This document shows, piece after piece, positions 1 through 43,011 of a DNA stretch of 43,011 bases. Each line of letters opens with the position of its first letter. The stretch's first letter is position 1. Source of the stretch: a virus; the IMG/VR virus record IMGVR_UViG_3300030333_008294, positions 1 through 43,011 of that record, one strand, 5' to 3'. The notes under the pieces were generated by a model that was not told the origin of the DNA, did no database searches, and saw only the letters and a list, made by a program, of their open reading frames with translations. The translations under genes were made by a program, and so were the position numbers.

Positions 1-326
1 TTCGGGTGGATTGGCACGTAAAATATCGGAATGTCTCTATTTTGTAGATCGAAGCCCGGCGTGTTGGTGCTCGACAAACATGGGTCCAATATGAAATCCC
101 CCAAGCGGTGTTTAATTAAAGGCTGCATTTCACTGTGACATACAATCCAAATTGTTTCGCAGCCAGCATATGCACACTCCGTTACGGCGCGTTCAACTGC
201 CAAGTAGCCCTTGCCGATTGGCTGCAAACTGTCATGCCACGGGAAGTCGAAATCCAACTTTTGGCCAGCAACGGGAACAATTCCAGCCAAGTGAAAGGAT
301 GCATCATTTTGTAAGGCTTTTTCCAT
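1..326 (-). CDS. Nucleotidyltransferase-like protein, 3' part beyond window
   Basis: Partial gene: an open frame of 108 codons runs from the ATG at 326 off the left edge without a stop. The N-terminus contains a GIVPVAG loop followed by DFPWHDSLQPIG, then ERAVTECAYAGCETIWIV. This resembles the first Rossmann-like half of sugar-nucleotide (NTP) transferases, where a G-rich loop is followed by a PIG motif and a V..CA.AG segment. The usual GTR of the nucleotide loop is not obvious, so enzymatic activity is uncertain. The start overlaps the preceding gene by 23 bases, suggesting coupled translation. The alternative ATGs at 307/304 are in another frame that stops after about 40 codons and were not used. 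The function assignment is inference; the reading frame itself is solid. Confidence 0.6.
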   Translation of the reverse strand, partial: MEKALQNDASFHLAGIVPVAGQKLDFDFPWHDSLQPIGKGYLAVERAVTECAYAGCETIWIVCHSEMQPLIKHRLGDFILDPCLSSTNTPGFDLQNRDIPIFYVPIHP

Positions 327-1224
327 TGGTCAAAATTCTGTTAAGTTTTCTCACATAAGTTTTTTCTGACGTCTGTCCATCTCTTATTATATCTTTTTCC
401 GTCTGATAATTAAAGAAAATTGTGCTCTGATCTTCATAATAATGCACTCGGCGGTCCAAAACGTCGCGTGCTGTGACTTCTAGCTTAAGTCGATAGTGTG
501 TATACTCATCGGGGTTGCTCGTGCTCTTTCCGTTTCTAGGACCGCGTATACCCAAGTCGCCCATTATGTCAAGCGCTTTAAATCTAGCGTACGTGTCCGA
601 GTATTGATAGTCGTAAAGCTGTTCTTTCGTAAGGTTAGATATCAAAGCCAAATCTTTCTTGTCTGTGTGGTTCCCCATTATTCGTTTGGAAGGGTAAAAA
701 ACCAGCTTGTTAACGAAGTCTTCCGATGTCTCAATCATGTCCAAACTGTGCTTTGTGCTCGAAACATTGACCCAATCAACAACAAGGAATTTTTCTTCTT
801 TGCTCACAGGCTCGGGCAGACCCTTAAGGTTGGCGTGGTTGAAAACCACAAGCTTGTCAAAATGAATTTCAACAACGGCGCGGCCAGATGTCACAACCTT
901 CAACGTTCTATCGTCGACAAGGCGGAGAGAGGAAACTTTATCTGCTAGTGGCACCAAGCCTGCCATTGAATTAATGAACATCAAGTGATCCCAAGCTTGC
1001 TGTTTTGAGTTTCCAAAAATAACCGAACCTGATGGCGTGTTTAGCGTGTTTGTTTGCCTGGGTAGCGAGAAAATAGATGTGTCGACATCTGGATCCAAAT
1101 ACTCAAACAATTCAGGGCGCTCATTTATGGCCATCACAATGGGCGCATTGTTTAAAAAAGCATACAGTTGTGCTGCAACCGTGTGCCCAATTACCAATTC
1201 TTTATATGCTAATTTTACTACCAA
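304..1224 (-). CDS. Unassigned phage protein, 306 aa
   Basis: I do not recognise this family. The frame is long, shows no internal break, and sits in a run of overlapping genes: its start overlaps the end of the upstream gene by 7 bases and its end overlaps the start of the nucleotidyltransferase-like gene. The start is TTG at 1224; no ATG occurs before about residue 31, so the exact start is uncertain. The sequence is soluble in character, with a mixed alpha/beta composition, no signal peptide and no membrane segment. Pairing with the NTP-transferase-like gene downstream could mean they act together, for instance on a nucleotide or sugar, but nothing in the sequence proves it. Confidence 0.6.
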   Translation of the reverse strand: MVVKLAYKELVIGHTVAAQLYAFLNNAPIVMAINERPELFEYLDPDVDTSIFSLPRQTNTLNTPSGSVIFGNSKQQAWDHLMFINSMAGLVPLADKVSSLRLVDDRTLKVVTSGRAVVEIHFDKLVVFNHANLKGLPEPVSKEEKFLVVDWVNVSSTKHSLDMIETSEDFVNKLVFYPSKRIMGNHTDKKDLALISNLTKEQLYDYQYSDTYARFKALDIMGDLGIRGPRNGKSTSNPDEYTHYRLKLEVTARDVLDRRVHYYEDQSTIFFNYQTEKDIIRDGQTSEKTYVRKLNRILTNGKSLTK

Positions 1225-1916
1225 GTTTTCCCAGAGCGGCTTTGCTTCATGGCTTCAAACCAAGATTTTGGTTGGGTGGTTTTTTCTTTCTCGGCCTCTT
1301 TTAACTGAAAGTGCTTGCTTTTGACTCGCGACCAAAAATCACTATCGGCCTCAACGGTTTCTAAGGAATTCCAGGGGCCGGCCCAGGACTCTTTAATTTC
1401 TGACCCATTGGCATCATAAGCCCTGATGTCTTTGAAGGTGCGCCCACTCTCTGTTGAAGCCGTCTCTCCGAAAATGAAAGCTTCTTGATCAAACTGCCGT
1501 GATAGAGAAACCGAAAGATCAAAGAGGTCTTTTCCGGCAGCGTCATCGGGTCGAGCCACGTCGCCGCGGATATGCGTCGTTACCAGTATCGCACTTTCAG
1601 TTACGTGCACCGGCTCTTCCAGTTCAACCGAGCGGCTTTCGCCAGTTTCTGGATCTTCAATTGTCTTTGTGGTCTCTTTGAAGCCGCCCTTAATCTCGGT
1701 GAATGGATATCCAGCGGATTTATAAGCAGCTTTAAGCTCTTGGTATCTGCGTCTGTTTTCGGCGGAGGAGTGTTCGTGACGGTCAGCAGTTATGATAACA
1801 AATGCACTTCCGCCCTCTACGTGACTGCGCACGCGATTGTAGGATGTCTCTAGTAAGATTTGCTCATTTGAGTTCTTAACTAAAGCTTCAAGTTCTTTTT
1901 TGGAAAGTTTAGCCAT
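1218..1916 (-). CDS. DUF3293-like protein, 232 aa
   Basis: The protein carries FVIITADRHEHSSAENRRR, then L..AYKSAGYPF.EIKGGFKE, and a later LSRQFDQEAFIFGET. This order (an IITA strand, an N-rich helix with paired arginines, a GY strand leading to a KGG turn, then a helix ending in an F/FG strand) resembles the DUF3293 family of small proteins of unknown function found in bacteria and phages. The acidic, serine-rich insertion near residues 90-105 and the lysine-rich tail after about residue 190 are less typical. It starts with ATG at 1916, just after the candidate late-type motif at 1922-1931. Role unknown; a gene-level call is safe, family membership is moderate. Confidence 0.6.
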   Translation of the reverse strand: MAKLSKKELEALVKNSNEQILLETSYNRVRSHVEGGSAFVIITADRHEHSSAENRRRYQELKAAYKSAGYPFTEIKGGFKETTKTIEDPETGESRSVELEEPVHVTESAILVTTHIRGDVARPDDAAGKDLFDLSVSLSRQFDQEAFIFGETASTESGRTFKDIRAYDANGSEIKESWAGPWNSLETVEADSDFWSRVKSKHFQLKEAEKEKTTQPKSWFEAMKQSRSGKTW

Positions 1917-1921
1917 TATGT

Positions 1922-1931
1922 AATAAATAGT
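1922..1931 (-). promoter_or_regulatory. ACTATTTATT motif, candidate late promoter
   Basis: Coding-strand ACTATTTATT lies 5 to 15 bases upstream of the ATG at 1916, in the short gap after the GroES-like gene. The same motif recurs before the sheath, neck gp13-like and scaffold genes. Its closeness to the start codon makes this copy the least convincing as a promoter. Confidence 0.3.
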
Positions 1932-1937
1932 AAAACA

Positions 1938-2228
1938 TTACGTTTCTCCTACAGTTGCAAAGACATAATTTTCTAACAACAGGAAGTACTCTTGGCTTCC
2001 TAGCTCAATCTTATTGACCATTGTACTATCGGCAACAACAACCTCTCCATCCGCAACGTGGATGGAGCAATCTGTAGCACTGCCGAGCACCTTATATGGT
2101 TGATACGGCGACGTCTGCACCTTGTAGTCATCCGGTACCAAGATTGTTGTGCTTGGCCCCTCTTTCTGAGGGGCCTCATCAACAACCGGCTCAAGCCACA
2201 AGTGCCTGTTTAGCGGCTTAAACGTCAT
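1938..2228 (-). CDS. GroES-like co-chaperonin, 96 aa
   Basis: A GroES-fold co-chaperonin that would cap the host GroEL ring, comparable in role to T4 gp31. The 96-aa length matches GroES (about 97). The start FKPLNRHLWLEPV corresponds to the 'I.PL.DRV.V' opening strand. A glycine/threonine-containing stretch EGPSTTILVPDDY follows, where the GroEL-binding mobile loop with its hydrophobic tripeptide (ILV here) is expected. The end, EYFLLLENYVFATVGE, matches the closing GroES strands (Y.I..E.DILAIV). Between them the roof loop is short. It overlaps the end of the upstream small gene by 11 bases. Phages carry such genes to help fold the capsid protein; here a T4-like capsid gene is present. No GroEL gene is in the window. 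Confidence 0.8.
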   Translation of the reverse strand: MTFKPLNRHLWLEPVVDEAPQKEGPSTTILVPDDYKVQTSPYQPYKVLGSATDCSIHVADGEVVVADSTMVNKIELGSQEYFLLLENYVFATVGET

Positions 2229-2520
2229 GGTTGACCTTCATCACTCGCTTGACAAAATCAAATACCTCGTTAAGTTGTTCCATATCAGCATCTTTCTTAA
2301 TAAGCCGATATGCCTTAACAGCGGCCCAAATTTCATCCTTGAACAGCCACCCCTTTTCGATGTACTCTTGTCGCAGTTCCCGCTTTTGCTCCATGTATGG
2401 CTCAATCGCGCCTTCAATGGCAATCAACGACTCAAGGTAACTTTTGATGTACTTCTCCTTGTTCGTCAGATCTGCGGGATCAATTGTATCATCTGTATTA
2501 TGTAATTCAACTACGCTCAT
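2218..2520 (-). CDS. GapR/UPF0335-like small helical protein, 100 aa
   Basis: A small, charged, all-helical protein. Residues about 25-95 read as two long helices: one with LESLIAIEGAIEPYMEQKR, then a region ending in GWLFKDEIWAAVKAYRLIKK, then a short terminal helix. The arrangement (coiled helix, short link, '..K.LR.ii.l.k.d' and a C-terminal helix) is like the GapR/DUF2312 (UPF0335) family, DNA-binding proteins that recognise overtwisted DNA. The match is by pattern only. It begins with ATG at 2520 after a clear AAAGGAG site, and is the first gene after nrdJ, with its own possible sigma-70 promoter overlapping the end of nrdJ. Confidence 0.55.
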   Translation of the reverse strand: MSVVELHNTDDTIDPADLTNKEKYIKSYLESLIAIEGAIEPYMEQKRELRQEYIEKGWLFKDEIWAAVKAYRLIKKDADMEQLNEVFDFVKRVMKVNHDV

Positions 2521-2537
2521 TTTTTCTCCTTTTATAT

Positions 2538-2566
2538 ATTATAAAGCATTGTCTTTAAAATTTTAA
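2538..2566 (-). promoter_or_regulatory. Sigma-70-like promoter before small helical gene
   Basis: On the minus strand, TTAAAA (2561-2566), a 17-base spacer, and a perfect TATAAT (2538-2543). The -35 box overlaps the nrdJ stop codon. It would drive the GapR-like/GroES-like genes. Confidence 0.45.
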
Positions 2567-4968
2567 CCACATTTTGTCCAGCCGCAATCAGAACAAGTCA
2601 CACAACCATCCTGATAAACAAGACTCTCCCCCTCGCAAGAGGGACAAGACTTTTCGCCTGTACATTTTGTTCCATCTTCAATGTATTTTTTGAGTGTTCT
2701 GGCTAACACCTTTGAAAATGACTGAAAATCACTGTCGGGGTCTCTTTGCAGCTGCTCGACCAAGAAGCTTGGATGGGCGCCGTGACGCAAAGACAGTGAA
2801 ACCATGCGAGTGTGCACCGAATGGTTTGGATTGTCAAAAGCCTTGACAACATTTCGAATCAAACCATCTTCTCCAAATTGGAGATCGTACTCATTTTCTT
2901 TTGTTTTATATGAGCGCTTAACAAGCTCGCCACTGGTGTATTTTTTTGGAATTTCAATGAAGTTTGACAAGCCGCCGATAACCTCATAAGGTCGGCCTTC
3001 CAATAGACCAACTAGAATTGTCCACTTTTCCCCTTTGATTGTTGGGTGGTGGATATCGCACGTCAGTTGCTTTGGACGGCGGGGCGCGTCGTGATATTTC
3101 AGTTCCGGCTCTTTTGTTACCAGTACGCCAGATCTTGAGCCGTCGACATAAACAGTGATACCCTTAAGACCCAGTTTCCAACCCCGTCTATAGAGCCGAC
3201 CGACGATCTCACTGGGTGTGTCCTTTGGTAAATTGATTGTACTGGAAATCGCGTGATCGATATGCTTTTGTATTACAGACTGCACGTCGACACGACGCTC
3301 CCATTCGATTTGATCACTGGTGGTAAAGAAAGCTGGAACGGGAGTGTCAGTATCTGTTTTTGTTGCAGCATACCACTCAGCCACATTGTGGTGCCAAATT
3401 TTATACTCCAACCACTTGTCGCCAAGCTGGTCGACAAAATCAGGAGTCACGCCTTCTTCGTTGTGGTTTAACTTTCTCCGTCGCACATAAGAGTTTCGAA
3501 ACACCGGTTCGATTCCAGAACTAGTCTGAGAGAGAATGGAGACAGATCCAGTGGGAGCATTTGTCAACAGTGAAACATTTCTTCGTCCAAATTGAGCGAT
3601 CTGTTTTTGCAAGCCTTTTGGCAAGCGTTTGATGAACGCATTGTTCTCTTCTTTCCCCCAGTCAAACACGGGAAACGCGCCGCGCTCCTTGGCCAACTCA
3701 ACACTTTCCGAGTAAGCGGAAACCTTCAGCGTTTGGTAAATTAGATTTATAACCTCTTGTGCTTCAGTTGAATCATACGCAAGAGATAGACATGCCATAG
3801 CATCAGCCAATCCGTGGGTGCCTAGGCCAGTTCTACGGCCTTTCTCGCACGCCGTTAGCAGCTTGCCCCACAGTGACTTCTCGCTCTCGGTATCACAGAC
3901 ACCAATGATTCTCTGGAGTTTTTCCATTTCCAACTCAACCAAATCATCTGAGAGGCGAGTTGCCTTTGCAACAACATCCGCGAACAGGTCAAAATCAAAC
4001 TTCGCGTTCTTTTGAAACTTGTTTTTAACAAAGTTCTTCAAATTGACTGATATCAGTCGACAACTATCATACGCACTCAAAGAAAGCTCTGCGCAAGGAT
4101 TAACACATACGGTTTTAAACTCATCATATTCATGTGCCGGCAAGTTATCAGTGATGTTATCCCACATCAGGATCCCAGGCTCGGCCGTTTCTGTTGCCGA
4201 GGATACAATCGTCTCCCAGAGCTTTTTGGCCGATACCATTCTCGTAAAAGAGGGACTTTCAGCATCAACTGGAAACTTAAGCGCAAACTCTTCGTCGTTC
4301 TCCACCGCCTTCATGAAATCATTCGAAATTTTCACTGAGACATTTGCACCTGTAACCTTTGTCAAGTCATGTTTCATTGTTACAAAGCGCTCAATGTCTG
4401 GGTGGCGTACATCCATTGTTATCATCAGGGCGCCGCGGCGGCCGTTTTGGCCAATCATGCGACAAACATAGGAATAGAAATCTGCGAAGCTCCAGGCACC
4501 GGTGCTAGTGCCAGCGGAATTATTAACTGCTGCGTTTTCTGGGCGTAGCTCCGATATATCGATGCCAACGCCGCATCGGCGCTTCATCAGGTTGGCCAGC
4601 TCCTTTCCGGATTCAACAATAGAAGAAACACTGTCTGTTGGCGGGGCAATAACAACGCAGTTACTTAAGCTGATGTTAATGTGATCATTTCCGATTCCGA
4701 CCATTGGGGATCCCTGCGGCACAACATATTTAAACTTGTCTAGGAGCTTGTAAATTTCCTCTTTTTGCAACTTTCTCTTGCCGCCAAACTTTTCCTCAAT
4801 TCGCGCGAACTCAGATGCCAATCGCTCGTGCATCATGTTGGGTGACTTTTCCAAGAGGTTTCCGCTCTTGTCCTTAAGGGCATATTTCGTAACCCACACG
4901 TTTGCTGCTAAATCATCGCCACCGAAATATTCAACAGTCTCTTGCATTGCTTCTTCTTTTCCAAACAT
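2563..4968 (-). CDS. nrdJ: Adenosylcobalamin-dependent (class II) ribonucleotide reductase
   Basis: Reduces ribonucleotides to deoxyribonucleotides for phage DNA synthesis. The 801-aa protein shows the finger-loop active site NPCAE at residues 290-294 (N290, C292 as radical cysteine, E294). Redox cysteines C104 (LSNCVV) and C303 (DSCRLISVNL) sit as in class II enzymes. Residues about 640-760 form a TSCPD-type domain, followed by a cysteine-rich tail (C769, C775, C778, C789, C792, C795, C800), which probably holds the zinc/redox-relay cysteines. These features, and the absence of a small-subunit (nrdB) gene, point to the B12-dependent enzyme; activity would then depend on host cobalamin. The start at ATG 4968 has a GGGGA site lying inside the end of the helicase gene. 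Confidence 0.93.
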   Translation of the reverse strand: MFGKEEAMQETVEYFGGDDLAANVWVTKYALKDKSGNLLEKSPNMMHERLASEFARIEEKFGGKRKLQKEEIYKLLDKFKYVVPQGSPMVGIGNDHINISLSNCVVIAPPTDSVSSIVESGKELANLMKRRCGVGIDISELRPENAAVNNSAGTSTGAWSFADFYSYVCRMIGQNGRRGALMITMDVRHPDIERFVTMKHDLTKVTGANVSVKISNDFMKAVENDEEFALKFPVDAESPSFTRMVSAKKLWETIVSSATETAEPGILMWDNITDNLPAHEYDEFKTVCVNPCAELSLSAYDSCRLISVNLKNFVKNKFQKNAKFDFDLFADVVAKATRLSDDLVELEMEKLQRIIGVCDTESEKSLWGKLLTACEKGRRTGLGTHGLADAMACLSLAYDSTEAQEVINLIYQTLKVSAYSESVELAKERGAFPVFDWGKEENNAFIKRLPKGLQKQIAQFGRRNVSLLTNAPTGSVSILSQTSSGIEPVFRNSYVRRRKLNHNEEGVTPDFVDQLGDKWLEYKIWHHNVAEWYAATKTDTDTPVPAFFTTSDQIEWERRVDVQSVIQKHIDHAISSTINLPKDTPSEIVGRLYRRGWKLGLKGITVYVDGSRSGVLVTKEPELKYHDAPRRPKQLTCDIHHPTIKGEKWTILVGLLEGRPYEVIGGLSNFIEIPKKYTSGELVKRSYKTKENEYDLQFGEDGLIRNVVKAFDNPNHSVHTRMVSLSLRHGAHPSFLVEQLQRDPDSDFQSFSKVLARTLKKYIEDGTKCTGEKSCPSCEGESLVYQDGCVTCSDCGWTKCG

Positions 4969-4971
4969 TGT

Positions 4972-6330
4972 TTAATTTCCCCTTTTTTCTTTTTTCATGT
5001 TCTTGTAAATATTCTTAATTTTCTCCCCCTGCTCTTTGGCAGTTGGTGCAGACGTCTCCTCTAGCACTTCAATTTTCACTCGGCTTGTGTCCATGTATAT
5101 TTCATAAATGAGGCCATCCGGGCCGTGTCGATTCTTTGCGATAAAAACCTTGCCTTTGTTTGCGGCTTTATCCTCCACTGTTCTGGAGAGCGAGAAGATA
5201 AAATCGGCGACGAAGCATTTTGAGAATGCCTCTGATATAGATTCCATTGTAATGACGTCTGCATTTAAACCCGATCTGTTAGTTTGAGATGCCGTCCAAC
5301 AGGGGCACTTGTATTCTTGTGCGATTGAACGAAGCTCTTCATATATAGACTCCAATTCATGTCTTTTCTCACTATTTCTTGAATTTGGTCGTAATAAATC
5401 TCCGTAATCGACAATTAGCATATCAGGCTTCACATCTCGCATAGCCAGCTTTTCCAGATGGGCTCGAATCGTGTTTGGAGATGCGGATTTAGTTGGATAC
5501 TCCTTAACGTACAGCGACCCTTCAAGGTCGTGAACTGTTTCGTAAATCTGCTCCTTAAATACGTGCAAATCAGACAGCGGAACACCAGTAATACAGCTGT
5601 CATATCGCGATGCAATGGTTGTGTCTGCGAGTTCCAAAGTATAATGGACAACCGTCTTTCCCTCTTTAACCGCCTGCGCGCCTAGGTGCACCAATGCATG
5701 TGTTTTACCGGCGCCAGTTGGGGCAATGACAACACCCAACTCGCCAGACCCCAGACCGCCCTTGCAAAGATCATCAATGGTCTTCCAGCCGGTAGTCCGC
5801 GGATTTCTAGCGGTAATCAAAAACCGCTCTTCAAAGTCCTTAAGATAGTCATATCCGCAGTCGTTATCCATTCCAAGCTTCATTGCATTATTAATCAGCG
5901 TCTGAATGTCTTCGAAAGAAGATTTTTGCAACAGTGGAACAGACTTAAGAATCGCCTCTTTAAGAATTTGCTTTTTACAGAAATCTAACGAAGTCTTCTT
6001 GATGAACTCAATGTCTTGAACCTCTGTCTTCATCAAGCGCACATAATAATCGCGTACTTGCTTTTGAATTAGTTCATTTTCATTGTTCAGGCCGGTTCTC
6101 AAGAGGGTCGTCATGATGTTTAATGACGGATGGACCTTGTACTTTTCACGATAATCAAATATCAAACCGACAAAAGTTCGAAGATAACCAAGCTCCAGAA
6201 AATTAACGTCCATGACCTCACGGACCTGATCCGAAAAGACGCGATCCTGCAAAATCAACTGACAGAGGTTCTCTTGAAAGGATTTGCCAAACTGTGAAAA
6301 GTCTGTTTTTTCAGCTGCTGAAAAATTCAA
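4972..6330 (-). CDS. DnaB-type replicative helicase (T4 gp41-like)
   Basis: A hexameric RecA-fold helicase that unwinds the phage replication fork. The N-terminal helical domain (residues 15-170) opens with LCQLILQDRVFSDQV, as in gp41/DnaB N-domains. The ATPase core has Walker A APTGAGKT at 203-210, a conserved glutamate in HYTLE (E233), Walker B MLIVDYGD at 304-311, and the later SQTNRSG and FIAKNRHGPDG motifs of DnaB-family enzymes. Length 452 aa is normal. The best start is TTG at 6330, two bases after the stop of a small membrane-protein gene; the first internal ATG (residue 40) would remove part of the conserved N-domain. No primase gene is visible in the window. It is translationally linked to nrdJ downstream. 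Confidence 0.92.
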   Translation of the reverse strand: MNFSAAEKTDFSQFGKSFQENLCQLILQDRVFSDQVREVMDVNFLELGYLRTFVGLIFDYREKYKVHPSLNIMTTLLRTGLNNENELIQKQVRDYYVRLMKTEVQDIEFIKKTSLDFCKKQILKEAILKSVPLLQKSSFEDIQTLINNAMKLGMDNDCGYDYLKDFEERFLITARNPRTTGWKTIDDLCKGGLGSGELGVVIAPTGAGKTHALVHLGAQAVKEGKTVVHYTLELADTTIASRYDSCITGVPLSDLHVFKEQIYETVHDLEGSLYVKEYPTKSASPNTIRAHLEKLAMRDVKPDMLIVDYGDLLRPNSRNSEKRHELESIYEELRSIAQEYKCPCWTASQTNRSGLNADVITMESISEAFSKCFVADFIFSLSRTVEDKAANKGKVFIAKNRHGPDGLIYEIYMDTSRVKIEVLEETSAPTAKEQGEKIKNIYKNMKKEKRGN

Positions 6331-6331
6331 T

Positions 6332-6499
6332 TTATTGCTCGTTACCGGTCAGTCTTTTAAGATAATCAAACAAGGCCAATGCCGCGGCAAAACCAAAAAA
6401 GAACTGGCCAGCGGTGGGTGTCATTGGCCAAATAGTCAAGCTGCCGACCAAGCCATAGCCCAGGCAAGCGCCCTTACAAAATGTTGTTAAGTGTTCCAT
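6332..6499 (-). CDS. Small membrane protein, 55 aa
   Basis: A short gene with ATG at 6499 and an AGGAG site seven bases upstream; its TAA directly precedes the TTG start of the helicase. The product is mostly hydrophobic: residues about 10-48 form one or two membrane segments (LGYGLVGSLTIW, then FFFGFAAALALFDYL), ending in a short polar tail KRLTGNEQ. No family is recognised. It could be an inner-membrane protein or a lysis-related small protein, but the sequence does not decide. Confidence 0.6.
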   Translation of the reverse strand: MEHLTTFCKGACLGYGLVGSLTIWPMTPTAGQFFFGFAAALALFDYLKRLTGNEQ

Positions 6500-6507
6500 C
6501 CTTACTC

Positions 6508-6804
6508 CTAGTAAATATCATAGCAGTCGCTATGGTCAAGTTGCCAACCGCCACAACCTTGAAAGTCGTAGGATTCGCACCAAATTTCTTCACATGAGTA
6601 CGCATATAAACCGTCGTACTCAACAAATTCCCATGCGCAACAGCCGTCACTAAAGCAATAATCTGGCTCTGCGACGTATGGCTCTGGCTCATAGTAGCAG
6701 GCCTGCTCGTCAACCGTATAATACACCGTACTAGCAGGAGGGCCAACCATGACCTCACACCCACCAAGCAAAAACAAAGATAACGATAAAACTAATTTCT
6801 TCAT
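6508..6804 (-). CDS. Small cysteine-rich lipoprotein, 98 aa
   Basis: Residues 1-15 form a lipoprotein signal (MKKLVLSLSLFLLGGC) with lipobox LGGC and lipidated C16. The mature part is strongly acidic and rich in tyrosine and cysteine (about ten Cys, including a CC pair), suggesting disulfides in the periplasm or on the cell surface. No known family. Secreted lipoproteins in phages often alter receptors or block superinfection, but this is only a possibility here. There is no Shine-Dalgarno sequence at normal spacing, and the best promoter would start transcription almost at the ATG. Confidence 0.7.
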   Translation of the reverse strand: MKKLVLSLSLFLLGGCEVMVGPPASTVYYTVDEQACYYEPEPYVAEPDYCFSDGCCAWEFVEYDGLYAYSCEEIWCESYDFQGCGGWQLDHSDCYDIY

Positions 6805-6811
6805 GGTTTAT

Positions 6812-6840
6812 ACTTTAACACCTTTCCGGCGGCTTGTCAA
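6812..6840 (-). promoter_or_regulatory. Sigma-70-like promoter before small lipoprotein
   Basis: Perfect TTGACA (6835-6840), 17-base spacer, TAAAGT (6812-6817, four of six). The predicted start lies about at 6805, next to the ATG at 6802-6804, so the transcript would be nearly leaderless. Confidence 0.5.
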
Positions 6841-6860
6841 TGGTTTTTTTATTTTTTTCT

Positions 6861-6884
6861 GAGGCACCTGTAAGCCCGTGCCTC
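6861..6884. other. 7-bp stem hairpin, unclear role
   Basis: GAGGCAC and GTGCCTC (6861-6867 and 6878-6884) form a perfect 7-bp stem with a 10-base loop. On the transcribed (minus) strand it is followed by A-rich, not T-rich, sequence, so it is not a standard terminator. It sits between two small genes, upstream of the lipoprotein promoter. Confidence 0.35.
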
Positions 6885-6897
6885 CCTGCGGCTTAAT

Positions 6898-7029
6898 CTA
6901 GTTGCCAGTCGTCTTCTGGTTCAACTCTGAGATGTTGCTTTCAATCTCTTGCAATCTTACCTCGCTCTTATAAAGCCAATAAGCATAACACCCAACGGCT
7001 ACAACCAACAAAGAAATATTCCAAAACAT
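6898..7029 (-). CDS. Tiny single-span membrane protein, 43 aa
   Basis: ATG at 7029 with a GGAGAG site overlapping the end of the upstream gene; stop TAG at 6898-6900. Residues 3-19 are a hydrophobic span (WNISLLVVAVGCYAYWL), followed by a short charged coiled-coil-like tail rich in E, Q and N (KSEVRLQEIESNISEL). The build, one N-terminal span plus a short helical periplasmic or cytoplasmic part, is like a miniature inner-membrane spanin or holin partner, but it is too short for a confident call. Confidence 0.55.
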   Translation of the reverse strand: MFWNISLLVVAVGCYAYWLYKSEVRLQEIESNISELNQKTTGN

Positions 7030-7032
7030 AAT

Positions 7033-7248
7033 TCACTCTCCTTTTTTAACTTTTGATAACACACAACAGTCATCAGCACTCAACCAAGTCGTTTCCTTGA
7101 AGTTGTCGCTGATTATACTGATCTTTACATAATGGTCGGTTTTGGAATCCACAGTGTGAATCACATCCCTTACAAAGCCAATGCACTCAAGTGGGCCCGC
7201 AATTGAATTTTTTCTCCACTCTACCAAATCACCAACCTCCAATTTCAC
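7033..7248 (-). CDS. Small SH3/KOW-like beta protein, 71 aa
   Basis: Starts with GTG at 7248 behind an AGAGGA site. The product opens with KLEVGDLVEW and alternates short beta strands (IGFVRDVI, HYVKISIIS, TTWLSADDCCVLS), the build of a small SH3/KOW-like barrel. Two other small proteins in this window (11370-11534 and 15107-15286) begin with the same KVGDLV pattern, so this is a family of three. Function unknown. It is the first protein gene after the two tRNAs and probably shares their transcript. Confidence 0.65.
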   Translation of the reverse strand: MKLEVGDLVEWRKNSIAGPLECIGFVRDVIHTVDSKTDHYVKISIISDNFKETTWLSADDCCVLSKVKKGE

Positions 7249-7267
7249 AAAAACTATCCTCTTAAGG

Positions 7268-7340
7268 TACTCCCGGTAGGACTCGAACCTACGACCTGGC
7301 GGTTATGAGCCGCTTGCTCTACCAACTGAGCTACGGGAGT
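7268..7340 (-). tRNA. tRNA with CAT anticodon (Met elongator or Ile2)
   Basis: Complete cloverleaf on the minus strand: acceptor ACTCCCG/CGGGAGT, D arm GCTC/GAGC, anticodon loop CTCATAA (anticodon CAT), variable AGGTC, T arm GTAGG TTCGAGT CCTAC, discriminator A. No CCA is encoded. The A1-U72 pair and lack of three G-C pairs in the anticodon stem argue against an initiator tRNA. Methionine elongator and lysidine-modified isoleucine tRNA cannot be told apart by eye. The outermost anticodon-stem pair is an A-C mismatch. Confidence 0.92.
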
Positions 7341-7361
7341 ATGACCCTTATCTATTTTCAG

Positions 7362-7435
7362 TACCCTCGACAGGATTCGAACCTGTGACTCTCGGCTTAG
7401 AAGGCCGATGCTCTATCCAGCTGAGCTACGAGGGC
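7362..7435 (-). tRNA. tRNA-Arg (TCT)
   Basis: Complete cloverleaf: acceptor GCCCTCG/CGAGGGT (G1-U72 wobble), D arm GCTC/GAGC, anticodon stem TCGGC/GCCGA with loop CTTCTAA (anticodon TCT, reading AGA/AGG), variable GAGTC, T arm ACAGG TTCGAAT CCTGT, discriminator A. No encoded CCA. It starts seven bases after the stop of the outer-membrane-type gene, so the tRNAs are probably processed from that operon transcript. Confidence 0.95.
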
Positions 7436-7442
7436 AGTCATC

Positions 7443-7934
7443 CTACCAGTTCACGCCAGTGCTGACGCCTACTCGCCAGTACCCATTGACATCGGGAATC
7501 CACGTCACATGTAGCGGAACACTAAAAAGCCCCACTTGCTCAGTGTACCCCATCGCCGCAATCACGTGCACATAGTTGCCCTCTTCTGCTGGGTCGAATG
7601 CTGCGATATTTGCACCCAAGGCCAATTGCAGGCGGTCGGCAAATTCAAACCCAACAAGCAGGCTAGCCGATGGTGCGAAAACACTCTGGTCTAGACCAAC
7701 AACAGAGACGTTTTGGACGAACAGTACATCCAACCACTCGCCGCCATCAAGGGTCTGCTGAAGTTCAAAGCCGAGCAAAAGCATGTGAGGGCTCTTTAAC
7801 TTGTCTAGGCTCGCTCCCTGGTTAAGATAGGCATAGCCGAAACGCATACCACTTCGAACCTTCCAGTCATCTTCTGCCATCGCCGGTGTGGCAAAAAGCA
7901 AAACCATAAAACATAACAATAATTTTCTCAACAT
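7443..7934 (-). CDS. Outer-membrane-type beta-barrel protein, 163 aa
   Basis: The start is placed at ATG 7934 because an AAGGAG site lies seven bases upstream and a signal peptide follows immediately (LRKLLLCFMVLLFATPAMA, cleavage after AMA). The mature protein is a series of amphipathic beta strands separated by short polar turns (SGMRFGYAYL, PHMLLLGFELQQ, LDVLFVQNVSVV, ASLLVGFEF, LQLALGANI, VHVIAAMGY, PLHVTWIP) and ends in Trp. A final aromatic residue is the usual outer-membrane barrel assembly signal. It looks like a bacterial, possibly deltaproteobacterial, envelope protein rather than a virion protein. It is last in the thioesterase-aminomutase-lipoprotein operon; altering the host surface after infection is a reasonable guess. 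Confidence 0.72.
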   Translation of the reverse strand: MLRKLLLCFMVLLFATPAMAEDDWKVRSGMRFGYAYLNQGASLDKLKSPHMLLLGFELQQTLDGGEWLDVLFVQNVSVVGLDQSVFAPSASLLVGFEFADRLQLALGANIAAFDPAEEGNYVHVIAAMGYTEQVGLFSVPLHVTWIPDVNGYWRVGVSTGVNW

Positions 7935-7954
7935 AATTTTCTCCTTTTTATAAA

Positions 7955-8713
7955 CTAATTTTGAATACACTCGCCATTGGGAATGGCAAAGGGACTGGCT
8001 TCTTTATAGCAACCAGTGTCTGGGTTGGGCCGGGGAACCAACTGGCCCGGTGGGCAATAATATTCCGTTTGAGGCAGGCACTCTAGATACAAATCGATTT
8101 TCTCAAAACACTCGTCTGTCTCTTTTATGATCGCTCCCACAAATTCACATAGTTGCATTACGCTATCCATGGTAACGGAGGGATCGCAATCCTGCGGCTC
8201 CTTCAGTTTGTACGCTTCGCACACCTGTGCCCAGCGCTCTGAGGCGTTTCCTGCAACTTTAAAGCCCAAGCATCCGCTCTGAAAAGTGTTTATAATCTCA
8301 TTGCACTTTGCGGTACTGCTAGGTACGCAAGGGTTTGGCGTGTCTAAGGCACAACATGTTATCATTTCCACCATTAGTTCACCACATGCAGGGCCTTGGC
8401 CGTGGGGCAAGCTGTACCACACCCCCGTCGCCTCATGGACGCACTCAGCCACAGTTGAATGAAATGAACAAACCTTCTGCTGTTCACATATCGCCTTAAA
8501 AAGATCGGCCGGGAGCGTTGGTGGTCGAGCACCGCTCACATCAACTGGCTCTAGGGCTGTCGACGTATCCTTCTGTGGTGGTGGCAGGCGCCTAAACGCA
8601 TCACCCAGAACAACTTCGACGTCGCTGGCCACATCGTTGGCACTAGTCGATTTATCGTCGGTGCAGGCCCACGTCGTTACCAACAAAATTCCGATTAAAA
8701 CTCTTTCTTTCAT
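7955..8713 (-). CDS. Cysteine-rich secreted lipoprotein, 252 aa
   Basis: The N-terminus (KERVLIGILLVTTWAC) is a signal peptide with a probable lipidated C17; the lipobox TWAC is not ideal. A low-complexity linker rich in S, T, P and D (residues 20-70) leads to a domain with about 20 cysteines (for example CEQQKVCSF, MITCCALD, C..LVP..NPDTGC), expected to form disulfides outside the cytoplasm. The linker-plus-cysteine-domain design is typical of secreted proteins of Myxococcota-like bacteria; I infer host origin. No enzyme motif is seen. It follows lysine 2,3-aminomutase by 18 bases. Confidence 0.72.
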   Translation of the reverse strand: MKERVLIGILLVTTWACTDDKSTSANDVASDVEVVLGDAFRRLPPPQKDTSTALEPVDVSGARPPTLPADLFKAICEQQKVCSFHSTVAECVHEATGVWYSLPHGQGPACGELMVEMITCCALDTPNPCVPSSTAKCNEIINTFQSGCLGFKVAGNASERWAQVCEAYKLKEPQDCDPSVTMDSVMQLCEFVGAIIKETDECFEKIDLYLECLPQTEYYCPPGQLVPRPNPDTGCYKEASPFAIPNGECIQN

Positions 8714-8731
8714 AACTCCCCTCCAGGGTTT

Positions 8732-10048
8732 TTAAAATGGATAATAATTCTTCTCTAGAGCCCATTGTATCATGTCTTTGCGCATATTTTCATCTTGCCA
8801 CAGCTTTTGGGCCTTGGGCGAGAGTGAGTGCATGGGGTCGAAATATAAAAATTGCTCACCGGGCTTAACGCTAGGCGCTTCCCACACACTAACGCCCGTA
8901 TTGGGATCGTACCACTCACAAGAATGCACATCCCGCTTGCCGCCGCCACCGGGAGCATCTACCACAAAGAGCGGCGTGTTGAACCCAGCTGTTTTGCCGC
9001 GCACGTGTTTCTCCACATCCATTGCTTTTTTTACAGAGGTTCTCATATCTTCTGTCCCAGCAGTTAAATCGTGCACATAAACATAGTAGGGCTGAACGTT
9101 CATATAACTCAACTTTTTAACGAGAGCTATCATTCTCTCGGGAGTATCATTAACGCCATTCTGGAACACGGTTTGATTTCTGACCTTTATCCCCTTTGAG
9201 AACAGAAGCTTCATTGCATCGTGGGTTATTTTTGTTATCTCTCCAGCATGATTAAAGTGCGTGTGAATACACAACTCTTTGTACTGTTTTCTTGCCCTGT
9301 CTGTCCAATAGGCAACCGCCTCGATCCAACGTTCGTCAGTCAAGACCTTCATAGGCAATACGGACAAGCCTTTTGTTGCAAGGCGAAATCTTCTAATGTG
9401 GTCTATTTTTAAAAGCTCGTTGCAGATTTCATTTATCTGAGAGACTTTCAAGCGGAAAGCGTCGCCGCCTGATATCACCACGTCTTGTATCTTTTTGTTC
9501 TTTCGCAGGTAGTCGAACATGTCGGCCCACCTCTCCTTCGACGCCTTAATGGAGACCTTTTCCGCTGTCGGCGTGCTGGTGCCGACTGCATATGCGCGAG
9601 TGCAAAACCGACAATATACCGGGCACGTGTCCAGCGCAAGAAACAGAACCTTATCCTCGTAGCGATGAGTCAGCCCCTTAACCGGGGAGTCCTCTTGCTC
9701 ATTTAGGCTATCAAACCGCAACATTGGATGGTCTGGTTGCAATTGCGAACCCAGGGTTAAAAACTGCTTTCTTATGGGGCAATTAAGCGGATCATTCCAG
9801 TCCATCAAAGAGAGCAAATAGGGTGTTATTCGAGTGGCCATAGGAGCCTTAAGGAACCCCTCTCTGGCGTCTTCTAGAAAATCAGGGTCCACAAGATCCT
9901 GAATTGTTTTTAGAAGCTTCTTGTGGCTTGTAATCGCGTTTTTTTCCTGCCAAAGATGGTTAATAAATGTTCTATAATCAACATCTTTCCACGCTGGAAT
10001 TGCTTTCCAGAACATATCACTTCTGAATTCTTCTGCTTTGTGTTTCAT
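8732..10048 (-). CDS. kamA: Lysine 2,3-aminomutase (radical SAM, PLP)
   Basis: Converts L-lysine to beta-lysine using S-adenosylmethionine, a 4Fe-4S cluster and PLP. The cluster motif is C142-x3-C146-x2-C149, followed by R151, the residue that binds the substrate carboxylate in the clostridial enzyme. The PLP lysine is K371 in VVDAPGGGGK. D327 (VHDLT) and D364 (FVVD) align with clostridial D293 and D330, which hold the lysine side-chain amine, so lysine is the expected substrate. Length 438 aa includes the C-terminal assembly region missing from the shorter EF-P enzyme EpmB. It overlaps the thioesterase gene by ATGA. No beta-lysine acetyltransferase is nearby. Possible roles are osmolyte synthesis or modification of lysine-containing targets. 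Rare cargo for a phage. Confidence 0.93.
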   Translation of the reverse strand: MKHKAEEFRSDMFWKAIPAWKDVDYRTFINHLWQEKNAITSHKKLLKTIQDLVDPDFLEDAREGFLKAPMATRITPYLLSLMDWNDPLNCPIRKQFLTLGSQLQPDHPMLRFDSLNEQEDSPVKGLTHRYEDKVLFLALDTCPVYCRFCTRAYAVGTSTPTAEKVSIKASKERWADMFDYLRKNKKIQDVVISGGDAFRLKVSQINEICNELLKIDHIRRFRLATKGLSVLPMKVLTDERWIEAVAYWTDRARKQYKELCIHTHFNHAGEITKITHDAMKLLFSKGIKVRNQTVFQNGVNDTPERMIALVKKLSYMNVQPYYVYVHDLTAGTEDMRTSVKKAMDVEKHVRGKTAGFNTPLFVVDAPGGGGKRDVHSCEWYDPNTGVSVWEAPSVKPGEQFLYFDPMHSLSPKAQKLWQDENMRKDMIQWALEKNYYPF

Positions 10049-10443
10049 TTTTGCTCCAACTGGCCGTATTTGTCTTTTACTTTTTTGCTCAAAGGCATCG
10101 ACTCGCCCTCTTGGTCGATCTGAACAAAGACCATTTTAGTTTGGCATACAATCTTTTGCTTCCCTGTGAATTGATTGTGACTGCGCGCCTCAAGGCTTAT
10201 AGTTGTGCTCGTGTTGCCCACTTTTAACACCTCGCCGTAAATCTTAACAATTCTTCCCTCTTTGACCGGTTTATCAAAGGTAACTTCGGACATGCTCCTT
10301 GTAACCATTCTTGTAGAATCCGCCACTTGGCATGCATATGCCAGAGCGGCTTCGTCCAACCACGACAACATGATTCCCCCAAAGAGGCTACCGTGCACCC
10401 CAATGTCTCTTGTCATGCAAACCTTGGTTGTTATTAGCTCCAC
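10045..10443 (-). CDS. Hotdog-fold acyl-CoA thioesterase, 132 aa
   Basis: Hydrolyses acyl-CoA thioesters. The pattern RDIGVHGSLFGGIMLSWLDEAA matches the YciA/acyl-CoA-hydrolase signature (N/H-G..FGG...+..D), with D near residue 32 as catalytic carboxylate. It is followed by SMSEVTFDKPVKEG, IYGEVLKVGNTSTTISLE and a V..VFV final strand. I place the start at GTG 10443, where family similarity begins. The upstream 17 codons of the open frame are arginine-rich and coincide with a small membrane ORF in another frame. It overlaps kamA by four bases and probably shares its transcript. Phage use could be lipid or acyl-group remodelling; the substrate cannot be told. Quoted motif is split here as read: RDIGVHG, then SLFGG. 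Confidence 0.85.
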   Translation of the reverse strand: MELITTKVCMTRDIGVHGSLFGGIMLSWLDEAALAYACQVADSTRMVTRSMSEVTFDKPVKEGRIVKIYGEVLKVGNTSTTISLEARSHNQFTGKQKIVCQTKMVFVQIDQEGESMPLSKKVKDKYGQLEQK

Positions 10444-10529
10444 AAAACCCACCCAGCGATGGCGCCTAGGGCGGCGCCGGCAGCAAAGAGCCAAAAAATT
10501 TGTTTGATATCAACATTGGTCTTTTTCAA
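10434..10529 (-). CDS. Putative 31-aa single-span membrane peptide
   Basis: TTG start at 10529 with GGAGG ten bases upstream; TAA at 10434-10436, overlapping the thioesterase start by 10 bases. The peptide is a short basic head (MKKTNVDIKQ), then one hydrophobic span with small-residue spacing (WLFAAGAALGAIAGWVLW). It is the first frame after a good promoter. Short length makes this tentative. Confidence 0.4.
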   Translation of the reverse strand: MKKTNVDIKQIFWLFAAGAALGAIAGWVLWS

Positions 10530-10556
10530 TTTTCAAAATCCTCCATGATTCAGAAT

Positions 10557-10577
10557 ATTATAACACACTCTTGTGTG
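10557..10577 (-). promoter_or_regulatory. Extended -10 promoter with adjacent inverted repeat
   Basis: Minus-strand TGTTATAAT gives a perfect TATAAT (10557-10562) with an upstream TG extended element; no good -35 is seen. A perfect inverted repeat CACAC-tctt-GTGTG (10564-10577) abuts and overlaps the extended element, a possible operator. It would drive the membrane peptide, thioesterase, kamA, lipoprotein, barrel and tRNA series. Confidence 0.5.
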
Positions 10578-10596
10578 GAATATTAAAACTTTTTAG

Positions 10597-10788
10597 AACC
10601 CGGGGGCAGAATTGAACTGCCGACCCCCGCTCTGTCATAGATCCACCTTGCATGGGTGTTTCCGCCTCAGACCCAATCGCCACTGATTACGGTGGGGGCG
10701 AATTCCCCGTGCGCTTGCAACGCGATTCCGTGTGTGGACCTGCGGTTTCCTACTAACGGTGCTCTTACCAACCTTGAGCTACCCGGGT
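10597..10788 (-). tRNA. Interrupted tRNA, probably tRNA-Val
   Basis: Minus-strand tRNA split in its anticodon loop. 5' part: acceptor ACCCGGG, TA, D arm GCTC/GAGC with loop AAGGTTGGTAA, A26, anticodon-stem strand CCGTT (10755-10759). 3' part: stem strand AGCGG (10627-10631), variable GGGTC, T arm GGCAG TTCAATT CTGCC, acceptor CCCGGGT and discriminator T. The stem pairs C-G, C-G, G-C, U-G, U-A. Between the stem strands lie 123 bases instead of seven. Removing 116 gives loop ATGACAG (anticodon GAC) or AGTACAG (anticodon TAC), both valine. The first restores U33; the second fits a 5' exon ending in U and an intron ending in G. A consensus promoter lies just upstream. U73 is unusual for valine tRNA, so identity is uncertain. 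Confidence 0.6.
10636..10751 (-). other. 116-nt insertion in tRNA anticodon loop, candidate intron
   Basis: The insertion contains its own hairpins, for example GCGTT-gca-AGCGC, GGGG-aattcg-CCCC and GGGT...ACCC, and TAG near its 5' end can pair with CTA near its 3' end. It is about half the size of known bacterial tRNA group I introns and I see no clear P7/R-S core. It has no ORF. Boundaries could move by a few bases. Confidence 0.4.
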
Positions 10789-10810
10789 ACACTTTAAAAC
10801 AACTGGCATC

Positions 10811-10839
10811 ATTATAACAACTACCTCAAACAATGTCAA
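10811..10839 (-). promoter_or_regulatory. Consensus sigma-70 promoter of the interrupted tRNA
   Basis: Perfect TTGACA (10834-10839), 17-base spacer, perfect TATAAT (10811-10816). Predicted start near 10804, about 16 bases before the tRNA 5' end. The -35 box overlaps the end of the upstream gene. Confidence 0.85.
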
Positions 10840-11338
10840 AGGTTTTTTTACGATATTTCAAAAACCAAGCTGGTATTTTGTTTTTTGGGTAGCGCATGCG
10901 CGGTTTGGACGCGTAAAACTTACGATACGATTCCACAATGTCCGCTGAGCGGAATTCGGGTGGCATGGCCAATGGCAATTCTGTCGGAACCTGCGAAGGG
11001 AACAACGATGCGTCATATAGGCTAACACATTTCTCCAACACAGCAGCGCACTTATGCACTTTGCCGAAGCGATCCGTATACTCTTTCAACATTGCTTCGG
11101 TGTGCTTTATCAGAGATTTAAAATTTGCTGACGATTCTTGCACCCACTTGGTAGAAGGGTGGTTTTTATGTGTTGAGCGATATGGGGCAATTTTAAAACC
11201 CGCTTGCTCATTTAACACTGTCGACAACATTTGACAAGACTCTAAGATCATCTTGACAACGCGATAATTATCTTGAGATTGGGCAGATTTAACCCAATCG
11301 ACCTGACCGTCATGGCCCTCTATTGCAAAAATATTCAT
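10826..11338 (-). CDS. Conserved phage protein of unknown function, 170 aa
   Basis: The sequence opens MNIFAIEGHDGQVDWVKSAQ and continues RVVKMILESCQMLSTVL, then HPSTKWVQESSANFKSLI, YTDRFGKVHKC and LPLAMPPEFRS...SYRKFYASK. This string of motifs (MNIF-D, HVVKM.LE..Q.LST, HPc..W...S..N..WL, Y..RFGK.H, MP.e......yR.yY) recurs in a family I remember from many marine and enteric phages, annotated only as hypothetical. In those relatives a histidine usually precedes VVKM; here it is Arg. A cytosolic helical enzyme or nucleic-acid protein is possible. The ATG at 11338 has no ribosome binding site and lies at the predicted transcription start. Confidence 0.7.
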   Translation of the reverse strand: MNIFAIEGHDGQVDWVKSAQSQDNYRVVKMILESCQMLSTVLNEQAGFKIAPYRSTHKNHPSTKWVQESSANFKSLIKHTEAMLKEYTDRFGKVHKCAAVLEKCVSLYDASLFPSQVPTELPLAMPPEFRSADIVESYRKFYASKPRMRYPKNKIPAWFLKYRKKTFDIV

Positions 11339-11344
11339 ATGAAC

Positions 11345-11373
11345 AGTCTAACCCATCTTGCTTCTGTTGTCAA
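11345..11373 (-). promoter_or_regulatory. Sigma-70-like promoter before 170-aa gene
   Basis: Perfect TTGACA (11368-11373), 17-base spacer, TAGACT (11345-11350). The predicted start is at about 11338, the A of the ATG, so the mRNA would be leaderless. Confidence 0.6.
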
Positions 11374-11534
11374 GGCTTTTCTACTGGAAATAAATACATT
11401 GTTAAGATTTCTTCTACGAAGCCGTTGTTAAAATAGACCGTCGCGACCCGATGCTGCCATGGGGATATTTTTCTTAACTTCATTATGATCCCATGACCAT
11501 AGATCACATGCTGGACTAAATCGCCGACTTTCAC
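11370..11534 (-). CDS. Small SH3/KOW-like beta protein, 54 aa
   Basis: The conserved part starts at GTG 11534: KVGDLVQHVIYGHGIIMKL, then HRVATVYFNNGFVEEIL and LFPVEK. YGHGII followed by strands is reminiscent of CarD/KOW-type barrels. The open frame extends to 11618, but that stretch encodes the hsp20 terminator hairpin, so I reject the longer form. No clear ribosome binding site precedes the GTG, and transcription would have to read through the terminator or begin in the 30-base gap. Confidence 0.5.
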   Translation of the reverse strand: MKVGDLVQHVIYGHGIIMKLRKISPWQHRVATVYFNNGFVEEILTMYLFPVEKP

Positions 11535-11564
11535 GTGTTTAAGTTTAGCATGTTTTAGTGGGTT

Positions 11565-11599
11565 TTTTAAAAGAAATGGCAAGCCCCAACCAGCTTGCC
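11565..11599 (-). terminator. Rho-independent terminator after hsp20
   Basis: Minus-strand stem GGCAAGC / GCTTGCC with loop TGGTTGGG (11578-11599), followed by ATTTCTTTT. It lies 57 bases past the hsp20 stop. Confidence 0.8.
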
Positions 11600-11655
11600 C
11601 ACTGCCGTCACAGCCCACCTCGTAAAACGAGGGACATTCTCATTCTATTAGGAGG

Positions 11656-12093
11656 CTACTTGATCTTGACAGTGACCGGTGCGACCTCTGGGCGCACTGG
11701 CACCACAATGGTGAGGAGGCCGTTTTCAAAATTAGCCGACGCTCTAGAGAGATCTAGATTGTCATCATAATTCACGTATGTCTTTTCAAAGTTGCGACGA
11801 GCGATTCGCCTGTTTAGTTCTTCTTCGCTCTCTGTATCCATATTTGCGCGCACAGTCAAACTGCGCTTTTCTGGCTTAACCTCAATCGAGAGGTCTTCTT
11901 TTGCAAAGCCAGCTAGTGCAAACTGCATAACCGTATCGCCATTTTCATTTCGAAAGATGTCGGTCACAGGATACCCTTGCGTAGTTTGTCGCAGCAGATT
12001 TGGAAAGGAATCATTAAAAAAGTTATCAAAAACGTCATCGAAGACGCGGTTGCCCAAAAGGCTCGGGCGGTGTAGTGTAATTGCTCTAGTCAT
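11656..12093 (-). CDS. Hsp20/IbpA-type small heat-shock protein, 145 aa
   Basis: An ATP-independent chaperone holding unfolded proteins. The alpha-crystallin domain spans about residues 42-135: YPVTDIFRNENGDTVMQFAL, AGFAKEDLSIEV, LTVRAN, RRNFEKTYV and ASANFENGLLTIVVP, which matches the A.ENGLLTI.VP signature. The N-terminal arm (PSLLGNRVFDDVFDNFF) is typical of phage and bacterial Hsp20. The C-terminus ends VTVKIK in place of a full IxI tail. Length is normal. It has a strong AAGGAG site, its own promoter and its own terminator, so it forms an independent unit. T4-like cyanophages also carry hsp20. Confidence 0.93.
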   Translation of the reverse strand: MTRAITLHRPSLLGNRVFDDVFDNFFNDSFPNLLRQTTQGYPVTDIFRNENGDTVMQFALAGFAKEDLSIEVKPEKRSLTVRANMDTESEEELNRRIARRNFEKTYVNYDDNLDLSRASANFENGLLTIVVPVRPEVAPVTVKIK

Positions 12094-12162
12094 AATATTT
12101 TCTCCTTATATAAGCAAGTTAAAAAGCTAAGCACCCCAAAGGCAGTACCAAGCTTATAGTAA

Positions 12163-12190
12163 AGTATAGTCGTTGATTTTTACTTGTCAA
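12163..12190 (-). promoter_or_regulatory. Sigma-70-like promoter of hsp20
   Basis: Perfect TTGACA (12185-12190), 16-base spacer, TATACT (12163-12168). The -35 overlaps the end of the exonuclease gene. Leader of roughly 60 bases to the hsp20 ATG. Confidence 0.75.
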
Positions 12191-13155
12191 GTCTTTTTAT
12201 AACAAAAAGACCGGAAAATTGAAAACATTTCCATCCAGTTGTAAGCAGCAAAGCCATCTTCAATCATCATGGTTTGGACAGCCGTCTTGTTAAATTCTGG
12301 CTCAAAGTTCTTTAAGGTCTCGTCAATAAAACGTCGACCCTGCACGCTGATTGACGGCGAGTAAAGCTGCATTAATTTATAGTTTTCTTGGATAATGTCA
12401 GCACTCTCAGCAATGTTCAAGTGGGCTTTAACCGGCTTATCTACCTGTTCGCAATACTCGATAACATCACTAATTGTGTATGTTTTACTCTCCTTTAAAA
12501 AAGGCAGCCTCTTTGCAACCGTTGGCATACCCACACCTGGAACTCCATCGAGGTTATCGCTTTTATCCCCTACGATAGCACGTGCCAAGGCAAAATTTGT
12601 CGGATGTATTCCGAACTTCTCTACAAGCCGACTGGTGTTTAAAACTTCCTTTTGGATTGGTCGAAAAACCACCGTCTTGTCATCACAAAGCTGAAAAAAG
12701 TCCTTGTCGCTAGACACGATTACCTTTTGCCAGGAATTGTAAACTTTGTGATTTGCCACACATGAGATAATATCGTCAGCCTCAACGCTCTCTAGCATGA
12801 GCTGGATGATGGGCATCTCGTTCAGCAGCTCAACCAATCTCGTCTGTTGCCAGACTTTATTCTTAAGTTCTTCCTCTTCACTCATGTTGCGAATCGAACG
12901 ATTTAAGCGAATTGGTTTGCGACCGGCTTTATACTTCTTGTTGATCGATTTTCGCTTCTTAGAGCCGCCAGCACCATCCCAACATACAACAATCCCATCC
13001 GGCTTCGTTTCGCGGATTAGCTTTTGTAGGATCTTTAAGAAGCCCATCAGGCCGCCAATAGGGTGACCATTCGTTGACAAGCTGGGGTTGACAATATATG
13101 CTCGAAAATACATGTTCAGAGCATCGATAATTAAAAGTCTTTTATTTTTGTTCAT
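12187..13155 (-). CDS. FEN-type 5'-3' exonuclease / RNase H-like
   Basis: Stand-alone flap nuclease of the T4 RNase H / Pol I 5'-exonuclease family, which removes RNA primers and flaps on the lagging strand. Metal-binding acids are visible in order: D11 (LLIIDALN), D60 (VVCWDGAGG), E125-D127-D128 (VEADDII), D150/D152 (SSDKDFFQL), then GDKSDN (196-201) and the helix-hairpin DGVPGVG (203-209). Basic residues 65-82 form the arch region. Length 322 aa is typical. Because the family-A polymerase of this phage has no N-terminal nuclease, this gene likely supplies that function in trans. The start overlaps the hydrolase gene by 14 bases. Confidence 0.92.
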   Translation of the reverse strand: MNKNKRLLIIDALNMYFRAYIVNPSLSTNGHPIGGLMGFLKILQKLIRETKPDGIVVCWDGAGGSKKRKSINKKYKAGRKPIRLNRSIRNMSEEEELKNKVWQQTRLVELLNEMPIIQLMLESVEADDIISCVANHKVYNSWQKVIVSSDKDFFQLCDDKTVVFRPIQKEVLNTSRLVEKFGIHPTNFALARAIVGDKSDNLDGVPGVGMPTVAKRLPFLKESKTYTISDVIEYCEQVDKPVKAHLNIAESADIIQENYKLMQLYSPSISVQGRRFIDETLKNFEPEFNKTAVQTMMIEDGFAAYNWMEMFSIFRSFCYKKT

Positions 13156-14083
13156 GTGGATTCTTCAGGCTGTATGCATACAAAAGTGACATATCTCCAA
13201 TGTCTCCATGGCGCAACGAGCGATTAGTTATTAAGGTTACAAATTTATCTTTCACTACGGTATTTCTCTTTAAGAATCTTTGCAAGTGGCGCCATGGCCT
13301 GTCCCACTTACGAGCCAAAACGACGAACAGGGTGCTGTTGCGGTGTTTATAGCTTTGCCATGCCTTGTCGAGCCAGTGACCATAGCTGGCGTCAGAAAAC
13401 ACAATCCGTGAAGGCTGCAACCAATTCATTCCCTTAAAACGAGAAAGAGAAGAGATGGCTGAACCTCCTGCGCTGTGACCAATGATTACTATGCCATTAA
13501 TGGTTGGCGCACACTGATTAAACAGAGTACACTTTGTTCGCAAAACGTACGACGGCTCGTGGTATCTGCCAATAACTTGAATTGCGGTCAAGGCGAACTC
13601 GGTGACATCCGACACCCGGCGAAACACTCGCCCTTGACGCGATCTTGGAGTTCGTGTGTTCTGAGACCATGGCATCTCTGGTACAATTAAAACAAAGTTT
13701 CTTCCCTCGTCAGATAGAATCTTAGCGTTGTACAATAAGCGACGCTCAAAGTCGCGTTTGCCAAAGCCGCCTAGGCCGTGGAACCAAAAGATCAAATCAA
13801 GCGGCTCGTTAAATCGGGTTGTCAACGGTGCAAAAATGATATTATTTCGCGCGCCGTTCTTGTGCTTGTGGTCGACAAGCCCATTCCCGGGCAGCGGACC
13901 AACATAGGTCACGCCGCCCGGGGCCTCTCCGCGTTCGACTGTTGCCTTGTGCACACACTTCCACAGGCGCACAGTCTTTTGATATGCTCCATCCGCAACA
14001 TACGTACGCGATTGAACGTTAGTTCGAGCGTAGGAGAATGTTACAGAAAACAGAACAGCAGTTGTTATTAAGCCTCTAAGCAT
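13142..14083 (-). CDS. Secreted alpha/beta hydrolase, 313 aa
   Basis: A signal peptide (residues 1-19, ending FSYA) directs export. The fold motifs are FHGLGG at 101-106 (oxyanion loop), nucleophile elbow GHSAGG at 202-207 with S204, a probable acid D231 in VFSDASYG, and H292 in RHGDIGD, giving a complete Ser-Asp-His triad. It is therefore an esterase, lipase or peptidase acting in the periplasm. The substrate is unknown. A secreted hydrolase in a phage could attack the envelope at lysis (as LysB esterases do in mycobacteriophages) or modify surface glycans. It sits 9 bases after the secreted basic protein, suggesting they work in the same compartment. Confidence 0.82.
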   Translation of the reverse strand: MLRGLITTAVLFSVTFSYARTNVQSRTYVADGAYQKTVRLWKCVHKATVERGEAPGGVTYVGPLPGNGLVDHKHKNGARNNIIFAPLTTRFNEPLDLIFWFHGLGGFGKRDFERRLLYNAKILSDEGRNFVLIVPEMPWSQNTRTPRSRQGRVFRRVSDVTEFALTAIQVIGRYHEPSYVLRTKCTLFNQCAPTINGIVIIGHSAGGSAISSLSRFKGMNWLQPSRIVFSDASYGHWLDKAWQSYKHRNSTLFVVLARKWDRPWRHLQRFLKRNTVVKDKFVTLITNRSLRHGDIGDMSLLYAYSLKNPHEQK

Positions 14084-14092
14084 TTCAGATAT

Positions 14093-14584
14093 CTACCTTT
14101 GTCGCTTACCACGTCGATGGCGCTTCTTGTAGTGTTTTTTGCCATGGTGTCGCTTATTATACCCTCTATAGCGCCGAGAGTCAACTCGTCGATTGGGTTT
14201 TTTGTACCGCTTGCGATAGTGGCGGCGCTTATTGTACTTATTATACTTCTTAACATGTTTCTTGTGGCGAACATGATGACGTTTATAATAATGGTTCTTA
14301 AGCGGTCGCAGACGCAGCGGACGATAAACCCGACCTGAGTAGTGTACACGGCTGTGGTAGCGCGCGCGGACAACATGATAGCGGACGATCTTCGTGTACC
14401 GATCATAATGGACTCTGTGGCGTGGGATATAATACAAGTACCCTTCGAAACAGTCGTCCGGGTGTGAATTATATACCACTTCGTGTGGTGTTACATACCC
14501 ACCCCCAACAAACAATTGCATTTGACATTCGGCCGTACCTAGGGTCCAGCCGCCTGCTAACATAAATATTACACATAAATTCAT
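14093..14584 (-). CDS. Secreted, extremely basic His/Tyr/Arg-rich protein, 163 aa
   Basis: Residues 1-19 form a signal peptide (NLCVIFMLAGGWTLGTAEC). A short region (20-60) with GGGYVTPHEVVYNSHPDDC and YYIPRHRVHYD is followed by about 100 residues made almost only of K, R, H and Y (for example RHHVRHKKHVKKYNKYNKRR). The predicted charge is very high for a secreted protein. Such a polycation could bind LPS, nucleic acid or metals, but no family is recognised. It starts with ATG at 14584 behind AAAGGAG and precedes the secreted hydrolase. The frame is kept although composition is extreme, because signal peptide, ribosome site and position all agree. Confidence 0.72.
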   Translation of the reverse strand: MNLCVIFMLAGGWTLGTAECQMQLFVGGGYVTPHEVVYNSHPDDCFEGYLYYIPRHRVHYDRYTKIVRYHVVRARYHSRVHYSGRVYRPLRLRPLKNHYYKRHHVRHKKHVKKYNKYNKRRHYRKRYKKPNRRVDSRRYRGYNKRHHGKKHYKKRHRRGKRQR

Positions 14585-14603
14585 AGTGTTTTCTCCTTTG
14601 ACA

Positions 14604-15110
14604 CTATACTATTGCAATAACGGTGCCAAAATTGACAACATCCTTATTAAACTTAAAATTGCAACCTTGCCAGCCGGCTCGCCTTGCATTTTCACTTAAT
14701 GGTTTTCTGGGTATGATGTTGTTTTTTGCTATGTCTTCTTTGAGAATCGTTCCTACTTTCTTAATTTTAGAAGATTCTCTATCATACTCAACAAGGATTA
14801 GATTCCACTTCTTTTCCCCCTCAAGAGAAGATAGCGTTGTGCGGTACTCTGCACCAACAAACTCAATTGTTCCATCTCTTTTTTCAAAAGACTTTTTATG
14901 AGCCTTTACTTGAAAAAGTTCAGCACAGTTATAACATCGATGGTCAATAGATTTCTCGTTTGCTGTGAGTTTTTCCAGGCGCCCCACACCGCAGGACGGA
15001 CAACTATAGTGGTCTGAGATCCAATGCTCACAGGCTTCTCCATAGACTCTCGAATCTGATTTCCAGTGAGAAGGAACCTTCTTAAGTGACTCTTTTAAGC
15101 AATTATTCAT
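14604..15110 (-). CDS. DpnI-like restriction endonuclease, catalytic domain only
   Basis: Similar to the N-terminal PD-(D/E)xK domain of DpnI, which cuts N6-methylated GATC. Shared marks: a zinc knuckle C37-x2-C40 ... C59-x2-C62, the acid D56 before it, strand LFQVKAHKK (Q67, K69) where DpnI has FELKSKKG, and the near-identical RKPLSENARRAGWQGCN at 135-151 (DpnI: RKPLAPTARRAGWIGCN). Thus the D-ExK triad reads D-QxK, a variant found in other active nucleases. The C-terminal winged-helix methyl-reading domain of DpnI is absent; length is 168 aa versus about 254. Start ATG 15110 follows a GAGG site and overlaps the upstream KVGDLV gene by four bases. No methyltransferase is in the window. Confidence 0.85.
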   Translation of the reverse strand: MNNCLKESLKKVPSHWKSDSRVYGEACEHWISDHYSCPSCGVGRLEKLTANEKSIDHRCYNCAELFQVKAHKKSFEKRDGTIEFVGAEYRTTLSSLEGEKKWNLILVEYDRESSKIKKVGTILKEDIAKNNIIPRKPLSENARRAGWQGCNFKFNKDVVNFGTVIAIV

Positions 15111-15286
15111 TTTTTTACCTCGCTCAGCAAAGTTAATTGATCCACGTAATAGATCCAAGGGTGGTTGCCTCGAACACAATGAACAACAACTTCCCCCGTT
15201 GAGGGCAGGGCCTGGACGACAGTTGCCAACTCTCCATACAATCCATCTTGGATGGTAGCTATCTTAACCAAGTCTCCGACCTTCAT
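15107..15286 (-). CDS. Small SH3/KOW-like beta protein, 59 aa
   Basis: ATG at 15286, TGA at 15107, overlapping the DpnI-like start by ATGA. The sequence MKVGDLVKIATIQDGLYGEL, then ATVVQALPSTGEVVVHCV and WIYYVDQLTLL, is a small beta barrel of the same KVGDLV type as two others in the window. There is no strong ribosome site; a sigma-70-like promoter is close by. Being coupled to the DpnI-like nuclease, it could be a partner, but the other two copies have different neighbours. Confidence 0.65.
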   Translation of the reverse strand: MKVGDLVKIATIQDGLYGELATVVQALPSTGEVVVHCVRGNHPWIYYVDQLTLLSEVKK

Positions 15287-15290
15287 ATTA

Positions 15291-15319
15291 ATATTACACT
15301 CTTTTTTTTAAAAAGTCAA
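15291..15319 (-). promoter_or_regulatory. Sigma-70-like promoter of the DpnI-like operon
   Basis: TTGACT (15314-15319), 17-base A/T-rich spacer, TAATAT (15291-15296). It would drive the KVGDLV and DpnI-like genes and perhaps the secreted pair behind them. Predicted start is within a few bases of the ATG. Confidence 0.5.
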
Positions 15320-15334
15320 GAAGTTTCTGTAAGC

Positions 15335-16390
15335 TTATTTCCAAAAGCCTTTTTTCGGATCGTAGACTGGATCTGATGGAAGTCGATTGCGGCGAATTGG
15401 TTTATCTTCCAACCAGCGATTAAAACAAAACAAAATAGCTTCTTGTTGCAGCGGGTAGTTAATGTGATCCGTACCTAGACCGTTTGGAAACAAGTCTTGG
15501 CTGTTTTTAGACCCTGCTCTATCCAACTGTTGCATCAAATAGGTCATGCCATCATAGCCGCTCGTTTTAGAGCCGGCGCCATACTCCTGTTTAGCTAACC
15601 TGTCAAACCCCTCCAGCAACCTGGAGAGCGTCTTTGGGTCACCCTTGTGCTTCTTCAGTAGTATCATGGCTGAACAAAGAACATGCCCTTCATTCAACTT
15701 GCCCTTGTTTTTTAAAAGCAGACGATCCAACAAAACAAGCTCTTCCTCGAAATCCTTCACAATTGGTGTAAAATTTTGAACTGTTGAACTGTATCTTGGG
15801 TAGCTTGGGCGGCCTAGAGCCGCATATTGAAACGCCTTTGAGAGACCGGATGCCTTTCCAATTTTAGTCTTCTCTGAAAGTTTATCATGAAGGCCAACTT
15901 CTCGATAGGCGCTATAAATTCTGTCTGCGGCACTCATAGAGGCGCCTGGATTATCCCATGTGTTGTAAAGCGCACGTGCTTCATCGTCTGACCAAACCTC
16001 ATAATACTGTGCGATAACAAATGGCGGCACTGGGTGGCCCAAGGCCATTTCGGCTAACCAGTACTCCTGACGCGTGTTGCCATCGCCAATTACCTCATCG
16101 CCTTTTTTGTGATATGGGGTATCTTTCATATAGCGGACAATATGCACGTTTAACAGCGACTGTAAATTTAGCGCTGACGCAAACACTTTGCTCTGTCGAG
16201 CCAGTCGACTTAGCGTGTTTCTTTGGCAGTAAATTGGACCGAGCTTTAAAAAGTCTACCATCGGTAGAGGCTTGACATTGAATATTGCATTGGCAACGTT
16301 TGGTGCTGGCGCCGGTGCTGTCGAGCTATTTAGATATTTGTGCGACATGGTTTTCCTATACTCCTGTTTTACACTATTAGTATTGTTCAT
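15335..16390 (-). CDS. ParB/Srx-like domain protein, 351 aa
   Basis: The fragment VIGDGNTRQEYWLAE (DGNTR at 103-107) is the signature of the ParB/sulfiredoxin-like nucleotide-binding fold (compare the 'DG.HR' of ParB N-domains). The preceding strand LLNVHIVRY and the following VPPFVIAQYYEVW fit that fold. The rest, helical and about 240 residues, is not recognised. Relatives with DGNTR are common in T4-like marine phages and are unassigned. ATG at 16390 overlaps the uvsX stop (ATGA). An internal ATG at 16348 also has an AGGAG nearby, but the first start has a site within uvsX. Role may be DNA-related given its neighbours. Confidence 0.68.
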   Translation of the reverse strand: MNNTNSVKQEYRKTMSHKYLNSSTAPAPAPNVANAIFNVKPLPMVDFLKLGPIYCQRNTLSRLARQSKVFASALNLQSLLNVHIVRYMKDTPYHKKGDEVIGDGNTRQEYWLAEMALGHPVPPFVIAQYYEVWSDDEARALYNTWDNPGASMSAADRIYSAYREVGLHDKLSEKTKIGKASGLSKAFQYAALGRPSYPRYSSTVQNFTPIVKDFEEELVLLDRLLLKNKGKLNEGHVLCSAMILLKKHKGDPKTLSRLLEGFDRLAKQEYGAGSKTSGYDGMTYLMQQLDRAGSKNSQDLFPNGLGTDHINYPLQQEAILFCFNRWLEDKPIRRNRLPSDPVYDPKKGFWK

Positions 16391-17496
16391 TCTTCTTCCT
16401 CATAAAACTCTTCGGCGCTGCCGATTCGTTTATCAAATTTCATAATTACTTCTTCATCCATCACGTCTAAAACTCGTTGTTTAAATTTAGGTTCTTCAAG
16501 TTTCTTTTTCCAACTCGCTGTCTGAAATTTGTCGGACGTGCCATCGCCGTAATCAAGCGTAAACCATGCACCGCTGTTAGATAAAGATTTCGAACCTTTA
16601 ATCGCATCCAGCCAGCTTTCCTCATCCTGTACACCAACTTCACCTCCCCAGAGAATCTTAAAGTTGCATTGACGACCCTGGGTTCCAAAGCGTGATTTCT
16701 CTAGCTTTACCTTAACTTCGGAGCCAATTCTGAAACCTTTATCATCTAAAACAAAGGAGCTTTTTGCCTTTCGGCCAGTGAGCCAAATACGCAACGAGTA
16801 TGCATATATCATGGCTTTTCCGCCGGGTGTCATATAGGGTGTTGTGAGCGCCTCAGATGGAGAGCGCGTAATGTTCGTTTTAAGCTGATTGAGCACCAGA
16901 AAAGTCGATTGACTATTCGCAATCGGCACTGTGAGCTTCGACATTCCCTTTGCTAGAATGCGAGCCTTGACTGCCATCGAAGAAAGCGGGTTAAAGTCGC
17001 CTTCTACGTCTGAAACAGCGGGAGTCAGGGCAAGAGAGTCCCAAATAAAGAGCATTTTGTTGTCATTGGCTGACAACAAGTCTTCAATAGTCTCTAATAC
17101 AAACTCGACAGACTGTGCTTGCACATACAGCACTCTATCAACGTCACATCCAGCTTTTTCTAGAAAGCCTGGGTCAATCGCAGATTCTGAGTCGAAATAA
17201 ACAACATCGATTCCCATCTTCTGTGCGTTTGCGGCAACTTGTGCCGCCATATAGCTCTTTCCCGTAGCTTCCAAGCCTGCAATTTCAACGATCTTTCCGA
17301 TGGGAATGCCAGCCAGCTGGCCGCGGCAGATAATCGAGTCTAGCCATCTGGAGCCTGTTGGGATCCAATCTTTGACGAGAGTCGGACTGTCATCGTTTAA
17401 ATTGTGCGCAACGTTCATACCAGCCTTCTTGTTGATAATATTGCGCATATCAGCTATAGACAGTTTTCCCGTCTTCTGTTTAGTAGTTCTTGCCAT
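16387..17496 (-). CDS. uvsX: UvsX/RecA-type recombinase
   Basis: A strand-exchange protein for phage recombination, repair and recombination-dependent replication. RecA-core marks: GLEATGKS at 74-81 (Walker A), KMLFIWDSLA as Walker B, a FLVLNQLKTNI strand after it, and TPGGKAMIYAYSLRIWL, which matches RecA/UvsX. The C-terminus is acidic (EEFYEEEE), as in RecA-type proteins. Length 369 aa is normal. The N-terminus has a basic start. It follows ssb after a terminator-like hairpin, so its expression may be partly reduced relative to ssb. The T4 mediator UvsY was not found in the window. Confidence 0.93.
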   Translation of the reverse strand: MARTTKQKTGKLSIADMRNIINKKAGMNVAHNLNDDSPTLVKDWIPTGSRWLDSIICRGQLAGIPIGKIVEIAGLEATGKSYMAAQVAANAQKMGIDVVYFDSESAIDPGFLEKAGCDVDRVLYVQAQSVEFVLETIEDLLSANDNKMLFIWDSLALTPAVSDVEGDFNPLSSMAVKARILAKGMSKLTVPIANSQSTFLVLNQLKTNITRSPSEALTTPYMTPGGKAMIYAYSLRIWLTGRKAKSSFVLDDKGFRIGSEVKVKLEKSRFGTQGRQCNFKILWGGEVGVQDEESWLDAIKGSKSLSNSGAWFTLDYGDGTSDKFQTASWKKKLEEPKFKQRVLDVMDEEVIMKFDKRIGSAEEFYEEEE

Positions 17497-17512
17497 ATTT
17501 TTGTCCTATATT

Positions 17513-17549
17513 AAAAAAGAATATGGGCGTGCGGACAAGCCGCACGCCC
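17513..17549 (-). terminator. Terminator between ssb and uvsX
   Basis: Stem of ten pairs, GGGCGTGCGG / CCGCACGCCC (17525-17549) with loop CTTGT on the transcribed strand, followed by ATATTCTTTTTT. The uvsX start is 17 bases further, so it probably attenuates rather than fully stops transcription. Confidence 0.82.
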
Positions 17550-17555
17550 AAAAAG

Positions 17556-18329
17556 CTAGGCGCCCATCAATTCCTCGAAAGCCGCATCAACACTCTTAGT
17601 TTCTGTTTTATCCTTTGTGGATTCCGCAGAATATTTCTCAACCTGGGAAGAGTTCTCTTCCGGTTCATCTTCTAACAAATATTGATCCAACATCGAAGCG
17701 ACATCCTGTGTAGTTTTGCGCTCAAACAGCCCGTTAAAATCTGGGATGTTCTCAAGCAATTCTGCACACTGCTTTGGATCCATTTCTTCGCACAGGGGCG
17801 AATTACGGCGGCGCGGAGTGATCTTCGTTTGGGGGAACGAAGCTCCTGCTGGTTTATCATATGCAATAACCAGATCCGTGCCATCCTCAACATCGGTGAT
17901 GTCGCCATATTCAGGGTTTAGTACAAGTCTAAGGAGGGTCTCATATGCTGTCTTACCAAATCCCCAAACACGGACACCTTCGTCTTCTTCTCCGCGCACC
18001 AGAACGGGTGCGAAAAAGCGCTGACGAGTGAAGAGAGTTTTTGCCTCCCGAATACTACCCTCATCGCCTTCGCGAAAGAGCTTTGTTGCTAGTTCGCAAA
18101 CTGGGCAGTCATCCCCAAAGTTTTTCTTTGGGCAAAGGAAGCCTGAGTTGTCCTTGCCAACGTTATAATGAAAGTAAAAGTCACGAAACGGGTCGCCATC
18201 CGATGTTGGCACAATGCGGAGTGTTGTTTCGGAACCGATTGACGGTCGCCAAAACGACTTATTACCTTCCTTCCCATTGTTCTTAAGTTTTCCTAGTCGA
18301 TCTTTAATTTTGTTAATGTCTAAAGCCAT
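17556..18329 (-). CDS. T4 gp32-like single-stranded DNA-binding protein
   Basis: Coats ssDNA during replication and recombination. The N-terminus is basic (INKIKDRLGKLKN), as in the gp32 cooperativity domain. The zinc site reads H54-x11-C66-x8-C75-x2-C78, close to the H-C-C-C set of T4 gp32. The central OB region contains FWRPSIGSETTLRIVP and FYFHYNVG. The C-terminal third is acidic and serine-rich and ends AFEELMGA, the expected partner-binding tail. At 257 aa it is slightly shorter than T4 gp32 (301). It has its own promoter and an immediately following terminator, in keeping with high demand. Confidence 0.9.
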   Translation of the reverse strand: MALDINKIKDRLGKLKNNGKEGNKSFWRPSIGSETTLRIVPTSDGDPFRDFYFHYNVGKDNSGFLCPKKNFGDDCPVCELATKLFREGDEGSIREAKTLFTRQRFFAPVLVRGEEDEGVRVWGFGKTAYETLLRLVLNPEYGDITDVEDGTDLVIAYDKPAGASFPQTKITPRRRNSPLCEEMDPKQCAELLENIPDFNGLFERKTTQDVASMLDQYLLEDEPEENSSQVEKYSAESTKDKTETKSVDAAFEELMGA

Positions 18330-18385
18330 AATATTTTTTTCTCCTTTATAGTCAGAGCGGCAAATCTCCCACTCTGCTGTTTTAT

Positions 18386-18415
18386 ATCATAACACAATTT
18401 TAACAAGCTTGTCAA
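18386..18415 (-). promoter_or_regulatory. Sigma-70-like ssb promoter with palindrome over -35
   Basis: TTGACA (18410-18415), 18-base spacer, TATGAT (18386-18391). The -35 box is centred in a perfect 15-base palindrome, AAGCTTGACAAGCTT, a candidate operator. It overlaps the end of the tubulin-like gene. Confidence 0.65.
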
Positions 18416-19272
18416 GCTTTTTTAATCTGTTTTTTGTTTTTTTGCACCATCGATGCGTGAGCCTCACAAAAGACAAAAGATTCACTATATTGTGTCGTAT
18501 AGATGCCGTACATTGCCTTTGCTTCGTCCGGTACAATCTTTTTCTTCACTTGTTTTTTTACCTCCCCCAGCAAAGAACCATCCTCGTTTAGTCTTTCTTC
18601 AGGTACTGCATAATAATACCTTTTATCTCGGGCTTTGTCAAGAGAAAAGAACATTTTCTCCTCGCCGGTGCTAAAATCAGCAATGCCCAATGTCGACAAG
18701 CGGGTGGAGGGAACTTGAACTGAGAAAGTGTCCATAATTGAATCCGTGTTTTTAAAAACACTAACCATATGGAAGGCGTACGCAATAACCTGATTCATTT
18801 TGTCGTAATAGTCCCTGACAGGCACATCTCCCACGATTTTGGCCACTTCGGGATTTGAAACAATGTACATACGCTCAAAAACTGCAGATCTGGCATATTC
18901 TTGAAATATGCCGAACAGTGCATTCTCTTGAAGCTCTTCAAGTTCGCTTAATAGCTCCAAATCTGGCTTTATATACATTATTGTGATCTTGCACTTCTTT
19001 GCTTTGAGGTGTTCTAAAACTCGCAAATTTGCTCCGGAAATTTTTCCGCAACTTGTGATAAATAAAACGTTTTTTCTCACACCCTTTAGGAATGTGCGCA
19101 CCTTGATTACGGGACACTTCGCTTCGTAGTCTTCTGGGTGCTTCTGCTTTGGCATATCGAAGCAGCCCTTACCCTTAAGTCCCGTGTCGATTTTAAAAAC
19201 TTTATACTGTGGGTACTGTTTAAATTGCTCTGCGATTGCACAGCCTGCTTGTCCAATTCCTACAACGTTCAT
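18412..19272 (-). CDS. Tubulin/FtsZ-like protein, 286 aa
   Basis: The start MNVVGIGQAGCAIAEQF matches the first glycine loop of the tubulin/FtsZ fold (G-x-G-x-x-G: G5, G7, G10). FITSCGKISGANLRVLEHL (SCGKISGA at 74-81) stands where FtsZ/tubulin has GGGTGTG, with two of the glycines changed. The order strand-loop-helix, then the TIMYIKPD strand, also fits. I remember related proteins in several marine T4-like phages. It lacks the long C-terminal domain of PhuZ, so polymer formation is not assured. It lies between polymerase and ssb. GTP binding is an inference; the replaced glycines could mean altered or lost hydrolysis. Confidence 0.65.
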   Translation of the reverse strand: MNVVGIGQAGCAIAEQFKQYPQYKVFKIDTGLKGKGCFDMPKQKHPEDYEAKCPVIKVRTFLKGVRKNVLFITSCGKISGANLRVLEHLKAKKCKITIMYIKPDLELLSELEELQENALFGIFQEYARSAVFERMYIVSNPEVAKIVGDVPVRDYYDKMNQVIAYAFHMVSVFKNTDSIMDTFSVQVPSTRLSTLGIADFSTGEEKMFFSLDKARDKRYYYAVPEERLNEDGSLLGEVKKQVKKKIVPDEAKAMYGIYTTQYSESFVFCEAHASMVQKNKKQIKKA

Positions 19273-19282
19273 TGATCTCCTA

Positions 19283-20473
19283 TTAGATTGTTAACCTTTT
19301 CATATCTCCGAAGTTCTTCCCGGCCTGAGCGCCGACCATAAAATTCCCCAAGCTTGTCTCGGAAAAAACCCTCTTTAAGTTTAACAAAATATTCATATCT
19401 TTTTCAGAAAAATCAAGAACTAGGGAGTCGTGAATACAGAAAGCAATACGAGACTCCTTGCCTTCAAGAGCCGCATCCACCTTAAGCATTTGCATGCAAA
19501 ACAGATCGGCGGCCGTTGACTGGATTGTGTAATTTAGAGCGTGGTATGCATCGGCTTCGATCTTTCTGCCGAAAACAGTCGTCACATGGCTGCCATCGTA
19601 ATGTTTTCCAATCACAGCATCTCTGTCATATGCTCGGTTCAAAAGCTCGTCGCGCGATGCTGGGTTGTAAAGCCATGCAAAAACCCTTTTTTTAGCTTCT
19701 TCTCTCGTGCTACCATCTTTAAAAACGTTTGACAGATTCCACGTGTGGAGGTCTTGTTCAGGTTGGTCCTTGCCAAGCAGGCCCAGTAGTACTCTTAACT
19801 CAGCGGCGTTAAAATCAAGCTCGACGAACCAGTCATTTTGCGGCTTGATAATCTTGCGATAAGATTTATCCATTGTTAGTATAGGAAACGTGCCCTTCAT
19901 AGTGGTGAGCCGACCAGTTTTGCTACCAAAAATATTATATCGTACGAAGGGCGCGCATGCATGCACCTTTTTGATAAATTGGCGCACTTTATATTCATGC
20001 ATGCGAGAAGACAAGGCCCTAAAGTCTAAGTTCAAACGCTGGTCGGCAATCTTGTGTGTGGTTGCCCTAAGCCCTGTCAGGAGTTCATAGTTGGCTGGCT
20101 TTTCGCACGTGTTAAAAATGTGCTGCGTTATCTTATTTTTAATAGCGCAGAAATCTAACAGAAACTGCTCTGGTACCAAATCATAAAAGCAAAGCTCTGT
20201 CAAATCCAGGCGTGCTTCTTTGACGGAGCGATAAAAAGCCTTCAGTTTGTTTCTTACCAAGGTCCATTCGTCGACCAGCCAGTCTGGGCATGCCTCATCG
20301 AGAGATTTTCCGCCGCAATAAAATTGAGCATATTGCACATCGTGCTCGTCTAAGAAGGCCCCATAAGACCATGTGCTAAGCGCCTTGTCTTTTGGTAGCG
20401 ACTTATCAGTCAGGCGGCCGTCGACGTAAACAAGCGGACAGCTTCTTTTTTCATCTAGAATTTGAAAAAGCAC
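19283..20473 (-). CDS. Compact family-A DNA polymerase, 396 aa
   Basis: Phage replicative polymerase with only the palm/fingers/thumb part. Motifs: FGSKTGRLTT (182-191), motif A VELDFNAAELR (D220, E225), motif B K261-x3-F-x3-Y269 followed by N instead of G, NYTIQSTAADL (314-324), and motif C IHDSLVLDF (H348, D349; the usual HDE is HDS). The first 150 residues show no DEDD exonuclease motifs, so no proofreading domain is present, and the 5' nuclease is a separate gene at 12187-13155. At 396 aa it is much shorter than Pol I (about 930) or T7 (704). The start is GTG at 20473 behind AAAGG. T4 itself uses a family-B enzyme. Confidence 0.88.
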   Translation of the reverse strand: MLFQILDEKRSCPLVYVDGRLTDKSLPKDKALSTWSYGAFLDEHDVQYAQFYCGGKSLDEACPDWLVDEWTLVRNKLKAFYRSVKEARLDLTELCFYDLVPEQFLLDFCAIKNKITQHIFNTCEKPANYELLTGLRATTHKIADQRLNLDFRALSSRMHEYKVRQFIKKVHACAPFVRYNIFGSKTGRLTTMKGTFPILTMDKSYRKIIKPQNDWFVELDFNAAELRVLLGLLGKDQPEQDLHTWNLSNVFKDGSTREEAKKRVFAWLYNPASRDELLNRAYDRDAVIGKHYDGSHVTTVFGRKIEADAYHALNYTIQSTAADLFCMQMLKVDAALEGKESRIAFCIHDSLVLDFSEKDMNILLNLKRVFSETSLGNFMVGAQAGKNFGDMKRLTI

Positions 20474-20477
20474 AAGG

Positions 20478-21653
20478 TTAACCTTTCGGCGTGTTATCTC
20501 TCACCTGTTGATTAATATACCTTATTGCAGTGCCAATGTCAAATCCTTTTTGGATTTTAATTGCTTTTTTTATAATTTTAGAATGTGTGTTCGATGACCA
20601 CTTGACCTGGGCCTCTTTCACCCTTAAGTCAAAATACGACATAAGCCAGAAAATAGCACCATAGCGACTATCATATTCATTCCGACTCAAGATTTCGCGA
20701 GGGACGACCGTATATTGAGTTTCGTTCTCTGGGATTGGAGTTTCACCCCTCTTGTAGTTGCGGCTGGTGCACGTTGCACCATCGACAGTAGTAACATTTG
20801 GATAGGCAATTCGATACGTGTCATAAAACTCTTTTGTGTAAAACTTGAAAGCCTTGACGTCCAACATGTGACTTGGAAGATAATACTCATAATATACGTT
20901 ATCCCGAGATACGCCGTACCGCTCCATGTATTTTGCCATTGGCTTTGAGCCCAAGTTCGCCACCAAGCGCCATGGCTGGTTAACATCGATGTAAAAGCCA
21001 TGTTTCTTTGCGAGATCAGCATATGCAGAGAAATTTATATCTTGAAGCCAAGACATCGAAGTCGACATGCTTGGCGTTGTTTCCTTCAAGAAAGAGATAA
21101 ACAAGCCGCTAATATGGGGGCTGACTGCGCGACTAAGAAGATATCCAGTGTAAGAAAATGGCGCAACGTGTGCTGTTAGTTGCAAGTAATCAAAAAATAG
21201 TTTTAAAAAATCCTTAAACGTTCGCAGCTTCTGCTCTCGAAAGCCTTCTTTTAAATAGCCAGCAACAAAAACGCGATAGATTTCGTGAACATACTCATCA
21301 TAAGCTGAATCGACCGGCTCCCAGGCTCTCTGTGCATTAAGGTTCACTATAAGCGACTTTGTAGAAAGTCGTCCTTGGGAAATTGCCAAATTGTACGCGG
21401 TCACAAAATCATTGTATGCATCAGCAACAAAATCAACAGCAAACAGGGCTTCTGACCCGAGGCTTTTTATTTGACTTAAGTTAATTTCCGACAATATAGA
21501 TGCATTACCTTCAGGGTCGGTGCGCCCAAAATAAAAAAGGTCGTCTTGGTGGAGATTGATGACGTTGGGTGGCAAGCCGGCCAGCTCTTTAAACGGCAAG
21601 GCGGAACGGAATATATCCGCGGTAATGCCAGGTGGTTTTGTAAAATTAAACAT
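20478..21653 (-). CDS. Probable virion structural protein, 391 aa
   Basis: No enzyme motif is seen. The segment YADLAKKHGFYIDVNQPWRLVANLGSKPM (split: GFYIDVNQPWRLVA, NLGSKPM) with a long helical region before it recurs in proteins I remember from T4-like marine phages annotated as structural or hypothetical. The gene follows the baseplate block and precedes the polymerase by four bases, so it is at the junction of the structural and replication modules. It is not the missing N-terminal half of the polymerase: no exonuclease motifs are present. Start ATG at 21653. Confidence 0.6.
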   Translation of the reverse strand: MFNFTKPPGITADIFRSALPFKELAGLPPNVINLHQDDLFYFGRTDPEGNASILSEINLSQIKSLGSEALFAVDFVADAYNDFVTAYNLAISQGRLSTKSLIVNLNAQRAWEPVDSAYDEYVHEIYRVFVAGYLKEGFREQKLRTFKDFLKLFFDYLQLTAHVAPFSYTGYLLSRAVSPHISGLFISFLKETTPSMSTSMSWLQDINFSAYADLAKKHGFYIDVNQPWRLVANLGSKPMAKYMERYGVSRDNVYYEYYLPSHMLDVKAFKFYTKEFYDTYRIAYPNVTTVDGATCTSRNYKRGETPIPENETQYTVVPREILSRNEYDSRYGAIFWLMSYFDLRVKEAQVKWSSNTHSKIIKKAIKIQKGFDIGTAIRYINQQVRDNTPKG

Positions 21654-21671
21654 TATCGCTTGTCTCCATTA

Positions 21672-24600
21672 TTACTTACCCTCCGGACACTTGTATTTCC
21701 AATAAGGCTTCATCTTCTTTATTTTCTTGCCGCCAATTGTCACTGTCCAGGCTTTATAAATAATTACACCCGGGCCAAATTTTGCTGCAGCTTTTTCTTT
21801 TGTTTGGTCTTCAGGATTAAAATGATGCTCCATTGAGGCGACGCAGTACTTTGCTGTCTTGACTGTCACCTTCTTTTGAGCCTTCTGTTCTTTGGAACTT
21901 GCCTTTGCCACTATGTCGGCCTTCTTTGGACGGGGCGGCTTTTTGGGCTTCTCTTTTGCGGCCGCTGCTTCGCCGGCCTTTATAGCTTTATCATGTTTCT
22001 TTTTAGCTTCGGTTGATTTTGGCGTATCCGCTGGTGGGGCGCCCTCTTTAACTGTTTTATCATACGCCTCTTTTTTAGCTTTGTCTGCTTTCTGTTCTTC
22101 TTCAATTCCTCTGTATGGTTCTGGTTCTTCAATTGGCCAATATTTACCTGAGATATCTAATTTTTTCCACTTCTTTGCGGGCTTGTAGCTGTCCAATGTT
22201 ATCTGGCCGTAGGTCTTTGTTTTATTCTTTTCAGCGTCTCGATCCTTCTTGTCTTTGTTTTCTTTCTTGGCTTCCTCTTTTTTCTTAGCGTCTGTGGTGT
22301 GACTTTCCTTTTCCGAGACTGGCTTGGTAGTTGCGGGGGCCGGTGCGCCGGCTTTCTTGGGTTCGCCATGGGTCTGCCAGATCGCATCCACTATAGTATC
22401 AAACTTACCACTCTCAAAAATACCCTCTACCTTGACGGCCTGATAATATCCTGAGATATTTAACATTTTGGCGGCGGCTTTGCCAATGGTTGGCATAGGC
22501 TCCAGGTGAGTAATTTGTCCGGGTACAAAAAACGGGGAACCAACAAGGTCGACCGTGCAACTATAGTGGTTGGCCAACTCTCCGTCAGAATTCTCCCCTT
22601 CTCGCTCGATGACTGCCTCTCTCATTCCGTTTTGCTGTGATCTTTTGAAATTAAACTTCTTAACGGGGCCCTTGTCGCGTCCCAGTCTTAAACTTAGAAT
22701 GCCCTGCTCTTCATTGGCGCCTAGAGTGACCTTTGGATTTTGCTCTTCTGCGTATACAAACAGCACCTGAGTCAGTTTATCAGTCGGCGACCATACTTTC
22801 GGAACAACGTTTTTTAGCGCACTGACGTTGTGCACGGAACCGCGGGAAATAGCCGCCTTGTTGCCTTTCTTCGGGAATGTGAGCGAACTCATCTTTGGGG
22901 TCATTCGCTGAATGTTTTGTTTGGACGTATTGCAGTCCCGACCCACAGCTGCCAAAATCATTTGCTGAACTGCATCGGCAATAAACTGACGAAGTGGCCA
23001 CTTTGGTTTAATTGGGCTCACTGCTGTTTCAAGCCACCAGCGCATAAATAAGTTTAAGGAGATGGGAATGTCTGCAATGTTTAACGACTTTCGATTGTTG
23101 GTGTCCGAGCGGGGGTCGAGCCAAGAACACGGACCAAATGCAACCGTCATATTTGACTCAGCAGCATATTGAGTTTGGCGGCTCTGTAGGACTCTACATG
23201 CAGTTTCCATAAGATCCCCAAAGAGGAAAAAATGAACGCGCAAATCGCTATCTGTGCCTTTTCCAGCTGATTGGCCGGTGACTGCACTGGTTGTTGTCTC
23301 TCTCTTCTTTTCTGTCTTGGCTGTTCCAACCTTGCCAACTTTTTCAGCGGCCGCATCGGCTAATTTCTCGCTGGTCGTCAAATTTGAACGACCAACTTTT
23401 AACCCGCCCTGCCTTTGTAAGTTGCCATCGGAGCGCGCTTGCGCCTTGCTCGCATTCCCGCTGGCATGCTGCTGTGCTGTTATCTCAATTTGTTCTTTGT
23501 TGACGTCGACGTAGAAAAGGCGGCCGCCGCCTTCAGCAAGAACCTTAAAGAACTCCTCTATGAAAGCTTTATAGCGTATGGTCATAACTTGCGCGGATGC
23601 ATTTTTAAAAGAGTCGTGCCGACTGCGCCTATCACGCGCATCATCGGCTGCTTTTTTTGCATCTCTTTTCGCCTGAATTGTTTCGTCTGAAGCGCCCCAG
23701 GCCGCGGCCCAGGCGCTGGTCGCCACTTCGAAGTCTTCTTTCGCTATAGCAGCTGCCACTGCTGCGTCGGCGCGAGTGACTTCGGCGTCAAGCTGAGCAA
23801 ATGCTCTTGCGTTCTCTTCGCGCATGCTGTCGCGCAATGTTTTATCGTCGATCCAAAAGATGTCCATCGATGGCGCCATGAACGCGCCCTCTATCGAGCC
23901 AACCCAGTCGGTTTCCAGCTCAATTGAACCATCCTGTTTGAAGTTAATGTTATGTTGGTTTATTTCTAGAAACAACGTATAACCCATTGAGTCTGCAAGA
24001 TCTTTCAGTTCCTTTGCTCTCGCTCCGCCAGCATGACTCATTGCGCTTTCGGTGGTTTTCCAACCTAGGTGCACCTTAATTCTGTAATATGGTGAATTTC
24101 TAGTAAACCCAGGCAGGTGCTTTTTCATACCTTCACGGAAGTCCAATTCATGTTGAACTGTCCATGTCTTGCCGCCAACAGTGGGCACTTGAGCGCTGTT
24201 ATAAAGTTTGGTATAAGGACTTGTCGGTGTGACCTCGTTATTTTTGATGGCGCTGCGGATTCGCTCAATTGAGGGAGGAGCGTTCGTGTCCTTGTCTTGG
24301 CTGTCACCGCAGCCCTTTCCGTAGCGGATTAAATCCATCCAAGAGACTTTTGAGCAATCCTTGGGGCCGGCCTTGCTCTTGCTTAAACCACTGGGCCACG
24401 AAGTGGATGCAGCATCCTCCAAGAATGAGTTTAAATTTTGAAAATGGATTACCATTTTTGCTTTAACTACCTTTAAGTTGGCAGGGTTGGACGAATCGTG
24501 AGTAAAGTTAAAACTCTTAAGACCAACAGCCTTGGGTCGGCCATGGCCACTGGACAGCATTTGATTAAGATCAGAAAGATCCACGTTTTCGTGGAATATG

Positions 24601-24956
24601 TACTCGTTTGTGCCCACCTCTTGACCTTCAGAATTGTAACGTATTTTAAAAAGTCTAAAATATGGCACCATAGAGCTAATTTCCAACGGCGACATATCTA
24701 AATATTTGGAAATATGCCTTCGTTGGGTTAGTTTGTTGAGGATGGTTGTCGAATCTCCGTTTATTTGTGAGATCTGCTTATAGTGATTAGCATTGGCGCC
24801 CTGGGCCTGGGCGACAACAGTGCCTTCGGCGGTAAGCTGATCCAAGTGGTCAATTAAGAAGCACTGCTCTTCGAATTGCTGAGCGCGAGCAGCGTTAAGC
24901 TTTGAGTTCTCTTCTTCCTTTTTTGCGGGATCAGTAGTTGCTTTAATTTCTGACAT
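21672..24956 (-). CDS. Large virion/baseplate structural protein, 1094 aa
   Basis: A long protein in the baseplate cluster. The N-terminal 200 residues (DMSPLEISSMVPYFRLFKI, later VGLKSFNFTHDSSNPANL and MVIHFQNLNSFL) resemble a conserved opening domain of large tail proteins in marine myophages. The middle holds a long alanine-rich helical stretch (about 385-450) and a second beta region (about 590-850). The C-terminal quarter (about 870-1060) is lysine-, alanine- and glutamate-rich and probably disordered, ending in a small beta domain with WTVTIGGKKIKKMKPYW. It may be a baseplate hub or wedge component with a flexible linker; the exact T4 equivalent is not clear. No protease or lysozyme motif is apparent. 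Confidence 0.7.
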   Translation of the reverse strand: MSEIKATTDPAKKEEENSKLNAARAQQFEEQCFLIDHLDQLTAEGTVVAQAQGANANHYKQISQINGDSTTILNKLTQRRHISKYLDMSPLEISSMVPYFRLFKIRYNSEGQEVGTNEYIFHENVDLSDLNQMLSSGHGRPKAVGLKSFNFTHDSSNPANLKVVKAKMVIHFQNLNSFLEDAASTSWPSGLSKSKAGPKDCSKVSWMDLIRYGKGCGDSQDKDTNAPPSIERIRSAIKNNEVTPTSPYTKLYNSAQVPTVGGKTWTVQHELDFREGMKKHLPGFTRNSPYYRIKVHLGWKTTESAMSHAGGARAKELKDLADSMGYTLFLEINQHNINFKQDGSIELETDWVGSIEGAFMAPSMDIFWIDDKTLRDSMREENARAFAQLDAEVTRADAAVAAAIAKEDFEVATSAWAAAWGASDETIQAKRDAKKAADDARDRRSRHDSFKNASAQVMTIRYKAFIEEFFKVLAEGGGRLFYVDVNKEQIEITAQQHASGNASKAQARSDGNLQRQGGLKVGRSNLTTSEKLADAAAEKVGKVGTAKTEKKRETTTSAVTGQSAGKGTDSDLRVHFFLFGDLMETACRVLQSRQTQYAAESNMTVAFGPCSWLDPRSDTNNRKSLNIADIPISLNLFMRWWLETAVSPIKPKWPLRQFIADAVQQMILAAVGRDCNTSKQNIQRMTPKMSSLTFPKKGNKAAISRGSVHNVSALKNVVPKVWSPTDKLTQVLFVYAEEQNPKVTLGANEEQGILSLRLGRDKGPVKKFNFKRSQQNGMREAVIEREGENSDGELANHYSCTVDLVGSPFFVPGQITHLEPMPTIGKAAAKMLNISGYYQAVKVEGIFESGKFDTIVDAIWQTHGEPKKAGAPAPATTKPVSEKESHTTDAKKKEEAKKENKDKKDRDAEKNKTKTYGQITLDSYKPAKKWKKLDISGKYWPIEEPEPYRGIEEEQKADKAKKEAYDKTVKEGAPPADTPKSTEAKKKHDKAIKAGEAAAAKEKPKKPPRPKKADIVAKASSKEQKAQKKVTVKTAKYCVASMEHHFNPEDQTKEKAAAKFGPGVIIYKAWTVTIGGKKIKKMKPYWKYKCPEGK

Positions 24957-24981
24957 TTCTTATACCTTGCCTCTGGGTCCT

Positions 24982-25323
24982 CTACAGGTCTAAATACAGG
25001 AACATCCTCTCTAGTGGCGCTGGAATGTATATTAATTCACCGAACTTCATGTGAGATTCGGTTGGTTTTTTATTAAACCAGGCTATAATCCACCATAAAT
25101 CTGAGCTACCGTAGTGTTCGTGAGCCAATTTATAGAAGCGGTCTCCCTGTTTCCATATGTGCTCTCGCAAAGACAAAGCTTCGATTTGCTCCGGAGTTAT
25201 CTCTGGAAATTCTGCCGTGGCATAATGTGAAATGTGCCTAACTCCGCGCTCTTTAAAGGTCTTCTCGTAAATTGCCTCGTCATTGAACCTAACAAATCTT
25301 TCTGAAAATCTAGATATTGACAT
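24982..25323 (-). CDS. LysM-containing baseplate wedge protein (gp53-like)
   Basis: The 113-aa protein has an N-terminal SERFVRFNDEAIYEKTFKER tract, then a LysM-like domain: REHIWKQGDRFYKLAHEHYG, DLWWIIAWFN and FGELIYIPAPLERM. T4 gp53 and related small baseplate proteins share this D/G-x-L...YG....W..I...N......G..+.IP pattern. In virions such LysM folds act in protein-protein contacts rather than cell-wall binding. Its place between the large baseplate protein and the tube-like protein supports the role. Confidence 0.78.
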   Translation of the reverse strand: MSISRFSERFVRFNDEAIYEKTFKERGVRHISHYATAEFPEITPEQIEALSLREHIWKQGDRFYKLAHEHYGSSDLWWIIAWFNKKPTESHMKFGELIYIPAPLERMFLYLDL

Positions 25324-25335
25324 TTATAAATCCTC

Positions 25336-26220
25336 TTATCCTTTGCCTTTCGACATGCTGTTTTCTCTCGCCGTTCTAACTGGGTCTGGCGTAGATTGAT
25401 TTGCGTCAGACGGACCAGAGATAGGGGTTTGATTTTGTGGTGTCGATTGACCATATAGTGTGCCTTTTACAGAACTCATCCAACCTCCGAGCGGGCCCGC
25501 AGGAGAGGCGTTGGGCCGATAAGGAAACTGATCGCTCTTCCCTCGCCAAGTGCTGCCATTCCAGCCCAGATTGTGGGAGTGAAGCACGTGAAATGTTAAA
25601 TCCAATTGAACTGTCTGGGGGTATAACTCATTTGGTCCTGCGGTGTGGAATCCCTCCTGGTCAAACACAGGCGTATAACTCACGCCTTCGACGCGTCCAT
25701 TTAGGCCGGTGCCACTGTCATTGTCCTGAATCAAGTTAGCAAACTTTATATTCAACATTGGTGGCGCCACAAGCGCTGTGGAGTCTTCCTCGCTAGTATA
25801 CGAGGGGTACATGTAGGTCACCAACTTACTGCAATTTTCTAAGTTCTTTTTCGCTTCATCCAAGTCGACTGAAACAACTTTCCATCCAACGGTTATCACC
25901 CTCTTCACTGACTTAAATGTCTCGATAGGATCCATTCTGCCATATACGTCGACGGATTCCCAGTCTGTTTTGTAATCGTCAGAAAAGGATGTTAAAAAAG
26001 CGTTAAACGAAACCATGGACTTGCTGGGTATGTGCATGATGTTGAGCGTCAAGCCATTATTTGCTAGAGCCGTTACAGCATCAGCATAGGTGTAGGTCGT
26101 CCCGCCTACTCCGTGATTCCGGCCATCGTTTGTGGTTGTGTCGTTTACCGCGCTAGCAATATATTCGCCGCCGCTAGCAGCATCGGCGAGGATGTTAGAA
26201 TCATCTTTGTTGTTTGGCAT
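25336..26220 (-). CDS. Baseplate / tail-tube-initiator-like protein, 294 aa
   Basis: Residues 60-225 contain SFNAFLTSFSDDYKTDWESV, VYGRMDPIETFKSVKRVITV, NCSKLVTYMYPSY, PPMLNIKFANLI and YPQTVQLDLTFHVLHSHNLGW. This succession (YGRMDPI..F....R.I, YP.Y, PP...++FANLI, final F.VLH.H.LGW) is common to a baseplate family next to LysM proteins in many myophages, and fits a beta-rich tail-tube-like domain (compare the tube-initiating roles of T4 gp48/gp54). N- and C-terminal extensions are Ser/Asn/Pro-rich. Transcribed directly after the tape measure, where baseplate genes are expected. Confidence 0.68.
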   Translation of the reverse strand: MPNNKDDSNILADAASGGEYIASAVNDTTTNDGRNHGVGGTTYTYADAVTALANNGLTLNIMHIPSKSMVSFNAFLTSFSDDYKTDWESVDVYGRMDPIETFKSVKRVITVGWKVVSVDLDEAKKNLENCSKLVTYMYPSYTSEEDSTALVAPPMLNIKFANLIQDNDSGTGLNGRVEGVSYTPVFDQEGFHTAGPNELYPQTVQLDLTFHVLHSHNLGWNGSTWRGKSDQFPYRPNASPAGPLGGWMSSVKGTLYGQSTPQNQTPISGPSDANQSTPDPVRTARENSMSKGKG

Positions 26221-26232
26221 TGTAGTTCTCCA

Positions 26233-29037
26233 TTAGCTCAGTTTTGCCTCGTTGTATTTTCCATTAAGAGCGGCGTTAACTGCACGTGCCAATTCGCGCT
26301 CATTCAGTTGCAACACGATGGTATTGCCACCAGTTGCTGCGGCAGCGGCGGGGGCAGCTGCAGCTGTGGTGGGCCCACCCTTGATCTCCTTAACTATATT
26401 AAGCGCCATCTGCATTGGCTCAACTCTGGCCTCTGCGGATGATCGCGTTAAGTCGGCCATAGCCTTTATTGTGTGTGTGGTTTGGGCCAAAACCTTTGCG
26501 TTCATTCCCTTTGTTTGGGCCAGTGCATCAACCGTATTTCTGAGTGCAGAAAACTTATCTTCGTTGAATTCGATGTCTTCGGCTGCTTCTGCCATGGCTT
26601 TAATTGCATCGACCATTCCATATATGGTTGTAATTGTTTCACTTCCAATGTTGCCCATGCCTTGGAAGATGTCTCCCATTGCTTGCAGGTCGTCAGTAGA
26701 GATGAAAGCCAATGCGACGGCAATCGCACCTAGGCCAAGTGCTATAGCAACCAACGCGCCGGCCGCAAAGATGCCGGCAAATGCCAGGCCCATAGCACTA
26801 AGAGCCATAATAGCCAACGACCCTGCAACCATCAGCACAACCTCGTGATTTTGGATCATCAGTGTCACAAGGCCAGTGATTGAATCAATTATTGCAGCAA
26901 TCCCGAAGGCTAATAGCCCGAAGCCGGCTGCAACCAGCGCGATGGCTACACCAATCATGAACAGCGGCGGCGCTAGCGCGTAAAAGCCCGGTGCGGCAGC
27001 AAGTGCTGCGGTTCCAAATGCCATGAGGGCCGGGGAGCCGAATGCGACGGCCGCAAAGAGCATGCCCAAAACAACCGCAAGAGTGATTCCGTCAGTACCT
27101 AGGCCTTTAAAAGCCACGGCCATCAAGGCGAATCCACCCAACACCATAAGAATTGCGAAACCCGCTGAAAGGATGGCTGCAGCCAGGGCCATTATCGGCG
27201 CTGCGGCTGCCGTTGAAGTGGCGCCTAAAAAGGCTGTTGCTCCCGATAGAACGGATTTCGAGGCCGCGTTTGCGCCTTCAGCGACTGTGCTAGCACCAGT
27301 GGCCTTGGCGTACAGCGCCTTTGCTGCGGCGGTGGCAGAAATGGCGATTTGCATGCCCTTGAATATTGCCCACATTGCACCCAGACCAATCACCACGGGC
27401 TTACTTGTTAGGCCCATGTCCCGCAATATCCCAACAAAATCACGCGCATAGCCAACGAGTGGCATGAAGAATGCAGATAGATCATTAAGTATCCTGCTCC
27501 ATTCCATCATGACAGTATTGTTCAGCTTGGCCTGCTCTTCCATTGCTTTCTGATCAGCATCTGCCTCTTTCATCTCGGAAGCCCACGCGTTAATACCTGC
27601 AGTGCCTTCGCGGAATACTTTACCTGCTGCCTCGACAGACATTCCGGCCGCTTGCGCGACCGCCTTTTTGGCATAATAACCCATATCGTTCCAAGACTGC
27701 CCTGATTGCTCAATTGCACCAGCAAGAGCGCGAACACGTTCAACTGGATCTGTTTTTTCGATCATTTCCATGGAGTTCAAGAAAGGTCCGCCGAGTATTG
27801 CGTTCAATTCACCTACGTGTTGAGCGGCGCCTTCAAATGTATCAAACTGATCAGTTATTTTAAGCAGTTCGCTGATTTCCATACCTAAGCCACGGGCTAC
27901 TTTTGCTGATTTCATGAATATCTTTGTTGCGTTTTTGCCGAATTTAGAGATGGTTTCTGAGTTTTTATTAAAGTCGGATACCATCTTGCCCGTCGTGACA
28001 CCGATCTGCTGCCCTACCTCAAAAAGCTCTGCCGTGAAAGCCTTAGTCTCGTCTGTTGTTGCATTAAAGACGGTTTTCATACCCTGGAAAAGCTCTGTTT
28101 GTTCCTGAGCACTAACACCCAAGCGCGTCATTTGAACATTGAACGCAGCCAAATCTTCTTTGGCGGTTTGCGACAGCTGATTAAAGCCGGTAAAGCCACT
28201 GTAAAGAGCCTGCATAGATTCAGCTGCTTCTTCTATTGTGGCAGAAAATTCGCTTGTGTTCTCGTACGTGTTCTTTATCATTGCATCGTACTCCATGCCA
28301 GCACCGGTGGCAGTGCGAAAGCCAACTTGAGCCTTGTCGAGTGTAAATCCCAAACTGATGCCTCGCATTGCAAGAAATACCAAGGAATCCGACATCTTTT
28401 CGGCTGCAGCTGACGCCATGTTAATTCTGTTTTCTAAGGAGAAGAATTTTTTCGCCGCATTGCCAATTACAGCAGTCCAGGCGCCTCCGGAGGCCTTCAA
28501 TTGACCCATTTTTGTGGCTATGTCACCAGATGCATCCGCTATGCCGAGCATCGAATTCAGATTGCCAGACAGCCTTGTTCCCAGTTCTTCCGTTAACGCC
28601 AATCGCCTTTCGGCGTTTCGGGCACTGCGAATCTCTTCTGTTAACCTTTGTTTTTCAGTCTCCAGCATTTCCTCGCTCATTAGAGCAATTTGTACTATTT
28701 CATCACTCTGATTTTGGAGGGAGGCTAATCTCTCTTCTGATAGCTGATTGGCTTTTTCGCCTGTTGCGACCGCCTCTTTGTGTTTTTGGATAGTCTTCTC
28801 TACCTGGTCAAACTGGGCATTTAATGCTTCCTCCTCCATGCTTAAAAGCTGGGCTCGCTCTTCGTATTTTGCAACTAGTTCTTGATTGGCTTGCAATTGC
28901 GCAGCCACCTTATCATAACTTAGACCAAGAAGTTTATTATACTCCTCGGCGGCTTTGAGACGCTCTTCTACAGCCTCCTTGTGCTGCTCCTCAAGGTCCA
29001 GTAAAACCCGCTTTGATTGTTCTTCTTCGCGACTCAT
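26233..29037 (-). CDS. Tail tape-measure protein, 934 aa
   Basis: Sets tail length and probably helps DNA cross the membrane. Residues 1-150 are coiled coil rich in E, Q and K (EEQHKEAVEERLKAAEEYN...). A central part (about 200-480) has tape-measure features: FTLDKAQVGFRTATGAG, TIEEAAESMQALYSGFTG, VGQQIGVTTGKMVSDF and GLGMEISELLKITDQF. About 540-790 is a set of long hydrophobic, alanine/glycine-rich segments that can span membranes. The C-terminus is helical with a run of alanines (about 905-915). The size and the position after sheath, tube and the chaperone pair are those of a tape measure. Confidence 0.9.
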   Translation of the reverse strand: MSREEEQSKRVLLDLEEQHKEAVEERLKAAEEYNKLLGLSYDKVAAQLQANQELVAKYEERAQLLSMEEEALNAQFDQVEKTIQKHKEAVATGEKANQLSEERLASLQNQSDEIVQIALMSEEMLETEKQRLTEEIRSARNAERRLALTEELGTRLSGNLNSMLGIADASGDIATKMGQLKASGGAWTAVIGNAAKKFFSLENRINMASAAAEKMSDSLVFLAMRGISLGFTLDKAQVGFRTATGAGMEYDAMIKNTYENTSEFSATIEEAAESMQALYSGFTGFNQLSQTAKEDLAAFNVQMTRLGVSAQEQTELFQGMKTVFNATTDETKAFTAELFEVGQQIGVTTGKMVSDFNKNSETISKFGKNATKIFMKSAKVARGLGMEISELLKITDQFDTFEGAAQHVGELNAILGGPFLNSMEMIEKTDPVERVRALAGAIEQSGQSWNDMGYYAKKAVAQAAGMSVEAAGKVFREGTAGINAWASEMKEADADQKAMEEQAKLNNTVMMEWSRILNDLSAFFMPLVGYARDFVGILRDMGLTSKPVVIGLGAMWAIFKGMQIAISATAAAKALYAKATGASTVAEGANAASKSVLSGATAFLGATSTAAAAPIMALAAAILSAGFAILMVLGGFALMAVAFKGLGTDGITLAVVLGMLFAAVAFGSPALMAFGTAALAAAPGFYALAPPLFMIGVAIALVAAGFGLLAFGIAAIIDSITGLVTLMIQNHEVVLMVAGSLAIMALSAMGLAFAGIFAAGALVAIALGLGAIAVALAFISTDDLQAMGDIFQGMGNIGSETITTIYGMVDAIKAMAEAAEDIEFNEDKFSALRNTVDALAQTKGMNAKVLAQTTHTIKAMADLTRSSAEARVEPMQMALNIVKEIKGGPTTAAAAPAAAAATGGNTIVLQLNERELARAVNAALNGKYNEAKLS

Positions 29038-29053
29038 TTACAAGCGCTACCCC

Positions 29054-29395
29054 CTATTTGAATGGCCACTTTAAGCCGGTTTTAAGTTCAAACCCGCGGA
29101 CAGCCTTGTCTAGATCATATTTACTGGCATATGTTTTGGCGTCATTCAAGCCAAAAGACTTATATGCTTCCAGGTACCTTTTCTCTGCGGCTAGAGTTTT
29201 AGAGAAAGCATCAACTTGCTGGGTTGTGCCCTTGACTTTAACCGGGATTGCGACGTCTTCGCCGAATGCGCGACGCATAACAACTTTTACTAAATTGCCG
29301 AACATTCGCAGAAAGCTCTCTTCCAACTTTTTGTCTTCGGCAGCGTTTAAATCGATAACAGCTGTGGTCATCGTTTCTTCAGTGATATTTTGCAT
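29054..29395 (-). CDS. Small conserved structural-region protein, 113 aa
   Basis: ATG at 29395 has AGGAG eight bases upstream. The product is helical: FLRMFGNLVKVVMRRAFGE, then VKGTTQQVDAFSKTLAAEKR, and a C-terminal FELKTGLKWPFK. The VKG...Q..AF...L..EK.Y motif resembles many small unassigned tail-region proteins. Gene order places it between the frameshifted chaperone and the tape measure. Function unknown; a tail-assembly role is suggested by place only. Confidence 0.65.
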   Translation of the reverse strand: MQNITEETMTTAVIDLNAAEDKKLEESFLRMFGNLVKVVMRRAFGEDVAIPVKVKGTTQQVDAFSKTLAAEKRYLEAYKSFGLNDAKTYASKYDLDKAVRGFELKTGLKWPFK

Positions 29396-29458
29396 GCAAA
29401 AATCTCCTATTAATACAATAGTAATTAGTCATGTGGGGGGAAAATATAGAAAAGTGTT

Positions 29459-29716
29459 TTATCTACTTCGAGAACTGCGTCGAGCTTTATCCATTTCTTC
29501 ACTTTCCTGCTCAAATTGTTTTCGAAGTCGATCTAAGAACCACATTCGAATGACAATGGGCAAGTTGTAAGCCTCTGAAAAGCTCCAACCGCCGTGATAC
29601 TTTAAAATAAAGAATTGCTCGTAGACACTCTCGATGTAATTATCGTCTAGGCCAAAAAAAGTCCGTCGTAAACGGAACCTCCATTTCTTGCTCGTATCCG
29701 CAAGATGTGCACACAA
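29459..29716 (-). CDS. Tail assembly chaperone ORF, probably expressed by frameshift
   Basis: The conserved part begins at about residue 20: FFGLDDNYIESVYEQFF, LKYHGGWSFSEAYNLPIVIR, MWFLDRLRKQFEQESEEMDK. It resembles the small partner that follows gp26 in T4-like phages (gp51-like/tail-chaperone type: ...LKYH..+S......P...R.W.+..+..Q.E.E...M). No ATG or GTG lies near that start; only a TTG at 29716, deep inside the gp26-like gene, opens the frame, and the 20 residues before the conserved part are gp26 codons read out of frame. The ORF is +1 relative to the gp26-like gene and meets it at a T7 run. I infer synthesis as a C-terminal extension of the gp26-like protein. Confidence 0.65.
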   Translation of the reverse strand: MCAHLADTSKKWRFRLRRTFFGLDDNYIESVYEQFFILKYHGGWSFSEAYNLPIVIRMWFLDRLRKQFEQESEEMDKARRSSRSR

Positions 29717-30503
29717 ACTCTTGAGTTAAATCAACGTTTGGCGTCACTTCAGAGAGGGCATCGCGCAAATATCGCGAGTCCAAGGCCGGCATATTGGCGA
29801 TAAACTTGTTAATAACAGAACGATCCTCTGTGCCATTGATCGAAACAATAACTTGGCGAAGTTGGTCTGTTAAGATTGCCTCTGCGGCCTTATTTTTTCG
29901 TCGCTGCTCTGCTAATGTAACGAGCTTGCGCTCATCCGCACCGGTCTGTAAGCGAACAACTGTACGGACTTCAGACTTTGGCAGCAAAATGGCAAATTTG
30001 CCGTCACCCACTGGTTCAATGTCAAATGGGTTCGACTCTGTGCCGTCCTTAACCACGGCCAAATTCAAGTCGAAGGAATGTTCGCTGTGCGTTCCGCAAA
30101 CCGGGCAAGTGATTTTCGTTTCGTAATTTGCCCCATAGCCTGTAATTCGCGCTGCGATCAGAATGGCATTTTTATCGCCCGAAAGCAACATGTCCGGTTT
30201 GATTTTCTTATTAACAAGGACATTGCTCAAGAAACGATCAATCGCTATACCCTTCTTGATCAAGGTCCGTGAAGATAGAATATCCTCATCCTTTGCAGTC
30301 ATGAAGCGAATTTCTACGGTCGATTCATTGTGCAGAGGGTGCCCTTCTGGATAGTACTTACCGGCAGATGGCAAATCAACAAACTCCGTAGGAGTCGAAA
30401 AGTGAAATGGTGTTTCCTCTGATTTGGTAACTGTCGGCATGGGGGGTGGGTCTGACGGCGGCATTGCGCCGCCAATTCGGTCGGTGTTATTTCTAGTAGT
30501 CAT
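29640..30503 (-). CDS. T4 gp26-like baseplate/tail assembly protein (T4_baseplate family)
   Basis: Matches the PF12322-type pattern: FVDLPSAGKYYPEGHPLHNE, VEIRFMTAKDEDILSSRTLI, KKGIAIDRFLSNVL and LLSGDKNAILIAARITGYG. In T4, gp26 is linked to hub assembly; in many other myophages the family sits directly before the tape measure, where tail assembly chaperones are. Here two zinc-ribbon-like pairs are present, C133-x2-C136 (CPVCG) and C265-x2-C268 (CTSCG). The N-terminal 30 residues are proline-rich. The gene ends FFWPRR-stop right after a run of seven T, which also is the junction to the downstream chaperone frame. A sigma-70-like promoter lies just upstream. Confidence 0.88.
   Translation of the reverse strand: MTTRNNTDRIGGAMPPSDPPPMPTVTKSEETPFHFSTPTEFVDLPSAGKYYPEGHPLHNESTVEIRFMTAKDEDILSSRTLIKKGIAIDRFLSNVLVNKKIKPDMLLSGDKNAILIAARITGYGANYETKITCPVCGTHSEHSFDLNLAVVKDGTESNPFDIEPVGDGKFAILLPKSEVRTVVRLQTGADERKLVTLAEQRRKNKAAEAILTDQLRQVIVSINGTEDRSVINKFIANMPALDSRYLRDALSEVTPNVDLTQEFVCTSCGYEQEMEVPFTTDFFWPRR
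29651..29663 (-). other. Candidate programmed frameshift site (T7 run)
   Basis: Coding-strand GAC TTT TTT TGG CCT in the gp26-like frame. A +1 slip (or -2) at the second TTT gives TTT GGC CTA GAC, entering the chaperone frame exactly where its conserved sequence starts. A -1 slip would hit TAG within three codons. The gp26-like stop is 12 bases downstream. Confidence 0.55.
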
Positions 30504-30541
30504 GTTTCCTCATTTTTGAAAATAATAAATTGGTGTACTTT

Positions 30542-30570
30542 ATTATAGCATATTGATAGTCTTTAGTTAA
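30542..30570 (-). promoter_or_regulatory. Sigma-70-like promoter inside the structural operon
   Basis: TTAACT (30565-30570), 17-base spacer, TGC plus perfect TATAAT (30542-30547), an extended -10 form. It lies between the tube and gp26-like genes, an unexpected place for a host-type promoter. Confidence 0.55.
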
Positions 30571-30578
30571 GTCTGCGA

Positions 30579-31139
30579 TTATGCCACGGGAGTACTGAAT
30601 GGATGCTCCACATTTGCCCAATCATAACGAAGGTCTAATGTGACCTCAACCATATCTTCCGAATCATATGACAAGTCGCCAAATTTAACGGATTTAATAA
30701 ATGCATTTTTAAGAGTCCATTGCTCTATTATCACAGCCTCGGGAAGCTCAGAGCCTCGATCTGGACCAAGTTGTCGGATGAGAACATCACCTACGGCGGC
30801 AGAAGCTGCAGCTTTTGTAACCACAGTCTGTGTCGCATCGACTAAATCACCCGGGTTACTTGGGTACCCTGATCTTTCTAGCAAATTCATAAGCGCCCTA
30901 GACGCGTCGGCATCCTCACGGCCGGGATCCACAAGCGTTACGGATATATCATCCCATTTAACACGACCCGGGTATTTAAACGTGTGGTTTAAGAAAGTGT
31001 GGTCTGCGTCTTCCATGCTCCATGCGGGCTTTGAAGTCGATTTTACCATGTAATTGTGTACATGGTCCAGATCACCAAAACTCAGCAAAAATCGATATTG
31101 CCTTTTCGGCTCCATAGAGCGCTCTGTCCAAAATGCCAT
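30579..31139 (-). CDS. Tail tube protein (gp19-like)
   Basis: Forms the inner tube through which DNA passes. The 186-aa length is near T4 gp19 (163). Key segments: RQYRFLLSFGDLDHVHNYMV, the HTFLNHTFKYPGRVKWDDIS strand pair, VTLVDP, and the ending EQWTLKNAFIKSVKFGDLSY, DSEDMVEVTLDLRYDWANVE. These reflect the tube-protein fold (a P.R..W..i.vtl.D strand and a final Y.W strand). It immediately follows the sheath gene, as in T4. Confidence 0.92.
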   Translation of the reverse strand: MAFWTERSMEPKRQYRFLLSFGDLDHVHNYMVKSTSKPAWSMEDADHTFLNHTFKYPGRVKWDDISVTLVDPGREDADASRALMNLLERSGYPSNPGDLVDATQTVVTKAAASAAVGDVLIRQLGPDRGSELPEAVIIEQWTLKNAFIKSVKFGDLSYDSEDMVEVTLDLRYDWANVEHPFSTPVA

Positions 31140-31194
31140 TTTTTATTTTCCTCCTGTTTTAATTAGTTTCTTAACTAAATTAATCTTCATCTTT

Positions 31195-34092
31195 TTAATC
31201 ATCAAATGCAGCGCCGGAATTTGTAATTACGAAATCAATGGCAATAAATTCAATAGCACGTGCGGGCTTCAAGAAGATCTTTGCATACAAGACGTTTCTA
31301 TCAACCAAGTCTGGGGTGGTGGTGGTGTTATCTAACACAACCTTATAATCAGACAGTCCCAGTCGAGTCTGAATCGAGGACAAGAACGGGTTAACCCGAG
31401 AGGTAAACCGATCCCATGTTGCCAACACGTTTTGATCAAACAAAACCGTGGCGGCCATTCTGGAGACCTCTTTCTTAATGTAGATCATCAATCTTCGTAC
31501 GTTGATTCGATCCAGCGCCGATGGGGTAACTTGCAAGGTCTTTTGACCGAAAATTACAATACCTTCAGCTGGGAATGAAGCAATCGGATTAATGTTTGCT
31601 TGATAGAGCTTGTCTCGCTCTTTCGAGGTGAGTTGCTGGCGCACTGCAGTAACGGGAATTCCGGCTGCGCCGCCAGTTAAGCCTCCGCGAGTGAAGCCCG
31701 CCGGAGCAAACCACAGTTCCGAAGATCTCTCTGAACTAGCCATTGCACCAAGAGCAACTACCGATGGCGGTGCCCAGAGCGAACTACCCTGAATTGTGTC
31801 TTGGATTTGAACCCATGGATAAAATGCACATGCATAGCTAGAGTTCAGGCCGCGGTCTTTCATTGACGTCACCGCCTCATCAACCGAGTGGACTCGGGTT
31901 GCTTCATCATTTGTGCTTTCCGCACTTGGTGTATAATCATTTTCAATATCGATAATTGCCAGAGCGTCTGCGCGGCTCTCAACCGTATTGATCAAGTGAT
32001 TGGTCAATCCCTGGTTTGTGCAGCCTGGAATTGCAGCAATGTTGTATTCGACCAATTCTGGGTCGGCGAGACAATCAATTGCGCGCTTAATTGAGTTAAA
32101 CTCGTAACTTGTTCGCTCAGCCGAGCCAATTGCATGGTTACCGAACGGGTCTTTCTCTCTTACATCCAGACCGTCAAAGCCGCCATGGAAGCAAGTCGTA
32201 AACCTATCATAGCCGTGCTCCAAAATTGCTTTATAAGAAGCACTGTGATAGGTAACTGAATTTTGTGCTGCACGGGATCCTGAGCTATATGTCATGTTCA
32301 GGTTTGAGCCCGCAGAACCTGACGCCAGATCATCCAGTGTGAAAATCCACATGTGTTCTGTAGTGCCCAGTGCATTGACTGCGGTGCTGCTTAAGCCGCC
32401 AGGCTTGGCACGAAGCAAGTCGCCCATGCTGTCTTCCAGTCGGGTCGAAGTGGCTGTTCTGCCAACGTCAACACCCCAATACGCATCTTTCGGACTTGAA
32501 AGATTTGTGTCGACAGCAGTCTGTCGAAGTGGGATTGCCGGGAAGAGAAACGAACCGGTGAAATTGTTAAGGTTAATGCCCGTGGTAGAGGAGGCAGAGA
32601 TACCAGTGAGAATTTTGGCGCCGCCGTGAGCGACAGGGCCCTGTGGCATATCTGTAGCATGCACAAATGAGTGCACCTCCCGAGACCCCGAAGCAGACGC
32701 GCCGTAAGTGTCAAAATCGATGTTCGAGTCGCCAATGGCGCCGGAAAGTATCGCAAAGCCTTTATACCGTAGTGGGCCATAAACGCCGAATGGAAGACAT
32801 GAAGGGGCCTCTGAGCCGTCGTCGACTGAAGTGGCGCACTTCACGCGCATGAAGCGCGATGCGTTGGGAAATCTACCATATTGCTTATAGCGCTTTTCAG
32901 TTTCATCCCATTCCGAATAACGATCACCAATCTTTCGTGCAATGAAATTTGGGGAATTAGGATTCAAATTGCACATGGAGTATCTCTCTACAACCTGAAT
33001 TGCAGAGTCTTTGTCACCCATTCTCCGCAAAACAACCGTAAAGGTGCCGTATGGGTCGTAATCATTTTGAGGGGCTTTAATGTCTTGGATGGAAACTTTA
33101 AGATTCTTCTGTTCCCAGTCACCAGTGTTCATACAAATTAATTTAAATAGCTTCTTGGGCGTGTCATCCGATGCGCCGCGAAGTTTAAAGACTGAAGCTT
33201 CGCCAAGATCTTGGGAAAAGAACCAACCCGTCTCGGGGGCCTGCGTTCCCATGGAAAAGTCACCACCAATAGCGCTGCCACTCTCTAGCGGAAGGATAAA
33301 GGCATGTTTCGCCGTGGTTGTGACGTATGTCGATACTGATCTTTCGAATGTTTCACCCACCCAGTAAGTCCGCACCGAATCTGTCTCGGTAATCGTGCTG
33401 TTTGTTAGCGTTGGGTTTGTGTTCGCAACCTTGCGAATGTACAAGTCGGAGGTACGGTCTAAATTGAATTTAACGACCTCTTTCTCGTTTTGGTTACCAT
33501 CTTGAACTTTTAGTACAAAGTTGCCGGCCTCGTCCGAATCCATAAAGGCAGCTGCTGAAGCTGTGTGCGTTGTTGTCCCGCGCAAACTGCCTTCTAGCGC
33601 AACGCTACCAGTGGCAACATATACAATTGCGGCTAACGTGCCGGTTGTCTGAGCGTTGTATGAGGACGAATTGCACATAAAGATACCAAAAGCGCCGTGG
33701 TTTGAGAGCGGGTCAGTGGTTGGCGAGCCAACATCCCAACCGGCTTGGCCAGCTGTTGTGGCTTCACTGTGTTGCACACCCAAAAGTCGCACGAAGTTAA
33801 TCGGCGAAGAATTGCGCAACCAAGCTTGGGCTGCGTATGCGGCATATGTTGGGGAGGTATAATTTCCATCTCTCCAGATATCACCACCTACAGTCCCAGG
33901 AATTGGGTTTCCGAAGATATTAACAAACTCAGAGAAAGATTCTACTCGCACAGGGCGCATTCCGGGGCCTCTCTCGGCTCTACCGATAACTACTGGGCCA
34001 ATTCCGGCTTCTGAAACAGCCGTTCTTTGGGAATTGTCGATCTCATTGAGAAAGATTCCCGGGGACACAAACTTAAACTTTTTAACTGACAT
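31195..34092 (-). CDS. Tail sheath protein (gp18-like), 965 aa
   Basis: Contractile sheath subunit. The opening SPGIFLNEIDNSQRTAVSEA and GIGPVVIGRAERGPGMRPVR is the standard gp18 N-terminus. The C-terminal assembly domain contains INVRRLMIYIKKEVSRMAAT, VLFDQNVLATWDRF and LKPARAIEFIAIDFVITNSG. The 965-aa length exceeds T4 gp18 (659), with the extra mass in middle domains (about 130-600) likely exposed on the sheath surface. ATG at 34092 with AAGGAG; the candidate late motif lies 54 bases upstream. Confidence 0.95.
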   Translation of the reverse strand: MSVKKFKFVSPGIFLNEIDNSQRTAVSEAGIGPVVIGRAERGPGMRPVRVESFSEFVNIFGNPIPGTVGGDIWRDGNYTSPTYAAYAAQAWLRNSSPINFVRLLGVQHSEATTAGQAGWDVGSPTTDPLSNHGAFGIFMCNSSSYNAQTTGTLAAIVYVATGSVALEGSLRGTTTHTASAAAFMDSDEAGNFVLKVQDGNQNEKEVVKFNLDRTSDLYIRKVANTNPTLTNSTITETDSVRTYWVGETFERSVSTYVTTTAKHAFILPLESGSAIGGDFSMGTQAPETGWFFSQDLGEASVFKLRGASDDTPKKLFKLICMNTGDWEQKNLKVSIQDIKAPQNDYDPYGTFTVVLRRMGDKDSAIQVVERYSMCNLNPNSPNFIARKIGDRYSEWDETEKRYKQYGRFPNASRFMRVKCATSVDDGSEAPSCLPFGVYGPLRYKGFAILSGAIGDSNIDFDTYGASASGSREVHSFVHATDMPQGPVAHGGAKILTGISASSTTGINLNNFTGSFLFPAIPLRQTAVDTNLSSPKDAYWGVDVGRTATSTRLEDSMGDLLRAKPGGLSSTAVNALGTTEHMWIFTLDDLASGSAGSNLNMTYSSGSRAAQNSVTYHSASYKAILEHGYDRFTTCFHGGFDGLDVREKDPFGNHAIGSAERTSYEFNSIKRAIDCLADPELVEYNIAAIPGCTNQGLTNHLINTVESRADALAIIDIENDYTPSAESTNDEATRVHSVDEAVTSMKDRGLNSSYACAFYPWVQIQDTIQGSSLWAPPSVVALGAMASSERSSELWFAPAGFTRGGLTGGAAGIPVTAVRQQLTSKERDKLYQANINPIASFPAEGIVIFGQKTLQVTPSALDRINVRRLMIYIKKEVSRMAATVLFDQNVLATWDRFTSRVNPFLSSIQTRLGLSDYKVVLDNTTTTPDLVDRNVLYAKIFLKPARAIEFIAIDFVITNSGAAFDD

Positions 34093-34146
34093 TCTTTTTC
34101 TCCTTCAGCGATTATTTTCAGGAATGGTATGCATTCATTTTCTCTA

Positions 34147-34156
34147 ATAAATAGTA
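34147..34156 (-). promoter_or_regulatory. ACTATTTATT motif before sheath gene
   Basis: Coding-strand TTACTATTTATTAG in the only gap of note between gp15-like and sheath genes, 54 bases before the ATG. Candidate late promoter. Confidence 0.5.
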
Positions 34157-34177
34157 ACGCAACGATCCAAAAACCAA

Positions 34178-35029
34178 TTATTCTCGATAAAAACCATCTT
34201 TTCCGGTATGTTCTGGTATATCACCAAATATAACGCGTTCCCTGGGCATTTTAACCTCGACGGCATTTTCCCTAATTACAATTTTTGGCGTCTCTTGATT
34301 TTTGTCATCGCCGATCAAATAACCTAAAACCTTGACTGTGATTTTCGTTTTGTAGAGGCGCTCGTCGACACCCATTGAATCTACATTGTTTTCTTGTGCG
34401 AAATCCGGCTGTATAAAACCCTCATAGCGGTGATCTTCATGGGACACGACTATGTGATTTATACCACCAGGCCTGGTTATAAAAGGTGTCACGATCTCGT
34501 TCATTTGCTGTTGATATTGCGACATTATATTAATCGAATATGCTACATCAATATAAACTGGCATTGGAATTGTTTTGGTCTGATAAACTATTTTGGTGTT
34601 TTCAATCAGGTTTCCAAAAGCGTCGCGCTTTGGGTAATTTTGCTGGTTGCGTCTTAAACTGGACCACGCATTTGCAAATTTCGAAGTCTTATCTTGGTTT
34701 ATTCTCTTGCCTATGGTTATCGAGCCTCGCTTATGGTCGTTATTGGGGGGGATGTGGGCCCAGTATGTCCCCTTGCGCGCTGGGTCTTTAGTTACACTTT
34801 CACGCGTGACCGATATCACTGGCGCTATAAGAGCGCCGGAATCATCACGCAAACTCTTGTCTGCTTTTGCCTTATGGGCACGCTCAGACATAACCCAGGC
34901 AACTGGTACTTTAGACCAACCATCGTTCGTTGTACAAAATATGTTTAATTCTTCATTCACCCACGAAAAAAACGCGCGGTCAACCGTTTCTATTGTTGAT
35001 GGTGACACTTCTATTATTTTATTCGGCAT
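34178..35029 (-). CDS. Tail terminator / sheath stabiliser (gp15-like), 283 aa
   Basis: The start is placed at ATG 35029 (PNKIIEVSP...), which has AGGGGA six bases upstream; the longer frame to 35068 lacks this. VPVAWVMSERAHK parallels the 'RVPI.Y.S.E.' strand of T4 gp15, and MPVYIDVAYSINIMSQYQQQ followed by MNEIVTPFI parallels the gp15 strand-helix unit that builds the hexameric ring capping the tail. Length is near T4 gp15 (272). It sits between gp14-like and sheath genes, overlapping gp14 by 11 bases. Confidence 0.78.
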   Translation of the reverse strand: MPNKIIEVSPSTIETVDRAFFSWVNEELNIFCTTNDGWSKVPVAWVMSERAHKAKADKSLRDDSGALIAPVISVTRESVTKDPARKGTYWAHIPPNNDHKRGSITIGKRINQDKTSKFANAWSSLRRNQQNYPKRDAFGNLIENTKIVYQTKTIPMPVYIDVAYSINIMSQYQQQMNEIVTPFITRPGGINHIVVSHEDHRYEGFIQPDFAQENNVDSMGVDERLYKTKITVKVLGYLIGDDKNQETPKIVIRENAVEVKMPRERVIFGDIPEHTGKDGFYRE

Positions 35030-35513
35030 TGAAAGTCCCCTGTCGTGCTTTGATACACTTTGCTTCAATTTCTATTTTGTGATCGGCTTGGCCAAAGATT
35101 CGTTTTGGTTCATTTAAGGTAACTATCTCGTAGTGGTCCTGACCATATTGCACAAAGTCACCTTCGCGGACGAAAAGATCCTGGTCCTCCGTTAAACGGC
35201 GCTTGTGAAAGTGGATCACGATAGATGGACGGCGGTCAATACCAAAATTTGTTGTTGCTGTTTCGTACCCCTCCCAAACAACAAGGGCATAAACTCTTAT
35301 CGGGGGCAAAAATGTTTTCTCGATTGCCTCGCCATAGAGTGAGTGAAAATTTGTGTGTTCTATGCTTATTGGAAAATATAATATCTGCTGGCCGATGACC
35401 GTCTCGATGAGTTCATCGTTAACCTGCTTAACAAGGTCTCGTTCCTCCTTGCCCAAAAACATTGGCGGCGGAGGTGCAGCTGGTTGTGTCCATTTGTTAT
35501 CATCTTTTGCCAT
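35019..35513 (-). CDS. Neck protein (gp14-like), 164 aa
   Basis: A small neck or head-completion protein. After a proline-rich N-terminus (QPAAPPPPMFLGKEERD), it reads KQVNDELIETVIGQQILYFP, ISIEHTNFHSLYGEAIEKTF and LPPIRVYALVVWEG, with later strands VREGDFVQYGQDHYEIV. The 'Y.is.e......YGE...K.f..pi.v.a' pattern fits gp14-type connectors. T4 gp14 is longer (256 aa), so the assignment relies on gene order between gp13- and gp15-like genes. It starts at ATG 35513, overlapping by context the gp13-like stop (35517). Confidence 0.72.
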   Translation of the reverse strand: MAKDDNKWTQPAAPPPPMFLGKEERDLVKQVNDELIETVIGQQILYFPISIEHTNFHSLYGEAIEKTFLPPIRVYALVVWEGYETATTNFGIDRRPSIVIHFHKRRLTEDQDLFVREGDFVQYGQDHYEIVTLNEPKRIFGQADHKIEIEAKCIKARQGTFNAE

Positions 35514-35516
35514 TTT

Positions 35517-36779
35517 CTACCCAACAATAAGCGGAAGTGGAATCTTTTCTTGCACCTTGTTAGTTGCCTCAACGAGAGCAACATCCTCTTCCATAAGGTT
35601 GCTATATGTAAGTTCATCAAGTGTTGTTTTTAGTTCTTCTCGCAGTTTTTCCTGCTCATCTTTCGCCTGACTAAGCAAGTCAGAAGCATTTAACGTTACA
35701 GATTCGCCCGGGATCGGTATTGTTGCGAATTTGCCACGAATCTGACCTAGCATTTCCTTGCACAGCGCCAATGCGAAACGGCGGATCCATTGTTTACCAA
35801 TCGAGTTAATATTAACATATGGAATATTCTCAAATGGTAGCGTATTCATGTTATTGATACCCTGGATTCCGGAGTCTTTATTTGGTTCTTCTTCTACCCA
35901 CGCATCGCTTTGTACAAAGAATTGAATCCAAAATTTCCCCGGGCTTTGACTGTTTGGTTTTGGAAATATTCTTAAGCGATTGTTTTTAAGCTCATATGAA
36001 TAGTGAGAGTTCCTTGTATATATTGCGTCTTCAAAAGCCATGGCTTGTAGTTTGTTTTGCCACGCAGGAATTACCTCAAAAGTAGAGTCGTCAGCAAACT
36101 GACCATAGCTGGCCAAATCGCCCACAGTGTTGAGGCCGCCGTAATAACCATAAAATCGCCACATCGCATGCGGAGTCTTATAAAACACCTTGGTTATGAC
36201 AATCCGCCTGTCCCCAATCTTATTTTGGTACTCAATACCCTCTGTCAGCGAACTAGAAGAAACAATTGTCTGTAGGTCGTAATCCTGCGTCTCGCTAGAC
36301 GTTTCGAAGGACGCTGAATATATGCGATGCTGCCCGCCCAGACCGGTCTCTGTTGCAACAGCAGCGCCGACGCGTCGAGCATATGAGAATTCCCACTTAG
36401 GATACTTAAGCTCTATGTTCGAGCCAGAGAGAGCGTGCCCATGGTGTATCTTGCCATTGTGATCAAAACTAGCAGTCGAGTTGCCAAGAACATTTGAAAG
36501 GACGTTTTTGGCCTGGTGGACGTTGACAATATAAGAATACTCTAATACCGCATCTTCATATGCAGAATAAACTTGCCCTTCCGTGATCTCAATATTTAAG
36601 GTGCCACCACCAAGCTTCTGGTAAACATAAGCTACTTGATCTGATGCGCCTGAAATAAATTCAACTGAACCGGAATAAATGCCCAAAGGCAGCGCCGAGA
36701 CGACATTTGCCGCACTTCCCGTCGCTGGTAAAACTACAGTGTTGGTCGCACTGGTCGGATTAAGGTCTCTTATTGCCAT
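35517..36779 (-). CDS. Neck protein (gp13-like), 420 aa
   Basis: The C-terminal half carries the neck signature: QWIRRFALALCKEMLGQIRG, KFATIPIPGESVTLNASDLL, and a final helix pair with LREELKTTLDELTY. T4 gp13 and relatives end in this kind of helix-strand-helix unit that contacts the portal. The N-terminal part contains an inserted beta-rich region (about 70-200). Start ATG 36779 (AIRDLNP...) has GGAGAGGG ten bases upstream; the 20 codons further upstream in the same frame overlap the capsid terminator and are not used. Confidence 0.82.
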   Translation of the reverse strand: MAIRDLNPTSATNTVVLPATGSAANVVSALPLGIYSGSVEFISGASDQVAYVYQKLGGGTLNIEITEGQVYSAYEDAVLEYSYIVNVHQAKNVLSNVLGNSTASFDHNGKIHHGHALSGSNIELKYPKWEFSYARRVGAAVATETGLGGQHRIYSASFETSSETQDYDLQTIVSSSSLTEGIEYQNKIGDRRIVITKVFYKTPHAMWRFYGYYGGLNTVGDLASYGQFADDSTFEVIPAWQNKLQAMAFEDAIYTRNSHYSYELKNNRLRIFPKPNSQSPGKFWIQFFVQSDAWVEEEPNKDSGIQGINNMNTLPFENIPYVNINSIGKQWIRRFALALCKEMLGQIRGKFATIPIPGESVTLNASDLLSQAKDEQEKLREELKTTLDELTYSNLMEEDVALVEATNKVQEKIPLPLIVG

Positions 36780-36798
36780 GTGTATTTTGCCCTCTCCA

Positions 36799-36808
36799 TA
36801 TAAATAGT
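36799..36808 (-). promoter_or_regulatory. ACTATTTATA motif before gp13-like gene
   Basis: Coding-strand ACACTATTTATATGG, 20 bases before the gp13-like ATG and just after the capsid terminator, where a fresh promoter would be needed. Candidate late promoter. Confidence 0.5.
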
Positions 36809-36812
36809 GTTT

Positions 36813-36853
36813 TAAAAGACAAAACCCCACATTGAACAAGTCAATGTGGGGTT
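36813..36853 (-). terminator. Terminator after major capsid gene
   Basis: Thirteen-pair stem AACCCCACATTGA / TCAATGTGGGGTT with loop CTTGT (36823-36853), followed by TTGTCTTTT. It lies 25 bases past the capsid stop. Confidence 0.9.
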
Positions 36854-36877
36854 AGGGTTTATAAGTTGGCTATTTTA

Positions 36878-38608
36878 TTAACCAAGTAAATCTTCTACGA
36901 CAACAACGCCGTACATATCCGGTCGCACCATCTTCTTGGCGTAACGGGTCATAACCCCTTTACGTGGTACGAAGTCTTCCGTACCGAAGATTGTCGGCGT
37001 AACTTGCAATGGTACGTAAGGAGCATATACGTAGCCACTCTCAAGGAAACTGCCACCTTTGCGACCAACAAGAATTGCATTGCGCGGGAAGTATGGATCA
37101 ACCCAAACGTCCCATTTCTTGCTGATACTACCAGCCTTCACTGCACCAACAGTACCTTTGTCGCTGTCACCCGTGATACTAGCACGGAATCCGGACGTGA
37201 ACTCAAGAATGTTAGCAACCTCGGGGCCACACACCAAGAAGTTGGCGCCGCCACGAAGCGTTTTACGGTGAATCTGTGCGGATACATCATTAATCGTTTC
37301 AACAAGTGTCTCGTACCACTCAGAAACAGTGCCGGTGAAGTCCGGATACAGAGTCTGATTGGTGCTGTCACCAGTTGTGCGATTAACAAACTTGCCGGGC
37401 TTGCGGGACCAGTGATAGGTCGCAGCTGTAGCGCCTTTAAGCAAATCTTCTAAAATCTCGCGGTCGATTTCCAAAGCAATGTGCTCAGAAAGAACACTGG
37501 TCAACTCGACCTCGGCATCAAGATTGTGATAAGCATTCAAATCTTGACCAAGTTCGGGAGTCCACTTTGCTTTGAGTTTCTTGGTCATTGCAGTGACTGC
37601 CAAAGAGTCGACTTTGATGTCGATTTCTGGAATCGTCTCTGAATTCTCAAGTCCCCATGCAGTACTACCAACGATAGCACCCTCGGCAAGACCAGCAGTG
37701 CTGAATACGTCTTTCATTGGGTACGTAACAGCCGTGGTTCCACCCAACGAAGCGCTCAGTTGCGCTTGCGTCTCACTACCAGTTGCGTAAACAACAATAA
37801 GGTAATTGCTGGAGTTAAAAGGATCTTCTCGGGTCAAACGTCGAGCTTGAGCACCGGCATCCCCAAGGGTGAGAGTGATTCCAACCAGGTCATCCTCGTT
37901 GAGGGGGTTGGTTGACGTAGTGAACACGGTCTTCGCAACCGATGCGACTACACAATTTGAACCACTAAGGTCTGGGTCCCAACGAATCAATCTTTCGTGC
38001 GAAGCAATATAATCATTGCTTAGCCCGTGAGAAGCTAGGTGGTTAAAGCCCCAGTCGGCGCCATCATTCATCAATGCAGTACCAGAGACCATGGAAATCC
38101 ATGTGGCTGCAGTGGTCGTAACACTACCAGTTGGTGAAGAGTAGCCGTTTGACAGATTGTAGAAGCTATCTTCGCCAGCGTCATTAGACAGGGAAACGCC
38201 ATCTGCGATACCCTTAGCAACCTTTCCACCGCCGTATACAGATTCGGAAGCTTCGTTGCTCAACTTGGTACCATCGTAAGTGAAGTCCAAGAAGAAGATG
38301 AGACCCGAAGGCAAACTCATCGGCTGAACACTAACAAGATCGTTAGCGATCAGACTACCGAACACACGACGTACGATTGGGAATGCCACTGCGGCAAAAC
38401 CTTCGACAGCGCCGGCGCTCATTTGGGTTGCAGCTTCACGAAGAAGCTCTTTTGCTTGGTTCTCAAGCAATCTTGACATTGTTTCGCGCTGGTGGGATTC
38501 CAAGCCTTCGAGAAGACCGGTTTTTTCCCATTTGTTAATCATTGCAGCGCCTTCTTTTGAAAGGTTGCGGTCAACAAGCCCTTCAGTAAGCTTTTCTAGA
38601 ACAGACAT
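36878..38608 (-). CDS. Major capsid protein (gp23-like), 576 aa
   Basis: HK97-fold capsid subunit. The segment AAVAFPIVRRVFGSLIANDL, VSVQPMSLPSGLIFFLDFTY is nearly the consensus of T4-type gp23. The N-terminal 65 residues (LLENQAKELLREAA) are the helical delta region normally removed by the prohead protease. The long middle contains E-loop and insertion-domain material, and the end PLQVTPTIFGTEDFVPRKGV, MTRYAKKMVRPDMYGVV is the gp23 closing strand set. It is preceded by scaffold and followed by a strong terminator, consistent with separate high expression. The protease (gp21) gene is not in the window. Confidence 0.96.
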   Translation of the reverse strand: MSVLEKLTEGLVDRNLSKEGAAMINKWEKTGLLEGLESHQRETMSRLLENQAKELLREAATQMSAGAVEGFAAVAFPIVRRVFGSLIANDLVSVQPMSLPSGLIFFLDFTYDGTKLSNEASESVYGGGKVAKGIADGVSLSNDAGEDSFYNLSNGYSSPTGSVTTTAATWISMVSGTALMNDGADWGFNHLASHGLSNDYIASHERLIRWDPDLSGSNCVVASVAKTVFTTSTNPLNEDDLVGITLTLGDAGAQARRLTREDPFNSSNYLIVVYATGSETQAQLSASLGGTTAVTYPMKDVFSTAGLAEGAIVGSTAWGLENSETIPEIDIKVDSLAVTAMTKKLKAKWTPELGQDLNAYHNLDAEVELTSVLSEHIALEIDREILEDLLKGATAATYHWSRKPGKFVNRTTGDSTNQTLYPDFTGTVSEWYETLVETINDVSAQIHRKTLRGGANFLVCGPEVANILEFTSGFRASITGDSDKGTVGAVKAGSISKKWDVWVDPYFPRNAILVGRKGGSFLESGYVYAPYVPLQVTPTIFGTEDFVPRKGVMTRYAKKMVRPDMYGVVVVEDLLG

Positions 38609-38631
38609 TTTATCTTTCCTCCTAATATTTT

Positions 38632-39621
38632 CTATTCTTTATTGATACCTGCTAAAGTTTTCATCCTAGCAGCAAAAGAAGTATCTTTTTTAACTTGCTT
38701 TTTGCGAGGTAGGAATGCTGAAGAACGTTTACTCACCACTTCGTTCAATGATTTTGGTGTCGCTTTAGCAGACGCGCCACCCACTGCACTTTGAAGGGTT
38801 TCAAAAATTGTTTTCGTTTCTCCAACACTAACCGCTTTTGAAATAGCTTCGACAATTTTAAGACGTTGCCGCTCATTCAAGGAGGCGCTAGCCAATACTC
38901 GATTAGTATAATGTAGCTTTGCATTAGTAAGGGTCACTTCGTCAAGTTTCTCTTTCATTTGCTCTGCTACTGATTTAATATTGTTTAAATTTTCTTTAAG
39001 TTGTTCGTTTTCTGCTTTTAGTTGTTCGTTTTCTTCGCGAAGATTGTCATCCTCTCCTTCGGAGATGTCCTCTGTGGGATCTTTCTCTTCAACGACGGGT
39101 TCCTCAGAAGAAGTCTCCTCAATGGTGGCCTCTGTCTCTTTGGCTTCCTCTTCCAGTGCAGGTTTCTCTACACCCAGCGCCTCGGCCAGCGCTTCTTCAG
39201 AAATTTCTATTTCCTCAGTGTCGCTCAAAATCTCAGACAACACCTCTTGAAGACCTTCAAGCTCTTCGTCGGCCACTTCTTCTCGATCCATCATATCGTC
39301 GCTGGACATTTCTTCCTCTTCTGCCTCAATTCTCTTTGCTAGCTCATCGAAATCGATCTCCACTTCTTCGTCCTCGTCCGGACATGGGCAAAGATTCTCT
39401 TCCTCTGTATGGGCGTCTGGGACGCTTTTTTGGAAATCTGTTTCTTCTTCAGGCTCCTCATCTCCCATTATCATGGGGTCCTCTTGCTCCAAAAGCTGAT
39501 TTACCGCGTCTTTAATATCTGCGGAGTATTTTTCAATGATTGCCTGCTCTGCATTCTTTACCGCGGCCTCTTTTAGCGCTTCGGCGTCAATGATAGCCTG
39601 CTCAAGCATAGAATTAGACAT
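38632..39621 (-). CDS. Prohead core scaffold protein (gp22-like), 329 aa
   Basis: A very acidic, helical protein. After a short helix (EQAIIDAEALKEAAVKNAEQ), residues 45-205 are mostly E and D. Residues 205-245 are a classic coiled coil (EENEQLKAENEQLKENLNNI). The basic C-terminus contains LASASLNERQRLKIVEAISK, a pattern typical of gp22 scaffolds, and ends ARMKTLAGINKE. Such proteins fill the prohead and are later degraded. The position directly before the capsid gene supports this. The candidate late motif is 44 bases before its ATG. Confidence 0.88.
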   Translation of the reverse strand: MSNSMLEQAIIDAEALKEAAVKNAEQAIIEKYSADIKDAVNQLLEQEDPMIMGDEEPEEETDFQKSVPDAHTEEENLCPCPDEDEEVEIDFDELAKRIEAEEEEMSSDDMMDREEVADEELEGLQEVLSEILSDTEEIEISEEALAEALGVEKPALEEEAKETEATIEETSSEEPVVEEKDPTEDISEGEDDNLREENEQLKAENEQLKENLNNIKSVAEQMKEKLDEVTLTNAKLHYTNRVLASASLNERQRLKIVEAISKAVSVGETKTIFETLQSAVGGASAKATPKSLNEVVSKRSSAFLPRKKQVKKDTSFAARMKTLAGINKE

Positions 39622-39664
39622 TTGTTTTGCTCCCTTTTGTTAAGTTTTATAACAGTTTTATCAA

Positions 39665-39674
39665 AATAAATAGT
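39665..39674 (-). promoter_or_regulatory. ACTATTTATT motif before scaffold gene
   Basis: Coding-strand GTACTATTTATTTTG, 44 bases upstream of the scaffold ATG, between genes. Candidate late promoter for scaffold and capsid. Confidence 0.5.
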
Positions 39675-39708
39675 ACTTTATCGAATGAAACGACCACAAA
39701 ATCAATAT

Positions 39709-40203
39709 TTACTCTACGTCAATGCCAGAGCCGGTAAGCTCGTACATTTCGTTAGCATCGATGCTGGTCAACTCCGCGATCAAAAGAAATGATCCGCTGC
39801 AATGGCTAACTTTCTTATCGTTGCCAGTGGCACCATTAAATCCAAGTGCTGTAATATGCACTTCTTTGCATTTAACGTCGAAAGTGAAAGCATCTTGAGG
39901 GTCAGTTAATTCAACATAGTGGTTGTTTTTTAATTGATTGATATTTGTGCCATTCCAGGTAACAGAGCCGGGCTTCGGCCCAAAGTAAATGGCTAAAGAA
40001 CCGGTGTTGGCCTGTTGGACTGTGGGTGGGGCGCCGGCGTTACTAACGCTGTTAATTACCGTAAAAGACTTTGTAACTCTAGGGAAAGTCACGGTGATTG
40101 AACCACTCGGCGAAATTGCAGATCCCGTAATCCATGGGATTCCAGAGACCATATAGGCTGCTTGGTGCCCGAGACCGTTTCTATATTGGAATGGGTGAGT
40201 CAT
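39709..40203 (-). CDS. Small virion structural protein, 164 aa
   Basis: A beta-rich soluble protein: THPFQYRNGLGHQAAYMVSG, SGSITVTFPRVTKSFTVINS, then SLAIYFGP, VHITALGF and GSFLLIAELTSI. Similar 'MTHPFQYRNGLGHQ..YMVSG.PW.TGS' proteins occur in marine T4-like phages next to capsid genes, without firm function; a head-decoration or fibre-like part is possible. Preceded by an AAGGAG site and followed by the scaffold gene. Confidence 0.68.
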   Translation of the reverse strand: MTHPFQYRNGLGHQAAYMVSGIPWITGSAISPSGSITVTFPRVTKSFTVINSVSNAGAPPTVQQANTGSLAIYFGPKPGSVTWNGTNINQLKNNHYVELTDPQDAFTFDVKCKEVHITALGFNGATGNDKKVSHCSGSFLLIAELTSIDANEMYELTGSGIDVE

Positions 40204-40230
40204 AATTTAAACTATCTCCTTATCTCTTCT

Positions 40231-40240
40231 TATAAGTAGT
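40231..40240 (-). promoter_or_regulatory. Variant ACTACTTATA motif before 164-aa structural gene
   Basis: Coding-strand TTACTACTTATAAG, one base different from the ACTATTTATA form, 28 bases upstream of the ATG at 40203 and after the fibre terminator. Confidence 0.4.
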
Positions 40241-40270
40241 AGTAAAATAGCTATTTTTTCCGTTTTTTAT

Positions 40271-40301
40271 AAAAAAAGGCCCACCCCTTTCGAGGTGGGC
40301 C
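40271..40301 (-). terminator. Terminator after tail-fibre gene
   Basis: Stem GGCCCACC / GGTGGGCC with an 8-base loop (40278-40301), followed on the transcribed strand by seven T. It lies 45 bases past the fibre stop. Confidence 0.93.
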
Positions 40302-40345
40302 AAACTCACTTAAATACATAAGCGAGCCGGGAACATATTAACGCT

Positions 40346-42619
40346 CTACTGAAGACGTTTCTTAAGGTCAGCTAGCTCAGCTTGCTGTGCCTTCACGGCT
40401 TCAACTAGAACCGAAGTTAATTTGGCGTAATCTACACCGGCGCCGCCATTGCCGTCGTATACGACGACCTCTGGGACGACTGCTTCCAAGTCCTGAGCGA
40501 TAAATCCAATTGCCTCAGAGTTATCGTTCTTCCAGTTGTAAGCAACACCTTCCATCTTCATCACTTTATCAAGAGCGTTCTCAATCGGACGGATGTCTTT
40601 CTTGAGGCGCTTATCTGAGTACGTGACAAAAGCGTTTGCTTTAACGCGTCCTTGCGCTCCAGCAACGTTTGGCAAGTGCAAAGCGAACTGTGGATCTTCA
40701 TAGCCAATGGCCAAGTAAGAACCAGAAGTAAGACGCATCGAGCCAGTAACTGCCGTGCCCTTACCAGCAGAAGAGCCAGATATGACTAAGTAGTCCACGC
40801 TAACTTCAACTTTTGCATCCGGATCTGACGTATCATTACCGAAATACAAAGATTGGTCTTCAGCGATGGACGCACCGCCGTTGAAGGACATTTCTTTGCC
40901 AGCGGAAATGTACTCTTGACCGTTCGTGGTGACGAATTTCAAGTAGTCATTACCATTCTCTTCGATGGTCAAGGCCTCTGCCAAGTTATCCGTAAGGGTA
41001 ATCTTGTTTGTGGTCGTGTTACCGCCGAATTGAATCTGCAGACCAACAGAAGCGTCGTCGACGCTGATGGTGTCACAGTTAATGTCACCAACATTTGTGA
41101 TGTTACCATCACCAAGGCTGAGACTCGTACCAACGAGAGCAGCAAACGTACCAGCAGCAGCAGAAGAAGCACCAATGGTTACACCGTCAAGTGTACCACC
41201 GTTAATGTCGACTGTGGTAACAATACCCAAGTCGGCTACAGTGCGACCAGCGTTGGTCCAGTTAGCGGAAAAGCTATCGATGTCGAGTGTTCTAAACTCT
41301 GCAGTGCCACCTTCGACAGCTCCAGAACCAGAAATGTGACCAGCGGAAACTTCCAAGTCGCCGGTGACTGTCATGCCAGCGGTGACTGCAACAGAACCAG
41401 TAAGGCCAATGCTAGTGGTAGAGTTAACACCACCAGAGACCATCAATTGATTGGAAACAACCTTGAAGTGTGCATCTGGGTTTGACGAATCATTACCAAA
41501 AGCAAAGGTGGAGTCTTCGCCAAGGCTAGCACCTGCGGACATGGCCCACTCTTTACCAGCGGTCATGTACTCGCCACCGTTAGTTGTGACGAATTTGATA
41601 TAATCGTTGCCACCTTGCTCAATGGTTAAGGCTTCAGCCAGATTGTCTGCAAGACTAATCTTGTTTGTGGTCGTGTCGCCATTGAAGTTGATGTTTAGAC
41701 CAACTGCACCATCAGCAGTTTGAACAGTATCACAGTTCAACTGACCAACGTTGGTAATGTTTCCATCTGAAAAGTCGCCAGAAGTAGCTACCAAAGCGGC
41801 AAACGTACCTGCGCCAGCAGAAGAAGCACCAATGGTCACGCCGTCAATAGTACCGCCATTGAGATCCATCGTAGTGACGATTCCCATGTCAGCCACAGTG
41901 CGACCAGCGTTGGTCCAGTTGTCGGAAAAGCTATCGATGTCGAGTGTTCTAGCTGCCAAAGTACCAAAAGTACCAGCGCCAGAACCAGAAACCGTAGTTT
42001 TAGCAACAATGCTACCAGATGTAGCGAGGCTGCCGGCTGTTAAAGCGCCCACGAAGTGAGCAGACGATGAACCACTAACGATACCAGACTTCAGGTAGCT
42101 AAACGTACCGGATGCCGCGGCGCTGGCGCCAATTGTGGTGTTGTCAATTGTGCCGCCGTCGATGTCAATAGAAGATGCAGTTTCGCCATAGACGTAAGTT
42201 GCAACCTGTGACATGTTGGCTTTCTTTTCGGTGCCGCCATCGCTGAACAGAAGTTTGTCAGTGTCGGCTAGCGTAACGCCAGTACCGTCAGTGTATCCGT
42301 CGATATCAACGGCTAGCACTTGTGAGTCAACATACGCCTTAATACTCTGCTGTGTAGCCAGAGCAGAAGCGCTGTCCGAAGCCATGTTATCCTCGTCGAG
42401 AATAGCAGTAATTTCTTTACTTGCGTTCAAAGCCCAGTTGCCTGCGCCAGTAATTTGCAAGTTAGGTACCGATAAGTCAGTACCCATGTATATCTTTTCT
42501 TGAGCATCTGAACCAGAAAGATAAATCGATCCGGATGTTTCAGGTGCCTCGTTTGAAAGATGTTTTTGTAGATCTATATAACTACCGTATTGGGTAGTTG
42601 TTACAGGTGTAGTAGACAT
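40346..42619 (-). CDS. Tail fibre/appendage with S74 chaperone domain, 757 aa
   Basis: Long beta-structured fibre with low-complexity T, S, G and N content and a C-terminal intramolecular chaperone (S74, endosialidase type) from about residue 666. The catalytic YSDKRLKKDI has S668 and D669, where self-cleavage releases the chaperone after trimerisation. The domain continues through GFIAQDLEAVVPEVV, VDYAKLTSVLVEAVKAQQAE and a short coiled-coil end. The shaft contains a duplicated unit of about 175 aa (offset 219 aa), each beginning RTLDIDSFS.NWTNAGRTVAD. The protein probably binds the host receptor. It follows another S74 gene by 37 bases and ends at a strong terminator. Confidence 0.88.
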   Translation of the reverse strand: MSTTPVTTTQYGSYIDLQKHLSNEAPETSGSIYLSGSDAQEKIYMGTDLSVPNLQITGAGNWALNASKEITAILDEDNMASDSASALATQQSIKAYVDSQVLAVDIDGYTDGTGVTLADTDKLLFSDGGTEKKANMSQVATYVYGETASSIDIDGGTIDNTTIGASAAASGTFSYLKSGIVSGSSSAHFVGALTAGSLATSGSIVAKTTVSGSGAGTFGTLAARTLDIDSFSDNWTNAGRTVADMGIVTTMDLNGGTIDGVTIGASSAGAGTFAALVATSGDFSDGNITNVGQLNCDTVQTADGAVGLNINFNGDTTTNKISLADNLAEALTIEQGGNDYIKFVTTNGGEYMTAGKEWAMSAGASLGEDSTFAFGNDSSNPDAHFKVVSNQLMVSGGVNSTTSIGLTGSVAVTAGMTVTGDLEVSAGHISGSGAVEGGTAEFRTLDIDSFSANWTNAGRTVADLGIVTTVDINGGTLDGVTIGASSAAAGTFAALVGTSLSLGDGNITNVGDINCDTISVDDASVGLQIQFGGNTTTNKITLTDNLAEALTIEENGNDYLKFVTTNGQEYISAGKEMSFNGGASIAEDQSLYFGNDTSDPDAKVEVSVDYLVISGSSAGKGTAVTGSMRLTSGSYLAIGYEDPQFALHLPNVAGAQGRVKANAFVTYSDKRLKKDIRPIENALDKVMKMEGVAYNWKNDNSEAIGFIAQDLEAVVPEVVVYDGNGGAGVDYAKLTSVLVEAVKAQQAELADLKKRLQ
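40770..41296 (-). repeat. Fibre shaft duplication, unit 2
   Basis: Second copy of a shaft unit, from RTLDIDSFSANW to about YLVISG. Matching DNA blocks such as GCGACCAGCGTTGGTCCAG recur 657 bases (219 codons) apart. Edges are approximate. Confidence 0.8.
41427..41953 (-). repeat. Fibre shaft duplication, unit 1
   Basis: First copy, from RTLDIDSFSDNW to about QLMVSG. It shares NAGRTVAD, GASSA.AGTFAALV, DGNITNVG and DNLAEALTIE..GNDY with unit 2. The protein similarity is clear but not exact, so the duplication is not recent or has been diversified. Confidence 0.8.
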
Positions 42620-42656
42620 ATATTAAAAACCCTCCATAAACAATGTCAATTAAATT

Positions 42657-43011
42657 TTAATCTTTGATAAGTTTTTCAAGCTCATCAATCCTTTTTTGCT
42701 GAGCCTTTACGGCTTCAACAAGAATTGAGGTTAGCCGTGCGTAATTCATACCTTTAGCATTTTTCCCATCTGCTTCAAAATCAACAACTTCCGGAACAAG
42801 TTCCCCAACTTCTTCCGCAATGAATCCAATATCATCTTTTTGGGAATCGCGCCATTTGTATCTTACGCCGCGGAGCCCCTCAATAATCCCAATGGGATTA
42901 TCAATCGTTCGTATTTCCTCTTTAAAGCGGCGAGAACTATACGTTGACCAAGCATACGCTACAGCCTTCCCGTCGTTTCCTGTAGAGGAGTTTGGAAGCG
43001 TCAACCTGTGA
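42657..43011 (-). CDS. C-terminal part of a second S74-domain fibre
   Basis: The frame is open to the right edge, so this is the end of a longer protein; the TTG at 43004 is not a real start. Residues shown are almost entirely an S74 chaperone domain: AYAWSTYSSRRFKEEIRTID, GLRGVRYKW, DDIGFIAEEVGELVPEVVDF and MNYARLTSILVEAVKAQQKR. Where the downstream fibre has YSDKRLK, this one reads YSSRRFK, so the Asp after the catalytic Ser is replaced. Tandem S74 genes may give two different fibres or one multi-subunit appendage. Confidence 0.85.
   Translation of the reverse strand, partial: HRLTLPNSSTGNDGKAVAYAWSTYSSRRFKEEIRTIDNPIGIIEGLRGVRYKWRDSQKDDIGFIAEEVGELVPEVVDFEADGKNAKGMNYARLTSILVEAVKAQQKRIDELEKLIKD

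Follow-up and report, generated by a model that had tools for sequence, protein, structure and literature searches.

The one well-known bacterial RNA that joins a tRNA-like body to a different folded domain replacing the anticodon arm is, to our knowledge, tmRNA (SsrA). The anticodon loop of tRNA genes can also house group I introns, the smallest of which known are about 200 nt long, as well as the bulge-helix-bulge introns of archaea and eukaryotes. A 2014 review placed all phage introns then known in protein genes, despite the many tRNA genes of phages (PMC3984707), and the structured phage RNAs GOLLD and ROOL, whose function is unknown, lie near tRNA clusters and form RNA-only multimers (PMC12286853). 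The phage RNA described here resembles each of these in part. Like tmRNA, it has tRNA-like acceptor and T arms and another folded domain where the anticodon arm would be; unlike tmRNA, it is half the size, keeps a full D stem, lacks a conserved tag reading frame and has no Rfam tmRNA match. With group I introns of tRNA anticodon loops it shares the position in the gene and a structured insert, but the insert is about half as long as the smallest known examples, has no Rfam match and offers no consistent splice points. As in archaeal and eukaryotic tRNA introns, the insert sits in the anticodon loop, whereas no bulge-helix-bulge was seen, the insert is conserved in sequence, and the setting is a phage with a bacterial-type promoter and tRNAs. 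Like GOLLD and ROOL, it is a structured phage RNA near tRNA clusters, but it is far smaller, matches neither in Rfam and contains the tRNA fold within the RNA itself. Neither ARAGORN nor Rfam at gathering thresholds called the gene. Rfam searches had been proposed with the initial annotation, which had seen no clear group I core; relaxing them to E values up to 10 gave only chance-level matches, none of them to introns, group I, tmRNA, GOLLD or ROOL; the Rfam searches otherwise returned tRNAs. Likeness to 5S rRNA, RNase P or an HDV-like ribozyme, checked by eye, was unconvincing. Fitting no RNA family so far defined, it looks like a new non-coding RNA and not like a tRNA with a removable intron.

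The gene lies in the window, by which we mean the whole stretch of DNA analysed, a 43-kb IMG/VR fragment (43,011 nt) whose major head protein, tail sheath, UvsX-like and DnaB-like helicase families all identify the source, by protein match, as a distant T4-like phage. Read on the minus strand from 10789 to 10597, the sequence gives a full cloverleaf, in which the tRNA-like body runs from A1 (10788) to the discriminator base (10597) and 123 nt replace the anticodon loop. The initial annotation had recognized such an interrupted tRNA gene, and both the minus-strand sequence and compensatory changes in six further lineages bear it out. As it had reported, the acceptor (ACCCGGG/CCCGGGT), D (GCTC/GAGC) and T (GGCAG/CTGCC) stems are all perfect in the window, and the 123 nt are closed by CCGTT/AGCGG, in which one pair is G.U. 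The T loop reads TTCAATT, the elbow bases G18G19 of the D loop and C56 of the T loop are present, and CCA is not encoded at the 3' end. No ORF of at least 60 aa runs through the gene, in agreement with the earlier remark that the insert has no ORF, and a scan of 10400-11000 returned the promoter that had been assigned to the gene, some 22 nt before the 5' end of the tRNA-like body. A second promoter-like site (TTAATA-18-TATAAT; 10557-10586, minus strand) directly follows the gene. The window also encodes a radical SAM protein (8732-10048, minus strand) with a weak lysine-2,3-aminomutase C-terminal match (PF12544), followed by a 4HBT thioesterase gene (10045-10494); both are unusual phage metabolic genes.

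Features of the tRNA-like gene and its promoter, in window coordinates.
Feature	Position	Strand	Remarks
Sigma-70-type promoter TTGACA-17-TATAAT	10811..10839	minus	12/12 consensus match
5' half of tRNA-like body	10755..10789	minus	position -1, acceptor 5' strand (10788-10782), D arm, anticodon-stem 5' strand CCGTT (10759-10755); read from sequence; acceptor pairs covary across 7 lineages
Conserved 119-nt insert AGTAGGAA...GTGGATCTATG	10636..10754	minus	75-97% identity between lineages
Pa 5' strand AGGTC	10737..10741	minus	pairs with GATCT 10643-10639; paired in 7/7; one G.U to A-U change
Pb (CGG 10730-10728 / CCG 10692-10690) enclosing Pc (10709-10705 / 10697-10693)	10690..10730	minus	provisional
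S1 hairpin TCAG (10686-10683) / CTGA (10670-10667)	10667..10686	minus	one compensatory pair (C-G/U-A)
P3 hairpin CACC/GGTG, loop CATGCAA (consensus YAUGCAR)	10644..10658	minus	3/4 pairs altered on both sides
Variable 3' junction ACAG	10632..10635	minus	other lineages: TACGA, GACA, GACGA, TTACG, TACGA
3' half of tRNA-like body	10597..10631	minus	anticodon-stem 3' strand AGCGG (10631-10627), variable region, T arm, acceptor 3' strand, discriminator

Comparison of the locus among related phages revealed the same insert and cloverleaf in six further lineages, making seven with the window (W), all from uncultured T4-like phages. The neighbouring gene (10826-11338) led to records L002-L004, counted as one lineage, where a diverged tRNA body carrying the insert lies immediately downstream of that gene; L093, L096, L104, L120 and L121 were added through pattern scans and a covariance model. 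Major head proteins are 68% (L003), 65% (L104) and 51% (L120) identical to that of the window. The tRNA-like gene comes after tRNA-Leu in L104, between tRNA-Leu and tRNA-Met in L002, and after tRNA-Arg in L120. Searches with blastn found no homologue in cultured phages or plasmids, and one exact pattern, which fits the window's subgroup only, gave a single match (L095) in bacterial and archaeal genomes that we judged to be due to chance; hosts may still carry the RNA. Matches in L085-L092, L094, L097 and L113 were likewise set aside as chance k-mers within other sequence. Two of the lineages share a second unannotated block (L120:4425-4221, minus strand; L096:1642-1774, plus strand) with 85% identity over 134 nt, just downstream of the tRNA-like gene in L120 and upstream of it in L096; this block has no Rfam match, was not found in the window record and is probably another phage non-coding RNA. 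Adjoining the tRNA cluster of L120 is a gene (3416-4033, minus strand) for a TilS-like PP-loop ATPase domain protein (PF01171), for which a phage tRNA-Ile carrying CAU is a possible substrate.

Alignment of the seven lineages allowed 34 pairs to be tested, drawn from the acceptor, D, closing, Pa, S1, P3 and T helices; 98.3% are paired and 12 pairs are altered on both sides, a level of covariation reached by none of 500 shuffles, while slid partners give at most four. The cloverleaf arms are kept through compensation, the acceptor and T stems each having three pairs altered on both sides. The closing anticodon stem changes from CCGU/GCGG to CACC/GGUG in L120, and P3 occurs as CACC/GGUG, CACU/AGUG or CGUU/AACG around the conserved loop. 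Compensatory changes in the closing stem and acceptor arm, which the initial annotation had proposed to look for, are hence found in the relatives. By manual alignment Pc has compensatory changes at two pairs, and S1 has single mismatches in L120 and L121. The folding energy of the single sequence is no better than that of shuffles (z -0.23), so that the evidence for structure is comparative rather than thermodynamic. The interior fold, which is the minimum-energy fold of no single sequence, is provisional, since rival pairings compete for the Pb/Pc region and single sequences fold differently by energy alone. A candidate pseudoknot of UGGGU with ACCCA looked convincing in the first lineages and was rejected on L121, where it fails and P3 (CGTT/AACG) fits better. 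The sequence comparisons establish that the gene exists and is conserved in seven lineages, that its arms are tRNA-like and that a stem closes the insert, which contains the P3 hairpin; they also indicate clear structural selection on the closing stem, the arms and the insert.

The insert and the tRNA body have been conserved in different ways. Among the first five lineages the insert is 85-97% identical, versus 71-92% for the tRNA body, and in L120 it is still 78% identical despite the divergence of the head protein; its length is 109 nt in the short lineages. The alignment indicates that conservation of the tRNA body is chiefly one of shape, and that of the insert one of sequence. Contacts that define a tRNA have been lost in some lineages while the insert has been kept: L121 has lost both the D-loop GG and the T-loop C56 (T loop TTAAAGT), which are the two partners of the G19-C56 elbow, and G18 is absent from L096. 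Four lineages carry U as the discriminator and the other three A, so that no single charging identity is specified. Judged as functional elongator tRNAs, the genes have compensated arms, but neither a seven-nucleotide loop with U33 nor the G18G19/C56 elbow is present in every lineage.

The covariation, the greater conservation of the insert than of the body, the lost tRNA contacts and the lack of common splice points make it probable that the locus encodes a non-coding RNA, about 193 nt long and not spliced, in which a cloverleaf like that of a tRNA carries a conserved domain of several helices (about 110-120 nt) in place of its anticodon loop. The variable discriminator, the dedicated promoter, the lack of an ORF and the tRNA neighbours in L002, L104 and L120 point the same way. 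Against it stand the UAC triplet obtainable in five of seven lineages, which could point to a decoding tRNA, the acceptable loop that excision leaves in W and L093, the small number of lineages, and an interior fold that energy alone does not favour in any single sequence. The initial annotation had offered three readings; the comparative evidence favours its regulatory RNA that mimics a tRNA over a minimal self-splicing element, and contradicts a relic.

Removal of the insert as a tiny intron of a novel type, whether self-splicing or aided by a protein, from what would probably be a phage tRNA-Val is an unlikely alternative, and still more doubtful is its specific form, a new self-excising ribozyme roughly half as large as the smallest group I introns. 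The anticodon loop is the classic site of tRNA introns, and the closing exon stem is both conserved and covarying. Moreover, when all excisions leaving a seven-nucleotide loop were enumerated in every lineage, removal of 116 nt from the window gave a GAC or TAC anticodon at the junctions previously named, as had been claimed, and keeping 3 nt on the 5' side gave a valine-type UAC triplet in five of the seven lineages, though with G at position 33. The same enumeration, however, found no pair of junctions, consistent with the alignment, that would yield a normal seven-nucleotide loop with U33 in all seven. U33 together with a purine at 37 is obtainable only in the window and L093 (loop ATGACAG); L096 allows U33 but then has C37, and no excision produces U33 in L002, L104, L120 or L121. 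The group I junction rule, by which the 5' exon ends in U and the intron in G, can be satisfied in the window and fails at the homologous junctions elsewhere. Also at odds with an intron are the lost elbow of L121, the varying discriminator and 11 extra nt at the 5' junction of L104, as well as the failure to find an Rfam intron match, a bulge-helix-bulge at the exon-intron junctions (inspected by eye), or an intron-less allele among 45 related records, many of them fragments, with the pattern used. A parasitic intron in a working tRNA is expected to drift while the tRNA is well kept; here the insert is more conserved than the exons, the reverse of this expectation, which disfavours splicing. 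The 11 extra nt of L104 (CGTTTATATAA; 1661-1651, minus strand) resemble the anticodon loop of a phage tRNA-Ile(TAT) (GTTCTTATAAAG versus GTTTATATAAAG).

The unspliced RNA might serve specifically as a decoy for, or a sensor of, host defences that cut tRNAs, occupying an anticodon nuclease or retron effector while presenting no cleavable anticodon. This special case of the favoured explanation draws on reports that phage tRNAs counter tRNA-targeting defences (PMC10264068, PMC11555353) and fits an RNA that has retained the tRNA shape and dispensed with the anticodon; we regard it as improbable, given that 110 nt of sequence-conserved insert would be superfluous in a decoy and that elbow loss in L121 weakens the mimicry. 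Slighter still are the chances of a shrunken tmRNA that has kept its tRNA-like domain and pseudoknots and lost its message. The overall plan is the same, and related phages do encode tmRNAs with their own tag peptides (L016:768-1104 and L037:9685-10106), while on visual inspection L126:1-240 resembles the 3' portion of a further tmRNA. The insert even has a 14-nt string, GGAATTAGTGGCGA, in common with a relative's tmRNA-like stretch, but the string is missing from two other phage tmRNAs and is probably a chance likeness. The full D stem is unlike tmRNA, the model match is at chance level (E 0.02-0.3), and Rfam gave no tmRNA match up to E 10. An ATG does follow an AAGGTGG string at the end of the insert, but lies 4 or 5 nt from the stem depending on the lineage, such that its frame is not conserved. 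Decay of a tRNA into which a sequence had inserted at random would account for the eroded translational features of some lineages, but is refuted by compensatory changes in all major stems, alongside an insert conserved at 75-97% and a consensus promoter, and has a negligible likelihood.

If the locus does encode an unspliced RNA, its occurrence in tRNA clusters and its tRNA-like arms suggest that its ends would be matured by the host tRNA machinery, through RNase P, 3' processing and CCA addition. The tRNA shape would then protect and localize the RNA, and the insert would be the working part, binding one specific target through the invariant single-stranded segments AGUAGGAARCC and AGUGGCGAU and the YAUGCAR loop. 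By analogy with GOLLD and ROOL multimers, the self-complementary UGCA within that loop might also permit self-pairing of the RNA. The target is most likely linked to translation or to tRNA-directed host defence; its identity is a guess, prompted on the defence side by the reports of phage tRNAs that counter such systems.

Engineers already use tRNA scaffolds to carry RNA domains. A second design of tRNA body plus domain, unrelated to tmRNA and kept by selection in diverse phages, would mean that the tRNA shape has been reused in nature as a carrier of RNA domains. Such a design would also offer a fresh and concrete lead on how large phages may use RNA during infection. Should the insert instead be spliced out, it would be a new and minimal kind of tRNA intron.
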